A stretch of DNA of 64,000 nt from Oceanidesulfovibrio marinus (GTDB taxonomy: Bacteria > Desulfobacterota > Desulfovibrionia > Desulfovibrionales > Desulfovibrionaceae), in the NCBI RefSeq assembly GCF_013085545.1, contig NZ_CP039543.1:2108001-2172000 (forward strand), read 5' to 3'. The translations under genes were made by a program, and so were the position numbers. Positions 1 through 64,000 of this stretch are shown one piece after another. Below the pieces are notes generated by a model, which saw only the letters and a list, made by a program, of their open reading frames with translations, was not told where the DNA came from and did no database searches. Positions within the stretch are counted from its first letter, which is position 1; each line of letters opens with the position of its first letter.

Positions 1-319
1 CAATCAGCGTGAGCAGCACGATGGCCATGGTGATCCAGGTGAGCGCGGCCGAGAAGAATCGCCAGCCGTCCAGCTCGTCCAGGGTGAAGCGCTCGGAGAG
101 CAGCGGGATGAGGGTGATCGCGAAGTAGCCGCCGGCAAGCAGATAGTTGATGAAGTCCGGCACGACGAACGCCGCGAAATAGATGTCCGACTCCAGCGTG
201 GCGCCGAAGTGGTAGGCAATGACCTTGTCCCGCACAAGGCCCATGAGCCTGGAGAGCAGGATGGAGCTGGCCATGATGATGGAGGCCAGCCCCAGAGAGT
301 GGGAGCGTCCGGCTATCAT
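1..319 (-). CDS. murJ: MurJ/MviN lipid II flippase, N-terminal part (runs off the window)
   Basis: Reading the reverse strand from an ATG at 319 gives about 106 codons before the window edge. The product opens with a short tail and then hydrophobic helices, including SRLMGLVRDKVIAYHFGA and a stretch ending NYLLAGGYFAITLIPLLSE, the typical start of the MurJ (MviN) family of the MOP exporter fold. MurJ moves the peptidoglycan precursor lipid II across the inner membrane. A GGGA lies about 10 bases before the ATG, a weak ribosome site. The C-terminal three quarters of the gene lie outside the window. The peroxiredoxin gene diverges on the other side of a 184-base gap. Confidence 0.85.
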   Translation of the reverse strand, partial: MIAGRSHSLGLASIIMASSILLSRLMGLVRDKVIAYHFGATLESDIYFAAFVVPDFINYLLAGGYFAITLIPLLSERFTLDELDGWRFFSAALTWITMAIVLLTLI

Positions 320-423
320 GGGCAATTCCCTAACCGTCCCTGCCCGGTGCGTAAAGTCGGAAAAATTTTTGATCCGGCACAGAATTTCCCGCCTATGTCT
401 TCCACCTTTCTCGTAACTGCGGT

Positions 424-436
424 ATAGTAACACTAT
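424..436. promoter_or_regulatory. short inverted repeat in the murJ-peroxiredoxin gap, possible operator
   Basis: ATAGT-AAC-ACTAT is a perfect 5-base inverted repeat in the AT-richer centre of the divergent promoter region, about 70 bases before the peroxiredoxin start. It could be a regulator site, but the arms are short and no family assignment is possible. Confidence 0.2.
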
Positions 437-503
437 CTATGCATTCTATTGATGATCTTTCATTAAACGTATTACTCAGCACTATTCGAAAGGAGGCATT
501 TCC

Positions 504-1154
504 ATGGAGTATCCGTCTATGCCGCTTCTCGGCGACAAGTTCCCCAAGCTCAAGGTCAACACCACCCGCGGCCACATGAAGCTGCCCCACGACCTGAAAG
601 GCAGCTGGTTCATCCTGTTCAGCCATCCGGCGGACTTCACGCCGGTCTGCACCACGGAGTTCTACGCCTTCCAGAGCCGCGTGGCCGACTTCGAGGCGCT
701 CAATTGCAAGCTCATCGGCCTCTCCATCGACCAGGTCTTCTCGCACATCAAGTGGACCGAGTGGATCGAGGAGAAGCTGGGCAAGGAGATCACCTTCCCC
801 ATCATCGCTGACGACCAGGGCCGCATCGGCATGGAGCTCGGCATGATCCATCCCGGCAAGGGCGCTTCCACGGTGCGCGCCGTTTTCATTGTGGACCCGG
901 AAGGCATTCTCCGTCTGACTCTCTACTACCCGCAGGAGATCGGCCGGAACATGGACGAGCTGCTTCGCGCCCTCCGCGCCCTGCAGGTCTCCGACAAGAA
1001 CGGCGTGGCCGTGCCGGCCAATTGGCCTGACAACGAGCTCATCGGCAACGGCGTCATCATTCCGCCGGCCCAGGACGTGAAGTCCGCCAAGGAGCGGCCC
1101 CAACAGTACGAGTGCTACGACTGGTGGTTCTGCCACAAGAAGCTCGAGGAGTAA
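504..1154 (+). CDS. archaeal-type (Prx6 group) peroxiredoxin
   Basis: A 216-residue thiol peroxidase of the AhpC/TSA superfamily that reduces peroxides in the cytoplasm. The peroxidatic motif [13 protein letters not shown] places the catalytic cysteine at residue 49. The C-terminal arm carries two further cysteines (204 and 210) in [11 protein letters not shown], the arrangement of long-armed archaeal peroxiredoxins, which use a C-terminal cysteine for resolution and form large rings. The start is fixed by AAGGAGG eight bases upstream. The gene stands alone before a hairpin and then a pair of sulfur-permease genes. In an anaerobe this fits an oxygen or peroxide defence role. The electron donor is not encoded nearby. 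Confidence 0.93.
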
Positions 1155-1190
1155 GTACGGAGCCTTGCTATGCAAGGAGCACGAAACGAA

Positions 1191-1223
1191 ACGGCCGCGT
1201 CTCTCTGCATGAGGCGCGGCCGT
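1191..1223 (+). terminator. hairpin downstream of the peroxiredoxin gene
   Basis: ACGGCCGCG and CGCGGCCGT form a perfect 9-base-pair stem with a 15-base loop. A smaller stem (CCTTGC-TAT-GCAAGG, 1163-1177) precedes it. No T run follows, so it may be a weak terminator or a transcript-end stabiliser; read-through into the permease genes is possible. Confidence 0.45.
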
Positions 1224-1250
1224 ATACATTCCAACCAGGAGTCTTGAGCA

Positions 1251-1760
1251 ATGGACAGATGGAAGCCGATGAGCCCGTACCTCGGCGGGCTTCTCACAGG
1301 GTTGCTCATCATCGCGTCCGTGCTGGTGGCCGGCAAGTACTTCGGCGCATCCACCAGCTACGTGCGCACGGCCGGCATGCTGGAGCAGACCGTGGCCCCG
1401 GAGCATGTGGCCTCCCTGGGTTACTACCAGAAAGAGCAGCCCATCGTGGAGTGGCAGTGGATGTTCGTGCTCGGCATCATGATCGGCTCGTTCATCGCCT
1501 CGCGCGCCTCGGGCGCCTTCGAGCTCACCGGCACGCCATCCACGTGGCGGGAGCGCTTCGGCCCCAGCCCGATCAAGCGGGGGCTCGTCGCCTTCTTCGG
1601 CGGCGCAATAGCATTGTTCGGCGCACGCCTGGCCGGGGGCTGCCCCTCGGGCCACGGCCTGTCCGGCGGCCTGCAGCTCGCGGTCTCCGGCTACATCGCG
1701 CTCGTCTGCTTTTTCATCGGCGGGCTGATCATGGCGCGCATCGTCTACAAGGGGAGGTAG
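1251..1760 (+). CDS. YeeE/YedE-family sulfur permease, first half-size subunit
   Basis: A 169-residue membrane protein with four or so hydrophobic segments. It carries the family signature GGCPSGHGLSGG with the conserved cysteine at residue 131. Full-length YeeE (TsuA) proteins, known thiosulfate permeases, have two such repeats and about 350 residues; here each repeat is a separate gene. The next gene follows after two bases, so the two are almost certainly co-translated and assemble together. The start follows CAGGAG about 11 bases upstream. The substrate is probably thiosulfate or a related sulfur species, by family inference only. Confidence 0.85.
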   Translation: MDRWKPMSPYLGGLLTGLLIIASVLVAGKYFGASTSYVRTAGMLEQTVAPEHVASLGYYQKEQPIVEWQWMFVLGIMIGSFIASRASGAFELTGTPSTWRERFGPSPIKRGLVAFFGGAIALFGARLAGGCPSGHGLSGGLQLAVSGYIALVCFFIGGLIMARIVYKGR

Positions 1761-1762
1761 CC

Positions 1763-2299
1763 ATGCAGCTCGACATACAACTTTTCTGGGGCCTCATCAC
1801 CGGCATCCTCTTCGGCGTGCTGCTGGAGCGCTCCCGCGTGGCCCGCTACGACAAGCAGCTCCTCGCCCTGCGGCTCATGGACATGACCATCGTCAAGTTC
1901 ATGCTCACCACCATCGTGGTCGCGGCCGTCGGCATATACGCCCTGGTCGCGGCAGGCGCGGTCACCCTGTCCATCAAGCCCGCCATCCTGGGCGCGAACA
2001 TTGCCGGCGGGCTGATATTCGGCCTGGGCTGGGGCCTGGTGGGCTACTGCCCCGGCACCGCAGCCGCCGCCTTTGGCGAGGGCCGGCTCGACGCACTCTG
2101 GGCCATGGCCGGCATGGTCCTGGGCGGCGCGCTCTACGCCGAGGCCTACCCTGCGATGCAAGCCACGGTGCTCACCTGGGGCGACTATGGGAAGATCACC
2201 ATCCCCACGGCCCTGGGGGTGAGCCCATGGCTGGTCATCGCAGTGCTCGTCGTGTGCGCCGCCCTGCTCTTCCGCTTTTTCGAGCGGCGCGGGCTGTAG
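1763..2299 (+). CDS. YeeE/YedE-family sulfur permease, second half-size subunit
   Basis: A 178-residue hydrophobic protein matching the second half of YeeE-type permeases, with GLVGYCPGTAAAA and its conserved cysteine at residue 96. GGGGAGG at the end of the preceding gene is its ribosome site. It starts two bases after that stop codon, so the pair behaves as one operon encoding a split sulfur transporter. In full-length TsuA the central conserved cysteines relay thiosulfate, so one cysteine per half is expected. The gene ends 16 bases before the converging acetolactate synthase gene. Confidence 0.85.
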   Translation: MQLDIQLFWGLITGILFGVLLERSRVARYDKQLLALRLMDMTIVKFMLTTIVVAAVGIYALVAAGAVTLSIKPAILGANIAGGLIFGLGWGLVGYCPGTAAAAFGEGRLDALWAMAGMVLGGALYAEAYPAMQATVLTWGDYGKITIPTALGVSPWLVIAVLVVCAALLFRFFERRGL

Positions 2300-2314
2300 A
2301 ACGCACGCCCATGC

Positions 2315-4054
2315 TCAGGCCGTTGCATCACGCGCGCTGAGCATGCAGGTGTTCACCTCTCCCGGAGGAACCATGGGCCAGACCGCGGCATGCTCGGCCA
2401 CGGGAACGCGGATCAGCCGCGGGCCATGCGCCGCCAGCGCCTCGGCAAGCATGGCCGGGCCGTCGCAGGCCGTGGCCAGGTCCCACGCCTGGATGCCGAA
2501 GCCCCGCGCCACGGCGGCGTAGTCCGTCCCCGCGCAAAAGCCCGAGGAGCCGTCGCGGCCACCATGGAAGAGGTCCTGCTGCTGCCGGACCAGTCCCAAC
2601 CCGCCGTTGTCCATGAGCAAAATGGCGATGTCCGCGCCGGTCTCGCGCAGCGTGGCCAGCTCCTGCACGTTCATCAGCAGGCTGCCGTCGCCGGTGACGA
2701 GCAGAACGCGCTCTCCCGGTGCGCTCATTGCTGCGCCGAGGGCCGCCGGCAGGCCAAAGCCCATGGTGCCCAGGCCGCCGGAGGTGAGCCACCTGCCCGG
2801 CCGCTGGAAGGGATAGGCCTGCGCCGTCCACATCTGATGCTGTCCCACGTCGGTGACGAGGACGGCGTCCGGTCCCATGATCTCGCCGGCCATGCGGATG
2901 ACCGTGCGTGGCCCGTCGCCGGGATCGTGGCACGGCGCGTCCTGCGATTCCGACTCCGCGCAGCTCCCGTGCCGTGTGCGCCCGTGGCATGCACCCTCCA
3001 GCATGACCAGCAGAATGGCCAGCACCTCGCCGGCGTCGCCGGTCAGGAAGATGTCGCCGTCGTGGCGCCGGGCCGAGGGGTCGGCGTCGATGCGCACGAT
3101 GCGCGCCTCGGGACAGAAGCCTTCCATGCGTCCGGTGGTGCGGTCGCCCAGGCGCGCACCCACGCACAGTAACACGTCGCTGGCCGCAATGGCCGCGTTG
3201 GCCGCCGGCGTGCCATGCATGCCGCACATGCCGAGATAATCCGGATGGTCATGCGCCACGGCGCCCAGGCCCAGCAGCGTGGACGTCATGGGCGCGCCGA
3301 TCTCCCTGGCCAGACGCGCCGCCAACGCACCGGCCTGGGGCGAGCGCACGGCCCCGGCGCCCAGCAGGATGACCGGCCGCTCGCACCGCTTAAGCTGCTC
3401 CGCGGCGCGGGACAAACCGGCCATGTCCATGACGCACTGGTCCGAAGCGACGTGCTGCTCAAAGTGAAAGGAGCGCGCATGCCCGTTGCCAGTGCGCTCC
3501 AGCTGCACGTCCTTGGGAACGTCGATGAGCACTGGCCCGGGCCGGGGCGAGGCCGCGACCTCGAAGGCGAGGTTCAGGAGCTCCTCCAGCTCGTCGGCGG
3601 ATTCCGCCCGCCACGCCGCCTTGACGGCCGGCTTGCTCATGGCCGTGATGTCCGCCTCCTGAAAGGCACGGGTGCCGAGCAGCGCACGCGGCACCTGGCC
3701 CGTAATGGCGACAACAGGAACGCCGTCGGCATGGGCGTCGGCCAGGGCGGTGAGCAGGTTGGTGGCTCCAGGGCCGGATGTGGCGAAGCAGACCCCGGGA
3801 CGACCGGTGAGCCGCGCCGCGCCCTGGGCCATGAAACCGGCGGCCTGCTCGTGCCGGACCAGCACGTGCCGCAGGATCTCGCTTTTGCCCAGCGTCTCGT
3901 ACAACGGCAGGTTGGCTCCTCCCGGAATACCGAACACCTGACGCACGCCGTGATCTTCCAGGGTGCGGACGATGCACTCCGCACCCGTGGGTTTATGGAA
4001 GATGGCGTGGGCGTCGGCCATCTCCTCCGGCCGTGTCTTTGAAGATTGCAGCAT
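2315..4054 (-). CDS. ilvB: acetolactate synthase, large (catalytic) subunit type
   Basis: A 579-residue thiamine-diphosphate enzyme. It has the N-terminal pyrimidine-binding domain (FGIPGGANLPLYE, with the catalytic glutamate in RHEQAAGFMAQGAAR), a central domain, and a C-terminal diphosphate-binding motif GDGSLLMNVQELATL. The ending GLVRQQQDLFHGG resembles IlvB/IlvG. Acetolactate synthase makes the first committed intermediate of valine, leucine and isoleucine. The start at 4054 is preferred because AGGAGG lies just upstream; an in-frame extension would read through a terminator hairpin. No small regulatory subunit gene adjoins it. Expression is very probably controlled by the attenuator directly upstream (4101-4293). 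A related TPP decarboxylase cannot be fully excluded, but the leader supports the branched-chain assignment. Confidence 0.85.
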   Translation of the reverse strand: MLQSSKTRPEEMADAHAIFHKPTGAECIVRTLEDHGVRQVFGIPGGANLPLYETLGKSEILRHVLVRHEQAAGFMAQGAARLTGRPGVCFATSGPGATNLLTALADAHADGVPVVAITGQVPRALLGTRAFQEADITAMSKPAVKAAWRAESADELEELLNLAFEVAASPRPGPVLIDVPKDVQLERTGNGHARSFHFEQHVASDQCVMDMAGLSRAAEQLKRCERPVILLGAGAVRSPQAGALAARLAREIGAPMTSTLLGLGAVAHDHPDYLGMCGMHGTPAANAAIAASDVLLCVGARLGDRTTGRMEGFCPEARIVRIDADPSARRHDGDIFLTGDAGEVLAILLVMLEGACHGRTRHGSCAESESQDAPCHDPGDGPRTVIRMAGEIMGPDAVLVTDVGQHQMWTAQAYPFQRPGRWLTSGGLGTMGFGLPAALGAAMSAPGERVLLVTGDGSLLMNVQELATLRETGADIAILLMDNGGLGLVRQQQDLFHGGRDGSSGFCAGTDYAAVARGFGIQAWDLATACDGPAMLAEALAAHGPRLIRVPVAEHAAVWPMVPPGEVNTCMLSARDATA

Positions 4055-4100
4055 GTGGCGCCTCCTGGCTGGTGTGGCTCCCGCATGCGCCGGTGAAGAA

Positions 4101-4137
4101 AATAAAAGCCCCCACCGGCGCGCTGCCGGCGGGGGCT
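4101..4137 (-). terminator. intrinsic terminator of the ilvB attenuator
   Basis: On the reverse strand AGCCCCCGCCGGC pairs with GCCGGTGGGGGCT over 13 base pairs (one G-U) around a 5-base loop and is followed by TTTTATTTT. It lies between the leader-peptide stop and the ilvB ribosome site, where a Rho-independent attenuator belongs. Confidence 0.88.
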
Positions 4138-4164
4138 CGTTGAATCCGATCAATGAAATACGAC

Positions 4165-4293
4165 TTACGGACACGCATCCCGACGGCGCGGCGCACCAAT
4201 ACCTACTACGACTACTACGAGCTGTTGGCCGGATAGGACGGCCGCGAAGCCGGCAGGGCGGCTGGAGTGCGTGGTCATGGTCGGGATAAACAT
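4165..4293 (-). CDS. branched-chain leader peptide (IvbL-like)
   Basis: A 42-codon reading frame upstream of ilvB whose product contains LVVVVVGIG: one Leu, five Val and one Ile codon nearly in a row. Four of the five valine codons are GTA, unusual in this GC-rich genome, which should make the run very sensitive to charged valine tRNA. The first ATG (4293) has GGAAAG roughly 12 bases upstream; a second in-frame ATG at 4278 lacks one. The stop lies 28 bases before the terminator stem. Leader peptides of this type control ilvB and ilvG in enterobacteria: stalling at the run lets an alternative structure form and prevents termination. The amino acid run, terminator and target gene are seen; the mechanism is inferred. 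Confidence 0.8.
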   Translation of the reverse strand: MFIPTMTTHSSRPAGFAAVLSGQQLVVVVVGIGAPRRRDACP

Positions 4294-4545
4294 CTGTTCG
4301 CTCACTTTCCTACCCCATGCTCCAATCCTGCACAGGTTGTCAAGCGGCAACCTGCTTTTTTGAAACCCCAGCACCGTGTTATCTTTTTCCAATAATGGAA
4401 ATACACTTAAAACAAATGGACTTATATTTTTCTGAACTATGATTATTGCTGTTACGAAAATGAAAAATAATATATACAAAATCAGCAATCGATACCGCAC
4501 AGACAAACTACCAAACCACAACTTTGTTCGAAAGGGGAGCACGCG

Positions 4546-6972
4546 ATGTTCCAGAAATTCGTTGAACATCTCAGGATCGGGCACAAGCTTGCCATAATGA
4601 GCATCTTTTTCTTTCTGCCCATTGCAGTCCTCCTCTATCTGATGGTCGCTGGAATTCAATACGACATCAGATTCTCAACACTCGAAGTCTACGGCAATAC
4701 TTATCAACGGCCTTTGGAAAAACTACTTGCCGATGTACAGAACCATCGCCTTTACAAGGTCACCGAATTTGACAAAAGCCTTGGCGATCTTGAACAATCT
4801 ATAGCCACTTCACTTCAGGAGTTGCAGGCGATCCACGATGCTATCGGAGTCGATTTGCAGTTCACACCGGAAGGCCTGGACAAGCGCGGCCGTGGCGGCC
4901 TTGTACCGGAGCGGCTTGCCGAGCGCTGGGACGCCGCCAAATCGGCAGAGGATATTTCGGCGTACGATACGGTGATTGCCGACGTGCAGGAAATGATCAC
5001 CCACGCGGGCGACACCTCCAACCTCATCCTGGACCCGGATCTCGACAGCTACTACCTGATGGACATGACGCTACTCGCCCTGCCCCAGACGCAGGCCCGG
5101 CTTGGGGATATCATGCTCGCCGGCGCCAATATTCTGGGCAACCCGATGGGGCCTGCGAAACGCGTGCAGATGGCCGTCTATGCGGCGCAGCTCCAGGACT
5201 CCGACATCGCCCGCGTCCTGGGCAGCGCCGAGACCGCGCTCAACGAAGACCAGAACTTCTACGGCGTCTCCGAGACCCTGGCCAAAAACCTCCAGCCGGC
5301 GCTGGACGACTACAAACAGAAGAACGCGATCTTCCTGGGTATGCTGGGGGAAATCGCGGACCCGATGCTGCCCCAGCCGTCCAGAGACAAGTTCTTCGAG
5401 GCAGGCCTTGCGGCGCGCCAGTCCGCCTTCGACCTCTGGGACACAACGGCGCAGGAGCTGGATATCCTGCTGGGCAAGCGCATCGACTCATACAAGAGCC
5501 GCCGGCTCATCTCCCTGGTGCTCGCCGGCATCTCCATTCTCGTGGCCCTGACCCTCACCGTGCTTGTGGGCCGCAGCATAACCAGGCCGGTCGCCCAGCT
5601 GGACAACTTTACGGACAAGGTGGCCCATGGCGATCTGACCGCCGTCCTCGCGGGCCGCTTCTCCGGGGAGCTCAGGGACCTGGCCGGGAACATCAAGGCC
5701 ATGGTCGACGAGCTCAAGCAGCGGCTGGGCTTCTCCCAGGGCATTCTGGACGGCATCACCATGCCCTGCGTCGTGGTCGACCAGAACAGGAAGCTCACCT
5801 TCGTCAACAACCAGCTCCTGGACCTGATGCGCAAGGGAGGCAGCCCGGAGGGCTTCCTGGGCAGCGAGCTCGCCTCGTTTTTCCCGCGCAACCCACGTAT
5901 CGCCGAGACCATACTGAGTTGCCTGAGCTCGGAAACTGTTGTGCTCGACCACGAGATCCAGGGGCAGGACATGGACGGGCAGCCCTTTGACATCCTGCTC
6001 TCCGTCACCCCGGTCTACGACCTGGACAACGCCTTGCTCGGCGTTTTCGCCCAGTTTACCGTGCTCACCCGGATCAAGGAGCAGGAGGCCAGGCTGCGCG
6101 AGCAGAACACGATCATCTCCGGCGCGGCGGAACGCGCCCGCTCCATCGCCGCCGCCGTGATCCAGGCAGTGGAGGGCCTTTCGGCCCAGGTGACCCAGGC
6201 CACGGAAGGAGCCGGCAGACAGAAGGCGCGCTCGTCCGAGACGGCTGCGGCCATGGAGCAGATGAACTACACTGTGCTGGAGGTGGCGAAGAACGCTGGT
6301 TCTGCGGCCGAGCAAGCTGAGTCCGCCCGGGAGCGCGCACAGGAGGGACGGAGCATTGTCGACCAGTCCGTCACAGCCATCGGCCGAGTGGCGGAGCTTT
6401 CCGAGGAGCTGCGAAATAACATGGCGGAGCTGAGCACCGAGGTGAGCTCCATCGGCCGGATCATGGGCGTTATCTCGGACATCGCCGACCAGACCAACCT
6501 GCTGGCGCTGAACGCAGCCATCGAGGCGGCGCGGGCCGGCGAGGCCGGCCGGGGATTCGCCGTGGTCGCCGACGAGGTGCGGAAGCTGGCGGAAAAAACC
6601 ATGGTGGCAACCCAGGAGGTGGGCAGCGCGATCGAGTCCATCCAGAACGGCGCGCAACGGAACGAGCACAGCGTGGTGCAGGCGACCGAGGCCGTGGAGG
6701 AGGCCAAGACCCTGTCCGGCCGGTCCGGAGAGGCGTTGGCCGCTATCGTCTCGCTGGTGCAGTCCAACACCGACCAGGTGCGCTCCATCGCCACGGCGGC
6801 CGAGGAGCAGTCCACGGCCAGCGACGAGATCAACCACGCCATCGACGAGATCAACGGGATCAGCGACGAGACCAGCCAGGGCATGAACGGCGCAGCCGCC
6901 GACGTGACGGCCCTGGCCGAGCAGGCACGCAAGCTGGAGGTCGTCATCGAGGAGCTCGTGGCCACGTGCTGA
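4546..6972 (+). CDS. methyl-accepting chemotaxis protein with PAS domain
   Basis: An 808-residue chemoreceptor. Membrane helix 1 is at about residues 15-37, a long helical periplasmic domain follows to about 317, and membrane helix 2 is at about 320-343. A HAMP segment ([10 protein letters not shown]) runs to about 395, then a PAS domain ([16 protein letters not shown]) to about 510. The C-terminal signalling hairpin contains the conserved tip [19 protein letters not shown] near residues 658-676. It would sense a ligand outside, and possibly a second signal through the PAS domain, and control CheA. No CheW-binding or CheR tether pentapeptide is seen at the C-terminus. GGGGAG precedes the ATG. 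The ligand is unknown. Confidence 0.95.
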
Positions 6973-7105
6973 TGTGAACCGGATGATACGGCGCCTATAA
7001 CTGGGATGGTGCGCTTCCTTTTCCCGACGGATGTGCTATGAATGTGGCTTCTCGTGAACTTTTGCCTTGCGACCGCGAACTTTTGTCTTCCGACAAGGAG
7101 CCACC

Positions 7106-7267
7106 ATGGCTGATTTCATCCGTATCGTCCTTTCCGTAATCATCCCGCCCCTCGGCGTTTTCATGCAGGTAGGCCTGGGCAAGGACTTCTGGATCAACAT
7201 CCTGCTCACGCTGCTCGGCTATATCCCCGGACTGGTCCACGCCATCTGGATCATCGCTAAAAAGTAG
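7106..7267 (+). CDS. Pmp3/YqaE-family small membrane protein
   Basis: A 53-residue protein with two hydrophobic helices separated by a short polar turn. It has the family pattern of an early IIPPLGVFMQVGLGKDF and a later NILLTLLGYIPGLVHAIW. These proteolipids sit in the inner membrane and are often induced by salt or envelope stress. AAGGAG lies about seven bases upstream. It is a single gene followed by its own terminator. Confidence 0.9.
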   Translation: MADFIRIVLSVIIPPLGVFMQVGLGKDFWINILLTLLGYIPGLVHAIWIIAKK

Positions 7268-7280
7268 CACTCTTCCCATA

Positions 7281-7325
7281 GCGGCTGGAGCGCCCTGGCC
7301 ATGGCGCCCAGCCGTTCCTTTTTCT
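7281..7325 (+). terminator. terminator after the Pmp3-like gene
   Basis: GCGGCTGG-A-GCGCC pairs with GGCGC-CCAGCCGT with one bulged base, and is followed by a T-rich tract (TCCTTTTTCTT). Confidence 0.75.
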
Positions 7326-7426
7326 TCGCAATCTGGTCGCGGCTCATTGCACGCGGCTGATTTCCGTGTATATAATGAACTAAAACTTCAGATTGTCATA
7401 TCGGAAGCGAAAAGGACTCCTGCTCC

Positions 7427-9607
7427 ATGGCCCCACGGACATATCGCATCAATGCCATTAAAGTGGCGGTATTCTACGCTATCGCCGGTGCGATATGGAT
7501 CATTTTCTCCGATCTCTACGCCAAGCACCTCTCCGAGGTGCCTTCGCCCGTGGCCTGGTACCAGATGTCCAAGGGGCTGCTCTTCGTCTTCCTCTCCGCC
7601 CTGCTCATCTACATACTCTCCGCGCGGCAGATGCTCAGCCTTCTCGAAGCGCGCAAGCTCCACGAGGAGTCCGAGAGCCGTTACCGCACCATTGTCGAAA
7701 ACGTCACGGACGCCCTGATCATCTTCTCCGGCAAGGGAACCGTGACCTACGCCAACCCGATGGCCTGCGAGATGCTCGGCAAGTCCCTGGACGAGATCCA
7801 GTCGCTGGACCCTCGCGCCTTCATCCCCACGGGCATGTACGATCTCTACAGCAAGGCATGGGAGCTGGCCGAACGCGGCGAGGCATTCTTCGGGGAGGAC
7901 TCGAGCCCGGAGATCCATCCCAAGCGCACCGTGCACTTCGAGTATCGCACCACGCCCATGATGTACGACGGTACGCTGCATCTTCTGGCCAGCTTCCGCG
8001 ACATCACGGAAAGCAAACAATCGGCCCAGGCCCTCATCCGCTCTGAAAGTAAGTTCCGTAACGTTCTGGAAAACATTCCGCTCATCGGCATATCCCTGGA
8101 CATGCAGGGCAGGCTCACGTTCGCAAACGACCATTTCCTGGCGCTGACCGGCTACAGCCGCAAGGAAGCGCTGGGCAAGGACTGGTTCGAGACCTTCATC
8201 CCCAAAGACATACGCAATATCGTACGCTCCGTGTACGAGAAAACCATGGAGCGCCAGAAGCTCGGCGAGCTCTCCACCTTTGAGAACGAGATACTCACCC
8301 GCTCCGGCGCCCGGCTCAAGGTGGCCTGGTCCAACGTGCTCACCCGCGACGTTCACGACCGCATCGTGGAGGTTACGTGCGTGGGCGTGGATCTTACGGA
8401 GCGTGTCCGCGCAGAGAACGCCCTGCGAACAGCCAAGACGGCCGCCGAGATTGCCAACCAGGCCAAGAGTGAGTTCCTGGCCACCATGAGCCACGAGGTG
8501 CGAACGCCCCTCAACGGCGTCATGGGCATGCTTCAGCTCATGGAATCCACCTCGCTGGACGAGGAGCAGCGCGAGTACATTGCCACTGCCATGGACTCCA
8601 GTATGAACCTGCTGCGAATCCTCAGCGATATCCTGGACATCTCGCGCATCGAGGCCGGCAAGTTCGAGCTGGTCGACGAGCCCTTCAGCATGGACGAAGT
8701 CATCGCGCCGGTGGTGGATACGTACAGCAAGGAGGCCGCGGCCAAGGGACTGGCCTTTCGCTGCGAGGTGGCCCCCAACGTCCCCCCCGAGCTGGAGGGC
8801 GACCCGGTCCGGCTCCGCCAGATCCTCTTCAATCTCGTGGGCAACGCGGTCAAGTACACGGAAACCGGTGAGGTCCTGCTGCAGGTAAGCGCCCTGCCCC
8901 ACGCCGCGAACCCTTCCCGCATCCCCCTGCATTTCGTGGTGCACGACACGGGCATCGGCATACCGGACCAGAAGATGAACGAGATCTTCGAGACGTTCAC
9001 CCAGGTGGACAGCTCCTACTCCCGCCGTTTCGGCGGTGTGGGGCTGGGCCTAGCCATCGTCAAACGGCTGGTGGGCATGATGGACGGCTCCCTGGCCATG
9101 GACAGCGAACCAGGCCGCGGCACCGACGCCCACGTGACCCTGTACCTGCGCTCCTCGGCCAGGGCAGAGGCTGCGCAACCAACACCGGCTGCGAGTGCCG
9201 AGCCCCTACCCTGCAGGCCACTGCGAGTGCTGGTGGTGGAGGACGAGACCGTGAACCGCTTCTACGCCGTGCGCATGTTGGAGAAGCTCGGGCACGAGAC
9301 CATCGAGGCCGCGGACGGCGAAAGCGCGCTGGAGAAGCTTGCCCGGGAGAAGTTCGACGTGGTGCTCATGGACATCCAGATGCCCAGGCTCGACGGCGTG
9401 AGCGCCACCCGCCGCATCCGGGAGGACACCTCGGGGGATTTCGATCCAGATATCCCGATCATCGCCATGACCGCCTACGCCATGCCCGGCGACGAGGAGG
9501 AGTTCAAGAGTGCGGGCATGGACGACTACCTGGCCAAGCCCGTGGAGGCCGAGGCCCTGGCCGAAGCGTTGGACAACGTAGCCAAACGCATCGCCGAGCC
9601 AGCATAG
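7427..9607 (+). CDS. hybrid sensor histidine kinase with two PAS domains and receiver
   Basis: A 726-residue membrane kinase. Two membrane helices (about 12-28 and 49-66) enclose a very short external loop. They are followed by two PAS domains (about 80-200 and 207-330), a HisKA domain with phospho-acceptor His356 in [13 protein letters not shown], an ATPase domain with the DTGIGIP motif, and a C-terminal receiver from about residue 600 with phospho-acceptor Asp649 in VVLMDIQMP. With little outside the membrane, sensing is probably by the PAS domains or membrane state. No response regulator gene is adjacent, so the output is unknown. The receiver implies a phosphorelay to a histidine phosphotransfer protein elsewhere. 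Confidence 0.93.
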
Positions 9608-9624
9608 GCACTGGTCCCCTGCAC

Positions 9625-9646
9625 GGTTGCCCCCAAAGGGGCGACC
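9625..9646 (+). terminator. hairpin after the hybrid kinase gene
   Basis: GGTTGCCCC and GGGGCGACC form a 9-pair stem (one G-T) with a 4-base loop just after the stop codon. The following bases are only mildly T-rich. Confidence 0.5.
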
Positions 9647-9744
9647 TTCCATTCCGGTTATTCGGCCCAGCCGCTCCCCTGTTTCGGGAAGCATCGTCTA
9701 GCATCGCCGGTCCTGTGAAGTCGGCCGGCGACTATCCTTGAGCC

Positions 9745-10602
9745 CTAGAACACCCAGGTCTTGTTACCGCTGACGATGATCCGGTCGTTCAGGTGGCTGG
9801 CCACGGCCCGCGCCAGCACCTGCCGCTCCAGGTCGCGGCCGATGGCGCGCAGGTTCTCCACCGAGTGGCGGTGGGAAACGCGGGTCACGTCCTGCTCGAT
9901 GATCGGTCCGCCGTCCAACTCGGCCGTCACGTAATGCGCCGTGGCGCCGATGAGCTTGACCCCGCGCTCGTACGCTTGGCGATAGGGATCGGCCCCGGCG
10001 AATGCGGGCAAAAAGGAGTGGTGGATGTTGATTATCCGGTTGGGAAAACGCTCCACAAAGGATGGCGAGAGAATTTGCATGTAGCGCGCCAGCACCACGA
10101 GGTCGATCTCGCCTTCCATCAGCTCCAGCATCCGCGCCTCGGAGGCTTCCTTGTCGCCGTCCACCGGCACGTAGTGGTATGGAATGCCGAAGTTTTCCAC
10201 AGCCTCGCGCTGGTCCGGATGGTTGGATACCACCATGGTGATATCGCACGGCAGCTCCCCCCGCGCGAACCGCCACAGCAGCTCCATCAGGCAGTGCTCC
10301 TGCCGTGAGACAAGTATGGCTGTGCGCTTGATATTGCGGCCGTAGGTGATCTCCCAGGCCATGTCGAAGGGAACGGCCACCACGTCCTGGAAGGCGCGCT
10401 CCAGCGCCGGGCCTGAGACGTCCAGGTGCGGCGTCTGGAACTCCAGGCGCAGGTAGAGCGTGCCGCCGTAGGCTTCGGTGGCGTGCTGGTCCAGGGCGGT
10501 GATGTTCGCCCCGTGGTGGTGCAGAAACGAGGTTACGGCGGCAATGATGCCAGGCTTGTCCGGGCAGGTCACTCGCAGCCTGGCGATGTCTTTCAGATCC
10601 AT
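9745..10602 (-). CDS. purU: formyltetrahydrofolate deformylase PurU
   Basis: A 285-residue enzyme that hydrolyses 10-formyltetrahydrofolate to formate and tetrahydrofolate, balancing one-carbon pools. An N-terminal ACT domain (about 8-85, RLRVTCPDKPGIIAAV) precedes a formyltransferase-fold domain with the catalytic region NIHHSFLPAFAGADPY and the later HYVTAELDGGPIIEQDV. Length and motif order match PurU rather than the glycinamide formyltransferase PurN, which lacks the ACT domain. It is a single gene, convergent with the hybrid kinase and divergent from the MscS channel gene. Confidence 0.95.
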   Translation of the reverse strand: MDLKDIARLRVTCPDKPGIIAAVTSFLHHHGANITALDQHATEAYGGTLYLRLEFQTPHLDVSGPALERAFQDVVAVPFDMAWEITYGRNIKRTAILVSRQEHCLMELLWRFARGELPCDITMVVSNHPDQREAVENFGIPYHYVPVDGDKEASEARMLELMEGEIDLVVLARYMQILSPSFVERFPNRIINIHHSFLPAFAGADPYRQAYERGVKLIGATAHYVTAELDGGPIIEQDVTRVSHRHSVENLRAIGRDLERQVLARAVASHLNDRIIVSGNKTWVF

Positions 10603-10757
10603 GATCCGTCAACTCCATTGAAAAATTTCGCCGCGTTGGCGGCACCCGGTCTATAGCCGGAACCGCATGGATGGGGCAAGGCCCTCGCGCAGATGCCGGA
10701 ATTGCGGTATGCTTGTCAGGATTCTCCAACCGTTGACACGACTTGAGAGCGCCGACC

Positions 10758-12164
10758 ATGCGACACCGACCACACCATGCTCGATACGTCCGATTGCTGC
10801 TCGCCTGCCTGGTCGCAGCCTGTGTGCTGGCGCCGACCGCCGGAGCCGCCCCAGCCAATAACGCCGCGGCTGATGCGCCCGCATCCGAATCCGCCGCCAT
10901 GCAGCCCGCGCCGGAAGGCAATGCCCCAGTAGCCGTCCCGCAGAACGCGACCGCCACAGCCAGGGACGAGGCCCTGCGCCAGCGGCTCCAGCGCATCCTC
11001 ACCAGCCTGGAAGGCATTGAGAACGTGCAGGTGCGCGTGCAGGACGGCGTGGTCTGGCTCGCGGCCGACGCCCAGAACAAGGCCGCGCACGAGACCGCCC
11101 TGGACGTGGCGCAGAAGCTGGACGGCGTGGCCTACGTGGTGGACCAGATATCCCTGAGCACCGCGCCCACCACGCGTATCTCCTTTATCATGCAGACGTT
11201 CCGCAGGCTGTGGAGCGACACCCTGGCCATGCTGCCGGTGCTGGCCATTGCCGTGGTCGTGTTTCTCGTCTTCGTGCTGGCTGCGGTGTGGCTCTCGCGT
11301 TCGCGCTGGCTGGGCCGGCGCTTCACGGCCAACCCCCTGCTGGCCAGCTCCCTGCACCGGCTGTTGGGTCTGGCCCTGTTCGCCCTGGGCCTGCTGGCCG
11401 CGCTGGAGGTGCTGGGCCTCACCTCCGTGGCCGGGGCCGTGCTCGGCGCGGCCGGTCTCTTCGGCCTCACCGTGGGCTTTGCCCTGCGCGACATCATGGA
11501 GAACTACCTGGCCGGTATGCTGCTCTCCCTGCGCTCGCCGTTCACCGTGGACGACTACGTGGAGGTGGGCGAGCATGCCGGCAGCGTGGTGCGCATGAAC
11601 TCCCGCGAGCTGATCCTGATGACCCTGGAGGGCAACCACCTGCGGCTGCCCAACGCCATGGTCTTCGAAAGCGTCATCACCAACTACACGCGCAACCCCC
11701 TGCGGGCGTTCCAGGTGGACGTGGGCGTGGGCGGCGGCGAGGACTTGTCCGAGGTCCAGCGCATCGGCTGCGAGGCCCTGGCAATGCTGCCCGGCGTGAT
11801 GGACGATCCGGCCCCCTTCATGCGCGTGCAGTCCATCGGCGACTTCGCGGTGATCGTGCGCTTCCAGGGCTGGGTGGACCAGAAGCAGTACGAGTTCCTC
11901 AAGGTGCAGAGCGAGGGCATCCGCATAGTCAAGGAAGCGCTGGACTCGGCCGGCGTGGACATGCCCTACCCGCGCCAGGACATCATGGTGCTGCGCAAGC
12001 CGCCCGCAGACGAAGCGCCCAGACGGCGGAAGGACATCGAGGCCTCGGCCAGACGCGCCGACGTTGCCCGCGACACTTTCCTGGACGAGCAGATTCAGGA
12101 AGATCGCGCCGAGGCCGCCCGCGAGGGGGAGTCCAATGTTCTGGACAAGAAGACGCCCGGGTAA
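10758..12164 (+). CDS. MscS-family mechanosensitive channel with BON domain
   Basis: About 468 residues. A signal sequence (LLLACLVAACVLA) is followed by an Ala/Pro-rich linker, then a BON-type domain (LEGIENVQVRVQDGVVWLA). Three membrane helices follow, the last being the glycine/alanine-rich pore helix (SVAGAVLGAAGLFGLTVGFA), and then the MscS beta domain with FTVDDYVEVGEHAG. It should release solutes on hypo-osmotic shock. A BON domain on the periplasmic side is a known but less common addition that probably contacts lipid or outer-envelope material. The ATG at 10758 is chosen; a TTG five codons earlier is also possible. The last 50 residues are charged and probably disordered. Confidence 0.9.
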   Translation: MRHRPHHARYVRLLLACLVAACVLAPTAGAAPANNAAADAPASESAAMQPAPEGNAPVAVPQNATATARDEALRQRLQRILTSLEGIENVQVRVQDGVVWLAADAQNKAAHETALDVAQKLDGVAYVVDQISLSTAPTTRISFIMQTFRRLWSDTLAMLPVLAIAVVVFLVFVLAAVWLSRSRWLGRRFTANPLLASSLHRLLGLALFALGLLAALEVLGLTSVAGAVLGAAGLFGLTVGFALRDIMENYLAGMLLSLRSPFTVDDYVEVGEHAGSVVRMNSRELILMTLEGNHLRLPNAMVFESVITNYTRNPLRAFQVDVGVGGGEDLSEVQRIGCEALAMLPGVMDDPAPFMRVQSIGDFAVIVRFQGWVDQKQYEFLKVQSEGIRIVKEALDSAGVDMPYPRQDIMVLRKPPADEAPRRRKDIEASARRADVARDTFLDEQIQEDRAEAAREGESNVLDKKTPG

Positions 12165-12259
12165 CGCGACCGCTACACACCGCGGCCCGGCTTGTGCCGC
12201 GCCGTTCCATCTGGTATCCATCCGAAACCATAGTACAATCCAGATCCGGAGGGCAACGC

Positions 12260-13054
12260 ATGGGTTGGACCGCTTTCGTGTTGGACAACCTCTCGTGGCT
12301 CGTCTTCGTCGCCATCTGCCTCGTGGTTCTCGTGTACGTGCTGTTTTTCATGAAGAAAGACCGTGAGGACGACACCGGCCCCAAACGCATCCCGTACATT
12401 CCGTACATGGACCGCTGGCGGCCCAACACCAACCCCGGCGCCCTGGCCGGCGCGTTCCTCTTCCTGGCCGGCGGCATGCCCTTCCTGCTCGGCTTCCCCC
12501 TGCTGCTCATTATCCTTATCGGCGTAGGCGTCATCGCCATCATCCTGGAGAAACGGCGCACGGGAAACACGCCGTGGCCCATGCTTGTCTTTACCGTCGG
12601 GCTCATCGCCGCGGCCATCGAGACGAAGATCCTCATCGCGCGCAAGTCCCCTCTGCTGGACCACACCATGGCCTGGGTCGCGGTAATGGCTGCCGGGCTC
12701 GTGGTGGCGCTGATCTCTCTCTGGTACGGCGGCCGCCGCACCCGCCGGAGCTGGAAACGCATCCAGGCGCGGGTTCTGGATAAGGAAATCTACAAGGACA
12801 TCAGCTATGCAGATGGCGGCGAGGACACGGCCAGGACGTGGTGCTTCCAGCTTCTCTGTGAGTTCGAGTTGAACGGCGAGACCTATCAAGTTACGCCCGG
12901 CTTCTGGCGCACCTTCGGCACGGAGTCAGGCGTGAAGCGCTTCCTGGCCAGGGCCATCGATAACAACGGGCGCTGCGCGCTGTGGGTCAACCCGCAGAAT
13001 CCGCTGCAGGCTGAGCTGGTGGGGCGTGATGTAAAGGATGTGTTGTTGCACTGA
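12260..13054 (+). CDS. DUF3592-like membrane protein
   Basis: A 264-residue protein with about five hydrophobic segments in the first 165 residues and a soluble C-terminal domain. The latter carries QARVLDKEIYKD, a central cysteine region, GETYQVTPGFWRTFG and a terminal CALWVNPQNPLQAELVGRD. The NPxNP-type ending is typical of DUF3592-type membrane proteins of unknown function. GGAGGG lies seven bases before the ATG. A decayed second copy of the last 73 bases of this gene lies at 15341-15412, beyond the YeiH/LysR pair, so the gene was once duplicated or the locus rearranged. Confidence 0.7.
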   Translation: MGWTAFVLDNLSWLVFVAICLVVLVYVLFFMKKDREDDTGPKRIPYIPYMDRWRPNTNPGALAGAFLFLAGGMPFLLGFPLLLIILIGVGVIAIILEKRRTGNTPWPMLVFTVGLIAAAIETKILIARKSPLLDHTMAWVAVMAAGLVVALISLWYGGRRTRRSWKRIQARVLDKEIYKDISYADGGEDTARTWCFQLLCEFELNGETYQVTPGFWRTFGTESGVKRFLARAIDNNGRCALWVNPQNPLQAELVGRDVKDVLLH

Positions 13055-13122
13055 GTGTACAGCATACTCCTCAGACTCTGCGCGCTGCTCCTCTCCCTGA
13101 AAAACAGCGCCCCACGAAATCC

Positions 13123-13165
13123 AGAAAAATTAAACCCCGGCCTCTCCTTGCCGAGAGACCGGGGT
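13123..13165 (-). terminator. terminator of the YeiH-like gene
   Basis: On the reverse strand ACCCCGGTCTCTC pairs with GAGAGGCCGGGGT (one G-U) and is followed by TTAATTTTT. It lies 65 bases after the exporter gene's stop codon. Confidence 0.85.
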
Positions 13166-13229
13166 GAAGGCCCCTAGCCCAGGTGCCCTGTTTGCCCTGT
13201 ATGGTTGGTTACCGGGCGAACATTGTTAT

Positions 13230-14309
13230 TTATATCGAGAGGCCGAGCCCGGCCATCGTCTTGGTTACCCAGAAGCCGCCCACCATGAGCCACACGGCGA
13301 GGATGCCGGCCAGCAGGAACGGCTTGGGTCCCACCACGCGCGCCTTTTCCATGCTCGTTTCCATGCCCAGGGCGCACATGGCCATGGTCAGCATGAAGAT
13401 ATCCAGAGCGTTGATAAAGTGGACGACCCGTGTGGGGATGATGCCGAGGGAGTTGATCCCGATGCACAGGACGAACAGCAGCGCGAACCAGGGGAAGGTG
13501 CGTTTTCCTCTGCTGCCTGCCTCGTCTCGGCCTTCGCTCTCGCCCTCTTCCTTTTTCTCGGGGTATTTGGCCAGCCAGAACCCTACGCACACCAGCAGCG
13601 GCGCAATGAGCACCACCCGCAGCATCTTCACAATGACCGCAGTGTTCCCGGCCTCCGCGGATATGGCATTGCCCGCGGCCACGGCATGGGCCACCTCGTG
13701 CATGGTGGAGCCCACCCACAAGCCGTACGTCTGGTCCGTCAGCCCCAGCAGGCCGCTCTTGTACAGCAGCGGATACAGGAACATGGCCACGGTGCCGAAA
13801 ACCACCACGGTGCCCACGGCAATGCTGCTCTCATACGGTTTGGCCCGGACCACAGGCTCCGTGCCCAAGACGGCGGCCGCGCCGCACACGGAGCTGCCGG
13901 CCGAGGTCAACATGGCCAACCGCCTGGGCAGGCCAAAGACCTTCATACCCAGGACGGTTCCGCCCACAAACGTGGTGGAGACCATGACCACGTCTGTCAG
14001 GATGCCGGTCATGCCGACCGAGGCCACGTCCTGCACGGTCAGCCTGAAGCCATACAGGATGACGGCCAGCCGCAGCAGGTTGCTGGAGGAAAACAGAATG
14101 CCGGGAACCCACTGCTTGGGCAGGTGCTGGCGCAGGGTGTTCCCATAGCCAATGCCCATGACGATGCCGATGATGAGCGGACTGACACCGATGGTCGCGA
14201 AAATGTTCCAATTGGATACATGCGAGGCGGCGGATGCGAAAAGTGCGACAAACAACACGCCATTGATGACTTTCAATGCATCAGCGTCTACAGAGAGGGT
14301 GCGTTTCAT
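13230..14309 (-). CDS. YeiH/UPF0324-family putative sulfate exporter
   Basis: A 359-residue polytopic membrane protein of about ten helices. It has family hallmarks such as LYGFRLTVQDV, SSVCGAAAVLGTEPV and GSTMHEVAHAVAAGNAI. The family is annotated as putative sulfate/sulfite or taurine-product exporters; a role in sulfite export fits a sulfur-metabolising host. A charged cytoplasmic loop (PEKKEEGESEGRDE) interrupts the C-terminal third. It is divergently transcribed from a LysR-family regulator, the usual arrangement for YeiH and YeiE-like pairs, so control by that regulator is likely. Confidence 0.88.
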   Translation of the reverse strand: MKRTLSVDADALKVINGVLFVALFASAASHVSNWNIFATIGVSPLIIGIVMGIGYGNTLRQHLPKQWVPGILFSSSNLLRLAVILYGFRLTVQDVASVGMTGILTDVVMVSTTFVGGTVLGMKVFGLPRRLAMLTSAGSSVCGAAAVLGTEPVVRAKPYESSIAVGTVVVFGTVAMFLYPLLYKSGLLGLTDQTYGLWVGSTMHEVAHAVAAGNAISAEAGNTAVIVKMLRVVLIAPLLVCVGFWLAKYPEKKEEGESEGRDEAGSRGKRTFPWFALLFVLCIGINSLGIIPTRVVHFINALDIFMLTMAMCALGMETSMEKARVVGPKPFLLAGILAVWLMVGGFWVTKTMAGLGLSI

Positions 14310-14424
14310 CGTGAGTACTTCCGTGTTGCGGGGTTGTTGATGTCTGCAAATGTACGCACGACGGTCCGTCGCAACAAACGGGAATACCTGTCAGGTTCAA
14401 CAACCATTTCTTATCAATCCAAAC

Positions 14425-15309
14425 ATGACCCTCCGCTACATAGAAATCTTCCTGGCCCTTGCACGCACCCCCAACATGCGGGAAGTGGCATCGCGCCTCT
14501 ACATCTCCCAGGCCGGCGTTTCCAGCGCATTGCGCGAGCTCGAATCCGAGCTGGGCATTCTACTGTTCGACCGCGTGGGCCGTGGCATACGCCTCAACGA
14601 GAAGGGACGCCTCCTGGCGAGCCGGCTGGCCCCGCTCTACGGGCAGCTCTACGACAGCCTCAGCCTTGTGGTGTCCGACGAGATGGTGGGCAACCTGCAC
14701 CTGGGCGCGTCCACAACCCTGGCCGACCATGTCCTCCCGCCCATCCTGTACGACTTCAAGAAGCAGCACGGCCGGGTGAACATCTCCTTCGAGTCGGCCA
14801 GCACCAAGGACATCGTGCAGCGCGTCGAGGACGGCGTGCTGGACATGGGCTTTGTGGAAGGCGACGTGCACAGCCTCAAGGTGCGGACAACGCCGCTCAA
14901 GGAGGAGCGCCTCGTGGTGGTGACGTCGGATCGGAAGTTCGCCCATGCCGGACCGTATCCCCTGGCCGAGCTGATGGGCGGCAACTGGCTGCTGCGCCAG
15001 GACGGCTCGGGCACGCGGGAGACCTTCCTGACCTATGTCCTGCGCATGGGCCTCTCGCCCCACGTGTTCCTGGAGTTCAGCAACAACGACGCCATCAAAG
15101 CGGTGCTGAAGAACAAGGACACCCTGGCCTGCATCTCACCGCTTGTGGTGGCCACGGAGATCAAGCACGGCGAGCTCTTCGAGGTGCCCGTCGCCGACGT
15201 CACCTTCTCACGCACGTTCATGCGGGTGCTGCACATCGAGCGCTCTCTGACCCCGCTGCTGGAACGGTTCAGTGATGCGCTGGCCGAGCAGTTGGGCGGG
15301 GGGGAGTGA
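14425..15309 (+). CDS. LysR-family transcriptional regulator
   Basis: A 294-residue regulator. The N-terminal winged helix-turn-helix includes MREVASRLYISQAGVSSAL, and the periplasmic-binding-like effector domain starts near residue 90 (GNLHLGASTTLADHVLPP). It is similar to the CysL/YeiE subgroup linked to sulfite metabolism. The ATG at 14425 gives the normal LysR start (MTLRYIEIFLALA); an in-frame ATG 25 codons earlier would add an atypical tail. Neither has a strong ribosome site. Divergence from the YeiH gene across 115 bases suggests that it regulates that exporter and itself. Confidence 0.9.
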   Translation: MTLRYIEIFLALARTPNMREVASRLYISQAGVSSALRELESELGILLFDRVGRGIRLNEKGRLLASRLAPLYGQLYDSLSLVVSDEMVGNLHLGASTTLADHVLPPILYDFKKQHGRVNISFESASTKDIVQRVEDGVLDMGFVEGDVHSLKVRTTPLKEERLVVVTSDRKFAHAGPYPLAELMGGNWLLRQDGSGTRETFLTYVLRMGLSPHVFLEFSNNDAIKAVLKNKDTLACISPLVVATEIKHGELFEVPVADVTFSRTFMRVLHIERSLTPLLERFSDALAEQLGGGE

Positions 15310-15340
15310 GGGGGAGAAGGACAAAAGTGGAGATCAGGAG

Positions 15341-15412
15341 TGGGTCAACCCGCAGAACCCGCTGCAGGCCGAGGTTGTGGGGCGTGGTAACAAGATGTGC
15401 TGTTGCATTGAG
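15341..15412 (+). pseudogene. remnant of a second DUF3592-like gene (3' end only)
   Basis: These 72 bases align with 12983-13055, the end of the DUF3592-like gene, through its stop codon. Both share TGGGTCAACCCGCAGAA and CCGCTGCAGG, then diverge by scattered substitutions and a one-base deletion near the end. No upstream part of the gene is found; the LysR stop is about 30 bases before it. It is a decayed 3' fragment, evidence of duplication followed by deletion or insertion between the copies. Confidence 0.8.
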
Positions 15413-15494
15413 CGCGCTGGTTTCTGATTATAGCGAACCAACGCCGCATAGATCGACACATCCCTTATTTCTTCAGTGCATATGTATATTGCAA

Positions 15495-15522
15495 TTGCAC
15501 AACAAATCTAGTACTATATACT
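15495..15522 (+). promoter_or_regulatory. probable sigma-70-type promoter of the RelA/SpoT-domain gene
   Basis: TTGCAC and TATACT are separated by 16 bases in an AT-rich stretch, about 40 bases before the RelA/SpoT-domain start codon. Confidence 0.5.
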
Positions 15523-15562
15523 CATCATAGTAATTTCTATAACAATATCGGGATGTTTTGCT

Positions 15563-16840
15563 ATGCCCTTTAAAGAAAAAATGATCTCCAAAAGCGCATT
15601 CTGCAATCGCTACAACAAAACAGAAGACGATTTCGAGAAGGCTGCTATTACTTGGGAAGAGTTAACAGAAATTTACTACTCTTACATTAGTGACATTCAA
15701 TCTTTGGAGTCAGTCGGTAAAAATGTCGTGGACATATTGCGTGGAGCAAAAGATGTACATTCAACTAGGATGCGTATTAAAGATGCGTATCACCTTGTCG
15801 AAAAGATCTTACGCAAAAAAGCTCAAAAAGACTGGGGTGAACTGAACCTCCACAACTACAAAGATATCGTCAAAGACTTGATAGGAGTCCGGGCTCTCCA
15901 TATACACAAACATGATTGTATTAATATACATACTTTCATTGTCGACACATGGCCTCTCTGTGAAGAAGAACCACCTGAAGCGAATATTCGCAAAGGCGAT
16001 GATACTGAGCATTTACATTTGTTTTCTGATCCTAAACCCGGAATCAAGATCAATGAAAGTGGCTACCGATCCATCCATTATGTAATCATATCATCGCCAA
16101 CCAAACGATCTTTCAATGTCGAAATACAAGTCCGTACAATTTTTGAAGAAGGCTGGAGTGAGATAGACCATCAAATTCGCTATCCCATCAATAGAGCTGA
16201 CAAAATCACTTCGGGTTTAATCCAAAATTTAAGTCAGCAGGTTGGTGCAGTAGGTGAATTAGCTCAAAACATCCAAACCTATCATATCACCAAGAAAACT
16301 GAAGATTCATTCCCTGAAGAGCCGGATGAGGTTCATGGTGCGGCAGACACAGCCGACAACGCTAGCACGTTATATTCTCCGCCAATACCACCATATATAG
16401 ATTATGAACAATTCTTAAATCCACCAGGAATATCCGCATCAGATATTAAAAGTTTTATACGATACCTAAGTGACGTGCGTGCACCTGAATTTTCTTCTAC
16501 TGAAATAGCTGATGCTTTGGCAGATATTAAATATTATAACGATTACTATGCAGATATTTTGAAACCTACTGAACTGGATCTCTTAATACAAAGTACATTC
16601 GAAAATAAATACAATGACGTGCTATATCCTAAAACTCTCACACCCACTAACTCTCAAGATATTGAAGAAATTCTACATACACACAATCAGGCAAAAGAAA
16701 CACTCGATTCGTTCAGGCGTATCAACGATCCCCTTCAAGAATATAATCGCGTCAAAGACATTCTCGAAGAATATAATAGAGCCAGAGACATCATGCGGCG
16801 AAATTCCCACCCCAAAAAAGACCGTGATGAGGATGAATAG
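15563..16840 (+). CDS. orphan RelA/SpoT-domain nucleotide synthetase
   Basis: A 425-residue protein with a (p)ppGpp-synthetase-type domain at about residues 55-212. It carries KDLIGVRALH with the conserved metal-binding Asp105, GYRSIHYVI at 167-175 and EIQVRTIFEEGWSEIDHQ with Glu187. These are the catalytic motifs of RelA/SpoT synthetases, so it looks active. There is no hydrolase, TGS or ACT domain. The C-terminal half is unassigned and ends in two EYNR repeats and a charged tail. Base composition is far more AT-rich than all neighbours, indicating recent transfer. It may be a small alarmone synthetase or a toxin of the toxSAS type that pyrophosphorylates tRNA; no antitoxin gene is visible next to it. 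Confidence 0.85.
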   Translation: MPFKEKMISKSAFCNRYNKTEDDFEKAAITWEELTEIYYSYISDIQSLESVGKNVVDILRGAKDVHSTRMRIKDAYHLVEKILRKKAQKDWGELNLHNYKDIVKDLIGVRALHIHKHDCINIHTFIVDTWPLCEEEPPEANIRKGDDTEHLHLFSDPKPGIKINESGYRSIHYVIISSPTKRSFNVEIQVRTIFEEGWSEIDHQIRYPINRADKITSGLIQNLSQQVGAVGELAQNIQTYHITKKTEDSFPEEPDEVHGAADTADNASTLYSPPIPPYIDYEQFLNPPGISASDIKSFIRYLSDVRAPEFSSTEIADALADIKYYNDYYADILKPTELDLLIQSTFENKYNDVLYPKTLTPTNSQDIEEILHTHNQAKETLDSFRRINDPLQEYNRVKDILEEYNRARDIMRRNSHPKKDRDEDE

Positions 16841-16841
16841 C

Positions 16842-16879
16842 CAAAAAAACCCGGCCCCTCCACACGGAGAGACCGGGTT
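16842..16879 (-). terminator. terminator of the groESL operon
   Basis: On the reverse strand a 14-pair stem (AACCCGGTCTCTCC with GGAGGGGCCGGGTT, two G-U pairs) is followed by a run of T residues. It lies about 60 bases after the groEL stop and abuts the end of the RelA/SpoT-domain gene, which it may also insulate. Confidence 0.88.
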
Positions 16880-16937
16880 CATTACATCTATAGCTTGAGA
16901 AGCTAGGCCGTTAGGCCCGAGCGGCTTAGCGCATGCT

Positions 16938-18608
<1,671 letters not shown>

Positions 18609-18656
18609 TCACGTAATGAATTGAATTGGGAAAAAAAGAAATCGGGGGCGCAGTAA

Positions 18657-18944
18657 CTAGCCGATGATGGCCAGGATGTCGTCCTCGCGCATGACGAGGA
18701 ACTCATCGCCGTCCACCTTGATCTCGGTGCCCGCGTACTTGTTGAACAGAACCTTGTCGCCCTTGTCGACGGTCAGCTTGATCTTGTCGCCCTTGTCATT
18801 GGTCTTGCCGGGTCCCACGGCGACGACTTCACCCTTGATGGGCTTTTCCTTGGCGGTGTCGGGGATGATGATGCCGCCTTTGGTCTTTTCCTCTTCCTCG
18901 AGGCGCTTGACGAGAACGCGATCGTGCAACGGCTTGAGTTTCAT
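18657..18944 (-). CDS. groS: co-chaperonin GroES (Hsp10)
   Basis: A 95-residue cap for GroEL. It starts [20 protein letters not shown] and carries the mobile-loop region [15 protein letters not shown] and the ending DDILAIIG. The ATG at 18944 has GGAGGAAAAC directly upstream. An in-frame ATG 24 codons earlier would begin next to the operator and gives a non-homologous extension, so it is rejected. It is the first gene of the heat-shock operon. Confidence 0.98.
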
Positions 18945-19005
18945 TGTTTTCCTCCACAATACGATATGGTTGATAAATGGCGGATACGCCTTGATCATTC
19001 CGGCG

Positions 19006-19032
19006 CTGGCACTCATCAGCGAGGAGTGCTAA
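19006..19032 (-). promoter_or_regulatory. CIRCE operator (HrcA site) for groESL
   Basis: CTGGCACTC-N9-GAGTGCTAA matches the CIRCE consensus TTAGCACTC-N9-GAGTGCTAA with two mismatches in one arm. It lies about 60 bases before groES and just downstream of the promoter, so the repressor HrcA should control the operon. hrcA is not in the window. Confidence 0.92.
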
Positions 19033-19047
19033 CACCGACAACGTGCA

Positions 19048-19075
19048 ACTATACGTATGCTATCCCGTTTGGCAA
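19048..19075 (-). promoter_or_regulatory. groESL promoter (sigma-70 type)
   Basis: On the reverse strand TTGCCA and TATAGT are separated by 16 bases. The predicted transcript start falls just before the CIRCE element, the standard layout of HrcA-repressed operons. Confidence 0.7.
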
Positions 19076-19309
19076 GGGGTACGGGGGTATTTTTTTTCAC
19101 TTTTTTCACACTCCAATAATGAGGGAAATTTGGCCGCCATCCCTTTCCGCGCCTGCGTCGCGGCGGAATATACTCAAAAAATTCCTTGTACCTTCTGCCT
19201 CTTGTGGATGGTGCCCTTCGTGACTATACTCCCGCCATGCAGCCAAGACCCCAGCCTTGAAACCGTGTACCGGGCGCCCCCCGGAACGCGACGGAGACCT
19301 TGAAACATT

Positions 19310-20506
19310 ATGGAATCATCGACATTTCCCCGCATTGACCGGCTGCCTCCCTACGTCTTCGCCATCGTCAACGAACTGAAGATGCAGCTCAGGCGCCAGA
19401 ACATCGACATCATCGACCTGGGTATGGGCAACCCCGACCTGCCCACGCCGCAGCACATTGTGGACAAGCTCTGCGAGGCAGCCCAGAACCCCAAAAACCA
19501 TCGCTACTCCGCATCCCGAGGCATCCCCAACCTGCGCCGCGCAATCTCCGACTGGTACCAGCGCCGCTTCGACGTCTACGTCGACCCGGACAAGGAAGCC
19601 GTGGTCACCATGGGCGCCAAGGAAGGACTCTCCCACCTCGCCATGGCCATGCTCAGCCCGGGCGACGTGGTCTTCGCGACCGACCCCGCCTACCCCATCC
19701 ACCCCTATGCATCCATCATCGCCGGGGCAGACGTGCGGCGCATACCCATCGGCAAGGACCGCGACTTTTTCGACGACCTCATGCTCGCCACCAAGCAGAC
19801 CTGGCCCAAGCCCAAGGTGCTGGTCATCTGCTACCCGCACAACCCCACCACCAAGTGCGTGGAGGTGGACTTCTTCCAGCGTATCGTGGACTGGGCCAAG
19901 GAGCACAACGTCTGGGTCATCCACGATCTGGCCTACGCCGACCTGGTCTATGACGGTTACAAGCCGCCGTCCTTCCTGCAGGCCGACGGCGCCAAGGATG
20001 TTGGCGTGGAGTTCTTCTCCCTCACCAAGTCCTACTCCATGGCCGGCTGGCGCGTGGGCTTCTGCTGCGGCAACCGCGAGATGGTCCACGCCCTGACGCG
20101 TATCAAGAGCTATCTGGACTACGGTATCTTCCAGCCCATCCAGATCGCGGCCATCGTGGCCCTGAACGGCCCGCAGGACTGCGTGACAGAGATAGCCAAG
20201 GTGCACCAGGAGCGCCGCGACGTGCTCATCGACGGCCTCAATCGCATCGGCTGGGAAGTGCCCCCGCCCAAGGCCACCATGTTCGTCTGGGCCGAGATCC
20301 CCGACGAGTTCAAGCCCATGGGCTCCGTGGAGTTCTCCAAGATGATGCTCAAGGAGGGCCACGTGGCCGTCTCCCCGGGCCTGGGCTTCGGCAACTATGG
20401 TGACGACCACGTCCGCTTCGCGCTCATCGAGAACCCGCACCGCATCAAGCAGGCCGTTCGCGGCATCAAGAAGTTCCTTTCCGGAGGTCCGTGTGAAACA
20501 GGCTAA
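19310..20506 (+). CDS. alaC: class I aminotransferase, alanine transaminase AlaC-like
   Basis: A 398-residue pyridoxal-phosphate enzyme of fold type I. It closely follows E. coli AlaC, as in [18 protein letters not shown] near the start, [20 protein letters not shown], and the cofactor lysine 240 in [15 protein letters not shown]. AlaC interconverts pyruvate and glutamate with alanine and 2-oxoglutarate. Its stop codon overlaps the start of hom by 14 bases, so the two are translationally coupled. The tight link with homoserine dehydrogenase leaves open a role in aspartate-family metabolism instead of, or beside, alanine synthesis. Confidence 0.88.
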
Positions 20507-21785
20507 GCCCCTCGTCATCGCCATGGCCGGCATGGGTACGGTCGGCTCGGGTGTAGCGCGTCTGCTGGAGGAAAACGCAGAGTCCATCGCCAAACGCGCC
20601 GGCAGACCCGTCACCCTCAAGACCGTCGTCATTCGGAGTCCCAAGGAGCGCGTAGGCGCGGCCAAGGACGCCGAGTTCACGAACGACCTGCTCGCACCGG
20701 CCAACGATCCCGAGGTGGATGTTGTCCTGGAGCTCATCGGCGGCACCACTGCCGCGCGGGAGCTCATCACCAAAGCTCTGGAGAACGGCAAGCACGTGGT
20801 CACGGCCAACAAGGCCCTGCTCGCCGAGTACGGCCACGAGCTCTTTCCGCTGGCCCGGAGCAAGAGCTGCCACCTGGGCTTCGAGGCCAGCGTGGCCGGG
20901 GGCATCCCCATTCTCCAGTCCATCAAGGAGACCCTGGCCGCCAACGAGCTCTTCTCGGTCATGGGCATCCTCAACGGCACGGCCAACTTCATCCTTACGC
21001 AGATGTCGCAGGACGGCATGCCCTTTGACAAGGCCCTGGCCCTGGCTCAGGAGAAAGGCTACGCCGAGGCCGACCCCACCCTGGACATCGAGGGCATCGA
21101 CGCCGCGCACAAGCTCGTGCTGCTTATCCAGCTCGCCTTCGGGGCCAACTACCCGCTGGACAAGCTGCGCGTCTGGGGCATCTCGCGCGTTACGCCCATG
21201 GACATCGCCTTTGCCCGGCAGATGGGCTACGGCATCAAGCTCCTTGGCACGGCGCGCAAGGTGAATGGCAAGGTCACGGCCGGCGTCTATCCGGCCCTGG
21301 TGCCGGCGCACTACCTGCTGGCAAAGGTGGAGGGCTCCTACAATGCCGTGCGGCTGGAAGGCAACGCCGGCCCGGTGATGCTCTACGGCTACGGCGCGGG
21401 CGATCTGCCCACGGCCTCGGCCGTGCTGGCCGACGTCATAGCCGTGGCGCGCGGCTGCGAGCCCAACAACCTGGGCTTTGCGGACATGCCTTTCCCGCCG
21501 GACGCCGATATCCTGGACCTGGACGAGGCCGTGTCCGAGCACTTTCTGCGCTTCCTCGTGCCGGACAAGCCCGGCGTGCTGCGCGACATCGCCGGTGTGC
21601 TGGCTGCGCACGATATCTCCATCGCCCAGGTCATCCAGAAGGAAAAGAGCGAGGTCACGGGCTCTGCCGTGCCGCTGGTGCTCCAGACGCACGACGCACC
21701 GGCCAGAGAGATCCACGCGGCCATGCGAGAGGTCGAAAAACTTGACATCACCCTCGACAGGACCATGCACTACCGCATTCTCTAG
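20493..21785 (+). CDS. hom: homoserine dehydrogenase
   Basis: A 430-residue enzyme that reduces aspartate semialdehyde to homoserine, the branch point to threonine and methionine. The N-terminal NAD(P)-binding motif [16 protein letters not shown] is followed by the catalytic domain with [14 protein letters not shown] and the [20 protein letters not shown] region. A C-terminal ACT domain (from about residue 350, [20 protein letters not shown]) gives probable threonine feedback. A GTG start at 20493 with GGAGG six bases upstream is chosen; it lies inside the end of alaC. A strong hairpin follows, so apgM downstream has its own start of transcription or depends on read-through. Confidence 0.97.
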
Positions 21786-21839
21786 AGAGACATATCGCGA
21801 TCCAGCGCAGCCTCCGACCTGCGCGTACATCAGGATTCC

Positions 21840-21873
21840 ACCACACACGGCGGCAGTTGCCGCCGTGTGTGGT
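21840..21873 (+). terminator. strong hairpin after hom
   Basis: ACCACACACGGCGGCA and TGCCGCCGTGTGTGGT are perfect 16-base complements with a very tight loop. Only a short TTT follows, so it is either a terminator or a partial one before apgM. Confidence 0.65.
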
Positions 21874-21962
21874 TTGCGCGGCTGACATCACGACGCGCAG
21901 GTGGTATCCGGAGCCAATCGGCACCTCTTCGCACACATTTTGAATCACTCAAGGAAATAATG

Positions 21963-23198
21963 ATGTCCGATGCTTCCCGCACGTTTCTGTTTCTCGTAGG
22001 CGACGGCATGGGCGACTGGCCCATGGACGAGCTCGGCGGCAAGACGGCGCTCCAGGCAGCCCACACCCCCAATATGGACCGCTTGGCCGGCCTTGGCCTG
22101 ACCGGCCTGTGCCGCACCGTGCCGGACACCATGCCTCCTGGCTCCGACGTGGCCAACATGGCCCTGATGGGCTTCGATCCCATCGTACACCACACCGGCC
22201 GCGGCCCCATCGAGGCCGCCGCCCAGGGCCTGGAGCTCGGCGAGAACGACCTCGTGTTCCGGCTCAACCTGGTCACGGTCTCGGAGTTCTCGGCCGACGG
22301 CGTGATGCGCGACTACTCCTCCGGCCACATCAAGACCGAGGACGCCACGGCCCTGCTGGAGAAGCTCTCCACCGAGCTGGCCGATCTCATGGGCGACGAC
22401 TTCGAGTTCTACCCCGGCGTCCAGTACCGCCACCTGCTGGTTGCCAGGGACGCGGCCGACGGCCCCTTGTCCGACCTCTTCACCAACCCGCCCCACGACA
22501 TCCTGGACCAGCCCATCGTCAACGACATCACGGAGTTCGAGGAGTACCCCGAGCTGCACGCCGTGCTCAAGAAGGCGGCGGAGATTCTGGCCTCCCCGGA
22601 CAACCCCACCAAGGCCAACGCCCTGTGGCCGTGGGGGCAGGGCCGCCCGCTCATCCTGCCGCCCTTCGTGCAGACCTACGGCATGCGCGGCGCGGTGATC
22701 TCGGCCGTGGACCTGGTCAAGGGCCTGGGCCGCGCGGCCGGCATGCGGGTAATGGACATCGAAGGCGCCACCGGTCTGCTGGACACCAACTACGAGGGCA
22801 AGGTCCAGGCCGCCCTCGACTTCATCAACGGCGGCGGCGAGCTCGTGTTCCTGCATGTGGAAGCGCCGGACGAGTGCGGCCACGGCGGCGTAGCTTCGGA
22901 AAAGGTGGAGTCCATCGAGCGCTTCGACAAACGCATCGTAGGACCGCTGATGGACGCGCTGTGGGAGAGCAACGCCGCGTTCCTCCTGGGCTGCGACCAC
23001 TTCACGCCCATTGCCGAGCGCACGCACACCAAGGACCCCATTCCGTTCGTCCTGGCCTGGAAGGGCTGCGAAAATCCATCCGGCGTGGCCGAGTACTCCG
23101 AAGCGGCCGCCGCCTCTACGGGCCTGATGATCGACCCCGGCTTTGAGCTCATAGGCTGGGCCCTGACCGAATCCGGCCTGCGGGAGAAGAAAAAATGA
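21963..23198 (+). CDS. apgM: ApgM-family phosphoglycerate mutase-like protein (possible homoserine kinase)
   Basis: A 411-residue member of the archaeal-type cofactor-independent phosphoglycerate mutase group of the alkaline phosphatase superfamily. The metal motif FLFLVGDGMGDWPMDELGG is at the start, the nucleophile serine 61 lies in PPGSDVANMALMGFDP, and GCDHFTPIAERTH near the end supplies metal-binding residues. ApgM isomerises 3- and 2-phosphoglycerate, but some members next to hom have been linked to homoserine phosphorylation (recalled from genetic studies of Bacteroides and Desulfovibrio-type bacteria, not checked here). No classical thrB is visible in this window. AAGGA lies seven bases before the second of two adjacent ATGs, which is used. 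Confidence 0.88.
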   Translation: MSDASRTFLFLVGDGMGDWPMDELGGKTALQAAHTPNMDRLAGLGLTGLCRTVPDTMPPGSDVANMALMGFDPIVHHTGRGPIEAAAQGLELGENDLVFRLNLVTVSEFSADGVMRDYSSGHIKTEDATALLEKLSTELADLMGDDFEFYPGVQYRHLLVARDAADGPLSDLFTNPPHDILDQPIVNDITEFEEYPELHAVLKKAAEILASPDNPTKANALWPWGQGRPLILPPFVQTYGMRGAVISAVDLVKGLGRAAGMRVMDIEGATGLLDTNYEGKVQAALDFINGGGELVFLHVEAPDECGHGGVASEKVESIERFDKRIVGPLMDALWESNAAFLLGCDHFTPIAERTHTKDPIPFVLAWKGCENPSGVAEYSEAAAASTGLMIDPGFELIGWALTESGLREKKK

Positions 23199-23623
23199 GC
23201 AATGAGAAGGATACCTTTCCAAAGCCCGAGTGCTGGTATCCGCACCGCGTCTCCTACGGCGAGACAGACACCATGGGCCTGGCCTACTACGGCGAGTATC
23301 TTCACTTTTTCGAGCGGGCGCGCAGCGCCTTCATCCGCGAGCGCGGCATGAGCTACGCCGGGGTGGAGGAAAAAGGCGTGCTCCTGCCCGTGCGCGAGGC
23401 GTGCTGCCGCTACCGCCACCCGTCGCGCTATGACGATCTTATCTGGATTCGCGCGGGCATCAACGAGTGGTCCCGCGTTGCAATGACCTTCATCTATGAG
23501 GTGTGGAACGAGGACAGGACAGAGCTGCTCACCACGGGCCACACTCAGCACGCCTGCGTCGGCCCGGACTTCAAGCTCATCCGGGTCCCGGAATGGCTCA
23601 AGGAGATGTTCCAAAATGATTGA
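23195..23623 (+). CDS. YbgC/4HBT-type acyl-CoA thioesterase
   Basis: A 142-residue hot-dog-fold thioesterase. The motif YGETDTMGLAYYGEYLHFFE carries the conserved aspartate of the 4-hydroxybenzoyl-CoA thioesterase/YbgC group, though the usual D-x-D-x-x-G-V-V-Y-H spelling is altered to ETDTMGLAYY. These enzymes hydrolyse acyl-CoA or acyl-carrier-protein thioesters. The start ATG overlaps the apgM stop by four bases (ATGA), and the next gene overlaps its end by eight bases, so the three genes form one transcription unit. The substrate is not predictable. Confidence 0.88.
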   Translation: MSNEKDTFPKPECWYPHRVSYGETDTMGLAYYGEYLHFFERARSAFIRERGMSYAGVEEKGVLLPVREACCRYRHPSRYDDLIWIRAGINEWSRVAMTFIYEVWNEDRTELLTTGHTQHACVGPDFKLIRVPEWLKEMFQND

Positions 23624-24563
23624 CGAACCGCGCGACGCCGGCTCCCCATCGGCGTCCGCCCAGACCGCTGCAACCGCCGCTCCGGGGAACGGCTACATCG
23701 ACGTCCACACCCACTCCTTCCACCCCAAGATTGCACACAAAGTCCTGAAACAACTGGAGGGCCACTACCGCATCCAGCCCGTGGGCTCCGGCCTGCTGGA
23801 GGATTTGCTGCAGGTGGAGACAGCGGCCGGCATAGGCCGCATGATGGTGCACAGCGCGGCCACCACCCCGGCGCAGGTTATCCCCGCCAACAACTGGGCG
23901 CTGGAGCTGCTCAAGAAGGACACTGGCCGGATCGAGCCCTTTGGCACCGTGCATCCGGAGTTCGAAAAGTGGGAGTCCGAGCTGGACCGCCTGGAGCGCG
24001 CCGGCATCCGCGGCCTGAAGATCCACCCCGACTTCCAGGGCTTCCGGCTGGATGATCCGCAGCTCTTCACCATCTTGGAGGCAGCGGCCGACCGGTTCGT
24101 GTACATGATCCACGTGGGCGACAGGCTGCCCCCGGCCGAGAATCCCTCCTGCCCGTACAAGCTGCTGGCCATCCACGAGGCCCTGCCCCAGGCCAAGATC
24201 ATCGCCGCGCATCTGGGCGGCTATCTCCACTGGCAGTGGGTGCTGGAGACCATCCTGGGCCGCAATGTGTACATCGACACCTCCAGCTCACTTTCCTACA
24301 TCGACCAGCCCACGCTGGAGGCCATTTTCGAGCGCCATCCGCGCGAGTACATCCTCTTTGGCAGCGACTGGCCCCTGCAAGACCCCAAGACGGAGATAGG
24401 CTTGCTGCGCTCCCGGCTGGGGCTGACGGACGCCGAGATCTCGGAGATACTGGCCAACGGCTCCAGGCTGCTGCCGGCGCACGCCGGACATAAGCCGGAG
24501 CAGCAACCTGCCTTTTCGCCAGATCCTACCCGGCACGACACATCCCCCGACCGGTCCATATAA
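23616..24563 (+). CDS. amidohydrolase_2-family metal-dependent hydrolase
   Basis: A 315-residue TIM-barrel hydrolase. The metal-binding DVHTHSFHP is near residue 30, GLKIHPDFQGF mid-protein, IIAAHLGGY next, and LFGSDWP at the C-terminal end supplies the catalytic aspartate. The first 25 residues are Ala/Ser-rich and probably disordered. The family includes decarboxylases and lactonases, so a precise reaction cannot be given. It overlaps the thioesterase gene by eight bases, the last of the apgM-led unit. The C-terminal 35 residues are Pro-rich and unlike the family. Confidence 0.85.
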   Translation: MIDEPRDAGSPSASAQTAATAAPGNGYIDVHTHSFHPKIAHKVLKQLEGHYRIQPVGSGLLEDLLQVETAAGIGRMMVHSAATTPAQVIPANNWALELLKKDTGRIEPFGTVHPEFEKWESELDRLERAGIRGLKIHPDFQGFRLDDPQLFTILEAAADRFVYMIHVGDRLPPAENPSCPYKLLAIHEALPQAKIIAAHLGGYLHWQWVLETILGRNVYIDTSSSLSYIDQPTLEAIFERHPREYILFGSDWPLQDPKTEIGLLRSRLGLTDAEISEILANGSRLLPAHAGHKPEQQPAFSPDPTRHDTSPDRSI

Positions 24564-24569
24564 TAGAAC

Positions 24570-24607
24570 AGCGGCCGTCACCCTCTCCAGGCGGCGGCCG
24601 CTTCCTT
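24570..24607 (+). terminator. terminator after the amidohydrolase gene
   Basis: AGCGGCCG and CGGCCGCT form an 8-pair stem around a 17-base loop and are followed by TCCTTA. It lies between convergent genes and may serve both strands. Confidence 0.6.
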
Positions 24608-24630
24608 ATCATTTGGATGGCTTCCGGCGG

Positions 24631-25287
24631 CTAATCAATTGCGGGCACGCCCAGGGCTTCGCGGATCGACTCGATGCTGCGCTTCTGCACGAACAGGGCG
24701 GTGCGGTGCTTCACCGATGCTTCGCTGGCGTAGAGATCCAGGAACGCGGCCACCATGCCCTCGGCCTCGTCGTCATTCAGGCCTTTGACCAGGACATCGC
24801 CCAGTCGCGGCCGCCTGCCGCCGTTGCCGCCCACGAGTACGGTCCAGCCGTGGGGACCGCCCACCAGGCCCACGTCGCGGTAGCGGCTCTCGCCGCAGTT
24901 GAAGTTGCAGCCCGAGACCCCGACCTTGACCTTGGCCGGGAAGGCGCGGCCAAAGACCAGCCTGTCCAGGCGCGCGCCCATGCCCATGGCGTCCATCATG
25001 CCGAAGCTGCACCAGTCCGTGCCCGGGCAGGCCTGCACGTAGTTCTTGCACAGCTCGCCAACCGGGCCCAGCGCTTCCTTGATGGGGCCCAGGTCCTCCT
25101 CGCGGATGCCGAGAAGCATGAGCCGCTGCGCCGAAGTGATCTTGACCGCGGGTATCTTGTACTCGCGCACCACGTGGGCGATGCGCTCCAGTGTATCAGG
25201 GTCGATCACGCCCAGGGGCGTGCGGGGTTTGATGGCGTAGGTGGTCTTGTCTCGCTGCAGGATGGCGCCTGCCTTCGGATCGCTCAC
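24631..25287 (-). CDS. small assimilatory-type sulfite reductase (siroheme, 4Fe-4S)
   Basis: A 218-residue protein with the siroheme/4Fe-4S ligand pattern C-x5-C (Cys87, Cys93) and C-x3-C (Cys127, Cys131) in ACPGTDWC and GVSGCNFNCGES. It starts with an NIR/SIR ferredoxin-like half domain (YAIKPRTPLGVI). The size and motif set match the low-molecular-weight, low-spin assimilatory-type sulfite reductase known from Desulfovibrio (about 27 kDa), not the two-subunit dissimilatory enzyme. It reduces sulfite or nitrite by six electrons in vitro; the physiological role is unsettled. It is a single gene with AAGGAGGAACC before the ATG. Confidence 0.85.
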   Translation of the reverse strand: MSDPKAGAILQRDKTTYAIKPRTPLGVIDPDTLERIAHVVREYKIPAVKITSAQRLMLLGIREEDLGPIKEALGPVGELCKNYVQACPGTDWCSFGMMDAMGMGARLDRLVFGRAFPAKVKVGVSGCNFNCGESRYRDVGLVGGPHGWTVLVGGNGGRRPRLGDVLVKGLNDDEAEGMVAAFLDLYASEASVKHRTALFVQKRSIESIREALGVPAID

Positions 25288-25532
25288 GGTTCCTCCTTGG
25301 TGTCGTATCGTGTGGGCCGCGCCGCTGCACGGCCCGTTGCATGTACACCACCCGGTGCATGCCGCACAATGCGATCCGTTGCCTTGCCATAGATCAATTC
25401 CGGAGATTTTCTGAATGGGGGAACACGGCGAGGCATGCGATATCCTGCCGCAACGCCGCCTTCTTCCAGACGCACAGCATCACGCCGCCTTCCGCCGCGG
25501 CACTCTTGTACGAGCCCTCGCCCCGCGCCTGA

Positions 25533-25721
25533 CTACTGCCCTTCCTCATCGCGGGAGCGCTGCTGCAGCTCCGATATCTCGTCCTCGCTCAGGTCGTAGC
25601 CGTTCTCTTCAGCGATCCGCGCCAGATGGAAGGCGTCGGCGCCGGCGTCCACCAGCTCCCTCTGCAGATGCGGGTAGTTGCCGAGATCGACCAGGAAACG
25701 CTCGAGTTCATTCTGACTCAT
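25533..25721 (-). CDS. Nif11-domain small protein
   Basis: A 62-residue acidic protein. MSQNELERFLVDLGNYPHL and the following A-x2-A-x3-A-E-E-N-GYDLSEDEI match the Nif11 domain, found in nitrogen-fixation clusters and as the leader of some ribosomally made peptide precursors. There is no double-glycine cleavage site, no core peptide and no modification enzyme nearby, so it is probably a free-standing Nif11-like protein of unknown role. GAAGGAG lies about eight bases before the ATG. It follows the DksA-like gene on the same strand after 47 bases. Confidence 0.75.
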   Translation of the reverse strand: MSQNELERFLVDLGNYPHLQRELVDAGADAFHLARIAEENGYDLSEDEISELQQRSRDEEGQ

Positions 25722-25768
25722 GCTTTCACTCCTTCACTCGGTTTGCCGGGCCCAGCGGCCCGGCCGGA

Positions 25769-26110
25769 TCACGTGGCCTGCGCCTCCTGCTGCCGCGCGC
25801 AGACGATGCACAGCTCGGTCCACGGCATGGCCTCCAGCCGCCTGGGCTCTATAAGCCTGCCACAGGAGGAGCAGACGCCGAAGTTCCCGGAATCCACGCG
25901 GGCCAGCGCCTTGCGGATATTGCCGCTCTCTTCCTCCAGGCTCTCGATCTCCCTGTCGATCTGCGAGAGTTCCTGTTCCTTCTGGCCGCGTTCCGCCGGC
26001 TCCGTGAGCTTATCCTGCAGTGCGTTGCGCAAGGCGTGCAACCGCTGCTCATCCTGGCGCACCTCTTTGAAGCGCTCCTTGATGGTATGAATAATACTTT
26101 GTGTAACCAA
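25769..26110 (-). CDS. DksA/TraR-type C4 zinc-finger protein
   Basis: A 113-residue protein with a long coiled coil (about 8-70) and a C-terminal zinc finger with cysteines 80, 83, 101 and 104 (CSSCG and CIVC). DksA/TraR proteins bind RNA polymerase through the secondary channel and tune transcription, usually with ppGpp. A TTG start at 26110 is chosen because AAGGAG lies six bases upstream; a longer reading from another TTG at 26185 has no ribosome site. The coiled-coil tip does not show the classical DksA D-x-x-D-x-A motif clearly. Co-transcription with the Nif11-like gene is likely. Confidence 0.8.
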   Translation of the reverse strand: MVTQSIIHTIKERFKEVRQDEQRLHALRNALQDKLTEPAERGQKEQELSQIDREIESLEEESGNIRKALARVDSGNFGVCSSCGRLIEPRRLEAMPWTELCIVCARQQEAQAT

Positions 26111-26424
26111 GACGTACTCCTTGCTGTAGCTGGCTTCACCTAGTGTCACCTGCACAGAATAGAGGCTCCGCACCAAAGACACCAATGACGTGGCCGGGGA
26201 AACCTCGGGTATTGCACCGAAGGCAGCACTCGCCCCTACTTTCTTCTACCATACTTCGGCAAAAGAATCACACCGGATTCAAACGATACGCGCAGAAGAC
26301 GCGGCATGAGCCCAGAGACAGACGGTCAGAACGCTGGACGCCGGGACAATGGCCTGCACGCCCGCGTCAACGTGGGGTCGAAAAAACGAAGGGCCGAGAA
26401 AACGGGAGTTGACTCGGGCCCACC

Positions 26425-26456
26425 TAAGAAAAAGGCCCGGCAAAGAACCGGGCCTT
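26425..26456 (-). terminator. terminator of the outer-membrane protein gene
   Basis: AAGGCCCGG and CCGGGCCTT form a 9-pair stem around 7 bases; on the reverse strand TTTTTCTT follows. It ends 26 bases after the gene's stop codon. Confidence 0.9.
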
Positions 26457-26481
26457 GAAAAAGCGCTGTGTACGCGGACAA

Positions 26482-27204
26482 TTAGAAGGTGTAGCCGACG
26501 CCCACGGAGCCGCCCACGCCGTCCAGCTGTTGGGGGTTGAACCCGCCCAGGTGCCGGAAGCCCATACGGATGAGGAACGAGAAGTTGTCGGTGACCCGCA
26601 GGTCCTGGCCGATCTCCGTCTTGAAGGAGAAGAAATTCGTGTTGCCGCTGTAGGGCACTTCCTCGTCTGTCACGGCGGCGCCCACGCCCATGGCGAGGAA
26701 CAGCCCCCCCATCTCCGTGGGGAAGAAGTTGAACCGCGGCCCGACAGTGAAGCCGTAACCGGAGATATTCTCATCGCGGGTAGGAACCGGCATGGCCGAG
26801 CGATTGACCGCTTCGATGTACTCGGCGGCGACGTCCTGCTGCGAGGCTGTGTAGCCCATGGACGCGAGGAGCTGTGTGACGTACGCAGAGGGGATGACCT
26901 CGTAATTCCTGAAGAAGTTCTTCTGGTCGCTGTCGAGATCCGCGTTCATGAAGAACTCGTACGCCAGGAACTCCGCCTCCACGCTCCAGAACTCGTTGAT
27001 GAAGTAGTCGAGCGTGACGCCGTACGTCATGTAGGCGTCCACATCATCATGGAAGACCCAGACGCCGCCGACACTTGCCGAGGCTTCGAGATCGTTCGAA
27101 ATATGATACTTCTTCTCGGCAAGCGCCTGGCCGGGCGCAAGAAGCCCTGCCAGCAGAATTGCCGTCGCGATCATTACTGCCGCGCTTCGACGGAACACCA
27201 CCAT
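26482..27204 (-). CDS. outer-membrane beta-barrel protein
   Basis: A 240-residue protein with a signal peptide (about 1-29, ending PGQALA), alternating amphipathic strands and a C-terminal phenylalanine in VGVGYTF, the BAM recognition signal. The segment GFRHLGGFNPQQLDG near the end recalls the PagL lipid A deacylase family, but the expected serine after the histidine is replaced by glycine, so enzymatic activity is doubtful. Residues 80-160 hold a large acidic insertion. The ATG at 27204 is chosen from AAGGGTG just upstream. A strong terminator follows. It is a single gene, divergent from a periplasmic protein gene. Confidence 0.78.
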   Translation of the reverse strand: MVVFRRSAAVMIATAILLAGLLAPGQALAEKKYHISNDLEASASVGGVWVFHDDVDAYMTYGVTLDYFINEFWSVEAEFLAYEFFMNADLDSDQKNFFRNYEVIPSAYVTQLLASMGYTASQQDVAAEYIEAVNRSAMPVPTRDENISGYGFTVGPRFNFFPTEMGGLFLAMGVGAAVTDEEVPYSGNTNFFSFKTEIGQDLRVTDNFSFLIRMGFRHLGGFNPQQLDGVGGSVGVGYTF

Positions 27205-27378
27205 CACCCTTCCCTTGTCATTTGGATTGCGTATCTGCGTGTCATACCACACGGCACCATATTGCCTTCCGAGCCCCTTGTCCAGACTCGTGTTGCCTAT
27301 CGTCCCAAGCTGGGTTATTTTAATGAAGTGCCCTACAAAGCTGATTCTTTTCTCAATGATGCTTCCTTGTCGCGCGCC

Positions 27379-27954
27379 ATGCTGCGGCTCCTGCCCGTTC
27401 TTCTCGCCCTGCTGATTCTGACCAGTTTCGTCCTGCCGGCCCGCGCCCAGATCAACATGTGGGAAGATGAGGAAGGCGTGCTCATCCTCGACAGCCGGCG
27501 TACGCCCCACGAAAAGCCCGGGCTCATCGTCACGGACGAGAGCATCCAGACCAGGCCCATGCCCGCCGGCACAAACGTGGACGAGTTCCACCGCGTGTAC
27601 AAACGCGGCACGGACGAGCTGCAGAAGATCGCCGCCCTCATCCGCCAGGAGGATTACACCTCCGCCCTCTCGGTCCGGCTCGTCCCCTTCAAAAACTACA
27701 TCCCGTCCAAGGCTCCGCACCTGGTCATCCCGCCCGGCGTGCAGCAGCGCATCGACGCCATGGAGGGGGTCAGCCGCGTCTCCCGCAACATGATCGAGGG
27801 CCAGCGCGACCCGCAGGCCGTGGGCCGTCTCAAATCAAAAGCACTCTACTGCAACGGCCTGGTTGCAAAGCTCCGCTGGGATGTCTGGATCAAGACGTAT
27901 CAGGCGCCCATCGATATCGCGGAGCTCGACGAGACCATCTGCCTGAATCGCTGA
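27379..27954 (+). CDS. hypothetical secreted protein
   Basis: A 191-residue protein with a clear signal peptide (LLPVLLALLILTSFVLPARA) and a polar mature part of about 165 residues. The mature part starts INMWEDEEGVLILDSRR, which resembles the start of periplasmic proteins with a DUF4124-type beginning, and contains two cysteines-poor helical stretches. No family is recognised with confidence. The ATG at 27379 has no clear ribosome site. It ends six bases before the converging ChaN-like gene. Confidence 0.7.
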   Translation: MLRLLPVLLALLILTSFVLPARAQINMWEDEEGVLILDSRRTPHEKPGLIVTDESIQTRPMPAGTNVDEFHRVYKRGTDELQKIAALIRQEDYTSALSVRLVPFKNYIPSKAPHLVIPPGVQQRIDAMEGVSRVSRNMIEGQRDPQAVGRLKSKALYCNGLVAKLRWDVWIKTYQAPIDIAELDETICLNR

Positions 27955-27960
27955 TCCGCC

Positions 27961-28821
27961 CTACAGATTGAGCATCAGATAGTCGCAGTCGGCCGTTGTG
28001 ACCGCATCCTTGTCCAGCCGCCCCTTCTCTTGCGGCAGGATGATACGTTGCGTCACGTCCGGGTCCTGCTTGCGCATCTGCGCGGGCATGGCCGCCTTCC
28101 AGGCATGCACGGAGCCTGCAAGCACCACCATGATCGCGCCCGGATACTCCTTCATGTCGTCCAGGGCGTGCACGGCCATGGCCGTATCCCACACAAGCTG
28201 GGCCTCGCAGAACTTCTGGAACTCCGCTTCGCCGTGGCCATGCGCGCCGGTGATGCGGTGCAGGAACTCTGCATACGCCGGGCTCACGTCGCAGGCGATG
28301 GGCGGCAGCATGCCCCGCTCCTCTTCGGTCAGGGACTCGAAGCCCTGGCTGGCCACCTTGCGCGTCACGCTGCGCGGTACGTTCAGCCCGGCCATGGGCA
28401 CGCCGTTCTCCCGGCAGTAGAGAAAGATGTCCCGGTACTGCGGCCACAGCCGGCCCCAGTTGCGGCGGAATGCCTCTATGAACTCGCGTTCCGGCAGTTT
28501 CCCGGCCAGCCAGCGGTCCAGCGTCTCCTGGTCCCGCCGCTCGAACATCTCCAGCCCCACCACCACCTCGTGGCCGGCCTCCCGGAGCGCGCGGATAACG
28601 GCAAGCTGAGCCAGGTGGGTAGCGTACTCGTCGTGCACCTCGCCCACGTACACGAACTCCGCCTTGGCAAGATCGGGCACGGCCGCCTCGATGGAGAGCT
28701 CGCGACCGTTCGCCACATCCCACAGCGAGAAGTCCCAATCGTCGATATCCTGGGCCAGCGCGGCGCCCGCCAGAACGAACGTCGCAACCAGCGTGAAAAG
28801 GCATACGATCAGCCGTCGCAT
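27961..28821 (-). CDS. ChaN-like (Tiki/heme-uptake superfamily) exported protein
   Basis: A 286-residue exported protein with a signal peptide ending AGAALA. It carries the ChaN/DUF399 motifs FVYVGEVHDEYATHLAQ, VVGLEMFERRDQETLDRWL and VVLAGSVHAW. ChaN of Campylobacter is an iron-regulated, heme-binding lipoprotein; here the signal peptide has no lipobox cysteine, so the protein is probably soluble in the periplasm. The ATG at 28821 is chosen over a GTG two codons earlier, because the GTG lies inside the GAAGGAG ribosome site. It starts two bases after the stop of the M1-type peptidase gene. Confidence 0.85.
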   Translation of the reverse strand: MRRLIVCLFTLVATFVLAGAALAQDIDDWDFSLWDVANGRELSIEAAVPDLAKAEFVYVGEVHDEYATHLAQLAVIRALREAGHEVVVGLEMFERRDQETLDRWLAGKLPEREFIEAFRRNWGRLWPQYRDIFLYCRENGVPMAGLNVPRSVTRKVASQGFESLTEEERGMLPPIACDVSPAYAEFLHRITGAHGHGEAEFQKFCEAQLVWDTAMAVHALDDMKEYPGAIMVVLAGSVHAWKAAMPAQMRKQDPDVTQRIILPQEKGRLDKDAVTTADCDYLMLNL

Positions 28822-28823
28822 GA

Positions 28824-30971
28824 TCACTCCTTCAGTTGGACGGTCATGGGCGATATGCGTACCGGCCAGACGCCCTTGCCCAGATTATCGCCGCCCGCGA
28901 ATACGAGGTAGCTGTATGTGCCGTAGTGGGTGATCTTCCGCGCCGCCGTGGTGAAGGCGTCCGGAATGAGCTCGCCGCCGGCTGCGAGCATTGCCGTGAC
29001 GGGCAGCTCGCCGGCTGCGTTTACCGTTGCGTTGTCGGCTCCATCGCGCTTGTCCACGAAGAACACAGTGTCCGCCTCGGCCGGTACGGCCGCGCCGGGC
29101 AGGCCCTCGCCCATCAGGTACACGGCCCCGGCATGGGTCTGCGAAATGAGCGCCCGGAGCTCCGGGGACTCAGGCATGCCGAAAAAGAGCACGTCCTCTC
29201 CAGCGGTCTTTTGCATGTCCTGCACCGCCTCGTCCTCCGCCAGAATCACGGCCCTGCCCTGGCTGAGGGAGACAAGCACCCACTGGGCCAGCTTTCGGGC
29301 CTCCGGCGGCAGCGATTCGGCCAAGATCGCCACGAGATTTTCCGAGCCCTTGAGCCGATTCACCGTGGCCGGCACCTCCTCCGGCGCAAGACGGCGGAAG
29401 ATGTTCGCCTCGGGATCGGCCTCCGCGCGCAGAGGCTCGGCTTTGGTTTCAAGCACGGCCTCGCCGCGGTCACCATCCGCAGGCAGGGTGATGGTCGCGT
29501 TCGTCTTCCCATCCGCCGTCTCCACCACCACGGGCACGGTCAGATCGTAGCCCGGTTTCTGCTGTGAGACGCCCGTTTCCACGCGCCAGCCTCCGTCACT
29601 CTTGGCGCTCTTTGCACTCAGCGCGAGCCTGGCCGCACCCGGCCGGTCCACCCACTGGGCAAAGAACCGCGCCGCCCCGTCCGGCCCAAGAAGCTCCGGC
29701 GCGGCAAAAGCCTGCTGGAAGTCCGACCACGAGGTGAGCTGAAACAGATGGTCGGCGTAGAACTGCCGCAATGTCTGCCAGAACGCTTCGTCCCCCACGC
29801 GGCGGCGCAGCATGTGGAACACATACATGGCCTTGCCGTAGCCCACGGCCTGGGTGGCCGGGCTGGTGCGCGAGGTGAACGCATCCAGGGCGAAATCCTT
29901 ATCCGGCGGCACCACCAGGGCGTAGTTCCGCAGGTTCTTGATGCGATACTCCAGCGCGGCCGCCTGGCTTTCGAGCTCCTTGCTCAGGTAGTCGGCCACG
30001 TAGGTGGTCAAACCCTCGCACCAGTTGCCGCGTTCCCAATCCACAAGCACGCCGTTGCCCCACCAGCAGTGCGCCACCTCATGCCGCAGGCTCGTTTCCG
30101 GAATGAACGGCAGCGCCAGCACGCGGCCACCCAGCAGAGTGAAGCCGGGGAAGCCGTACCCGGTGGGGAAGTAGTTCTCCACCACGGAAAACTGCGGGAA
30201 GGGGTACGCGCCGTGGAGCTTGCTGAAGAAGGCGACGTGCCGCGAGGTGGCCTCCAGATAGCGCGCGGACAAGGGCTCGTTCTGCCGGGTGAAATACGTG
30301 AGCACCGGGACCGGGCCGTCGTCGTTGCGCCGCATGGTCCACCAGCCGGCAGCGAGAGGCAGGCGGTCCTCCGGCGACCATGCGTCCCAGCGGGAGAGGC
30401 TCTCATCCTGCAGATCCGCATGGCCCATCAGGCCGCCTGTGGTCACGGCGTACATGCCCAGCGGTGCGCGGACCGTGAGCGCGTAGTGCGCGCCGTGCTC
30501 CGGTAGCCAGGGATACCAGTCGCTGCCGGGCAGCAGAAAGGCGCCCTTGTCCGTGATGGAGCCCATGACGCCGAAGCCGGGGTTGTCCATGGAGGCGGGC
30601 TGCTCCTCCACCGGATCGTCAAAGCGGCAGGCGTACTCGATGTACAGGGAGGACGCGCCCTTGGGGATGTCCACGGAGAGGCTGCGGCCGTCGCGCTCGT
30701 ACTGCGCGTTGTTACCATCCACCCGCATGACCGAGATCGCGGCCTTCTGCGCCAGCAGCACCGTGGCCCGCGCCCCGGCATAGCGCGAGACGTCGAGATC
30801 GGCCACGCCGGTCAGCATCGCCTCGTCGGGACGGAGCGCAATTTCAAGCGTATGGGACGGCGCCTCCGCCCGCACCTCGATAGCCACCGCCGGAACGAGC
30901 AGCAACGCGACGAAAAGGATGAGGGGCAATACCAGGAGCCGGACACGCATGGAGGGTATGAGTCGAATCAT
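28824..30971 (-). CDS. exported M1-family (gluzincin) metallopeptidase
   Basis: A 715-residue protein with an N-terminal hydrophobic segment (about 8-35) for export or anchoring. The zinc site is HEVAH at 297-301 with the third ligand Glu319 in NWCEGLTTY, an M1-like active site. The spacing is one residue shorter than the classical HExxH-x18-E, as I recall for a proteobacterial subgroup. A beta-rich N-terminal domain precedes it, and a C-terminal domain of about 170 residues resembles a peptide- or ligand-binding module. It probably degrades peptides in the periplasm. The ATG at 30971 follows GGAGGGT, which sits inside a palindrome. Confidence 0.85.
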   Translation of the reverse strand: MIRLIPSMRVRLLVLPLILFVALLLVPAVAIEVRAEAPSHTLEIALRPDEAMLTGVADLDVSRYAGARATVLLAQKAAISVMRVDGNNAQYERDGRSLSVDIPKGASSLYIEYACRFDDPVEEQPASMDNPGFGVMGSITDKGAFLLPGSDWYPWLPEHGAHYALTVRAPLGMYAVTTGGLMGHADLQDESLSRWDAWSPEDRLPLAAGWWTMRRNDDGPVPVLTYFTRQNEPLSARYLEATSRHVAFFSKLHGAYPFPQFSVVENYFPTGYGFPGFTLLGGRVLALPFIPETSLRHEVAHCWWGNGVLVDWERGNWCEGLTTYVADYLSKELESQAAALEYRIKNLRNYALVVPPDKDFALDAFTSRTSPATQAVGYGKAMYVFHMLRRRVGDEAFWQTLRQFYADHLFQLTSWSDFQQAFAAPELLGPDGAARFFAQWVDRPGAARLALSAKSAKSDGGWRVETGVSQQKPGYDLTVPVVVETADGKTNATITLPADGDRGEAVLETKAEPLRAEADPEANIFRRLAPEEVPATVNRLKGSENLVAILAESLPPEARKLAQWVLVSLSQGRAVILAEDEAVQDMQKTAGEDVLFFGMPESPELRALISQTHAGAVYLMGEGLPGAAVPAEADTVFFVDKRDGADNATVNAAGELPVTAMLAAGGELIPDAFTTAARKITHYGTYSYLVFAGGDNLGKGVWPVRISPMTVQLKE

Positions 30972-30978
30972 ACCCTCC
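30951..30978 (-). promoter_or_regulatory. palindrome covering the M1 peptidase ribosome site and start codon
   Basis: GGAGGGTATGA and TCATACCCTCC are perfect 11-base complements around a 6-base loop. On the mRNA the arm with GGAGGGUAUG (ribosome site and start) pairs with CAUACCCUCC inside codons 6-8. The hairpin could hide the start from ribosomes or be an operator. Confidence 0.6.
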
Positions 30979-31015
30979 AATATACTCGAAAGAGGACTCG
31001 GCAGAAACGGAAAAG

Positions 31016-31813
31016 TCAGCGCAAGTGGGCGATGGCGCGCCAGTCCAGACCCAGGAGGCCGGCGGCCTCGCGGTCCAGCGCTTTGGCGTCGAAGGAGGCG
31101 AGGATTTTGCCCACCGGCGGATCGCACCTCGCTCCGCCCAGGTGGTAGTCGCGTAGCCCCACGGTACCGTCCATCACGGCCAGGTCCGGACTGCGATAGG
31201 TGATGAGGTCGGCTATGCACTCCTGCAGCTGGCCGTGGAATTGCGACTTTTTGTACCCGCCAGCGCCAGCACCGTACCGCGTGGGCGGCAGCAGCCCCAT
31301 CATGTTCTTCAGACTGCCGGTAACCTTGGACAACGAGTGCGCCTTGAGCACGGGCAGGGAGACCACGGCGTGGGTGAAGGCGATCTCGGGAAGCTCCATG
31401 GTCCGATGCACGGTGCGGGAGTCGTCGGTCAGCATGGTGCAGGGCTCATGGTTCAGGTCGATGAGTCGCACGTCCTCCTCGCGCGCCATGGCCTCGTACC
31501 CCAGCCGGGCGAATATCTCGCCTGTCTCCATGCCGGCCTGGCCGCAGCCTTCGGCCACCACCACCTCGCCGGCCCCTGCCTGCCGCGCATAGCGCAGCAC
31601 GGCGCGGACCATGGCCACGGGAGTAGTCACAGGGAAAGGCGAGTCGTTCACCAGGTTGGGCTTGAGCAGCACGCGCTCCTGCGCGGCAAAGAAGGCCGCC
31701 GCATCCACGGCGCCCAGCGCCGCGGCCACGGCATTCTCATACGCTTCCGGATCATCGCTCAAGGCGCGGCTCTCCACGGCGGCCACGCGTCCGTCCTGCT
31801 GTACAACTGTCAT
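31016..31813 (-). CDS. DUF362-family protein
   Basis: A 265-residue protein of the DUF362 family. It has VLLKPNLVNDSPFPVTTPV near residue 50, SLPVLKAHSLSKVTGSLKNM mid-protein and GLRDYHLGGARCDPPV near the end. Members are often fused to ferredoxin domains; this one has no iron-sulfur cysteine motif. The function is unknown, with some members linked to metal or cofactor handling. It lies 10 bases after the M16 peptidase gene and 44 bases before the M1 gene, inside an apparent four-gene operon (M16, DUF362, M1, ChaN-like). Confidence 0.85.
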   Translation of the reverse strand: MTVVQQDGRVAAVESRALSDDPEAYENAVAAALGAVDAAAFFAAQERVLLKPNLVNDSPFPVTTPVAMVRAVLRYARQAGAGEVVVAEGCGQAGMETGEIFARLGYEAMAREEDVRLIDLNHEPCTMLTDDSRTVHRTMELPEIAFTHAVVSLPVLKAHSLSKVTGSLKNMMGLLPPTRYGAGAGGYKKSQFHGQLQECIADLITYRSPDLAVMDGTVGLRDYHLGGARCDPPVGKILASFDAKALDREAAGLLGLDWRAIAHLR

Positions 31814-31823
31814 GGCCGGCCTC

Positions 31824-34781
31824 CTACAGCAGCTTGGTGGCCTGCGCGCCCTGGCGCATGCAGTAGTCGTCGATGGCGTTTTTGTCGCCCAGCACGGTGA
31901 TCTTGGCCTGGGCCATGCCCTGGTTCACCACCTGGCCGAAGCGCCGCATGTCCTCCACCGTAGTGGCGAGTATTTCCTCGCGCATCCGCTGGCGCAGGGC
32001 ATCGGTATCGGCAGTGAGGTACCGCGCCATGGAGGCGTAGCCCTTGGCGTCCGGCAACATGTAGGCGTCGAGGTCGCTGATGGAGCCGATAATCGCCTTG
32101 GAGCGCGCGTCCTCGTCCATCTCCAGCTCGGCCAGATGCTTCGCCGACTCGTCGTAGACCTCCAGCGTCCTTTCCAGGTTGGGGTCGCGATAGGAGCAGA
32201 ACGCCAGCACGCCGCGCATGCGATCCAGCATGGTGAACGCGCCGTACGCCCCGCCCTGCACGCGGATACGGTCCCAGAGGAAGCCGTTGCGCAGGTACTT
32301 GGCGGCCACGCTGGCAGAGCCGTGAAAGGTGTAGCCCAGGGCGGCCAGGTCCAGGGCCTTGCCCACGTAGTTCACCTGCGCGGGAATGGAGAGCCCTTCA
32401 GTATCCGGCACCACGAGCTCGTTGGCGGCAAAGGCGTGCAGCCACTCCGGCAGCGTTTCTTCGACAGCCATCTTCTCGTCGGACAAGGCGTCCAGCATGG
32501 AGGTAAGCGGCAGCTCGAAGGCCGCCAGGCCTGCCTCCTCGGCCGTGACGTTGGCCAGGCAGTTGGTGCGGCGCACCAGGCTGGCGTGGATGGTCTCCAG
32601 ACTGCAGCGCACCTCGTCCCAGGCGTTGTCCACCTTCTGCGCAAGCTCGCGCAGGAAGAAGAGCTGGCTCACGCCGGACATGCGCTCATCCAGCTGCCCG
32701 GCCTGGCTGAATCGCGCCATCAGCCGATTGGCCACCATCATGTGGCCGGCAGGCACCAGGCGATGCTCCAGCCGCGCCTTTTCCTCCAGCACAATCTGCT
32801 TGAAGCGGCTCTGGTTGTCGAAGTTGGGCTCGGTCAGCACCTCACCCAGGATGTCGGCCAGGTAGTGGCCCTTGTCCCGGGTGGCCTTGCCGCGCAGCAG
32901 GAACCACGCCGTGGGGCGGCCGGTGCCGCGGATGGTGGCGGTGAAGAATCCGGGATCGATGCCGCCGGTGCGCGAGGCGATCTGCATGCCCAGGTCCACG
33001 AAGTCGCGGCGCTGCGTGCCCATCTCCAGCAGAGCCCGGCCATACAACGGAATGAACGGCGCGTACTCGTCCGGGATGGAGAGCATATCGAAGCCCAGAT
33101 CGAGATAGACGATGCCGCGCGCATCCAGAGCGTGCTCCAGAATTTTGGCGCCGGCGTGGGACTTCTCGGTCACGGGGATGGTGCGATTTTCCTTGTCCAG
33201 ATCCTCAAGCTGCAGCCGAGGGATGGTGGCCAGATCCTTGGCCGAGTCCGGCGTGCCCTGCAGCCGCTCCAGCTCCTTGGCTTCTTCTACAATGCGCTCC
33301 ATGCCCTCTGCGCCCACGCTCTGCCGTATGACCTCCAGCTTGCCGGCATCCTCGGTCTGGAGTTTTTCACCCAAGGTGGCGTCCGGCAGCAGCGTAACGC
33401 GTGTGCGGTGGGGGTTCTCCAGGAAGTGCGTGCGGATGAGGTCCTCGAACACGCGCTCGCCGCTGTCGATGCGCCTCCTGAGCGAGGCCAGGTCGTCCTC
33501 AAAGGCCATGGCCTCAACCGGGTCCTTGTCGTACAGCCAACCGGAAAGCGTACGCACCATGATGTACAGCCCGCGGGGGAAGCTGCCGGTGTTCTGCTCG
33601 CGCAGCTCGAACTCCACGGAGTTGAAGGCCGCCTCCACGGCGTTCCTGGGCGCGCCGTTCTCCACGATGTCCTTGAACACGCCTTCGATGACGGCCTGCA
33701 CCGCATCCCCGTCCTCGGGTTTCACGCCCTTGAGGCCGGTGGAGAAGTACATCTGCCGAAGGTCGGCCTCCAGGCCCACGCCGGCCACGTCGTCGCCCAG
33801 GCCGGACTCGATGAGCGCCTTGCGCAGGGGCGAAGCCGGCAGACCGATGAGCAGGTGCTCCAGCATGTTGAAAGACAGGTTCACCTCGCCGGCCTTCTCG
33901 CCCTCTGGGAAGGTCTCGGGCAGCAGCCAGTTGACCGTGACCATGGCCTTGGATTCGGAGTCCTCGGACGCGGCGTAGTACTCTGTAATCTCCTTGGGCG
34001 CGCTGAACTTCGCTTGCAGCGGCACGTCGGAGCCCGGCTCGATGGCCTGGAACTCCTCGATGTACTCGGCCGCCTTGGCCAGGCGATCCTCCTCCGGATC
34101 GTCGCCGTAGGCGTAGAACCACGCGTTGGAGGGGTGGTAGTACGTGCGGTGGAAGTCCATGAACTGCTCGAAAGTGAGCTGTGGGATGACGCGCGGATCG
34201 CCGCCGGAGTCCAGCCCGTAGGTCATGTCCGGAAAGATGGAGTGCTGCGAGTGCTCGTGCAGCAGGCTGTCGGGAGAGGAGTACGCCCCGCGCATTTCGT
34301 TGTAGACCACGCCCTTGTAGGAAAGCGGCCCCTCTGCCGACTCGGCCTCGAAGTGCCAGCCCTCCTGCTTGAAGATCTCCTCCGTCAGCCTGGGGAAGAA
34401 CACGGCGTCCAGGTAGACGTCCATGAGGTTGTAGAAGTCGCGCAGGTTAGTGGAGGCTACGGGGTAGCAGGTCTTGTCCGGAAAGGTGAAGGCGTTGAGG
34501 AATGTCTTCATCGAGCCCTTGAGCAGCTCCACGAACGGCTCCTTGACCGGGTACTTGCGCGAACCGCACAGCACCGAGTGCTCCAGGATGTGAGCCACGC
34601 CCGTGGAGTCCGACGGCGGCGTGCGGAAGCTGACGCCGAAGACCTTGTTCTCGTCGTCGTTGGTCAGCGAGAGGTAACGGGCGCCGGTCTTTAGATGGCG
34701 GTACAGTCGGACGCGAGAGTGCAGCTCGGGCAGCTCCTGCTCCTGGACGAGTTCGAAACCGTGGACGTGGACACCGGACAT
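31824..34781 (-). CDS. M16C-family zinc metallopeptidase (PreP/pitrilysin-like)
   Basis: A 985-residue insulinase-clan protease. The inverted zinc motif HILEH (His64, Glu67, His68) lies in STGVAHILEHSVLCGS, followed by the PreP-like KGSMKTFLNAFTFPDKT. The total length and four-domain organisation match the presequence protease group, which degrades unfolded peptides of roughly 10-65 residues inside a closed chamber. No signal peptide is seen, so it is cytoplasmic. AGGAGGAATC sits directly before the ATG. It is the first gene of a reverse-strand cluster with two other predicted peptidase or metal-linked proteins, suggesting a peptide-turnover unit. Confidence 0.95.
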   Translation of the reverse strand: MSGVHVHGFELVQEQELPELHSRVRLYRHLKTGARYLSLTNDDENKVFGVSFRTPPSDSTGVAHILEHSVLCGSRKYPVKEPFVELLKGSMKTFLNAFTFPDKTCYPVASTNLRDFYNLMDVYLDAVFFPRLTEEIFKQEGWHFEAESAEGPLSYKGVVYNEMRGAYSSPDSLLHEHSQHSIFPDMTYGLDSGGDPRVIPQLTFEQFMDFHRTYYHPSNAWFYAYGDDPEEDRLAKAAEYIEEFQAIEPGSDVPLQAKFSAPKEITEYYAASEDSESKAMVTVNWLLPETFPEGEKAGEVNLSFNMLEHLLIGLPASPLRKALIESGLGDDVAGVGLEADLRQMYFSTGLKGVKPEDGDAVQAVIEGVFKDIVENGAPRNAVEAAFNSVEFELREQNTGSFPRGLYIMVRTLSGWLYDKDPVEAMAFEDDLASLRRRIDSGERVFEDLIRTHFLENPHRTRVTLLPDATLGEKLQTEDAGKLEVIRQSVGAEGMERIVEEAKELERLQGTPDSAKDLATIPRLQLEDLDKENRTIPVTEKSHAGAKILEHALDARGIVYLDLGFDMLSIPDEYAPFIPLYGRALLEMGTQRRDFVDLGMQIASRTGGIDPGFFTATIRGTGRPTAWFLLRGKATRDKGHYLADILGEVLTEPNFDNQSRFKQIVLEEKARLEHRLVPAGHMMVANRLMARFSQAGQLDERMSGVSQLFFLRELAQKVDNAWDEVRCSLETIHASLVRRTNCLANVTAEEAGLAAFELPLTSMLDALSDEKMAVEETLPEWLHAFAANELVVPDTEGLSIPAQVNYVGKALDLAALGYTFHGSASVAAKYLRNGFLWDRIRVQGGAYGAFTMLDRMRGVLAFCSYRDPNLERTLEVYDESAKHLAELEMDEDARSKAIIGSISDLDAYMLPDAKGYASMARYLTADTDALRQRMREEILATTVEDMRRFGQVVNQGMAQAKITVLGDKNAIDDYCMRQGAQATKLL

Positions 34782-34878
34782 GATTCCTCCTATAACGATA
34801 TCGTCGAAGATGCTTTATTCATGGGGTAAAATGGAGGCCCCCCAAAGCGGGGGCGTCACTGTGAAGGAGCGACTATAC

Positions 34879-35637
34879 ATGAGTGTACCATCGAATAAAA
34901 CCGTGATCCTCACAGGCGCATCGCGTGGCATCGGCCGCGCCGTGGCGCATGCTCTGTCCCAGCGTGGGGTGCGCCTGGTCCTCAACGCTCGCGGGGAAGA
35001 CAGGCTGCGCGAAACGGCCGAGGGCTGCACCGGGGCGGATGCGCGCATCGTGGCGGGCAACGCCGCCTCGGCCTCCATAGCCCAGAAGCTAGTGGACGAG
35101 GCGCGGGACATGGGCAGCTTCGCCGGCTTTATCCACGCCGCCGGCGTGCTCCACCCCGGCCCCCTGCTCAACGAGATCGAGGAGCACGCCTTCCGCGAGG
35201 TGCTGGACGCCAGCCTGACCGCCGCCTACCAGCTTGTCCGCTTTGCCGTGCCCGTGCTGGAAGGCACAGCCCACTACGGGGCCGAACGCGGCATCGCCGT
35301 GTTCTTCGGCTCCGGCGCGGCAGAGATCGCCCAGCCCGGCATCGCCGCCTACTGCATCGCCAAAGCAGCGGAGGAGCACCTCATGCGTCAGCTCGCGGCG
35401 GAAAGCGACGGCGTCTACACCTTTGCCTACAGGCCCGGCGTGGTGGAAACACGCATGCAGCAACAGGCGCGGAGCGCCGAGGGCGGGGCCGCGGACACCT
35501 TGCGCAAGACCTTCCAGAGCTGGAAGGACGAGGGCCGGCTCATCGAGCCCGAAGAGTCGGCGCAGGGGCTCCTGAAGTTCATAGAGCAGGCCGACCGGCT
35601 GCACGGCCGGTCCATACGGATCGGAGAGGCGGTGTAG
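34879..35637 (+). CDS. short-chain dehydrogenase/reductase
   Basis: A 252-residue Rossmann-fold oxidoreductase. It carries the cofactor motif TGASRGIGRAV, the NAG-type strand variant FIHAAGVLHPG, and the catalytic Ser/Tyr/Lys set in FFGSGAAEIAQPGIAAYCIAK. An NADP preference is suggested by the arginine after the glycine motif. AAGGAG lies ten bases before the ATG. An in-frame upstream extension is rejected because it crosses a C/G-rich hairpin (GCCCCCC and GCGGGGGC around 34840). It is divergent from the M16 gene. The substrate is unknown. Confidence 0.88.
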   Translation: MSVPSNKTVILTGASRGIGRAVAHALSQRGVRLVLNARGEDRLRETAEGCTGADARIVAGNAASASIAQKLVDEARDMGSFAGFIHAAGVLHPGPLLNEIEEHAFREVLDASLTAAYQLVRFAVPVLEGTAHYGAERGIAVFFGSGAAEIAQPGIAAYCIAKAAEEHLMRQLAAESDGVYTFAYRPGVVETRMQQQARSAEGGAADTLRKTFQSWKDEGRLIEPEESAQGLLKFIEQADRLHGRSIRIGEAV

Positions 35638-35711
35638 GTTTACTCGAAGCCGTTCTAAATCAACTAGAGTAATGTAGTTGGATGGCCGCTATGGACAACT
35701 AAGGCAAGAGT

Positions 35712-35954
35712 TCAACGTGTTGGTTTAATAGCCAGACCTGATAGGGACAAGTTATCTTCTCCTTCTTCGTTGACGTATATTTCTATATCGCACACCACGC
35801 CATCGCCAGAAAGATCACTGGACAAGTGGAAATGTTGGGTGTCGTCTTTTTGTAACTCATTCAAATAATTAATTAAACTTTGTATTTCTTCTTTATTAAT
35901 GCCAATACTTATCTCATACCATCCTGTTCCAAAGTCCTCTATCTCAGCTCTCAT
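35712..35954 (-). CDS. small immunity-like protein in an AT-rich pocket
   Basis: An 80-residue acidic protein starting MRAEIEDFGTGWYEISIGIN, with QHFHLSSDLSGDGVVCDIEI in the middle and SGLAI near the end. The compact alpha/beta look, acidity and context suggest an immunity protein of a polymorphic toxin system; I recall a similar HFH-containing immunity family but cannot confirm it. GAGG lies 7 bases before the ATG. The ATG overlaps the stop codon of a basic, truncated-looking reading frame upstream (35951-36124), the layout of toxin-immunity pairs. Base composition is far more AT-rich than the flanking genes. Confidence 0.6.
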   Translation of the reverse strand: MRAEIEDFGTGWYEISIGINKEEIQSLINYLNELQKDDTQHFHLSSDLSGDGVVCDIEIYVNEEGEDNLSLSGLAIKPTR

Positions 35955-36124
35955 ACTACTACCTCGTAGGATCGATGTATTTGCGGGTGACGCCAATCAT
36001 GCCAATGGGGTCCTCTTTTTTTACCTCCCAATCTACCTTCTTTATCCCAACGTCTTATTTTCACAACTAGGGGTGATGGTGTTGCAAAAAACTTATTGTA
36101 TAGCTTTACTACTTCAAACAACAA
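35951..36124 (-). pseudogene. short basic ORF, likely toxin C-terminal remnant
   Basis: An open frame of 57 codons reads into the start of the immunity-like gene (GTATGA overlap). Its end is strongly basic and His/Trp-rich: RRWDKEGRLGGKKRGPHWHD followed by WRHPQIHRSYEVVV. That is the look of the C-terminal tip of a secreted nuclease-type toxin. Directly upstream is an in-frame TAG, and no large toxin gene precedes it. It is either the last piece of a deleted toxin, or a complete small gene starting at TTG 36124 with GGAG nine bases upstream. The short length and lack of an ATG make the fragment reading more likely. Confidence 0.5.
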
Positions 36125-36319
36125 CTAGCTTATCTCCAGCTCGGGGACACCGCTAGACCAAACGACTCTCTCACAAAACTTTACTCGTGGTACACTAGAG
36201 GCATAGTCGCCCCCCAGTTTTGAGAGTTTGCGAAATCAGGGAGTGGTGCTATTGTGGGGCTCACCGGAGAAGGTGTATTTTCCGGGTATGGACGAACCCG
36301 AGATTCAAGGAGAGCCGCT

Positions 36320-36781
36320 GTGCATTCCATCAAAGATATCGCCAACATGTTCGACGAGACCAAGTGGGGCAAGGACTTCACGCGGCCTGAAGTGGAAGCC
36401 ATCGCCCGCTTCATGTCCATCCACCACTACGACAAGGGCCAGAACATCTTCAAGCAAGGCGAACGCCAGAGCTACATGGCCTTTATCGTGGATGGCCGGG
36501 TGGACATCCTCAAGGAAAGCCTGGACGACCTGGAGCAGATCGTGGTCACCCTGAACCCGCGCACCCACTTCGGCGAGATGGCCTTTGTAGACGACGAGCC
36601 CCGCTCCGCCTCGGCCACGGCGCGCGACGACGTGACCCTGCTGGTGCTTTCGGTGGACAACTTCGAGCGCATCCTGGAGCAGTACCCGCCCATCGGCATC
36701 AAAATGCTGCGGAACATCGCCCGAATGATCAGCCAGCGGCTGCGCATGACCACGGGCAAGCTCGTCTACACCCGCGTGTAG
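36320..36781 (+). CDS. cyclic nucleotide-binding domain protein
   Basis: A 153-residue protein that is essentially one cNMP-binding beta-roll. It has FKQGERQSYMAFIVDGRVDI and the phosphate-cassette region HFGEMAFVDDEPRSASATA, where the Gly-Glu and Arg-Ser-Ala-Ser residues contact the cyclic nucleotide. There is no helix-turn-helix, so it is not a CRP-type regulator; it probably signals through protein contacts. The GTG at 36320 is chosen because AAGGAG lies eight bases upstream. The following TraB/GumN gene starts 15 bases later and is probably co-transcribed. Confidence 0.88.
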   Translation: MHSIKDIANMFDETKWGKDFTRPEVEAIARFMSIHHYDKGQNIFKQGERQSYMAFIVDGRVDILKESLDDLEQIVVTLNPRTHFGEMAFVDDEPRSASATARDDVTLLVLSVDNFERILEQYPPIGIKMLRNIARMISQRLRMTTGKLVYTRV

Positions 36782-36796
36782 TCGGGAACATACACC

Positions 36797-37771
36797 GTGC
36801 TCCGCCACGCCTCATCCCCCGAGGTACGACGTCTCGCGCCCATCCTCTGCTTGCTCGCCGTTCTCGTCTGGCCTGCGCCGGCCATCGGCCAGGAGCCGGC
36901 CGGCCACCCGCTCATGCTCTGGGAGGCTACCCTCCCGGAGAGCAATGCCACGGTCCATTTGCTGGGCACCATCCACGAGGCCCCGCCGGACCTCTACCCG
37001 CTGGACTCAGGGTACGAGGAGGCGTTCGACAAAGCCGACACCCTTGTGGTGGAAGTGAACATCGCGGCCGTGGACATGGCTACCGTGGGGAATAAGGTGC
37101 GCAAGCTCTCCATGCTGCCCGACGGCGTCACCCTGGCGGAGGTCATCGGCCCGGAGCTCTGGCAGTTGCTCACGGAACGGCTCGCCGGGATGCAACGCCC
37201 CGGCCTCACGCCGGAGCGCGTCAGCTCGCTGCAACCGCTGCCCGTGGCCTTCATGCTGCTCACGGAGTCTCTGGCCAAGGTGCAGGGCCAGCGTGGCCTG
37301 GGTATCGAGGCGTACTTTCTGGAACGCGCACTGGAGAAAGACCTGCCCGTGGGCGAGCTGGAGGGCATGCTCTTCCAGGTCGAGCTCTTCGCCTCCATCC
37401 CGCTGGAGCAGCAGACCAGCTACCTGGCCATGATCCTGGACCACGGCGTGGAAGAGCTTGGCGAGAACTTCATCACCATGGCCGATGCCTGGAAAGCCGG
37501 GGACCTGGATACCCTGGCCGAGTACGTGCGCATGGAGCGTGGCTCCGACCCGGCGCTGGGACCGTTCTACGACGCCATCCTCGAAGGCCGCAATCCGCAC
37601 ATGGCGAAAAAGGTCCTGGACTATCTGCACCGCGGCGGCGACACCCTCGTGCTGGTCGGCGCGGCGCATCTGGCCGGAGACACGGGCATCCTGGCCTTGC
37701 TGCAAAACGCCGGCGTCCGCATCCGGCGGCTCGATTCCCGTGGACTCGACGCGCCTGCCCCCGAGAGCTGA
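36797..37771 (+). CDS. TraB/GumN-family exported protein
   Basis: A 324-residue protein with a signal peptide (LLAVLVWPAPAIG) and TraB/GumN (Tiki-like) motifs: VHLLGTIHEAPPDLYPL at the start of the fold, GVTLAEVI mid-protein, and LVLVGAAHLAGDTGI near the end. These GxxH motifs are the metal-site candidates of the superfamily, whose eukaryotic member TIKI is a metalloprotease; bacterial roles are unclear. The start is a GTG at 36797. It shares the EreA/ChaN/TraB superfamily with the ChaN-like gene at 27961. Confidence 0.85.
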   Translation: MLRHASSPEVRRLAPILCLLAVLVWPAPAIGQEPAGHPLMLWEATLPESNATVHLLGTIHEAPPDLYPLDSGYEEAFDKADTLVVEVNIAAVDMATVGNKVRKLSMLPDGVTLAEVIGPELWQLLTERLAGMQRPGLTPERVSSLQPLPVAFMLLTESLAKVQGQRGLGIEAYFLERALEKDLPVGELEGMLFQVELFASIPLEQQTSYLAMILDHGVEELGENFITMADAWKAGDLDTLAEYVRMERGSDPALGPFYDAILEGRNPHMAKKVLDYLHRGGDTLVLVGAAHLAGDTGILALLQNAGVRIRRLDSRGLDAPAPES

Positions 37772-38446
37772 TCGATACGCCCTGGATCTTTACCGGACCG
37801 GGTAGTTATCGGATATTCGTTATTTTTTGTTGTCTCTCCCTCCATCTTCTTGTATAAGGCAGTCAGATGGAAAACTCCATCTGACGAGGCTCCGTCGCCC
37901 GGCGTCATGCCGCCTAAGCCCCCCTTGACCCGTCGTCGGGCGACGCCTCGGCCAGCAGCGCAGGTGGCAGCCTGCTTCCCCCCCCGGTCCGGAGCACTCT
38001 TGTTCCGGACCGTCCTCGTTCCAGGTCATCCTCGCACGCCTCCTATTTGGCGTTACTGTCTTATTGATACCACGTGATCCCGCCTCTTTCGATGTGCGCA
38101 GGGATTGTCCCTTTCCCATACACACGGCCTCAGCGCCTCTCGTACAGATTTCAGCCTCCCAATCGCGCGCCTGATTCCGCGTGCCCGGCGCGGGGCACGC
38201 CTCTGCGAACCCGCCCCACCTGGGGGTTTGCGTCCCTTGCGCACCAATTTCCATCATTGTGAAGCGTTGAATATTCATGCTGTTACCGTTTGAAGGCAGT
38301 AAAGCGTCGAGGGCTTGACAACTTTCTTCGCCAATCCCTATGACTGTTCGATCATCGCTCCAGGGGGACGATTTCCGAGCAGGGCTCAGCAGCGACGGTT
38401 CGCGCCCCCTGTTTTCGCGACATCACACCAGCACAAGGGAGAGGAC
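37772..38446. other. 675-base stretch without a convincing gene, rich in inverted repeats
   Basis: No reading frame with a ribosome site and protein-like composition was found. A perfect 10-pair hairpin (GTCAGATGGA with TCCATCTGAC, 37863-37886) and further arms such as CGTCGCCCG with CGGGCGACG, and GGTCCGGA with TCCGGACC (around 37985-38010), suggest structured RNA. It may be a long leader of the EF-G-like gene or an unannotated small RNA on either strand. Known signatures of RNase P RNA and tmRNA were looked for and not seen. Confidence 0.4.
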
Positions 38447-40507
38447 ATGGCCAAATCCTTGGAAACTCAGAGAACATATGCTCTGATCGGCACAGGAGGA
38501 ACCGGCAAGACGTCCCTTGCCGAAATGCTGCTCTTCCAGTCGAAGTCCATCAACAGGCTCGGCAGAATCGAGGAAGGTTCCACTTCCCTGGATTACGAGC
38601 CCGAAGAGACCAAGCGCGGCGGCTCCGTTCAGCCGGGCTTTGCCAACTTCGAATGGAAGGGCGGCCTCCACTACCTTGTTGATGTCCCTGGCGACAACAA
38701 CTTTGTCGGCGACATGGCCCACCTGCTCACGGCCGCCGACGCCGTGATCTTCACCGTGGACGCTGTTGACGGCGTCCGCCCCCTCGCCAAGAAGTTCTGG
38801 GACCAGGCCCGCGAAGCCGGCCTGCCCGCCATCGTGTTCATCAACAAGATGGACCGCGACCGCGCCGACTTCAACACCGTCATGGACGGCCTGACCTCCA
38901 TCCTGGGCATCAAGCCCGTGATGCTGGGCCTGCCCATAGGCGCGCAGTCGGAGTTCTCCGGCATCGTGGACGTCCTGGACAACACCGCCTGGATCTTCGG
39001 AGAAGACGGCGCCGTGACCAAGGGCGACATCCCCGCGGACATGGCCGAAGAGGCGCAGACCCTGCGCGAGACCACCATCGAGAACATCGCCGAGAGCGAT
39101 GAAGAGCTCATGGAGATCTACTTCGAGGAGGGCGGGCTCTCCCCGGAGAACATCCAGAAGGGTCTGCACAAGGGCGTGCTCAGCGGCGAGGTCGTACCAG
39201 TCATCGCCGGCAGCGCCCTGGAGAACAAGGGTGGCCAACGCCTGCTGGACGCCATCGCCGACCTTCTGCCCAGCCCGCTGGAGCGCGCACCCTGGACCGG
39301 CGCTGACGGTTCCGAGCGCGCCTCTTCTCCAGACGAGAAGGTCGCGGCATTCGCCTTCAAGACGCTGGCAGACCCCTTTGCCGGCCAGGTCACTCTCTTC
39401 CGCGTGCTTTCCGGCAATATGACGGCCGACACCGTGTACGGCAACCCGCGCAAGGGCGAGTCCGAACGCGTGGGCCAGCTCATCCACATCACCGGCAAGA
39501 CCCACACCCCAAGCAAGGAGGCCGCGGGCCCCGGCGCCATCGTCGGCGTGTCCAAGCTCAAGGTCACCAGCACGGGCGACACCCTCGTGGCCGAGAAGGA
39601 CTCCTTCATGCTGGAGCCGCCGGCGGTCACGCCCCCGCTCATTACCTACGCCCTGGCGCCCAAGGAAAAGGGCGACGAGGACAAGGTCTACCAGGCCATG
39701 CAGAAGCTCCAGGTGGAGGATATCACCCTCTCCCTTTCCCGCGATGAGGAATCGAGCGACGTACTCATCTCCGGCATGGGCCAGCTGCACATCGAAACCG
39801 CCGTGGAGCGCGCCAAGCGCCGCTACAAGGTGGACATCGTGCTGAAGACCCCCAAGGTCCCCTACCGCGAGACCATCCGCGGCAAGGCTGACGTGCAGGG
39901 CCGGCACAAGAAGCAGTCCGGCGGACGCGGCCAGTTCGGCGACTGCTTCATCCGCATGGAGCCCACCTCCCGTGGCGAAGGCTACACCTTCGAGGACGCC
40001 ATCGTGGGAGGCGCCATTCCGCGGCAGTACATCCCGGCCGTGGACAAGGGCATCCAGGAAGCGTCCGCGCGCGGCTACCTGGCCGGTTTCCCGGTGGTGG
40101 ACTTCAAGGTCACCCTCTACGACGGCTCCTACCACTCCGTGGACTCCTCGGAGATGGCCTTCAAGGTGGCCGGCTCGCTGGCCTTCAAAAAAGCCATGGA
40201 GACGGCCCAGCCCGTGCTCCTGGAGCCCATCATGCTCGTCACGGTCTCCGTGCCGGACAGCTACATGGGCGACGTCATCGGCGACCTCTCCAGCCGACGT
40301 GGCAAGGTGCTCGGCTCCGACTCCCAGACCGGCATCACCGAGATCAAGGCCCACGTGCCCATGAGCGAGATCCTGCGCTACGCCCCGGACCTGCGGTCCA
40401 TGACCGGCGGCCAGGGCACCTTCGCCATGGAGTTCGACCACTACGAGGAGGCGCCGCCGCCAGTGGCCGACAAGGTCATCGAGGAGAGCAAGGCGGCCGA
40501 GGAATAA
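38447..40507 (+). CDS. elongation factor G-like GTPase (EF-G2 type)
   Basis: A 686-residue translational GTPase related to EF-G. All five domains are present, but the P-loop reads GTGGTGKTS instead of the canonical AHIDAGKT, and the switch II region is VDVPGDNNFVGD rather than DTPGHVDF. NKMD supplies the guanine base motif. These are the hallmarks of the EF-G-like paralogue group with uncertain function, distinct from the main fusA copy expected elsewhere. The ATG at 38447 with GGGAGAGG upstream is chosen; an in-frame extension of 44 codons has no support. A perfect terminator follows. Confidence 0.9.
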   Translation: MAKSLETQRTYALIGTGGTGKTSLAEMLLFQSKSINRLGRIEEGSTSLDYEPEETKRGGSVQPGFANFEWKGGLHYLVDVPGDNNFVGDMAHLLTAADAVIFTVDAVDGVRPLAKKFWDQAREAGLPAIVFINKMDRDRADFNTVMDGLTSILGIKPVMLGLPIGAQSEFSGIVDVLDNTAWIFGEDGAVTKGDIPADMAEEAQTLRETTIENIAESDEELMEIYFEEGGLSPENIQKGLHKGVLSGEVVPVIAGSALENKGGQRLLDAIADLLPSPLERAPWTGADGSERASSPDEKVAAFAFKTLADPFAGQVTLFRVLSGNMTADTVYGNPRKGESERVGQLIHITGKTHTPSKEAAGPGAIVGVSKLKVTSTGDTLVAEKDSFMLEPPAVTPPLITYALAPKEKGDEDKVYQAMQKLQVEDITLSLSRDEESSDVLISGMGQLHIETAVERAKRRYKVDIVLKTPKVPYRETIRGKADVQGRHKKQSGGRGQFGDCFIRMEPTSRGEGYTFEDAIVGGAIPRQYIPAVDKGIQEASARGYLAGFPVVDFKVTLYDGSYHSVDSSEMAFKVAGSLAFKKAMETAQPVLLEPIMLVTVSVPDSYMGDVIGDLSSRRGKVLGSDSQTGITEIKAHVPMSEILRYAPDLRSMTGGQGTFAMEFDHYEEAPPPVADKVIEESKAAEE

Positions 40508-40535
40508 CCGCCAACGCCTCAAACCATGCATCCAC

Positions 40536-40566
40536 GCCGGCCGGGACCTTCCCGGCCGGCTTTTTC
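40536..40566 (+). terminator. terminator of the EF-G-like gene
   Basis: GCCGGCCGGG and CCCGGCCGGC form a perfect 10-pair stem with a 5-base loop, followed directly by TTTTTCTTT. Confidence 0.95.
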
Positions 40567-40799
40567 TTTCACTCCCGGCAAATGCACGCCATTCCCTTTT
40601 GGCACGGAATGCTGTAGGAATACGTTCGTTTCTCCACTGCCCTCACGGCCACGGCCTCCGGCGGCCTTCGCCATACCTCGATTCCGGCCGCCACTGTTAT
40701 TGTCATGACGCCTTATGGCGTACAAAACACGATGGAGACGCGCGGCGCAGCCTGCCCGATCCGGCCGCCCGAACGCCGCCTGCTCCCCACCCCTGACCC

Positions 40800-41543
40800 A
40801 TGACCCTGATTCGAACGCTCTGGTTTTACGCACTCCTCGTGCCGTCCACCATGGTCTTCTCCTTCATCGCCATCTGCGGCGGCGTGCTCAAGAGCCGCGC
40901 CGTGTGCAAGTGGGTGGAGCGCAACTGGAGCGCCTTCACCCTGTGGACCGTGGGCGTCCGCGTGGAGGCCGATCTTGCCGCCCTGCCCGAGAAGGGGCCG
41001 CTGGTCGTTATCGCCAACCACCAGAGCCAGTTCGACATCTTCCTGCTCTTCTACGTGCTGGCCCGCTATCCCCTGAGCTTTGTGGCCAAGAAGAGCCTGT
41101 TCCGCATTCCGCTGCTGGGACCGGCCATGCTGGCCGCCGGCCACGTGCCCATCGACCGCGCCAACAACCGCGAGGCAATGAAGGCCATGAACGTAGCCGC
41201 CGAGCGCGCGCAGCAGGGTTTCTGCCCCGTTGTCTTCCCCGAAGGCACCCGCCAGACCGACACGTCCCGGCTGGGCGAGTTCAAGACAGGCGGCTCCATT
41301 CTGGCCATCAAGACCGGCGCGCCCATCGCCCCGGTGATCATCCACGGCTCGGGCGGCATCCTGCCGGCCAACGGCTTCATGCTCGGCAAGAACCGCCGGG
41401 TCACTGTCCGCGCGCTGGAGCCCATCTCCCCCGGAGCGTACACCCTCAAGCAGCGCGACCAGTTGAGCAGCGACCTGCATGACATAATGAGCGGGGCATA
41501 TCGGGACCTCGCTTCCAAACATACCGGAGACCCCACACCATGA
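40800..41543 (+). CDS. plsC: 1-acyl-sn-glycerol-3-phosphate acyltransferase
   Basis: A 247-residue membrane acyltransferase that makes phosphatidic acid. An N-terminal membrane helix (about 7-28) precedes the catalytic motif NHQSQFDIF (the HxxxxD pair). PIDRANNREA and FPEGTRQTD are the glycerol-phosphate binding motifs, and APIAPVIIHG follows. The stop codon overlaps the RNase J start (ATGA), so they are translationally coupled. No clear ribosome site precedes the ATG. Confidence 0.92.
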   Translation: MTLIRTLWFYALLVPSTMVFSFIAICGGVLKSRAVCKWVERNWSAFTLWTVGVRVEADLAALPEKGPLVVIANHQSQFDIFLLFYVLARYPLSFVAKKSLFRIPLLGPAMLAAGHVPIDRANNREAMKAMNVAAERAQQGFCPVVFPEGTRQTDTSRLGEFKTGGSILAIKTGAPIAPVIIHGSGGILPANGFMLGKNRRVTVRALEPISPGAYTLKQRDQLSSDLHDIMSGAYRDLASKHTGDPTP

Positions 41544-43198
41544 GCTCGACAAGCCCCGTTACGATTACCCCCCTGGGAGGCCTGGGCGAGATCGGCATGA
41601 ACTGCATGACCGTGGCCAGCGACGACCACATGATCGTGGTTGATTGCGGCCTGATGTTTCCCGACGACTACATGCTCGGCATCGACGTGGTGATCCCGCG
41701 TTTCGACCATATCCTTGAGAACAAAGACAGGCTGCGCGGCATCGTGCTCACCCACGGCCACGAGGACCACATCGGCGCCCTGCCCTGGCTCCTGCCTTAC
41801 GTGGATGTGCCGGTCTACGGCTCCACCTTCACCCTCGCCCTGGTGGAGGGCAAGCTGCGCGAGCACAACCTGGACCGCTTTGTGGAGCTGCGCGAGGTGG
41901 CCGCCGGCGACCGCATCGAGCTCGGCGACATCGCCGTGAACTTCTTTCCGGTCTGCCACTCCATCATCCAGGGCTTCGGCCTGGGCATCGAGACCCCGGC
42001 CGGCAGGCTGGTGCACACCGGCGATTTCAAGATCGACCCCAACCCCCTGCACGGCAACTCCACCGACCTGGACTCCTTCCGCGAGTTCTCCCGCGAAGGC
42101 GCCCTGCTGCTGCTTTCCGACTCCACCAACGTGGAGCGCGAGGGCCACGCCCCCAACGAGCGCGAGATCATGTCCGCCCTGTCCGAGATCTTCAGGGACG
42201 CCAAGGGCCGCATCATCATCACCCTCTTCTCCAGCCACATCCAGCGCATGCAGGAGGTCTTCGACCTCGCCTGGCAGACCGGCCGCAAGGTCGCGGTGAG
42301 CGGCCGCTCCATCATGGCCAACATCGAGACCGCCCGGCGGCTGGGCTTTCTCTCCATTGCCGAGGGCGTGTACGTGGATATGGACCAGCTCGTGGACCTG
42401 CCCGACGAAGAGTGCGTGCTTCTGGTCACCGGCTCCCAGGGCGAGCCTCTGTCCGCGCTCACACGCATCGCCTCCGGCGAGCATCGCCAGCTCAAGATCC
42501 AAAAGGGCGACATGGTCATCCTTTCCTCGCGCTTCATTCCGGGCAATGTCCGCGCCATCACCCGCGTCATCAACAACCTCTACAGGCTCGGCGCGGAGGT
42601 GCTGTACGAGCGCATCGCCTCCATCCACGCCTCGGGCCACGCCTTCAAGGAAGAGCTGCGGCTGATGCTGGAGACGGTGCGGCCCAAGTTCTTCGTGCCC
42701 GTACACGGCGAGTACCGCCATCTGGTCAAGCACTCGCGCCTGGCGCAGGCCTGCGGCGTGGCGCGGGAGCGCACCATGGTCCTGGAGGACGGCCAACCCA
42801 TCACCTTCCAGCCGGAAGGCGGCATCCGCTTCGAGGAAAGCACGCCCGTGGACAAGATCTACGTGGACGGCAAGGGCGTGGGCGATGTGGGCGCCACCGT
42901 GATCAAGGAGCGCCAGCTTCTGGGCGGCGAAGGTCTGGTCATCGTCTTTATGGTGGTGGACGGCGAGGGCTGGGAGATCCTCGTGGGCCCCAACGTGGAG
43001 TCCAAGGGCTTTGTCTTCGAGCAGCACTACTCCCACCTGCTGGACGACGCCAAGTGCATTGTCCTGGACATCTTCGAGGCCATTCCTCCGGGCGAGGAGA
43101 CCAAGCTGAAGGAGCGCATCCGCTCGTCCCTGCGGCGCTTTTTCCGAAAGATACTGGAGCGCGACCCCGTGGTGGTTCCACTGGTGGTCGTCATCTGA
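41540..43198 (+). CDS. rnj: ribonuclease J
   Basis: A 552-residue metallo-beta-lactamase/beta-CASP ribonuclease with 5'-3' exonuclease and endonuclease activity in RNA maturation and decay. The zinc motif is HGHEDH (His72, His74, Asp76, His77). The beta-CASP region contains SDSTNVEREGHAPNER, the later FVPVHGEYRHL and HASGHAFKEELR carry the remaining ligands, and a C-terminal dimerisation domain follows. It is coupled to plsC. A weak hairpin (43211-43234) lies after it, before the rpsB promoter region. Confidence 0.96.
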   Translation: MSSTSPVTITPLGGLGEIGMNCMTVASDDHMIVVDCGLMFPDDYMLGIDVVIPRFDHILENKDRLRGIVLTHGHEDHIGALPWLLPYVDVPVYGSTFTLALVEGKLREHNLDRFVELREVAAGDRIELGDIAVNFFPVCHSIIQGFGLGIETPAGRLVHTGDFKIDPNPLHGNSTDLDSFREFSREGALLLLSDSTNVEREGHAPNEREIMSALSEIFRDAKGRIIITLFSSHIQRMQEVFDLAWQTGRKVAVSGRSIMANIETARRLGFLSIAEGVYVDMDQLVDLPDEECVLLVTGSQGEPLSALTRIASGEHRQLKIQKGDMVILSSRFIPGNVRAITRVINNLYRLGAEVLYERIASIHASGHAFKEELRLMLETVRPKFFVPVHGEYRHLVKHSRLAQACGVARERTMVLEDGQPITFQPEGGIRFEESTPVDKIYVDGKGVGDVGATVIKERQLLGGEGLVIVFMVVDGEGWEILVGPNVESKGFVFEQHYSHLLDDAKCIVLDIFEAIPPGEETKLKERIRSSLRRFFRKILERDPVVVPLVVVI

Positions 43199-43210
43199 TA
43201 TAAAGGTGCA

Positions 43211-43234
43211 GGACAGGGGTTGCAATGCCTGTCC
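43211..43234 (+). terminator. hairpin after the RNase J gene
   Basis: GGACAGG and CCTGTCC form a 7-pair stem with a 10-base loop, followed by AATTTCTGT. A weak intrinsic terminator is possible. Confidence 0.45.
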
Positions 43235-43363
43235 AATTTCTGTATTGAACTCTGCTTTTGTTAAATCACACACACTCCGGCGTCCCTCCCGGGTCCCGCA
43301 TCGCGCGGGTGGAGGAACCGTTCGCCGGGGTGGCGGTGCAACCCAAACCAAGGAGTATAACCC

Positions 43364-44305
43364 ATGGCTTACGTTTCCATGAAGCAGCTGCTTGAGACGG
43401 GTGTCCACTTCGGCCACCAGACCCGTCGCTGGAACCCCAAGATGCGCCCCTACATCTTCGGCGCACGCAACGGCATCCACATTGTCGACCTCCAGCAGAC
43501 TGTGAAGCTGTTCCAGACCGCCCACGACGCCATTGTGGACACCGTGGCCCGCGGCGGCCGCGTCATCTTCATCGGCACCAAGCGCCAGGCACAGGAAACC
43601 GTTGAGAAGGAAGCCGCTCGCGCGGATCAGTTCTTCGTGACCAACCGTTGGATGGGCGGCACGCTCACCAACTTCGCCACCATCCGCCAGTCCATCGACC
43701 GCCTCAAGAAGATCGAGGCCATGTTCGAGGACGGCTCCATCAGCCGCTTCACCAAGAAGGAAGCGCTGACCTTCTCCCGCGAGGCCGAGAAGCTCAACGC
43801 CGTGCTGGGCGGCATCAAGAATATGGAACGCCTGCCCGACATGGCGTTCATCATCGACCCCAAGCGCGAGGAGATCGCCGTCAAGGAATGCCGCAAGCTG
43901 AACATCCCCATCGCGGCAGTCACCGACACCAACTGCGATCCCGACGTGATCGACTACGTCGTTCCCGGCAACGATGACGCCATCCGCGCCATCAAGCTCT
44001 TTGTCTCGCACATTGCCGACGCCTGTCTGGAAGGCGCCGCCCGCCGCAAGGACGAGGCCGCCAAACAGAAGGAAGAGGCCGCTGCCGAAAAGGCTGCAGC
44101 CGCCAAGGCCGCCCCGGCGCCCGAAGCTTCCGCTTCCACCGCTGAGACCCCGGCGCCCAAAACCGAGGAAGCGGTTGCCAACGTGACCGAATCCGAGACC
44201 AAGGCCGAGGAGAAGAAGGCAGAGGCCGCCGCCGAAGCCTCCCAGACCCCCGAGGCCAGCGCCCCCGCAGCCAAGGCCGCAGACGAGACCGCCAAACCCG
44301 AATAA
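43364..44305 (+). CDS. rpsB: 30S ribosomal protein S2 with long C-terminal tail
   Basis: A 313-residue S2. The core (1-230) is standard: [32 protein letters not shown] and [12 protein letters not shown], ending [14 protein letters not shown]. It then continues with a tail of about 75 residues made almost only of Ala, Glu, Lys, Pro, Ser and Thr, absent from E. coli S2 (241 residues). The tail is probably disordered. AAGGAG precedes the ATG by ten bases. It heads the conserved run to tsaB. Confidence 0.97.
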
Positions 44306-44331
44306 GCCCAAGAAGAGGAGAAGGCATAGCC

Positions 44332-45243
44332 ATGGCTATTACCGCTCAAATGGTCAAGGAGCTCCGGGAGAAAACCGGAGCCGGGATGATGGACTGCAAA
44401 AAAGCTCTCGTAGAGGCCGACGGCGACGAGCAGAAGGCCATCGAGGAACTCCGCAAAAAGGGCCTGTCCAAGGCCGCCAAGAAGGCCGGCCGCTCCACCA
44501 GCGAGGGCCTCATCGCTCTGGCCCAGGAAGGCGACAAGTCCGCCGCCATTGTGGAGCTTCTGTGCGAGACCGACTTCGTCGCCCGCAACGAGCAGTTCCA
44601 GGCAACCCTGACCGCCATGGCCGAGTCCGTGGCGGCTGCTGCGCCTGCCTGCGGCGCCGACCACGGCGTTGTGCACTCCCCCTGCGACGAGTGCTGGCTG
44701 AACCATGAAGTCGGCGGCGGCAAGACCGTGGCCGACAAGGTCAAGGACCTCATCGCCGTGCTCGGCGAGAACATGCAGGCCGGCCGCTACGCCCGCATCG
44801 AGCTGGATGGCCACGGCGCCATCGGCAGCTACGTGCACATGAACAGCAAGATCGGCGTCATCGTCGAGCTCAAAACCCTCAAGGCCGAGAGCGCCGAGTC
44901 CGCCGAGTTCCAGGCCCTGGCCAAGGACATCGCCATGCAGATCGCCGCCTCCAGCCCGGTCTGCGTCGCTTCCACCGAGGTTCCGCAGGACCTGCTGGAC
45001 CGCGAGCGCGCCATCTACCGCGACCAGGCCCTGGGCGAAGGCAAGCCCGAGAACGTGGTCGAGAAGATCGTCGAAGGCCGCGTCAACAAGTACTTCAAGG
45101 AAATCTGCCTGCTCGATCAGCCCTTCATCAAGGAAGACAAGAAGTCTATCTCCCAGCTGATCAAGGAGGTCTCCAAGTCACTCAACGACACTATCGAGAT
45201 CGGGCGTTTCGCCCGACTCCAAGTCGGCGAGGACGCGGAGTAA
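44332..45243 (+). CDS. tsf: translation elongation factor Ts
   Basis: A 303-residue guanine-nucleotide exchange factor for EF-Tu. The N-terminal UBA-like motif [19 protein letters not shown] and the [10 protein letters not shown] region are conserved. Residues 107-125 hold an unusual Cys/His-rich segment (Cys107, His111, His115, Cys118, Cys121, His125) where most EF-Ts proteins have an Ala/Val-rich loop; it could bind a metal. AGAGGAG precedes the start. A strong terminator separates it from pyrH. Confidence 0.96.
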
Positions 45244-45261
45244 GAAACCGCATATCATGAG

Positions 45262-45289
45262 AAAACGGGCCAAGCGGCCCGTTTTTTTT
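45262..45289 (+). terminator. terminator between tsf and pyrH
   Basis: AAAACGGGCC and GGCCCGTTTT form a 10-pair stem with a 4-base loop, continuing into a run of T residues. rpsB-tsf can thus be a separate unit from pyrH onward. Confidence 0.95.
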
Positions 45290-45322
45290 AGCCAATTCGA
45301 AACCTACAGGACGAGGACACAC

Positions 45323-46042
45323 ATGGGTTCAATCCGTTACTCGCGCATCCTGCTCAAGCTCTCTGGCGAGGCCCTGGCAGGCGATCTTTCCTTCGGCATC
45401 GATCCCGGAACGGTCAACGCCATCAGCAAGGAGATCGCCGAGGTCGTGGCCGAAGGCGTCGAGGTAGCCCTGGTCATCGGCGGGGGCAACATCTTCCGCG
45501 GCATGGCCGCTTCCGAGCAGGGCATGGACCGCGCCAACGCCGACTACATGGGCATGCTCGCCACGGCCATGAACTCCCTGGCGCTGCAGGACTCGCTGGA
45601 AAAGCAGGGCCTGGAGACGCGCGTGCTCTCCGCCATTACCATGCGCGAGGTGGCCGAGCCGTACATCCGCCGCCGGGCCATCCGCCATCTGGAAAAAAGC
45701 CGCGTGGTCATCTTTGCCGCCGGCACGGGCAACCCCTTCTTCACCACGGACACCGCCGCTGCGCTGCGCGCCATGGAGATCAAGGCCGACGCGATCCTCA
45801 AGGGCACCAAGGTGGACGGCGTGTACGACAAGGACCCGGTCAAGAACCCCGACGCCGTGCGCTACGAGAACCTCACCCACATGGACGCCCTCAAGGACCA
45901 GCTCAGGGTGATGGATGCCACGGCCCTGTCTCTCGCTATGGACAACAACCTGCCCATCGTCGTATTCAACCTCTTCACGCAAGGAAACATCAAGCGTGTC
46001 GTCCATGGAGAAAACGTCGGCACGCTGGTCCAAGGAGAGTGA
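45323..46042 (+). CDS. pyrH: uridylate kinase
   Basis: A 239-residue amino-acid-kinase-fold enzyme that phosphorylates UMP to UDP. It has [12 protein letters not shown] at the start, [10 protein letters not shown], and the Asp-rich ATP region [19 protein letters not shown]. The ATG at 45323 gives the normal length; an ATG 22 codons earlier would begin inside the terminator. The next gene, frr, follows after three bases. Confidence 0.97.
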
Positions 46043-46045
46043 GCA

Positions 46046-46600
46046 ATGCAGACAATACTCGACGACGCAATGGAACGCATGGAAAAGGCCATTGAGAGCC
46101 TGGAGCGTGATTTCAGCAAGCTGCGTACCGGCCGTGCCTCAACCACGCTGGTGGATGAGCTCAAGGTGGACTACTACGGTACGCCCACACCCATGAACCA
46201 GCTGGCTTCCATCTCTGTCCCGGACAGCCGTAGCATCGCCATCCAGCCGTGGGACCGCAACGCGTTCGGCGAGATCGAGAAGGCCATCCAGAAATCCGAC
46301 CTCGGGCTCAACCCGGTCAACGATGGCAAGCTCATCCGCATCAACATCCCGCCCCTCACCGAGGAGCGCCGCAAAGAGCTGGCCAAGATCGCTCGCAAGT
46401 ACTCGGAAGACGCCAAGATCGCCGTGCGCAACATCCGCCGCGACGCCAACGACGCGTTCAAGAAGAAAAAGAACGAGAAAGAGATTTCCGAGGACGAGAT
46501 GCACAAGGGCCAGGAAGACGTGCAGAAGCTCACGGACGACTACGTGGCCAACATCGACAAGGTCCTTGAGAACAAAGAAAAGGACATCATGGAGATCTAA
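46046..46600 (+). CDS. frr: ribosome recycling factor
   Basis: A 184-residue factor that splits post-termination ribosomes with EF-G. Conserved segments include [34 protein letters not shown], and the C-terminal [28 protein letters not shown] precedes the ATG. It is co-transcribed between pyrH and uppS, the usual order. Confidence 0.97.
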
Positions 46601-46601
46601 G

Positions 46602-47324
46602 CTGCCTGCCCAGGATATCGTACCCGCACATCTGGCCGTCATCATGGACGGCAACGGCCGCTGGGCAAAGCAGCGTGGATTGCCCCGAAGCGAGGGGCAC
46701 AAGGCCGGCAGTGAGACGGCCAAGCGCATCCTCGACGCCTGCCATGCGCGCGGCATCCGCCATCTGACGCTCTACACCTTCTCGCGCGAGAACTGGAGCA
46801 GGCCCAAGGACGAGGTTTCGTTCCTCTTCGACCTGCTCCAGTCGTTCATCAAGCGCGAGCTCGGCAAGCTCGTGGAAAAATCCGTGCAGCTGCGCGTGCT
46901 CGGCGAGCTGGAGGAGCTGCCCTTCGCCACACGCCAAGCTCTGCGTCTGGCCATCAACAAGACGCGCGGCGGCCAATCCATGATCCTCAACCTCGCCCTC
47001 AACTACTCGGGACGCGATGAGATCCTGCGAGCCTGCCGGCGCCTCATGACCGACGGCGTATCGCCGGAAGAGATCACCGAGGAAGCCTTCAGCCAGCGCC
47101 TCTACACCGCCGGCCAACCCGATCCGGACCTCATCATCCGCACCAGCGGCGAGCTCCGGCTTTCCAACTACCTGCTCTTCCAGGCCGCCTACAGCGAGTT
47201 CTACTTTACGGACAAGCTCTGGCCGGACTTCGACGAGGCCGAGCTGGACATCGCCCTGGCGAACTACGCCTCGCGCCAACGCCGCTTCGGCTCCACCAGC
47301 GAGCAGGTCGGAACCAAGGAGTAA
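46602..47324 (+). CDS. uppS: undecaprenyl diphosphate synthase
   Basis: About 240 residues of the cis-prenyltransferase family that makes the C55 carrier for cell-wall and polysaccharide synthesis. It has HLAVIMDGNGRWAKQRG with the catalytic aspartate, LYTFSRENWSRP, and DLIIRTSGELRLSNYLLFQ. No ATG or GTG lies before the conserved motif. A CTG at 46602 has GGAG seven bases upstream (inside the end of frr) and gives the right length; an in-frame TTG at 46566 is the alternative. The start is therefore uncertain and may be a rare CTG. It is coupled to cdsA by three bases. Confidence 0.9.
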   Translation: MPAQDIVPAHLAVIMDGNGRWAKQRGLPRSEGHKAGSETAKRILDACHARGIRHLTLYTFSRENWSRPKDEVSFLFDLLQSFIKRELGKLVEKSVQLRVLGELEELPFATRQALRLAINKTRGGQSMILNLALNYSGRDEILRACRRLMTDGVSPEEITEEAFSQRLYTAGQPDPDLIIRTSGELRLSNYLLFQAAYSEFYFTDKLWPDFDEAELDIALANYASRQRRFGSTSEQVGTKE

Positions 47325-47327
47325 TAC

Positions 47328-48179
47328 ATGGCTCTCTCCGCAAGTCACATCAAACGACTTGCCACGGCCGGCGTGCTCATTGCTGTCCTCGCCGTCTGTC
47401 TCGTCATCGGCGGGATCGCCTACTACGCGCTCGTGGGCGCGGCTACACTCATCGGCCTCTGGGAGTTCTACGGCCTGTTCTCCCTGCCGCTGCATGCGCG
47501 CCTGGGCGGCATAGTCCTCTACGTCCTGATGCTCGCCGTCACCTACTTCTTCACGCCCATGGCCGGCTTCATCGTGGCGTTGTCCAGCTTTTGGGTGGTG
47601 AACGTCGCCTACACGTTCATCTGCGGCGAGGAGCTCCAGCCGGACGTGCCCTCGCGCTACTCCACGCACCTGGTCATGCCCACCGGTCTGGTCTACGTGG
47701 GCTGCTCCATTCTGACCTTTCTGATCATGACCCCGGCCGAGGCCGCGCTGGTCGTCGCGCTTGCGGCCGTGTCCGATACGGCGGCGTACTATGCCGGCTC
47801 GTACATCGGCGGCCCCAAGATATGGCCTTCCATCAGCCCCAAGAAGACCTGGGCCGGCTCCCTGGCCTCGGTGGTCGGCACGGCCCTGGCTGCACTCGTG
47901 GCGGGCATGGTTTTCGGCAAGCTTCTGCCGGGCATGGCCGGGCTGCACTGGTCACTCCTGCCGGTGCTCGGCGCCGCCCTGGCCATTGCCGCGCAGCTCG
48001 GCGACTTCTTCGAGTCGGCCATCAAGCGCACCGTGGGCGTCAAGGACGCCGGCAACCTCCTGCCGGGCCACGGCGGCCTGCTGGACCGCATCGACGGCCT
48101 GTTGCTGGCCGCGCCCGTGTACGTAATCCTGTGCTACGCCCTGCCCAAGGTTTTCGCCCTCTTCGGCTCCGCGGCCTAG
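47328..48179 (+). CDS. cdsA: phosphatidate cytidylyltransferase
   Basis: A 283-residue polytopic membrane enzyme that makes CDP-diacylglycerol. About eight helices are present. The C-terminal signature spans SDTAAYYAGSYIGGPK, SPKKTWAGSLA, GDFFESAIKR and KDAGNLLPGHGGLLDRIDG, the CDP-alcohol metal-site motif of the family. AAGGAG precedes the ATG and overlaps the end of uppS. Confidence 0.96.
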   Translation: MALSASHIKRLATAGVLIAVLAVCLVIGGIAYYALVGAATLIGLWEFYGLFSLPLHARLGGIVLYVLMLAVTYFFTPMAGFIVALSSFWVVNVAYTFICGEELQPDVPSRYSTHLVMPTGLVYVGCSILTFLIMTPAEAALVVALAAVSDTAAYYAGSYIGGPKIWPSISPKKTWAGSLASVVGTALAALVAGMVFGKLLPGMAGLHWSLLPVLGAALAIAAQLGDFFESAIKRTVGVKDAGNLLPGHGGLLDRIDGLLLAAPVYVILCYALPKVFALFGSAA

Positions 48180-48195
48180 CCGCATCCTGCGCCAC

Positions 48196-49425
<1,230 letters not shown>

Positions 49426-49476
49426 AACGGCCCTGTTTTTCCGGCCCCCATCCTTCAGGAGGTTCCACATACCGCC

Positions 49477-50547
49477 ATGCAAAGCGTCGCGGCATTCATC
49501 ATTGTTCTAGGCGTGCTCATCGCCTTCCACGAGCTCGGCCACTTCCTCGTTGCCAAGCTCATGGGCATGGGCGTGAAAACATACTCCCTCGGCTTCGGCC
49601 CCAAGGTATTCGGCAAGCGCTACGGCCAGACCGAGTACCGCCTCTCCTGGATTCCCCTGGGCGGCTATGTCTCCCTGGTGGGCGAGCGCGAGGACGACCA
49701 GCTTGAGGAAGGATTTACCGCCCGCGAGCACTTCAACCGCCGGCCCGCCTGGCAGCGCACCCTCGTGATCCTGGCCGGCCCGGTCTTCAACGTCATCCTG
49801 GCCTGGCTCATCTTCTGGGGTCTGTTCTGGGCCCAGGGCATGTACGAGCCCCTGCCCGTAATCGGACAGGTGCAGGAAGAGTCCCCGGCCGCCGCAGCCG
49901 GCATCATGAAGGGCGACCGCATCCTTACGGTGAACGGCAAGGAGATCGACACCTGGAGCGACCTCTCCAACACCATCTCGGCCAGCAATGGCACGGAAGT
50001 GACCCTGACCATCGAGCGCGGCGACGAGACCATCACCAAGGCCCTGAAGCCCAAGCTGATGACCCGCCCCAACCTCTTTGGCGAGGACGAGAAGAGCTAC
50101 CTCATCGGCATCGTGGGCTCAGGCGACCACCGCGTGGTGCCCGTGAGCGGCGGTTCCGCGGCGGTCCTGTCCATCGAACGCACCTGGGACTACATATCCC
50201 TCACCGTGCAGGGCTTTGCCAAGCTCATCGAGCGCGCCATCCCGCTGGACACCGTGGGCGGTCCCATCATGATCGCCCAGCTGGTGAGCCAGCAGGCCCA
50301 GCAGGGCTTCGGCAACCTGCTCGCACTCACGGCGCTTATCAGCGTCAACCTGGCCATCATCAACCTTTTGCCCATTCCCGTGCTGGACGGCGGGCACATC
50401 CTCTTTCTGATTATAGAGATGATCCGCCGCAAGCCGGTCAGCCCACGGGTTCAGGAGATGACCTTCCGGGTCGGCTTCGTCCTGCTCATCACGCTCATGC
50501 TTCTGGCTACATACAATGACATCGCCCGAATATTCGGCGGCTCCTGA
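49477..50547 (+). CDS. rseP: site-2 protease RseP
   Basis: A 356-residue intramembrane zinc protease. It has HELGH (His18, Glu19, His22) in the first membrane helix, GGYVSLVGEREDD after it, one PDZ domain (about 115-190, SPAAAAGIMKGDRILTVNG), and the third ligand in NLLPIPVLDGGH. It cleaves membrane-anchored anti-sigma factors and leftover signal peptides. It has one PDZ domain where E. coli RseP has two. AGGAGG precedes the ATG. bamA, the usual next gene, is replaced by tsaB. Confidence 0.95.
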   Translation: MQSVAAFIIVLGVLIAFHELGHFLVAKLMGMGVKTYSLGFGPKVFGKRYGQTEYRLSWIPLGGYVSLVGEREDDQLEEGFTAREHFNRRPAWQRTLVILAGPVFNVILAWLIFWGLFWAQGMYEPLPVIGQVQEESPAAAAGIMKGDRILTVNGKEIDTWSDLSNTISASNGTEVTLTIERGDETITKALKPKLMTRPNLFGEDEKSYLIGIVGSGDHRVVPVSGGSAAVLSIERTWDYISLTVQGFAKLIERAIPLDTVGGPIMIAQLVSQQAQQGFGNLLALTALISVNLAIINLLPIPVLDGGHILFLIIEMIRRKPVSPRVQEMTFRVGFVLLITLMLLATYNDIARIFGGS

Positions 50548-51352
50548 TTCCAGCCCCGTGCTCTGCCTCAACGGGGCCGAGATGCATATCCAGCTCTGCC
50601 TCCTCGCCCCGGCTCAGGCCGGCGGCGGGGGGGCGTACCGGCTGCTACGCTTCGAGGAACACGCCGTGGCCGGACGCGCCAACCCGGTGCTCGTGCCGGC
50701 CATGCAGCGCGTGCTGGAGGAGGCATCCATCCCGCTGGAGCGCGGCGGTTTGCGCCTGGCCTGCGTACGCGGACCGGGCAGCTTCACCGGGCTCCGGCTC
50801 ACCCTGTCCGCCTGTCTGGGTCTGGCCGAAGCGCTGGAGCTTCCCCTGGCCGGCATGGACTACCTGCCCCTGGCCGCACGCGCCGTGATCCAGGCCATCC
50901 CACCGAAAAAGATGGGCCCTGGCACGCTGTTCATGGTCACCCACGCCCGCAGACGGCAGGTCTACTGCCAGGGCTTCTCCCTGCCTGACGGCGAGCCCGT
51001 GACCGCGCCGGACGTGCTGATGCTGGAGGATGTTCCGGCTTTGGTGGCCGCGCATCCCGGTATCCGCCTGCTGGTCGGCACTGGTATGGAGCGCAACCGC
51101 GAGCCGCTGGAGGAGCTCTTTGCCCAGGCGCAGGTGGACGTAGCCGTGCTGCCCGTGGACATGGCCCACCCCACGCCCAAGGCGTTCATCACCGAGGCCG
51201 CGAATCTCACCTTCTCCCGGCAGCCCATCGAGCCGCTCTATCTGCGCGGCTCCGACGCCGAGGAAAACCTGCCCGCCATTGCCGCCCTGCGCGGCCTTTC
51301 TGCGGAAGAAGCGCGGGAAAAAATTCTGCGCGCCCGCGCCGATTCCGAGTAA
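50516..51352 (+). CDS. tsaB: tRNA threonylcarbamoyladenosine biosynthesis protein TsaB
   Basis: A 278-residue partner of TsaD in making t6A37 of ANN-decoding tRNAs. It belongs to the ASKHA fold with the motif VRGPGSFTGLRLTLSACLGLAEAL. It lacks the metal-binding residues of TsaD, as expected of a TsaB-type scaffold. It starts 32 bases inside rseP, so translation is coupled. It is the last gene before the flagellin locus. Confidence 0.9.
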   Translation: MTSPEYSAAPDSSPVLCLNGAEMHIQLCLLAPAQAGGGGAYRLLRFEEHAVAGRANPVLVPAMQRVLEEASIPLERGGLRLACVRGPGSFTGLRLTLSACLGLAEALELPLAGMDYLPLAARAVIQAIPPKKMGPGTLFMVTHARRRQVYCQGFSLPDGEPVTAPDVLMLEDVPALVAAHPGIRLLVGTGMERNREPLEELFAQAQVDVAVLPVDMAHPTPKAFITEAANLTFSRQPIEPLYLRGSDAEENLPAIAALRGLSAEEAREKILRARADSE

Positions 51353-51404
51353 CCAACTGTATTTATTCGATCAACACCTGCACTAAATCTTTCTTAAGCC
51401 CCCC

Positions 51405-51431
51405 TAAAGACTTTCCAGGGACAGTCGATCT
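51405..51431 (+). promoter_or_regulatory. sigma-28 (FliA) promoter of the flagellin gene
   Basis: TAAAGACT-N11-GTCGATCT matches the FliA consensus TAAAGTTT-N11-GCCGATAA in spacing and most positions. It lies about 110 bases before the flagellin start codon, so the mRNA leader is about 100 bases. Confidence 0.8.
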
Positions 51432-51455
51432 TTTAGAGTAACACGCCGGGGAAAT

Positions 51456-51475
51456 AGGCCAAACGGAATTGGCCT
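51456..51475 (+). promoter_or_regulatory. leader hairpin of fliC, CsrA-binding type
   Basis: AGGCCAA and TTGGCCT form a 7-pair stem whose loop is ACGGAA, the loop sequence preferred by CsrA. The ribosome site AGGAGGA before fliC provides a second GGA. A GTGTTTTTTG run follows the hairpin, so it could also be the tsaB terminator read from upstream. Confidence 0.6.
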
Positions 51476-51539
51476 GTGTTTTTTGCCCCGCAGCTCGGCA
51501 TGGACGCCGAGACGTACACTCTTCAAGGAGGAAGCAATC

Positions 51540-52433
51540 ATGTCTCTGGTTATCAATCACAACCTGATGGCCACGAATGCAGCGCGCAACCTGCGCTCTT
51601 CGTATGGCGACCTTGGCACCTCTGTCCGCCGTCTCTCCTCCGGCCTCCGGGTCGGCACGGCAGCTGACGATGCCGCCGGTCTGGCAATTCGCGAGCTCAT
51701 GCGCGCGGACATCTCCGCCCTCAACCAAGGCGTGCGCAACGCCAACGACGCGATCAGCCTGATCCAGACGGCCGACGGCGCCCTGGGCGTTATCGATGAA
51801 AAGCTGATCCGCATGAAGGAACTGGCCGAGCAGGCCTCCACCGGTACCTACAACTCGGATCAGCGTCTGATCATCGACTCCGAGTATCAGGCCATGGCTT
51901 CGGAAATCACCCGTATCGCCAACGCCACGGACTTCAACGGCGTCTACCTGCTCAACGGCAACCTGTCTTCGAGCAGCCACGACGGCTCCGGTCTGCAGTC
52001 CACCGGCAAGATGAAGGTCCACTTCGGCACGGCCAACGACTCCGCCGAGGACTACTACTACATCCAGATCAACAGCGCGACCGCGTCGAGCCTGGGTGTG
52101 GGCAACCAGTCCGCCGAGGGCGACGGCTTCTCCATCTCCACGCAGGAAGGCGCGCAGAAGGCTCTCGTGGCCCTGGAAAACGCCATTGTCTCCAAGGACA
52201 AGATCCGCGCGAACCTGGGCGCTATGCAGAACCGCCTGCAGAACACCATCACCAACCTGGAGATCCAGTCCGAGAACCTGCAGGCCGCCGAGTCCCGCAT
52301 CTCCGACGTGGACGTTTCCTCGGAGATGACGAACTTCGTGCGCAACCAGATCCTCACCCAGTCCGCAGTGGCCATGCTCTCGCAGGCCAACTCCCTGCCG
52401 CGGATGGCGATGCAGCTGCTGGGCGGTGGCTAG
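51540..52433 (+). CDS. fliC: flagellin
   Basis: A 297-residue filament subunit. The N-terminal D0/D1 region starts SLVINHNLMATNAARNL and contains RLSSGLRVGTAADDAAGLAI. The C-terminal D1/D0 region has NTITNLEIQSENLQAAESRI and ends with an amphipathic helix. The surface domain between them is short (about 100 residues). AAGGAGGAAGC precedes the ATG. Transcription should depend on FliA and translation may depend on CsrA/FliW, from the leader features. Confidence 0.97.
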   Translation: MSLVINHNLMATNAARNLRSSYGDLGTSVRRLSSGLRVGTAADDAAGLAIRELMRADISALNQGVRNANDAISLIQTADGALGVIDEKLIRMKELAEQASTGTYNSDQRLIIDSEYQAMASEITRIANATDFNGVYLLNGNLSSSSHDGSGLQSTGKMKVHFGTANDSAEDYYYIQINSATASSLGVGNQSAEGDGFSISTQEGAQKALVALENAIVSKDKIRANLGAMQNRLQNTITNLEIQSENLQAAESRISDVDVSSEMTNFVRNQILTQSAVAMLSQANSLPRMAMQLLGGG

Positions 52434-52468
52434 GCCATGGCCCGCGCTTCATAACACAATAAATCCTG

Positions 52469-52496
52469 GCCGGACCGCCTTTCGTGGCGGTCCGGC
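52469..52496 (+). terminator. terminator after fliC
   Basis: GCCGGACCGCC and GGCGGTCCGGC form a perfect 11-pair stem with a 6-base loop. The T content afterwards is low, but the position, 36 bases after the stop, supports termination. Confidence 0.75.
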
Positions 52497-52509
52497 TGTA
52501 CTCGTTCCA

Positions 52510-52525
52510 TGGCACTGAGTTTGCA
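52510..52525 (+). promoter_or_regulatory. sigma-54 promoter of fliD
   Basis: TGGCACTGAGTTTGCA matches the -24/-12 consensus TGGCACG-N4-TTGCA except at one position, with exact GG-GC spacing. It lies about 60 bases before fliD. Confidence 0.75.
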
Positions 52526-52583
52526 AAACATACCGGGAATCCCTTTCTCAAGGGAATATTCTACCCAGTAGGAGCATACAGCC

Positions 52584-54299
52584 ATGGCTGACGATCTTCT
52601 TTCAGGACAAATAAACTTCACCGGTCTTGGCTCTGGAACCGACTTCCAGACCATGATCGATAAGCTCATCGAGATCGAGGGGACGCACAAGCGTAAGCTC
52701 GAGAACTGGAAGCAGGAGTGGGAGCTCAAGAACGAGGCCATCACGCATATCAACTCCGCCATGCTCGAGCTACGCACCACGCTCTCCAGCATGGACACCA
52801 TGAACTCGTTCCTCACCAAGAACGTGGCCAGCACCAACGAAGGTGTGCTCACGGCTTCGGCCGACGCCGACGCCGAGGTGGCGACCCACTCCGTCCAGAT
52901 AAAGCAACTCGCCAAAAACGCCATCATCGTTTCCAAGACAGGGTACGCCAACAAAGATGACAAGGTCGTCGGGTCCTCCAGCGAGCAGTTTGCATACTCC
53001 TACGCTGGCGAGGAATACGCCCTGGACGTCGCCGCGGGCACCACGCTCGAAGGGCTCGTCAACCTGATCAACAGTGATCCGGACAACCCCGGCGTGCGCG
53101 CCAGCCTGGTCAGCGACGGCAGCAACTACCACCTGCAGATTCGCGGGCTGGATCTCGGCTCCAACGCCTCGTTGTCCTTCAACGCCACCGCGTCCACCAT
53201 GACCGACCCCGGCTTTGACGACGCCTCTGACTTTGAGACCACACAGGTCAACCAGAACGCCATGTTCAAGGTGGACGGCTGGCCTTCTGCCTCTGACGCC
53301 TGGATACAAACCGACTCCAACACCGTGTCCGACGTCATCGAAGGCATCACTCTGAACTTCAAAAGCACGGGCGACTCGCCGCCCACCGAAGTCCAGATAT
53401 CCGTCGCCACCGACCTGGAGGGCGTCAGCGAAAACGTGCACACCTTCGTTGAAAAGGTTAACGAAGTCCGCAGCATGATGATGGAGCTCACCAAGTTTGA
53501 CGATGTGGAGCAGCGAGGCTCCATCATGACGGGCAACTATGCCTTCCAGCTTGTGGACAGCCAGCTGAAGCAGGCATCTGCCGGTCTTGCCAAGGGTTTT
53601 ATCCATTACGACGAAGGGCCGCCTCCGACTGGCGACTTCTACTCCACCCTGTCCCAGGTCGGCATTCTCACGGATGCGGAAAAAGGCTCCGCCACGGAAG
53701 GCCTGCTCGTCATCGATGAAGAGCTGCTCGCCGACACCCTGGCCTCGAATGTGGATGCGGTCGCCGCCCTCTTTGCCGCGGACAGCATTGGCGACCAGAA
53801 GGTCGATTCCGGCAACTTCAGCTACTACTCCCATCTGCTCGTGACCGAACCCGGCGCCTATGATGTGAAGTACGAGGTTTCGGGGGGGGCTATCACCTCC
53901 GCCTCCATTGCCGGCAGCACGGCCAAGGTGGACAACTCGGCAGGCACCATCACCGCCATGGACGGCCCGGCCAAGGGTCTGGTAATCAAGATCAACGACT
54001 TTCCCAACGATTCTTCGGGATCTGGTGTCATCCAGATCAAGCAGGGCAAGACCGGCGAGCTGGCCAATCTGCTCAAGCAGCTCACCAGCCAGGAATCCGG
54101 CCCCATGCACATTCTGGAGGATAACTACGACGACATCATCCAGAGCATCGACAAGAAAATCGACTACGAGACGGTCCGGCTGGACCGGATGGCCCGCGAC
54201 CTGCGCAACAGGTTCGCCCGCCTCGAAGCCACTCTCGGCCAATACGATCAGATAAACACCTCGCTCGCCAGCCAGATCGGCCAGCTCAGCCAGAAATAA
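52584..54299 (+). CDS. fliD: flagellar filament cap protein FliD
   Basis: A 571-residue hook-associated protein 2, which caps the growing filament and inserts flagellin. The N-terminal FliD_N domain (FTGLGSGTDFQTMIDKLIEI) leads into a coiled-coil leg. The C-terminal region has IDKKIDYETVRLDRMARDLR and ends SQIGQLSQK, the helical polymerisation region. TAGGAG is upstream. It is probably transcribed with fliS from the sigma-54 promoter. Confidence 0.96.
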   Translation: MADDLLSGQINFTGLGSGTDFQTMIDKLIEIEGTHKRKLENWKQEWELKNEAITHINSAMLELRTTLSSMDTMNSFLTKNVASTNEGVLTASADADAEVATHSVQIKQLAKNAIIVSKTGYANKDDKVVGSSSEQFAYSYAGEEYALDVAAGTTLEGLVNLINSDPDNPGVRASLVSDGSNYHLQIRGLDLGSNASLSFNATASTMTDPGFDDASDFETTQVNQNAMFKVDGWPSASDAWIQTDSNTVSDVIEGITLNFKSTGDSPPTEVQISVATDLEGVSENVHTFVEKVNEVRSMMMELTKFDDVEQRGSIMTGNYAFQLVDSQLKQASAGLAKGFIHYDEGPPPTGDFYSTLSQVGILTDAEKGSATEGLLVIDEELLADTLASNVDAVAALFAADSIGDQKVDSGNFSYYSHLLVTEPGAYDVKYEVSGGAITSASIAGSTAKVDNSAGTITAMDGPAKGLVIKINDFPNDSSGSGVIQIKQGKTGELANLLKQLTSQESGPMHILEDNYDDIIQSIDKKIDYETVRLDRMARDLRNRFARLEATLGQYDQINTSLASQIGQLSQK

Positions 54300-54323
54300 G
54301 CATTACGTACGGAGTCCTCATCC

Positions 54324-55139
54324 ATGCAGAAGGCAGCGCAAGCCTACTTACAGACGCAAGTCTCCACGACCTCCCAGGGCGAGCTTCTGCTCATGCTCTA
54401 CGACGGAGCCGTCAAGTTTCTGCGCCAGGCACAGGCGAAGATCCTCGAAAAGGATTACGCCCAAAAGGGCATCCTCATCTCCAAGGCGCTGGACATCATC
54501 GCCGAGCTGGACGGCAGCCTCAACGCCCAGAAGGGCGGGGAAATCGCGCAGAACCTGCACAACCTCTACTTCTACTGCAACACCCGCCTGCTGCTGGCCA
54601 ACATGAACATGGACACCGCACTCGTCGACGAGGTTATCGACATCCTCTCCGGCCTGCGCTCCGCCTACTCGGAGATCATCGAAAAGCAGGGCGGCGCGCA
54701 GCCTGCGCCCCAGGCGGCACCCAGGCAGTCTGGTCCGCGGCCTCCAGTGCTGCTCAACAAGGACGGCGCCGACAATGACGCCGCTCCGGCCTCGGAGCAA
54801 GCTCAGCCCCAGCGCGGCCAATCGCCTCTGGAATCCCTGGCCACGCACATCGCCCGCAACCCAGCTCCGGCCAAGGCCCCTGCCGCTCCGTCAGCGCCGA
54901 AACAGGCTCCTGCAAAGCAGGCCGCCCCGGATGCACCGGCAAAATCGGCCGCCCCGGACGTCAACCAGGACGCCGCGCCTGCGCAGGTCGCCGAAGTCAA
55001 CGGACAGGGAGCCGCCGCAGCGCCGCAGCAGGCCCAGCAGCCGGAAGAGCAGCCCCAACCGGCCGCGCCGAGCCCCAACAGAGGCCGCCTGCTGGCCGGG
55101 GCGTCCATCTACAAGAAGATGGCCTCGCAATCCAACTAG
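54324..55139 (+). CDS. fliS: flagellin chaperone FliS with long disordered tail
   Basis: Residues 1 to about 125 are a normal FliS: AYLQTQVSTTSQGELLLMLY, then the helical bundle around LNAQKGGEIAQNLHNLY, with the ending typical of the family. FliS binds the C-terminus of flagellin and prevents early polymerisation. Residues 126-271 are an Ala/Pro/Gln-rich, low-complexity tail, roughly doubling the usual 120-140 residue length. The tail looks disordered and ends with a basic helix (RLLAGASIYKKMASQSN). It follows fliD by 24 bases. Confidence 0.92.
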   Translation: MQKAAQAYLQTQVSTTSQGELLLMLYDGAVKFLRQAQAKILEKDYAQKGILISKALDIIAELDGSLNAQKGGEIAQNLHNLYFYCNTRLLLANMNMDTALVDEVIDILSGLRSAYSEIIEKQGGAQPAPQAAPRQSGPRPPVLLNKDGADNDAAPASEQAQPQRGQSPLESLATHIARNPAPAKAPAAPSAPKQAPAKQAAPDAPAKSAAPDVNQDAAPAQVAEVNGQGAAAAPQQAQQPEEQPQPAAPSPNRGRLLAGASIYKKMASQSN

Positions 55140-55170
55140 AGCCGAGCTGAAAAAGCCGGGCTTCAGCAGT

Positions 55171-55198
55171 TAAAGAATTCCCCGCTTCTGACCGAGTA
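55171..55198 (+). promoter_or_regulatory. possible sigma-28 promoter of the repeat protein
   Basis: TAAAGAAT-N12-ACCGAGTA resembles TAAAGTTT-N11-GCCGATAA with one extra spacer base. It ends about 37 bases before the repeat-protein start codon. Confidence 0.45.
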
Positions 55199-55235
55199 GT
55201 TTATTAGAACTACGAACCTGGTCCAGGAGCGAACC

Positions 55236-57089
55236 ATGGATGGGATATTCGAGGTCGGGCCCGGCACCCTGCCGATAGAAGCTCACGTTGCGCAACCTGC
55301 CCCTGTCGGTGATTTCCCCCAAAAGAGCGGGAAGGAGTCGAGTGCTTCCGCGCCCGGCGGCGATACCGTTGAAATATCCAATGCAGGACGCGAACTGCTT
55401 GCAGCCGCTCCGGTCCCTGAGAACGCTCACGAGCCCGTCACCGACATCCCGCTCGGTGTTGAGCATCTAGAGGACACCGGACCCGTCGCCGTTGGAGCTG
55501 ATCAGGAGTTCGAACTCGGGGATTCCATTGCCGAGATGACGACACGCTCCGGACGACGCGTGACCATACACGGCATCAATGGGAGTGCGGGCGACGAATC
55601 CCAGTCAGCCAAGTTCATGCTTTCCATTGCAGGGGCCGAGGGAGAAGCAGAGCAGCGCTATCTTGTCTCCAGCAGCACGATCGTCAACGAGGATGAATCC
55701 GGAGCGCTGCACATAGAAGCATTTGGAAGTTCAAGCGCGACTTCCGGGGACGATTTCATCGTCCTCCTCAACGATTATTACAGATCCATTGAAAGCGGCG
55801 ACGGAGATGACGTTGTCGTGGCTCTCGAAGGCACCTCCCAGAACATCAGCACAGGCGCCGGCAACGACACCGTCATACTCACCTCGGCGTATAACGGATC
55901 AATCGACACGGGAAGCGGCGACGACTACATCAAAGCCAAGACGATCCGGAATGGAAACATCCAGACAGGCGCCGGCAACGATGTCATTACCGCCGACAGC
56001 CTGGGCAACGGCATAAGCGGCAATACCTCCCTCACTGTTGATACCGGCTCCGGCAACGACACGATCCAGGCAAACACCATCGCCACCACCATGGGCGGCA
56101 ACGCCGAGGTGGACATCGATATGGGCGAGGGCAACGATACCATCAGCGCCAGCTACATGGGCGGCTTCTCCAGCGGAAACGCCATATTCCGACTGCATAC
56201 CGGATCGGGCGACGACCGCATTTCCAGCTCCTATCTGGGCGTCATGAACGAAGGAAACGTCCTGGTCGATGCAGACACCGGCGCGGGCCGGGATTCGGCA
56301 GACATCAGCTGGCTCGGCTCACTGTCCGGTGGAAACTCGGAAGTCAACCTGAGCATGGGCAGGGACAACGACAAGCTGTCCGCATCATGGATTGGGGCCG
56401 GACTCTCGGACAATGCAAGCGTGAACGTCGACATGGGCGACGGGGATGATTCCGTCGACAGCAGTTGGGTGAGCGCAATAACAGGCGGAAACGCGCAAGT
56501 GAATCTGAGCTTGGGCAACGGTAACGACAGATTCACCAGCTCGTGGGTCGGGTTCGGCATGAGCGGCAATGCCCAGGTCAACGTCTCCACCGGGGACGGC
56601 AACGACTTCGTGCGCATCCACTGGCTCGGCACGGAGCTTGCCGGCAATGCCAAGGTGAACCTGGACACCGGCGCCGGGGACGACTCGGTGTACGCTGATT
56701 GGATCGGTACCTTTCTGGCGGGCAACTCCCAGGTGAACATAACGACTGGGACTGGCAACGATTCCCTGTCCGCGACCCACATTGCAACCGACCTGATCGA
56801 AAATTCCTCGGTGAATATCGATACCGGCGACGGCGACGACCGGTTGTATGCTTCTGTTGTTGGCAACCAACTGCTCGGCAATGCCCGGTTGCATGTGGAC
56901 ATGGGGAATGGCAACGACCAGCTGGCTTTTGGCGAGCTTGGCAGGGAATCACGCGGCGAGTCAGGGTTCTCCATCAACATGGGGGCGGGATCTGACTCCA
57001 AGCATGTCGCGCAGATGTACGCAAAAGCCAGTGCCGATGCCGGCGACGAAGCAGCAGCGCAAAAGACGGGGACGGATATCGCCGCGTAG
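55236..57089 (+). CDS. flagellar-locus repeat protein with 26-residue GxGND repeats
   Basis: A 617-residue acidic protein with no recognised family. The N-terminal 100 residues are low-complexity and contain GGDTVEISNAGRELL. From residue 184 to about 589 it is built of 17 tandem units. The first three are 19 residues (I-x-T-G-x-G-N-D-x-V pattern ending NGN), the next thirteen are exactly 26 residues with consensus xDTGxGNDxxxxSWxGxxxxGNAxVN, and the last is partial. The G-x-G-N/D-D core recalls calcium-binding RTX nonapeptides, but the period differs, so a wide beta-solenoid is inferred. There is no signal peptide and no type I secretion gene nearby. Its position after fliC-fliD-fliS suggests export by, or a role with, the flagellum. 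Confidence 0.8.
   Translation: MDGIFEVGPGTLPIEAHVAQPAPVGDFPQKSGKESSASAPGGDTVEISNAGRELLAAAPVPENAHEPVTDIPLGVEHLEDTGPVAVGADQEFELGDSIAEMTTRSGRRVTIHGINGSAGDESQSAKFMLSIAGAEGEAEQRYLVSSSTIVNEDESGALHIEAFGSSSATSGDDFIVLLNDYYRSIESGDGDDVVVALEGTSQNISTGAGNDTVILTSAYNGSIDTGSGDDYIKAKTIRNGNIQTGAGNDVITADSLGNGISGNTSLTVDTGSGNDTIQANTIATTMGGNAEVDIDMGEGNDTISASYMGGFSSGNAIFRLHTGSGDDRISSSYLGVMNEGNVLVDADTGAGRDSADISWLGSLSGGNSEVNLSMGRDNDKLSASWIGAGLSDNASVNVDMGDGDDSVDSSWVSAITGGNAQVNLSLGNGNDRFTSSWVGFGMSGNAQVNVSTGDGNDFVRIHWLGTELAGNAKVNLDTGAGDDSVYADWIGTFLAGNSQVNITTGTGNDSLSATHIATDLIENSSVNIDTGDGDDRLYASVVGNQLLGNARLHVDMGNGNDQLAFGELGRESRGESGFSINMGAGSDSKHVAQMYAKASADAGDEAAAQKTGTDIAA
55785..57002 (+). repeat. tandem repeat region (19- then 26-codon units)
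   Basis: In-frame tandem repeats within the preceding gene: three units of 57 bases followed by thirteen of 78 bases and a partial end. Nucleotide identity between units is modest while the protein pattern is kept, so the array is old and under selection, not a fresh microsatellite-type expansion. Confidence 0.85.
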
Positions 57090-57336
57090 CTGCCACACGC
57101 TGTCGTCTTGCCACGCATTCTGAAGCGCCGCGGATACGCCGGCTCGGCATGCGACATCCAGTGGGCGCGCTCTTGAGCGGCCAATGCTGCATTCTGCGGT
57201 AACCGTCTGCGCAAGCGCCTTTCCCTCACCCCGCCACAGTCCTGTCCAGTAGTGCCCTCTCTTTCCTGCCCTCCTGGCATGTCCAGTATGCGCAAAAGGT
57301 TGCGCTTCCCTGCGTTTTGAGGGCACCATCACGGCC

Positions 57337-58587
57337 ATGGTGCATGCCGCGCGGCGCGCGCAACTATTCCGCGAGTACACCCGCCAGGTGCTTGCGTTCC
57401 GCCTAGGCTCCGGTCAGGTGGCTCCATCCGCACAGTTAGCAACCTCTGCCGCTCCTCGTACCACGGCGGATCGCGCGATGCGCATGCTTACGCAGACCGG
57501 GCGTTCCCGCCTGCTGGTGCTGGGTTTTGGCGACGGCAGCCTTGCGCGGGAGCTGGCCGCGCCTGGAGTCCTGCCGCCGGGCGCCGAGTTCACGGTCTGC
57601 GACGCCGACCCGGACCGCGTCCGCGCCGTGCTCGATACGGACCCAAATGGCCAGCCGTGCCTGCCCGACTGGGCCGATCCGGACGGACGCCGCCACCTGC
57701 TGGTGGACGCTTCGCCCCACGCTCTGTTCCTGCTCCTGGCTCTGTCCGGCTACGGCACGGACACGGCCGTGATCATGCAGAACCCGACCGCGCATCAATC
57801 TCCAGGGCCTTCATCGAACGCCCTGCGCGACCTGCGCCGGCTGCTGGCCTCTGCGCGCCGCCAGCCCATTCCAGAAAAGCCGGCGCCCGCACCGCCTGTG
57901 CTGGCCGCCATCCTCCATCCGCAGGAGCCGGCCCTGGACGAGTTCTTCGCCCAGACACCGGCGTGGGCCCGGCAGTGGGTGGTGACCTGGGATGCTCCCG
58001 AGATTCCCGAGGAGGCTGCGCGGCTGGCCGATGCGCACTCGTGCGCTCTGATACGCCACATCGCCCGGCCCCTGAACGGTGACTTTGCGGCCCAGCGCAA
58101 CGCCTGCCTCGACGCCGTAGATGGCGGCCATGTGCTGTTCCTGGACGGCGACGAACGGCTCGATGCGGCGTCCTGGGCGCTCATCCCCCGCCTGGCGGCC
58201 ATGGACATCGCCGGCTGGCATCTGCCGCGGCGCACGCTCTACCCGGACGCCGACCACTGCAAGGTAGGCTACGGCCTCTGGCCGGACATGCAGCTTCGCC
58301 TCCTCCGCGTCGACCCTGGCGTGCGCTTCGAGCGGCCCGTGCACGAGCGCGCGGCCGGGCTCACCGGCCCCACGGCCATCGCCCCGGCCGTGTCCATCAT
58401 CCATCTGTCCCGGCTGCTCAAGAGCCCGGAGCTGCTGAGCGCCAAGCTGGCGGTCTTCGACCGGGCCGGCAGCGGTGTGCGCCACCGTCTGGCCAAGGAG
58501 TACCCCACCCTGTCCTGCTCTCTGCTCGACGATATCGCCGCTTCATGGCATGATGCTGTGCTTGTCCTGGGCTCCGATCACGCCTAG
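57337..58587 (+). CDS. methyltransferase-like / glycosyltransferase-like fusion protein
   Basis: A 416-residue protein. The N-terminal part has a Rossmann-type motif LLVLGFGDGSLARELA followed by the acidic strand end FTVCDADPDRV, as in class I S-adenosylmethionine enzymes, but later methyltransferase motifs are weak. The C-terminal half resembles a family 2 glycosyltransferase: DFAAQRNACLDAVDGGHVLF and then LDGDERLDAA (a DxD-type site), with LRLLRVDPGVRFERPVHE near the end. No signal peptide or membrane helix. Close to the flagellin genes, it is a candidate for filament glycan modification; that is inference from context. The first M is an ATG at 57337 without a strong ribosome site. Confidence 0.65.
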   Translation: MVHAARRAQLFREYTRQVLAFRLGSGQVAPSAQLATSAAPRTTADRAMRMLTQTGRSRLLVLGFGDGSLARELAAPGVLPPGAEFTVCDADPDRVRAVLDTDPNGQPCLPDWADPDGRRHLLVDASPHALFLLLALSGYGTDTAVIMQNPTAHQSPGPSSNALRDLRRLLASARRQPIPEKPAPAPPVLAAILHPQEPALDEFFAQTPAWARQWVVTWDAPEIPEEAARLADAHSCALIRHIARPLNGDFAAQRNACLDAVDGGHVLFLDGDERLDAASWALIPRLAAMDIAGWHLPRRTLYPDADHCKVGYGLWPDMQLRLLRVDPGVRFERPVHERAAGLTGPTAIAPAVSIIHLSRLLKSPELLSAKLAVFDRAGSGVRHRLAKEYPTLSCSLLDDIAASWHDAVLVLGSDHA

Positions 58588-58622
58588 AACGAGCGCCAAC
58601 CCCCAGCAAGGAGACGCTATCC

Positions 58623-59432
58623 GTGGCTTTTCATCTTGGCGTTTGCCAGATACCCGTCTACCAGAAACGCGCGCCCCTTCTGGCCCAGCTCGCCAAGGCG
58701 CTGAAGCACCTGCCTGAAAACGAGAACGGCGGCACGCGCGGCCTGCTCGCCCTGCCCGAGATATTTTACGGCGGCTTCGACTACGCCAACAGCGAGGAGC
58801 TGGCGGCAGAGACGCCTTCCCTGCTCGCCGATCTCCACGCCTTCTCCCGCGAGAACCGCGTGGCCCTGGCCGGCAGCCTGTGGGATAAAGGCAACGGCGG
58901 CCTGTACAACGCCATGTACGTGCTCGACCCCAAGGCCGAGGCGCCGGTCTGCGTCCACCGCAAGCAACATTTGTTTCCGCAGACCAAGGAAGAGGATCAC
59001 TTCATTCCCGGCCCGATTCCGCCTACAGTCTACGAGATCGAGGGCATCCGCTTCGGCTTCGCCATCTGCTTCGAGATCCGCTTTCCGGAGCTCTTCCGCC
59101 ACCAGAACGAACGCGGCGTGGACTGCTTCGTGGTCTCCTCCCAGTGGCCGCTCAAGCGGCTGATGCACATCAGCCCCCTGTTGCGCTCGCGGGCCATCGA
59201 GAACCAGTGCTTCGTGCTCTCCTGCAACGGCTGCGGCTGGACGCCCCTGGGAGAGCTGGCCGGCCACTCCTGCCTGATCTCACCGTGGGGCGAGCTGCTC
59301 TTCGGCTGCCATGACGAGGAAGACCTGCGGGCCGCGCCGTACGACAGCGCCTTGCTGGAGCGCGCTCGCCGATTGTTCAACACCAGACGTTCTCCGTTCT
59401 ACCCGGTGGAGAATTCCTCCATAGTTTCTTGA
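58623..59432 (+). CDS. carbon-nitrogen hydrolase (nitrilase superfamily)
   Basis: A 269-residue amidase-type hydrolase. The catalytic triad is visible: Glu in LLALPEIFYGG, Lys in HRKQHLFPQTKE, and Cys in GFAICFEIRFPELF. The subgroup resembles omega-amidases (YafV/Nit2-like), which hydrolyse 2-oxoglutaramate or related amides, but the substrate is not fixed by sequence. The start is GTG at 58623 with AAGGAG about ten bases upstream. It follows the fusion-protein gene after 35 bases. Confidence 0.9.
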   Translation: MAFHLGVCQIPVYQKRAPLLAQLAKALKHLPENENGGTRGLLALPEIFYGGFDYANSEELAAETPSLLADLHAFSRENRVALAGSLWDKGNGGLYNAMYVLDPKAEAPVCVHRKQHLFPQTKEEDHFIPGPIPPTVYEIEGIRFGFAICFEIRFPELFRHQNERGVDCFVVSSQWPLKRLMHISPLLRSRAIENQCFVLSCNGCGWTPLGELAGHSCLISPWGELLFGCHDEEDLRAAPYDSALLERARRLFNTRRSPFYPVENSSIVS

Positions 59433-59539
59433 TCACCAGGGACGGAAGACGTAGTATACTGGAATAACGATGCAACGATGCGAATGCCGGGTGTCTCGAC
59501 ACCCGAGTGTCGCAACGCTACCTCGAGGATACTCAACTC

Positions 59540-60655
59540 ATGAAGATAGTATGCCCCGAATGCGGTTTTGCCCGGGAGCTCCCTGAAGATAAAATTCCAC
59601 CGACGGCGCAGGTGGCCACGTGTCCCAAGTGCCGCCACAAGTTCAAATTCCGCGAGCTGCCGCAGGAGCAGCCCATACACTTCGAGGACGAGCCCCCCAC
59701 CGCGCCCGACAGCCCCAGGGAAACGCCTCCGCCGCTGTACGAAGATTCTGACCGGCAGCCTGAGGATGCGCCGCTCACGCCGGACGACGGCGAGGACGAC
59801 GATATCTACTACCCGGAGCCCGACGAGCAGCCTGCCGGACAGGAAGCCCGCGAGATACCTACTCCGGAGCCCGAAGATCCGGAGCTCCACGGTCAGACTG
59901 GCTCCGGCGAAGGCGGCAAGTCCGACGGCGACATCTGGAACCGCCTGGAAAGCATGGGCGACTTCCGCCCGGCTACGTCCGGACGCATCCGCCGCGCCGC
60001 AGGGCAATCCAGCGAGAGAGTGACCCCGCCGTGGGAGAACCTCCAGGAGCACGGCTTTTTCGGCGGTCTGGCAAAGACCGTCCGGCTGGCAATGTTCAAG
60101 GCGCCCAAGTTCTTCTCCAGCATGAAGGTGGGCAGTGGCATCATGAAGCCCATGATCTTCTACCTGCTGCTTTCGGAGTTCTATGCCATCATCCAGTACA
60201 TGTGGGACATGCTCGGCCTGTACAGCGACCAGATGGGTGGCGGACTGGATCAGCAGCTCGGGCAGATGGGCTCCAACCCCATGGGCGGGCTGGACTCCCT
60301 CGGCATCACACCTGCGCTCACACTACTGCTCTATCCGGCAATCTTCGCCCTGATGATCCTGCTGTCGTCCGGTCTCACCCACGTGTTTCTGACCCTTTTC
60401 CGCGCCGCATCCTCGGGGTTCGAGGGCACGTTCCGCGCAGCCACCTACGGCTCCGCCCCCCTCGTTCTCGCGGTCATTCCGGTGGTTGGTCCCGGCGTGT
60501 CCATGGTCTGGAGTCTTGTGATCACTATCATTGGATACAAGAACGTCCACCAAACGACGTACCCCCGCGTCATCCTCGCCCTGGTCACACCTCTGGTGCT
60601 GCTATTCATGCTGGCCGTCATTCTTGTCTCCACCGGCATAATGGTTCAGGTATGA
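59540..60655 (+). CDS. zinc-ribbon and Yip1-domain membrane protein
   Basis: A 371-residue protein. It starts with an MJ0042-type zinc ribbon (MKIVCPECGFARELPED, then ATCPKCRHKFKF), followed by about 120 acidic, Pro-rich residues. The C-terminal 200 residues hold a Yip1-type domain with five membrane helices (LLLSEFYAIIQYMWDML and ending LLFMLAVILVSTGIMV). The zinc ribbon faces the cytoplasm. The function is unknown. The ATG at 59540 is chosen because a start 11 codons earlier would add a non-conserved segment. Confidence 0.85.
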   Translation: MKIVCPECGFARELPEDKIPPTAQVATCPKCRHKFKFRELPQEQPIHFEDEPPTAPDSPRETPPPLYEDSDRQPEDAPLTPDDGEDDDIYYPEPDEQPAGQEAREIPTPEPEDPELHGQTGSGEGGKSDGDIWNRLESMGDFRPATSGRIRRAAGQSSERVTPPWENLQEHGFFGGLAKTVRLAMFKAPKFFSSMKVGSGIMKPMIFYLLLSEFYAIIQYMWDMLGLYSDQMGGGLDQQLGQMGSNPMGGLDSLGITPALTLLLYPAIFALMILLSSGLTHVFLTLFRAASSGFEGTFRAATYGSAPLVLAVIPVVGPGVSMVWSLVITIIGYKNVHQTTYPRVILALVTPLVLLFMLAVILVSTGIMVQV

Positions 60656-60671
60656 TGTGGAGGATTCGTAC

Positions 60672-61007
60672 ATGTTCAAGTGGTTGAAAACAAAGCTCAA
60701 AGAACACAGCGAACGCCGGCGCATCGCTCGCGAGATAGAGCCCGAGTCCTTCCGCTCCCTTGCTCGCGAGCTGCGCGACCTGGCTGTCATCGCCCAACGC
60801 CTTTGGCCCCGCCAGCACAAGTTCTACGCCAAGATCAAACGCATCCAGGCGGAAATGGAGCAGCTGGACAAACTCGCCTCCAAGCCGGAGTTCCGCCGCC
60901 TTTCCCCGCAAAAGCGAATGCAGCTCCGCCAGAGCCTCATCCAGTCGCGCGACCAGCTCATCGAAACGGTGCAGACCGCTCCCTCGCCCACGTCCATGCT
61001 CCAGTAG
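60672..61007 (+). CDS. small basic coiled-coil protein
   Basis: A 111-residue, strongly basic, mostly helical protein (LKTKLKEHSERRRIAREIEP, then IKRIQAEMEQLDKLASKPEF). No family is recognised. GGAGG lies ten bases before the ATG at 60672; an upstream in-frame GTG at 60657 would overlap that site. It starts 17 bases after the Yip1-domain gene and is probably co-transcribed with it. Confidence 0.75.
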   Translation: MFKWLKTKLKEHSERRRIAREIEPESFRSLARELRDLAVIAQRLWPRQHKFYAKIKRIQAEMEQLDKLASKPEFRRLSPQKRMQLRQSLIQSRDQLIETVQTAPSPTSMLQ

Positions 61008-61134
61008 ACGCATCGCTTTCCGCTGGCGCGGAAATTGCTTCCATTACGGCGTGCGCCCAGGGCCATTTCGGCTCCGGGCATTGCTAGCCGGATGTTCCGG
61101 ACTGTTCATGCTGTATACCAAGGAGGCACCCGTC

Positions 61135-61926
61135 ATGTTTCCGGCGCGCGTCACCATCACGCTCCTCGCCCTTTTCGCCGCGCTGCTCGTTTCCGGCTGC
61201 GGCGTTTCCGCCGACTACGATATCGCCAGCACCCCGATTTTGACCACCGAGGAATGGGTGCAACGGCCCTACGAGCCAGCCATATACGTCCAGCCGGCCG
61301 AGCTTCCTACGCGGCCCCTCACCGCAGTCTTCATCCCCTTCCGCATGCAGCAGGCCATGAACAACGGCCCGTATTATGCGCGCGAGGTCTCCCGCTACGT
61401 CTTCGAAATCTGGGCGCGCGAGCGCATCTTCCCGGTCTTCGAGTTCCTGGAAAACCAGCGTTTCACGGGCCAGGCCAACGCCATTGCCCTGGCGCGGGCC
61501 AAGGGCGCTGATCTTGCCGTGACAGGCTCCGTCCAGCAGCTCATGGCCGGCGGTTCGGCCGGCAGGAGCGAGCTTTCCATGCGCCTGGAGATCTACGACG
61601 CCTACAACGGCCAGCTGCTCTGGTCCATTTCCGACGCCGGCTCCATGCAGCCCGAGGCCACCAAGGATTTCGTGCTCTTCCTCAAGCGGTCCTCCATGCC
61701 CAACGATCCGCTCTACGCCGTCAGCGCCTCCCTGGCGTACTCCATGAGCCACCCCGTCAAAAAGTGGATACAAAAAGGCCTGGAGAAGCAGCTCGCCATG
61801 GAGCGCAAGGAAGGCTCCACGCTGGACGATGCGCCCTCCCAGAGTGAGAACGGGCAGGAGCCGCAGGGACAGGACTTCCAGAGCGGCGACACGGGCCGCA
61901 TTCCCGTGACCGAAAGCCTGCTCTGA
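61135..61926 (+). CDS. predicted lipoprotein
   Basis: A 263-residue protein with a type II signal peptide: hydrophobic stretch ITLLALFAALLVSGC, with the lipobox cysteine at about residue 22. The mature part has an alpha/beta pattern (TAVFIPFRMQQAMNNG, ADLAVTGSVQQLMAGGSAGR, LRLEIYDAYNGQLLWSI) like TolB-N or CsgG-type envelope proteins, and an acidic, disordered C-terminus. AAGGAGG lies eight bases before the ATG at 61135. An earlier in-frame ATG at 61108 is less likely. Confidence 0.82.
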   Translation: MFPARVTITLLALFAALLVSGCGVSADYDIASTPILTTEEWVQRPYEPAIYVQPAELPTRPLTAVFIPFRMQQAMNNGPYYAREVSRYVFEIWARERIFPVFEFLENQRFTGQANAIALARAKGADLAVTGSVQQLMAGGSAGRSELSMRLEIYDAYNGQLLWSISDAGSMQPEATKDFVLFLKRSSMPNDPLYAVSASLAYSMSHPVKKWIQKGLEKQLAMERKEGSTLDDAPSQSENGQEPQGQDFQSGDTGRIPVTESLL

Positions 61927-61950
61927 TCCCGCTGCAAAGAACCCTCTTTT

Positions 61951-61988
61951 TCCAACACCCGGCGCGCTACGGTCCGCCGGGTGTTGGA
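61951..61988. terminator. perfect 14-pair hairpin after the lipoprotein gene
   Basis: TCCAACACCCGGCG and CGCCGGGTGTTGGA are perfect complements with a 10-base loop. No T run follows on either strand. The T run (CTCTTTTT) lies upstream instead, so it may be a stabiliser or a Rho-independent site of low efficiency. Confidence 0.5.
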
Positions 61989-62031
61989 AAGCTGACATCC
62001 CCACCGTTTTCCTTTCCAGTCCTGCCAGAAC

Positions 62032-62143
62032 GCTGTCGAAAAAGTTCTCACGGCAGGCGGCTTAATCATCTCGCCGGCAAGGCGCAAGAAACGTTCAAGA
62101 CTGACGCGCAGAAAAGATACGCGGGGCCTGAACTTTTGACAGC
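62032..62143. repeat. palindromic intergenic element (REP/MITE-like)
   Basis: Outer arms GCTGTCGAAAAAGTTC (62032-62047) and GAACTTTTGACAGC (62130-62143) are inverted copies. The 82 bases between contain nested short stems, such as CGCG-N-CGCG around 62106-62122, and the phrase GGCAAGGCGCAAGAAACG. No reading frame is present. The layout looks like a dispersed intergenic repeat of the host, to be confirmed by counting copies in the genome. The rest of the 445-base gap to ahbC holds only short hairpins (such as GCCGGCC arms near 62183-62203) and no gene. Confidence 0.55.
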
Positions 62144-62371
62144 AGCGCAGCCCGCGGAAGGTTCTCGACAGCCTGCCAGAAGCCGGCCTTGCCATGCCGG
62201 CCCCAGTCCTTATATTGGTTGTGCAAAACACAATGGCGCAAACCCTGTATCCATGCCAGATTCCGGTGCAATCCTTTTTCCTGTCCTTGAGCCGCCGTTT
62301 CTGGTACAGGACTGACCTCGTCGACGCATAGATTCGCCCGGCGAAGCCACACCCAAACGCAAGGTAGACTC

Positions 62372-63559
62372 ATGATAGGTATTTCCAAGCTCTATTGCGG
62401 CCAGGTCGAGCCCTCGGACGCGCTCCGCTACGGCCGCGACTCCGGCAATCTCCCTTCCCATCTGCTCCAGTTCTCCAAGGACAAGAAGCCCGTGGTCGTG
62501 TGGAACATGACCCGCCGCTGCAACCTGAAGTGCGTGCACTGCTACGCCAAGGCCCTGGAAGAAGACGGCCGCGACGCCATTTCCACCGAGCAGGGCAAGG
62601 AGATCATCCGCGACCTCGCCCAGTTCGGCGCGCCGGTCATGCTCTTCTCCGGCGGCGAGCCCCTGGTGCGCAAGGACCTCACCGAGCTGGCCAACTACGC
62701 GGTCGAGAAAGGCATGCGCGCGGTCATCTCCACCAACGGTACGCTGATCACCAAGGAAAAGGCCCGCGAGCTCAAGGAAGTCGGCCTTTCCTACGTGGGC
62801 ATCTCCATGGACGGCGGCCGCGAGATCCACGACAAATTCCGCGGCGTGGCCGGCTCCTTTGACAAGGCCATGGAAGGTATCGAGAACTGCCAGAACGAGG
62901 GCCTCAAGGTGGGCCTGCGCTTCACCATCAACAAGCGCAACGCCCAGGAAATTCCGCTGCTCTTCGACCTTATCCGCGAGCGCGAGATTCCCCGCATCTG
63001 CTTCTACCACCTCGTCTACTCCGGCCGCGGCTCCGAGCTCATCAAGGAAGACCTGGGCCACAAGGAAACCCGCGACGTGGTCGACCTGATCATGGACAAG
63101 ACCCGCGAGCTGCACGACGCCGGCATGCCCAAGGAAGTGCTCACCGTGGACAACCACGCCGACGGCCCCCACGTCTACTTCCGCCTGCTGCGCGAGGACC
63201 CCGAGCGCGCCGCGGAGGTCATGGAGCTTCTGTCCTTCAACGAGGGCAACAACTCTGGCCGCGGCATCGGCTGCATCTCCTGGGACGGCCAGGTGCACGC
63301 CGACCAGTTCTGGCGCAACCACACCTTCGGCAACGTGCTGGAGCGGCCTTTCTCAGAAATCTGGATGGACGAGAACCTGGAGCTCCTGCCCCAGCTCAAG
63401 GACAAGCGCCAGCATGTGAAGGGACGCTGCCGCGAGTGCCGCTTCCTGGACATCTGCGGCGGCAACTTCCGCGCCCGCGCCGAGGCTTACTACGGTGACG
63501 TCTGGGCCGAGGATCCGGCCTGCTATCTGACCGACGAGGAAATCAGCCGAGGAGAGTAG
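62372..63559 (+). CDS. ahbC: 12,18-didecarboxysiroheme deacetylase AhbC
   Basis: A 395-residue radical SAM enzyme. The cluster motif is CNLKCVHC (Cys50, 54, 57), followed by FSGGEPLVRKDL and GISMDGGREIHDKFRG. The C-terminal SPASM-type part holds auxiliary cysteines (GIGCISWDG, RCRECRFLDICGGN). With HemB directly downstream it matches AhbC of the alternative heme pathway, which converts 12,18-didecarboxysiroheme to iron-coproporphyrin III by removing two acetate side chains. AhbD shares the fold, but the neighbour order favours AhbC. The ATG at 62372 lacks a strong ribosome site. Confidence 0.85.
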   Translation: MIGISKLYCGQVEPSDALRYGRDSGNLPSHLLQFSKDKKPVVVWNMTRRCNLKCVHCYAKALEEDGRDAISTEQGKEIIRDLAQFGAPVMLFSGGEPLVRKDLTELANYAVEKGMRAVISTNGTLITKEKARELKEVGLSYVGISMDGGREIHDKFRGVAGSFDKAMEGIENCQNEGLKVGLRFTINKRNAQEIPLLFDLIREREIPRICFYHLVYSGRGSELIKEDLGHKETRDVVDLIMDKTRELHDAGMPKEVLTVDNHADGPHVYFRLLREDPERAAEVMELLSFNEGNNSGRGIGCISWDGQVHADQFWRNHTFGNVLERPFSEIWMDENLELLPQLKDKRQHVKGRCRECRFLDICGGNFRARAEAYYGDVWAEDPACYLTDEEISRGE

Positions 63560-63561
63560 CC

Positions 63562-64000
63562 ATGGAATGCCAATTCCATCGTGGGCGCCGCCTCCGCCGT
63601 ACCGAGACGCTCCGCGCCATGTTCCGGGAAACGCGGCTTACCGCCAGCGACCTGGTTCAGCCGTACTTCGTGCTTGAGCACGAAAACCCCGAGGTCGAAA
63701 AGCCCATCGGCTCCATGCCGGGGCAGTACCAGCTCGGCCTCTCGGCGCTTGTGGAGACCGTGCGCAAGGCCGTGGACACGGGTCTGCAGTCCGTCCTGCT
63801 CTTCGGCATTCCCAAGGAAAAGGATGAGCGCGGCTCCCAGGCCTATGCCGAGGAAGGCATTGTCCAGCAGGCCGTGCGCGAGCTCAAGGAGACCTTCCCC
63901 GAGCTCGTGGTCGTCACCGACGTCTGCCTGTGCGAGTACACCTCCCACGGCCACTGCGGCCTCATCCGCAACGGCGAGGTGCAGAACGACCCCACCCTGG
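63562..64000 (+). CDS. hemB: porphobilinogen synthase (delta-aminolevulinate dehydratase), N-terminal part
   Basis: The first 146 residues of HemB, which condenses two 5-aminolevulinate molecules to porphobilinogen. It shows RRLRRTETLRAMFRETRL, the arm region YFVLEHE, and the zinc-site sequence DVCLCEYTSHGHCG with three cysteines, indicating the zinc-dependent class. GAGGAGAG precedes the ATG by a few bases and overlaps the end of ahbC, so the two are translationally linked. The gene continues beyond the right edge. Confidence 0.96.
   Translation, partial: MECQFHRGRRLRRTETLRAMFRETRLTASDLVQPYFVLEHENPEVEKPIGSMPGQYQLGLSALVETVRKAVDTGLQSVLLFGIPKEKDERGSQAYAEEGIVQQAVRELKETFPELVVVTDVCLCEYTSHGHCGLIRNGEVQNDPTL

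Follow-up and report, generated by a model that had tools for sequence, protein, structure and literature searches.

The ivbL attenuator of Escherichia coli is a textbook example of a classical enterobacterial regulator. Its enzyme, AHAS I, has been discussed with respect to a Trp residue that, according to the accessible part of PMC5727371, is a key site for 2-ketobutyrate; AHAS I has Gln there and shows no preference. The same part of that source reports a second AHAS in Desulfovibrio that groups with AHAS I, and it traces AHAS I to a proposed duplication in Gammaproteobacteria, invoking horizontal transfer to account for Desulfovibrio; the string "attenuat" occurs nowhere in it. As far as the available portion of PMC1183508 goes, low general usage of regulatory codons raises the sensitivity of an attenuator, and an explanation by rare codons alone is called an oversimplification, with the thr leader as the case in point. 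No paper on an ilvB attenuator in Desulfovibrio was present among the matches listed in our literature search, which covered few subscription papers, and none joining Desulfovibrio, leader peptide and transcription attenuation was found in the literature searched. In their accessible parts, PMC545781 does not mention ilvB, branched, leader peptide or valine, and the main text of PMC2965389 does not mention Desulfovibrio, ilvB or ivbL. The family-wide presence of the element described here, its kinship with ivbL, its tie to a Gln-type AHAS and the reversal of its codon preference appear to be new.

The locus lies in a stretch of 64 kb, the whole of which was analysed and is called the window below. 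Leader, terminator and ilvB are on the minus strand throughout (Table 1). As a sequence-only reading had claimed, a 42-codon leader contains LVVVVV, and four of the five Val codons (GTA GTA GTC GTA GTA, 4218-4204) are GTA, a codon that is indeed rare, making up 67 of the 1154 Val codons (0.06) in the long ORFs of the window. One Leu codon, CTC, directly precedes the run, and one CTA is found further upstream. The leader starts with ATG at 4293-4291 (alternative ATG at 4278-4276) and ends with TAA at 4167-4165. The strong terminator that had been noted after it is present, with G-C in 11 of its 14 pairs and TTATTTTCTT directly after the stem, and begins 26 nt past the leader stop rather than 28. 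ilvB follows as described, and the claimed spacing of 47 nt is close to the distance from the T tract: its ATG at 4054 lies about 46 nt past the tract and 51 nt past the stem. The proposed sensing of Leu, Val and Ile was too wide, because the single Ile after the Val run lies outside the regulatory run; the Val part and the Leu (CTA) part held.

Table 1. Coordinates of the features at the locus, in window positions.
Feature	Position	Strand	Basis
Inverted repeat CAGGTTG...CAACCTG over minus-strand TTGACA (4344-4339)	4333..4354		sequence
Leader peptide ORF, 42 codons, MFIPTMTTHSSRPAGFAAVLSGQQLVVVVVGIGAPRRRDACP	4165..4293	-	ORF list; same kind in relatives
Sensor codons Leu-Val5, CTC GTA GTA GTC GTA GTA	4204..4221	-	sequence, codon bias
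Proposed antiterminator 5' arm GCCG-U-CGGG	4179..4187	-	nascent-RNA folding; pairs with 4125-4133
Intrinsic terminator hairpin, 14 bp, 5-nt loop	4106..4138	-	hairpin search, folding; pairing kept in relatives
T-rich tail of terminator	4096..4105	-	sequence
AGGAGG ribosome-binding site of ilvB	4061..4066	-	read from sequence
ilvB, AHAS-I-type acetolactate synthase large subunit, 579 aa	2315..4054	-	TIGR00118, Pfam, Gln site

The product of ilvB contains the Pfam domains TPP_enzyme_N, TPP_enzyme_M and TPP_enzyme_C. The leader itself had no match in NCBIfam (best E 0.001) or Pfam (E 1), libraries that may hold no IvbL model. At gathering thresholds, Rfam 15 gave nothing at the window's element. 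The leaders of four related loci (L012, L034, L040, L184) had no Rfam match to the element either; the only family matched among them was IstR, in the E. coli record, and a known Rfam family was therefore ruled out. Given these results for the window and the four loci, the element could become an annotated RNA family. As for the surroundings, a divergent methyl-accepting chemotaxis gene starts at 4546. Three plus-strand genes (504-1154, 1251-1760 and 1763-2299) converge on ilvB; they encode a 1-Cys-peroxiredoxin-like protein and then two Sulf_transp membrane proteins, the second of which also matches DUF6691.

We consider the locus very probably an IvbL-type, ribosome-mediated attenuator that senses valine, plus leucine, and controls an AHAS-I-type gene. 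The valine attenuation put forward by the sequence-only reading is supported by the conserved leader and terminator, a possible antiterminator and the likeness to E. coli ivbL. From this arrangement we infer how the ribosome would stall, and transcription end or continue, in the cell. RNA polymerase would transcribe the leader with a ribosome close behind. When charged tRNA-Val is plentiful, especially the reader of GUA, the ribosome would clear the Val codons, arrive at the leader end and cover approximately 4187-4179; with this segment covered, the terminator (4138-4106) would form and transcription would end before ilvB. When charged tRNA-Val is scarce, the ribosome would stall on the Val run and leave 4187-4179 uncovered, and the free segment would pair with 4133-4125, allowing read-through into ilvB. 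The 5' arm of the terminator, 4138-4125, is common to the hairpin and the proposed antiterminator. The window's genome has one tRNA-Val gene each for UAC, GAC and CAC (among 48 tRNA matches), which should leave the UAC tRNA as the sole reader of GUA. The AHAS-I-type enzyme should supply valine and leucine, not isoleucine.

To assess conservation, 119 genomes of the window's family were searched, and 104 of them had a match at E ≤ 1e-80. The family set takes in every listed match scoring 456 bits or more, 62 in all (L004-L033 and L114-L145); the next match below it, at 442 bits, is of the canonical kind, and one locus of the set, L144, has a stop inside the gene. The Val run, whose conservation in relatives the sequence-only reading had named as its test, turned out to be conserved: a leader with at least three Val codons, then a terminator, precedes the AHAS-I gene at 62 of 62 family loci, the leader of L027 being set by hand in this count. 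Val codons number seven per leader in the median and three in the poorest leaders (L021, L023, L118, L120), at least five occur inside 12 codons in 54 of the 62, and the terminator starts 21-34 nt past the leader stop. When one automatic rule was applied with no hand-picking, 57 of the 62 loci passed, and the failures were L027 and four loci with weaker hairpins (L028, L117, L119, L128). The same rule was passed by all six AHAS-I loci that were listed when 247 genomes of other families in the phylum were searched, and by one of 22 canonical ilvB loci, which is L199 by elimination. The predicted element is family-wide and not peculiar to the window's genome. The distance between terminator and gene is 82-94 nt in genus g38 (L026, L029, L033, L123, L126) and -24 to 49 nt at the remaining family loci, with gene starts extrapolated from the window protein.

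The folding check suggested by the sequence-only reading did yield a candidate antiterminator pairing. In the window, its arm is located inside the ORF because the leader stop is displaced downstream relative to the other family loci, and the pairing taken as a simple duplex is no better than shuffles (z -0.5), with 19 of 94 control stretches equally strong. In most relatives, the segment made up of the final two leader codons, the stop codon and the bases that follow (typically GCGYCG-UAG-CGGG) is pairable with the terminator 5' arm; the z against shuffles has a median of -2.2 over the 62 family loci and is below -2 in 36 of them and not in 26. The pairing was also evaluated on alignment A1 (57 rows, 54 distinct), which omits 13 family rows whose arms are displaced or odd (L007, L010, L016, L018, L027, L125, L129, L138, L141-L145), so that its antiterminator statistics lean to the common form. 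Also omitted were the non-family rows L035, L037, L043, L045 and L046 and the row L044, which has no Val leader; alignment A2 comprises the family rows of A1 minus the window (48 rows). On A1, 87.0% of the antiterminator cells were paired, compared to at most 58.7% when the partner was slid. Changes in both partners were seen in seven pairs (equalled in 15 of 500 shuffles) and in 14 cells (in 0 of 500), and the covariation score was reached by 0 of 500 shuffles, which ignore relatedness. For the terminator, 91.6% of the cells were paired and 24 showed double changes (0 of 500 shuffles, again ignoring relatedness); its pair types showed no excess, 444 of 500 shuffles being as high.

We then considered the folding of the nascent RNA, assuming that the ribosome shields 13 nt. 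The median share of the terminator 5' arm that is sequestered fell from 0.675 with the ribosome on the middle Val codon to 0.47 once it stood on the last one and to 0.295 once it reached the stop. Sequestration on the middle Val codon exceeded that at the stop by at least 0.3 in 46 of the 62 loci, and at the stop it was never higher by more than 0.1. The corresponding values of the window were 0.65, 0.66 and 0.46, a small contrast. With or without a stalled ribosome, its minimum-energy folds all contain the full terminator; a working switch would therefore have to be kinetic.

A displaced stop and a weak antiterminator would also be expected of a relict, that is, an open gene whose switch has decayed in a cell supplied by the canonical ilvBNC, an explanation we find unlikely but worth weighing. 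In its favor, the window has no recognised promoter and no detected ilvN: a search of ATG ORFs of 55-260 aa close behind ilvB found no ilvN, and a search for TTGAC-N15/19-TA before the leader, done with no shuffled control, found no promoter. However, ilvN was likewise undetected at nine other family loci (it was detected at 52 of the 62), and the promoter match is missing at eight others; ilvN characterises the operon, not the attenuator. The TTGACA at 4344-4339 has no -10 element at normal spacing, with TAGGAA 25 bases on, and was therefore not identified as a promoter. The hairpin search also scored the inverted repeat over it as a terminator on the plus strand; the repeat may be an operator or have arisen by chance.

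A relict would likewise agree with the long branch of the window's ilvB (length 1.09 in a quick tree) and with the absence of both AHAS-I gene and element from the only other species of the genus in the set. In addition, the same genome has a second synthase elsewhere, encoded in an intact canonical ilvB-ilvN-ilvC operon (L146; ilvC also by PF01450) with no Val leader before it. Against this explanation, ilvB is a full open frame that scores above the TIGR00118 cut-off (545 bits versus 538.35) and retains the catalytic Glu and the AHAS-I Gln. The window's sensor codons, terminator and T tail are intact nonetheless, as is a good ribosome-binding site, and model R2, whose 48 training rows all come from the family and do not include the window, still gives the window 42.8 bits (E 7.1e-8). 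The window's copy is among the more divergent of the family and may be drifting. A third PF02776 match in the genome (L147), judged by reading the locus, looks like a TPP enzyme of the sulfoacetaldehyde acetyltransferase kind. An apparent aldehyde dehydrogenase and succinyl-CoA synthetase-like subunits come after it, and the whole group (L147, 2677-7928, plus strand) may serve sulfonate breakdown.

At the 2-ketobutyrate site, the window enzyme has Gln (QQQ). The same residue was found in 82 of 83 AHAS-I-type rows, namely 61 of 62 from the family (L140 has Met), 6 of 6 other rows of the phylum, 10 of 10 from Pseudomonadota and 5 of 5 distant ones. Elsewhere the site is Trp in all 11 ilvG rows and in 30 of 33 canonical rows, the other three having Leu. 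Since such an enzyme would favor the Val/Leu branch, a Val/Leu leader without an Ile run would fit its presumed physiological role. An attenuator of the ilvL (AHAS II) type was rejected for the window, which has no Ile codons in the run and no Trp at the specificity site.

The quick tree separated 47 AHAS-I rows, as a clade (96), from the canonical and ilvG rows, and four distant Gln-type rows (L045, L048, L049 and L053) were placed outside this clade or weakly supported. A careful tree, from which the window, most other long-branch rows and the distant rows were excluded, united the AHAS-I rows in one clade (100/99). Within it, the Pseudomonadota rows together with L189, a row of the window's phylum, formed a clade (100/97) nested in the rows of the phylum (97/95). 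For the AU constraint, L189 was kept on the Pseudomonadota side, a choice made after the quick tree. A topology holding the family and the other phylum rows together was not rejected (p 0.154), so the tree is compatible with more than one direction of transfer.

This latitude in the order of transfer is one reason to consider whether the window's family and Enterobacteria evolved an attenuator of the same kind independently; another is that any Val attenuator requires GTN repeats and a GC-rich terminator. We regard such convergence as quite improbable. When 63 sources were scanned with R2, a model of family rows only, it found E. coli ivbL (L040) at 53.1 bits (E 2.7e-10) and all the other Pseudomonadota AHAS-I loci (10 of 10 in total, 27.4-66.0 bits, L037 partly), and the genes behind these loci fall within the one clade of the careful tree. 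In contrast, the 41 sources left after setting aside the window and the AHAS-I loci reached 22.2 bits at most, although several of them, of the ilvG type, have Val-rich leaders and terminators. The highest of these, L077 (E 0.005), has an ilvL-like leader, and its enzyme type is outside the comparison. R2 also matched all six loci from other families of the phylum (30.7-76.9 bits) and three of the five distant AHAS-I-type loci (L045, L053, L085), with no match on the other two, L048 and L049 from Spirochaetota. Inspection by eye revealed the same leader end and terminator arm in E. coli, Enterobacter, Trabulsiella and some Rhodocyclaceae. Taken as a comparison of sequences, the evidence favors the same element as E. 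coli ivbL and not a look-alike.

Some individual loci deserve mention. L190 (3136-3402, minus strand), from the same phylum, has tandem Val/Leu leaders before ilvB, each visibly with a terminator, and L053 (2674-2939, plus strand), from Breznakibacter, has tandem Val/Leu leaders before ilvB with two R2 matches; both look like double attenuators. The canonical ilvB locus L199 (G181, 3256-3353, minus strand), from another family of the phylum, has a Val-rich leader, LAVVVVRMG. Its R2 score is only 18.6 bits, and it may therefore be an independent attenuator.

A second model, R1, was run on the 119 family genomes. All of its 52 matches of at least 50 bits (G081 included) were directly before an AHAS-I gene; most of them are training rows, so this result is evidence for specificity only. 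At 30-50 bits, R1 matched ordinary terminators as well, and because L229 scored 44.4 bits and the window 44.2, an R1 score alone is no proof; R2 and the anatomy of the loci carry the assignment. When 19 stretches with R1 matches were inspected by eye, three contained AHAS-I attenuators (L228, L239 and L231, the last at a contig end with its gene out of view). The other 16 had no Val leader before an ilv gene, and control of other genes by the same element was rejected.

The composition of the leaders points to valine as the main signal. In the 62 leaders, Val accounts for 460 of 1814 codons (0.25), compared to 0.07 in ilvB, with 176 codons for Leu and 53 for Ile; sensing of Ile was ruled out on these counts. 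In the ilvB gene behind each leader, the Val codons that the leader uses average a frequency of 0.149, where 0.503 is expected (z -36), the strongest bias among the residues tested. For Leu codons, the mean frequency is 0.198 versus an expected 0.415 (z -14.5). Milder biases were found for Ala (-5.1), Pro (-5.9), Ile (-3.3), Lys (-2.9) and Cys (-2.8), and when the last five codons, which contain the antiterminator arm, were removed, the values were -0.7 for Ala, -1.4 for Ile and -3.6 for Pro (28 codons). The codon usage of Ser, Thr, Arg, Gly, Asn, Asp, His, Phe, Gln and Glu was inside 2 sd. With a leader cut slightly longer, GTA made up 185 of 485 leader Val codons versus 123 of 2557 in genes, and CTA 62 of 186 leader Leu codons versus 17 of 3545. 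The bias of the Leu codons is what might be expected if a signal other than valyl-tRNA were at work, be it a general slow-down of translation, leucine alone or Rho-dependent polarity. Given the enrichment of Val, the strength of its bias and the smaller numbers of Leu and Ile codons, we judge this distinctly improbable and retain sensing of valyl-tRNA as the preferred reading.

Codon choice was further compared between genomes of different composition. Ten genomes from three genera, in which GTG makes up less than 30% of the ilvB Val codons, were classed as AT-rich. In these ten, GC3 of the leader Val codons is 0.83 versus 0.21 in genes, and in the remaining 52 it is 0.42 versus 0.92. Seven other residues taken together have a GC3 in leaders and genes of 0.41 and 0.42 in the AT-rich class and of 0.86 and 0.86 in the others. 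Within the split classes, a few residues are off by 2-3 sd (e.g. Ser -2.3 and +2.9), compared to -13.2 and -32.5 for Val. Leader Val codons oppose the usage of host genes in GC-rich and AT-rich lineages alike, and most other codons follow it. This is a comparative test of the debated question of why attenuators use given codons.

Apart from the Val run of the leader, five consecutive Val codons occur nowhere in the 64 kb, whichever frame is read, and an order-3 Markov control gave two such runs in 20 simulated windows altogether, so that the run alone is unusual, not extraordinary. Its position before an acetolactate synthase gene, the terminator and the conservation in relatives together exclude chance. 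That the terminator merely stops stray upstream transcription behind a Val-rich ORF of accidental origin is hardly credible, being disfavored at the family level by the 62 of 62 loci, the codon bias and the paired arms.

A classical enterobacterial regulator is hereby extended to a whole family, probably the Desulfovibrio group, and it coincides with an enzyme trait, Gln for Trp at the specificity site. A serious, if still tentative, possibility is that the AHAS-I valine attenuator is an old cassette of RNA plus gene that moved between phyla with the enzyme. E. coli ivbL would then be a late copy, and the sensor codons would have been re-chosen in each host as the least-used Val (and Leu) codons. 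If this is true, ribosome-mediated attenuators in general could be recognised by a leader whose codon preference is the reverse of the host's.

Among the described systems, the ilvB-II motif and the ilvBNC attenuator of Corynebacterium resemble the locus in the control of ilvB by a leader, as far as the accessible parts of PMC10272879 and PMC11857589 describe them. They belong to another phylum and another operon, and the likeness is one of description alone. The ilvL attenuator of ilvGMEDA (AHAS II) in Gammaproteobacteria shares a leader for branched-chain amino acids, a terminator and an AHAS gene. It differs in its mixed Ile/Val/Leu leader (e.g. ISLVVISVVVIIIPP) and in the Trp of its enzyme (11 of 11), and R2 is blind to it, the best of 11 ilvG rows (L052) reaching 21.2 bits. 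The leaders of AHAS-I-type genes in Rhodocyclaceae, Fibrobacterota, Myxococcota and Bacteroidota are R2 matches and in some cases tandem (L190, L053). In comparison with E. coli ivbL, the window uses GTA where E. coli has GTG/GTC, its stop lies further downstream with the antiterminator arm inside the ORF, and no ilvN was found. Both have a Val-rich leader that ends in Val codons, Gly and then Ala-Pro before the stop. Both also have an AHAS-I gene directly downstream, with Gln at the W464 site. At the end of the E. coli leader, GCGCCG-UAG-GG is pairable with the terminator arm CCCCGCCGGCGC, as the corresponding segment is in most loci of the family described here.
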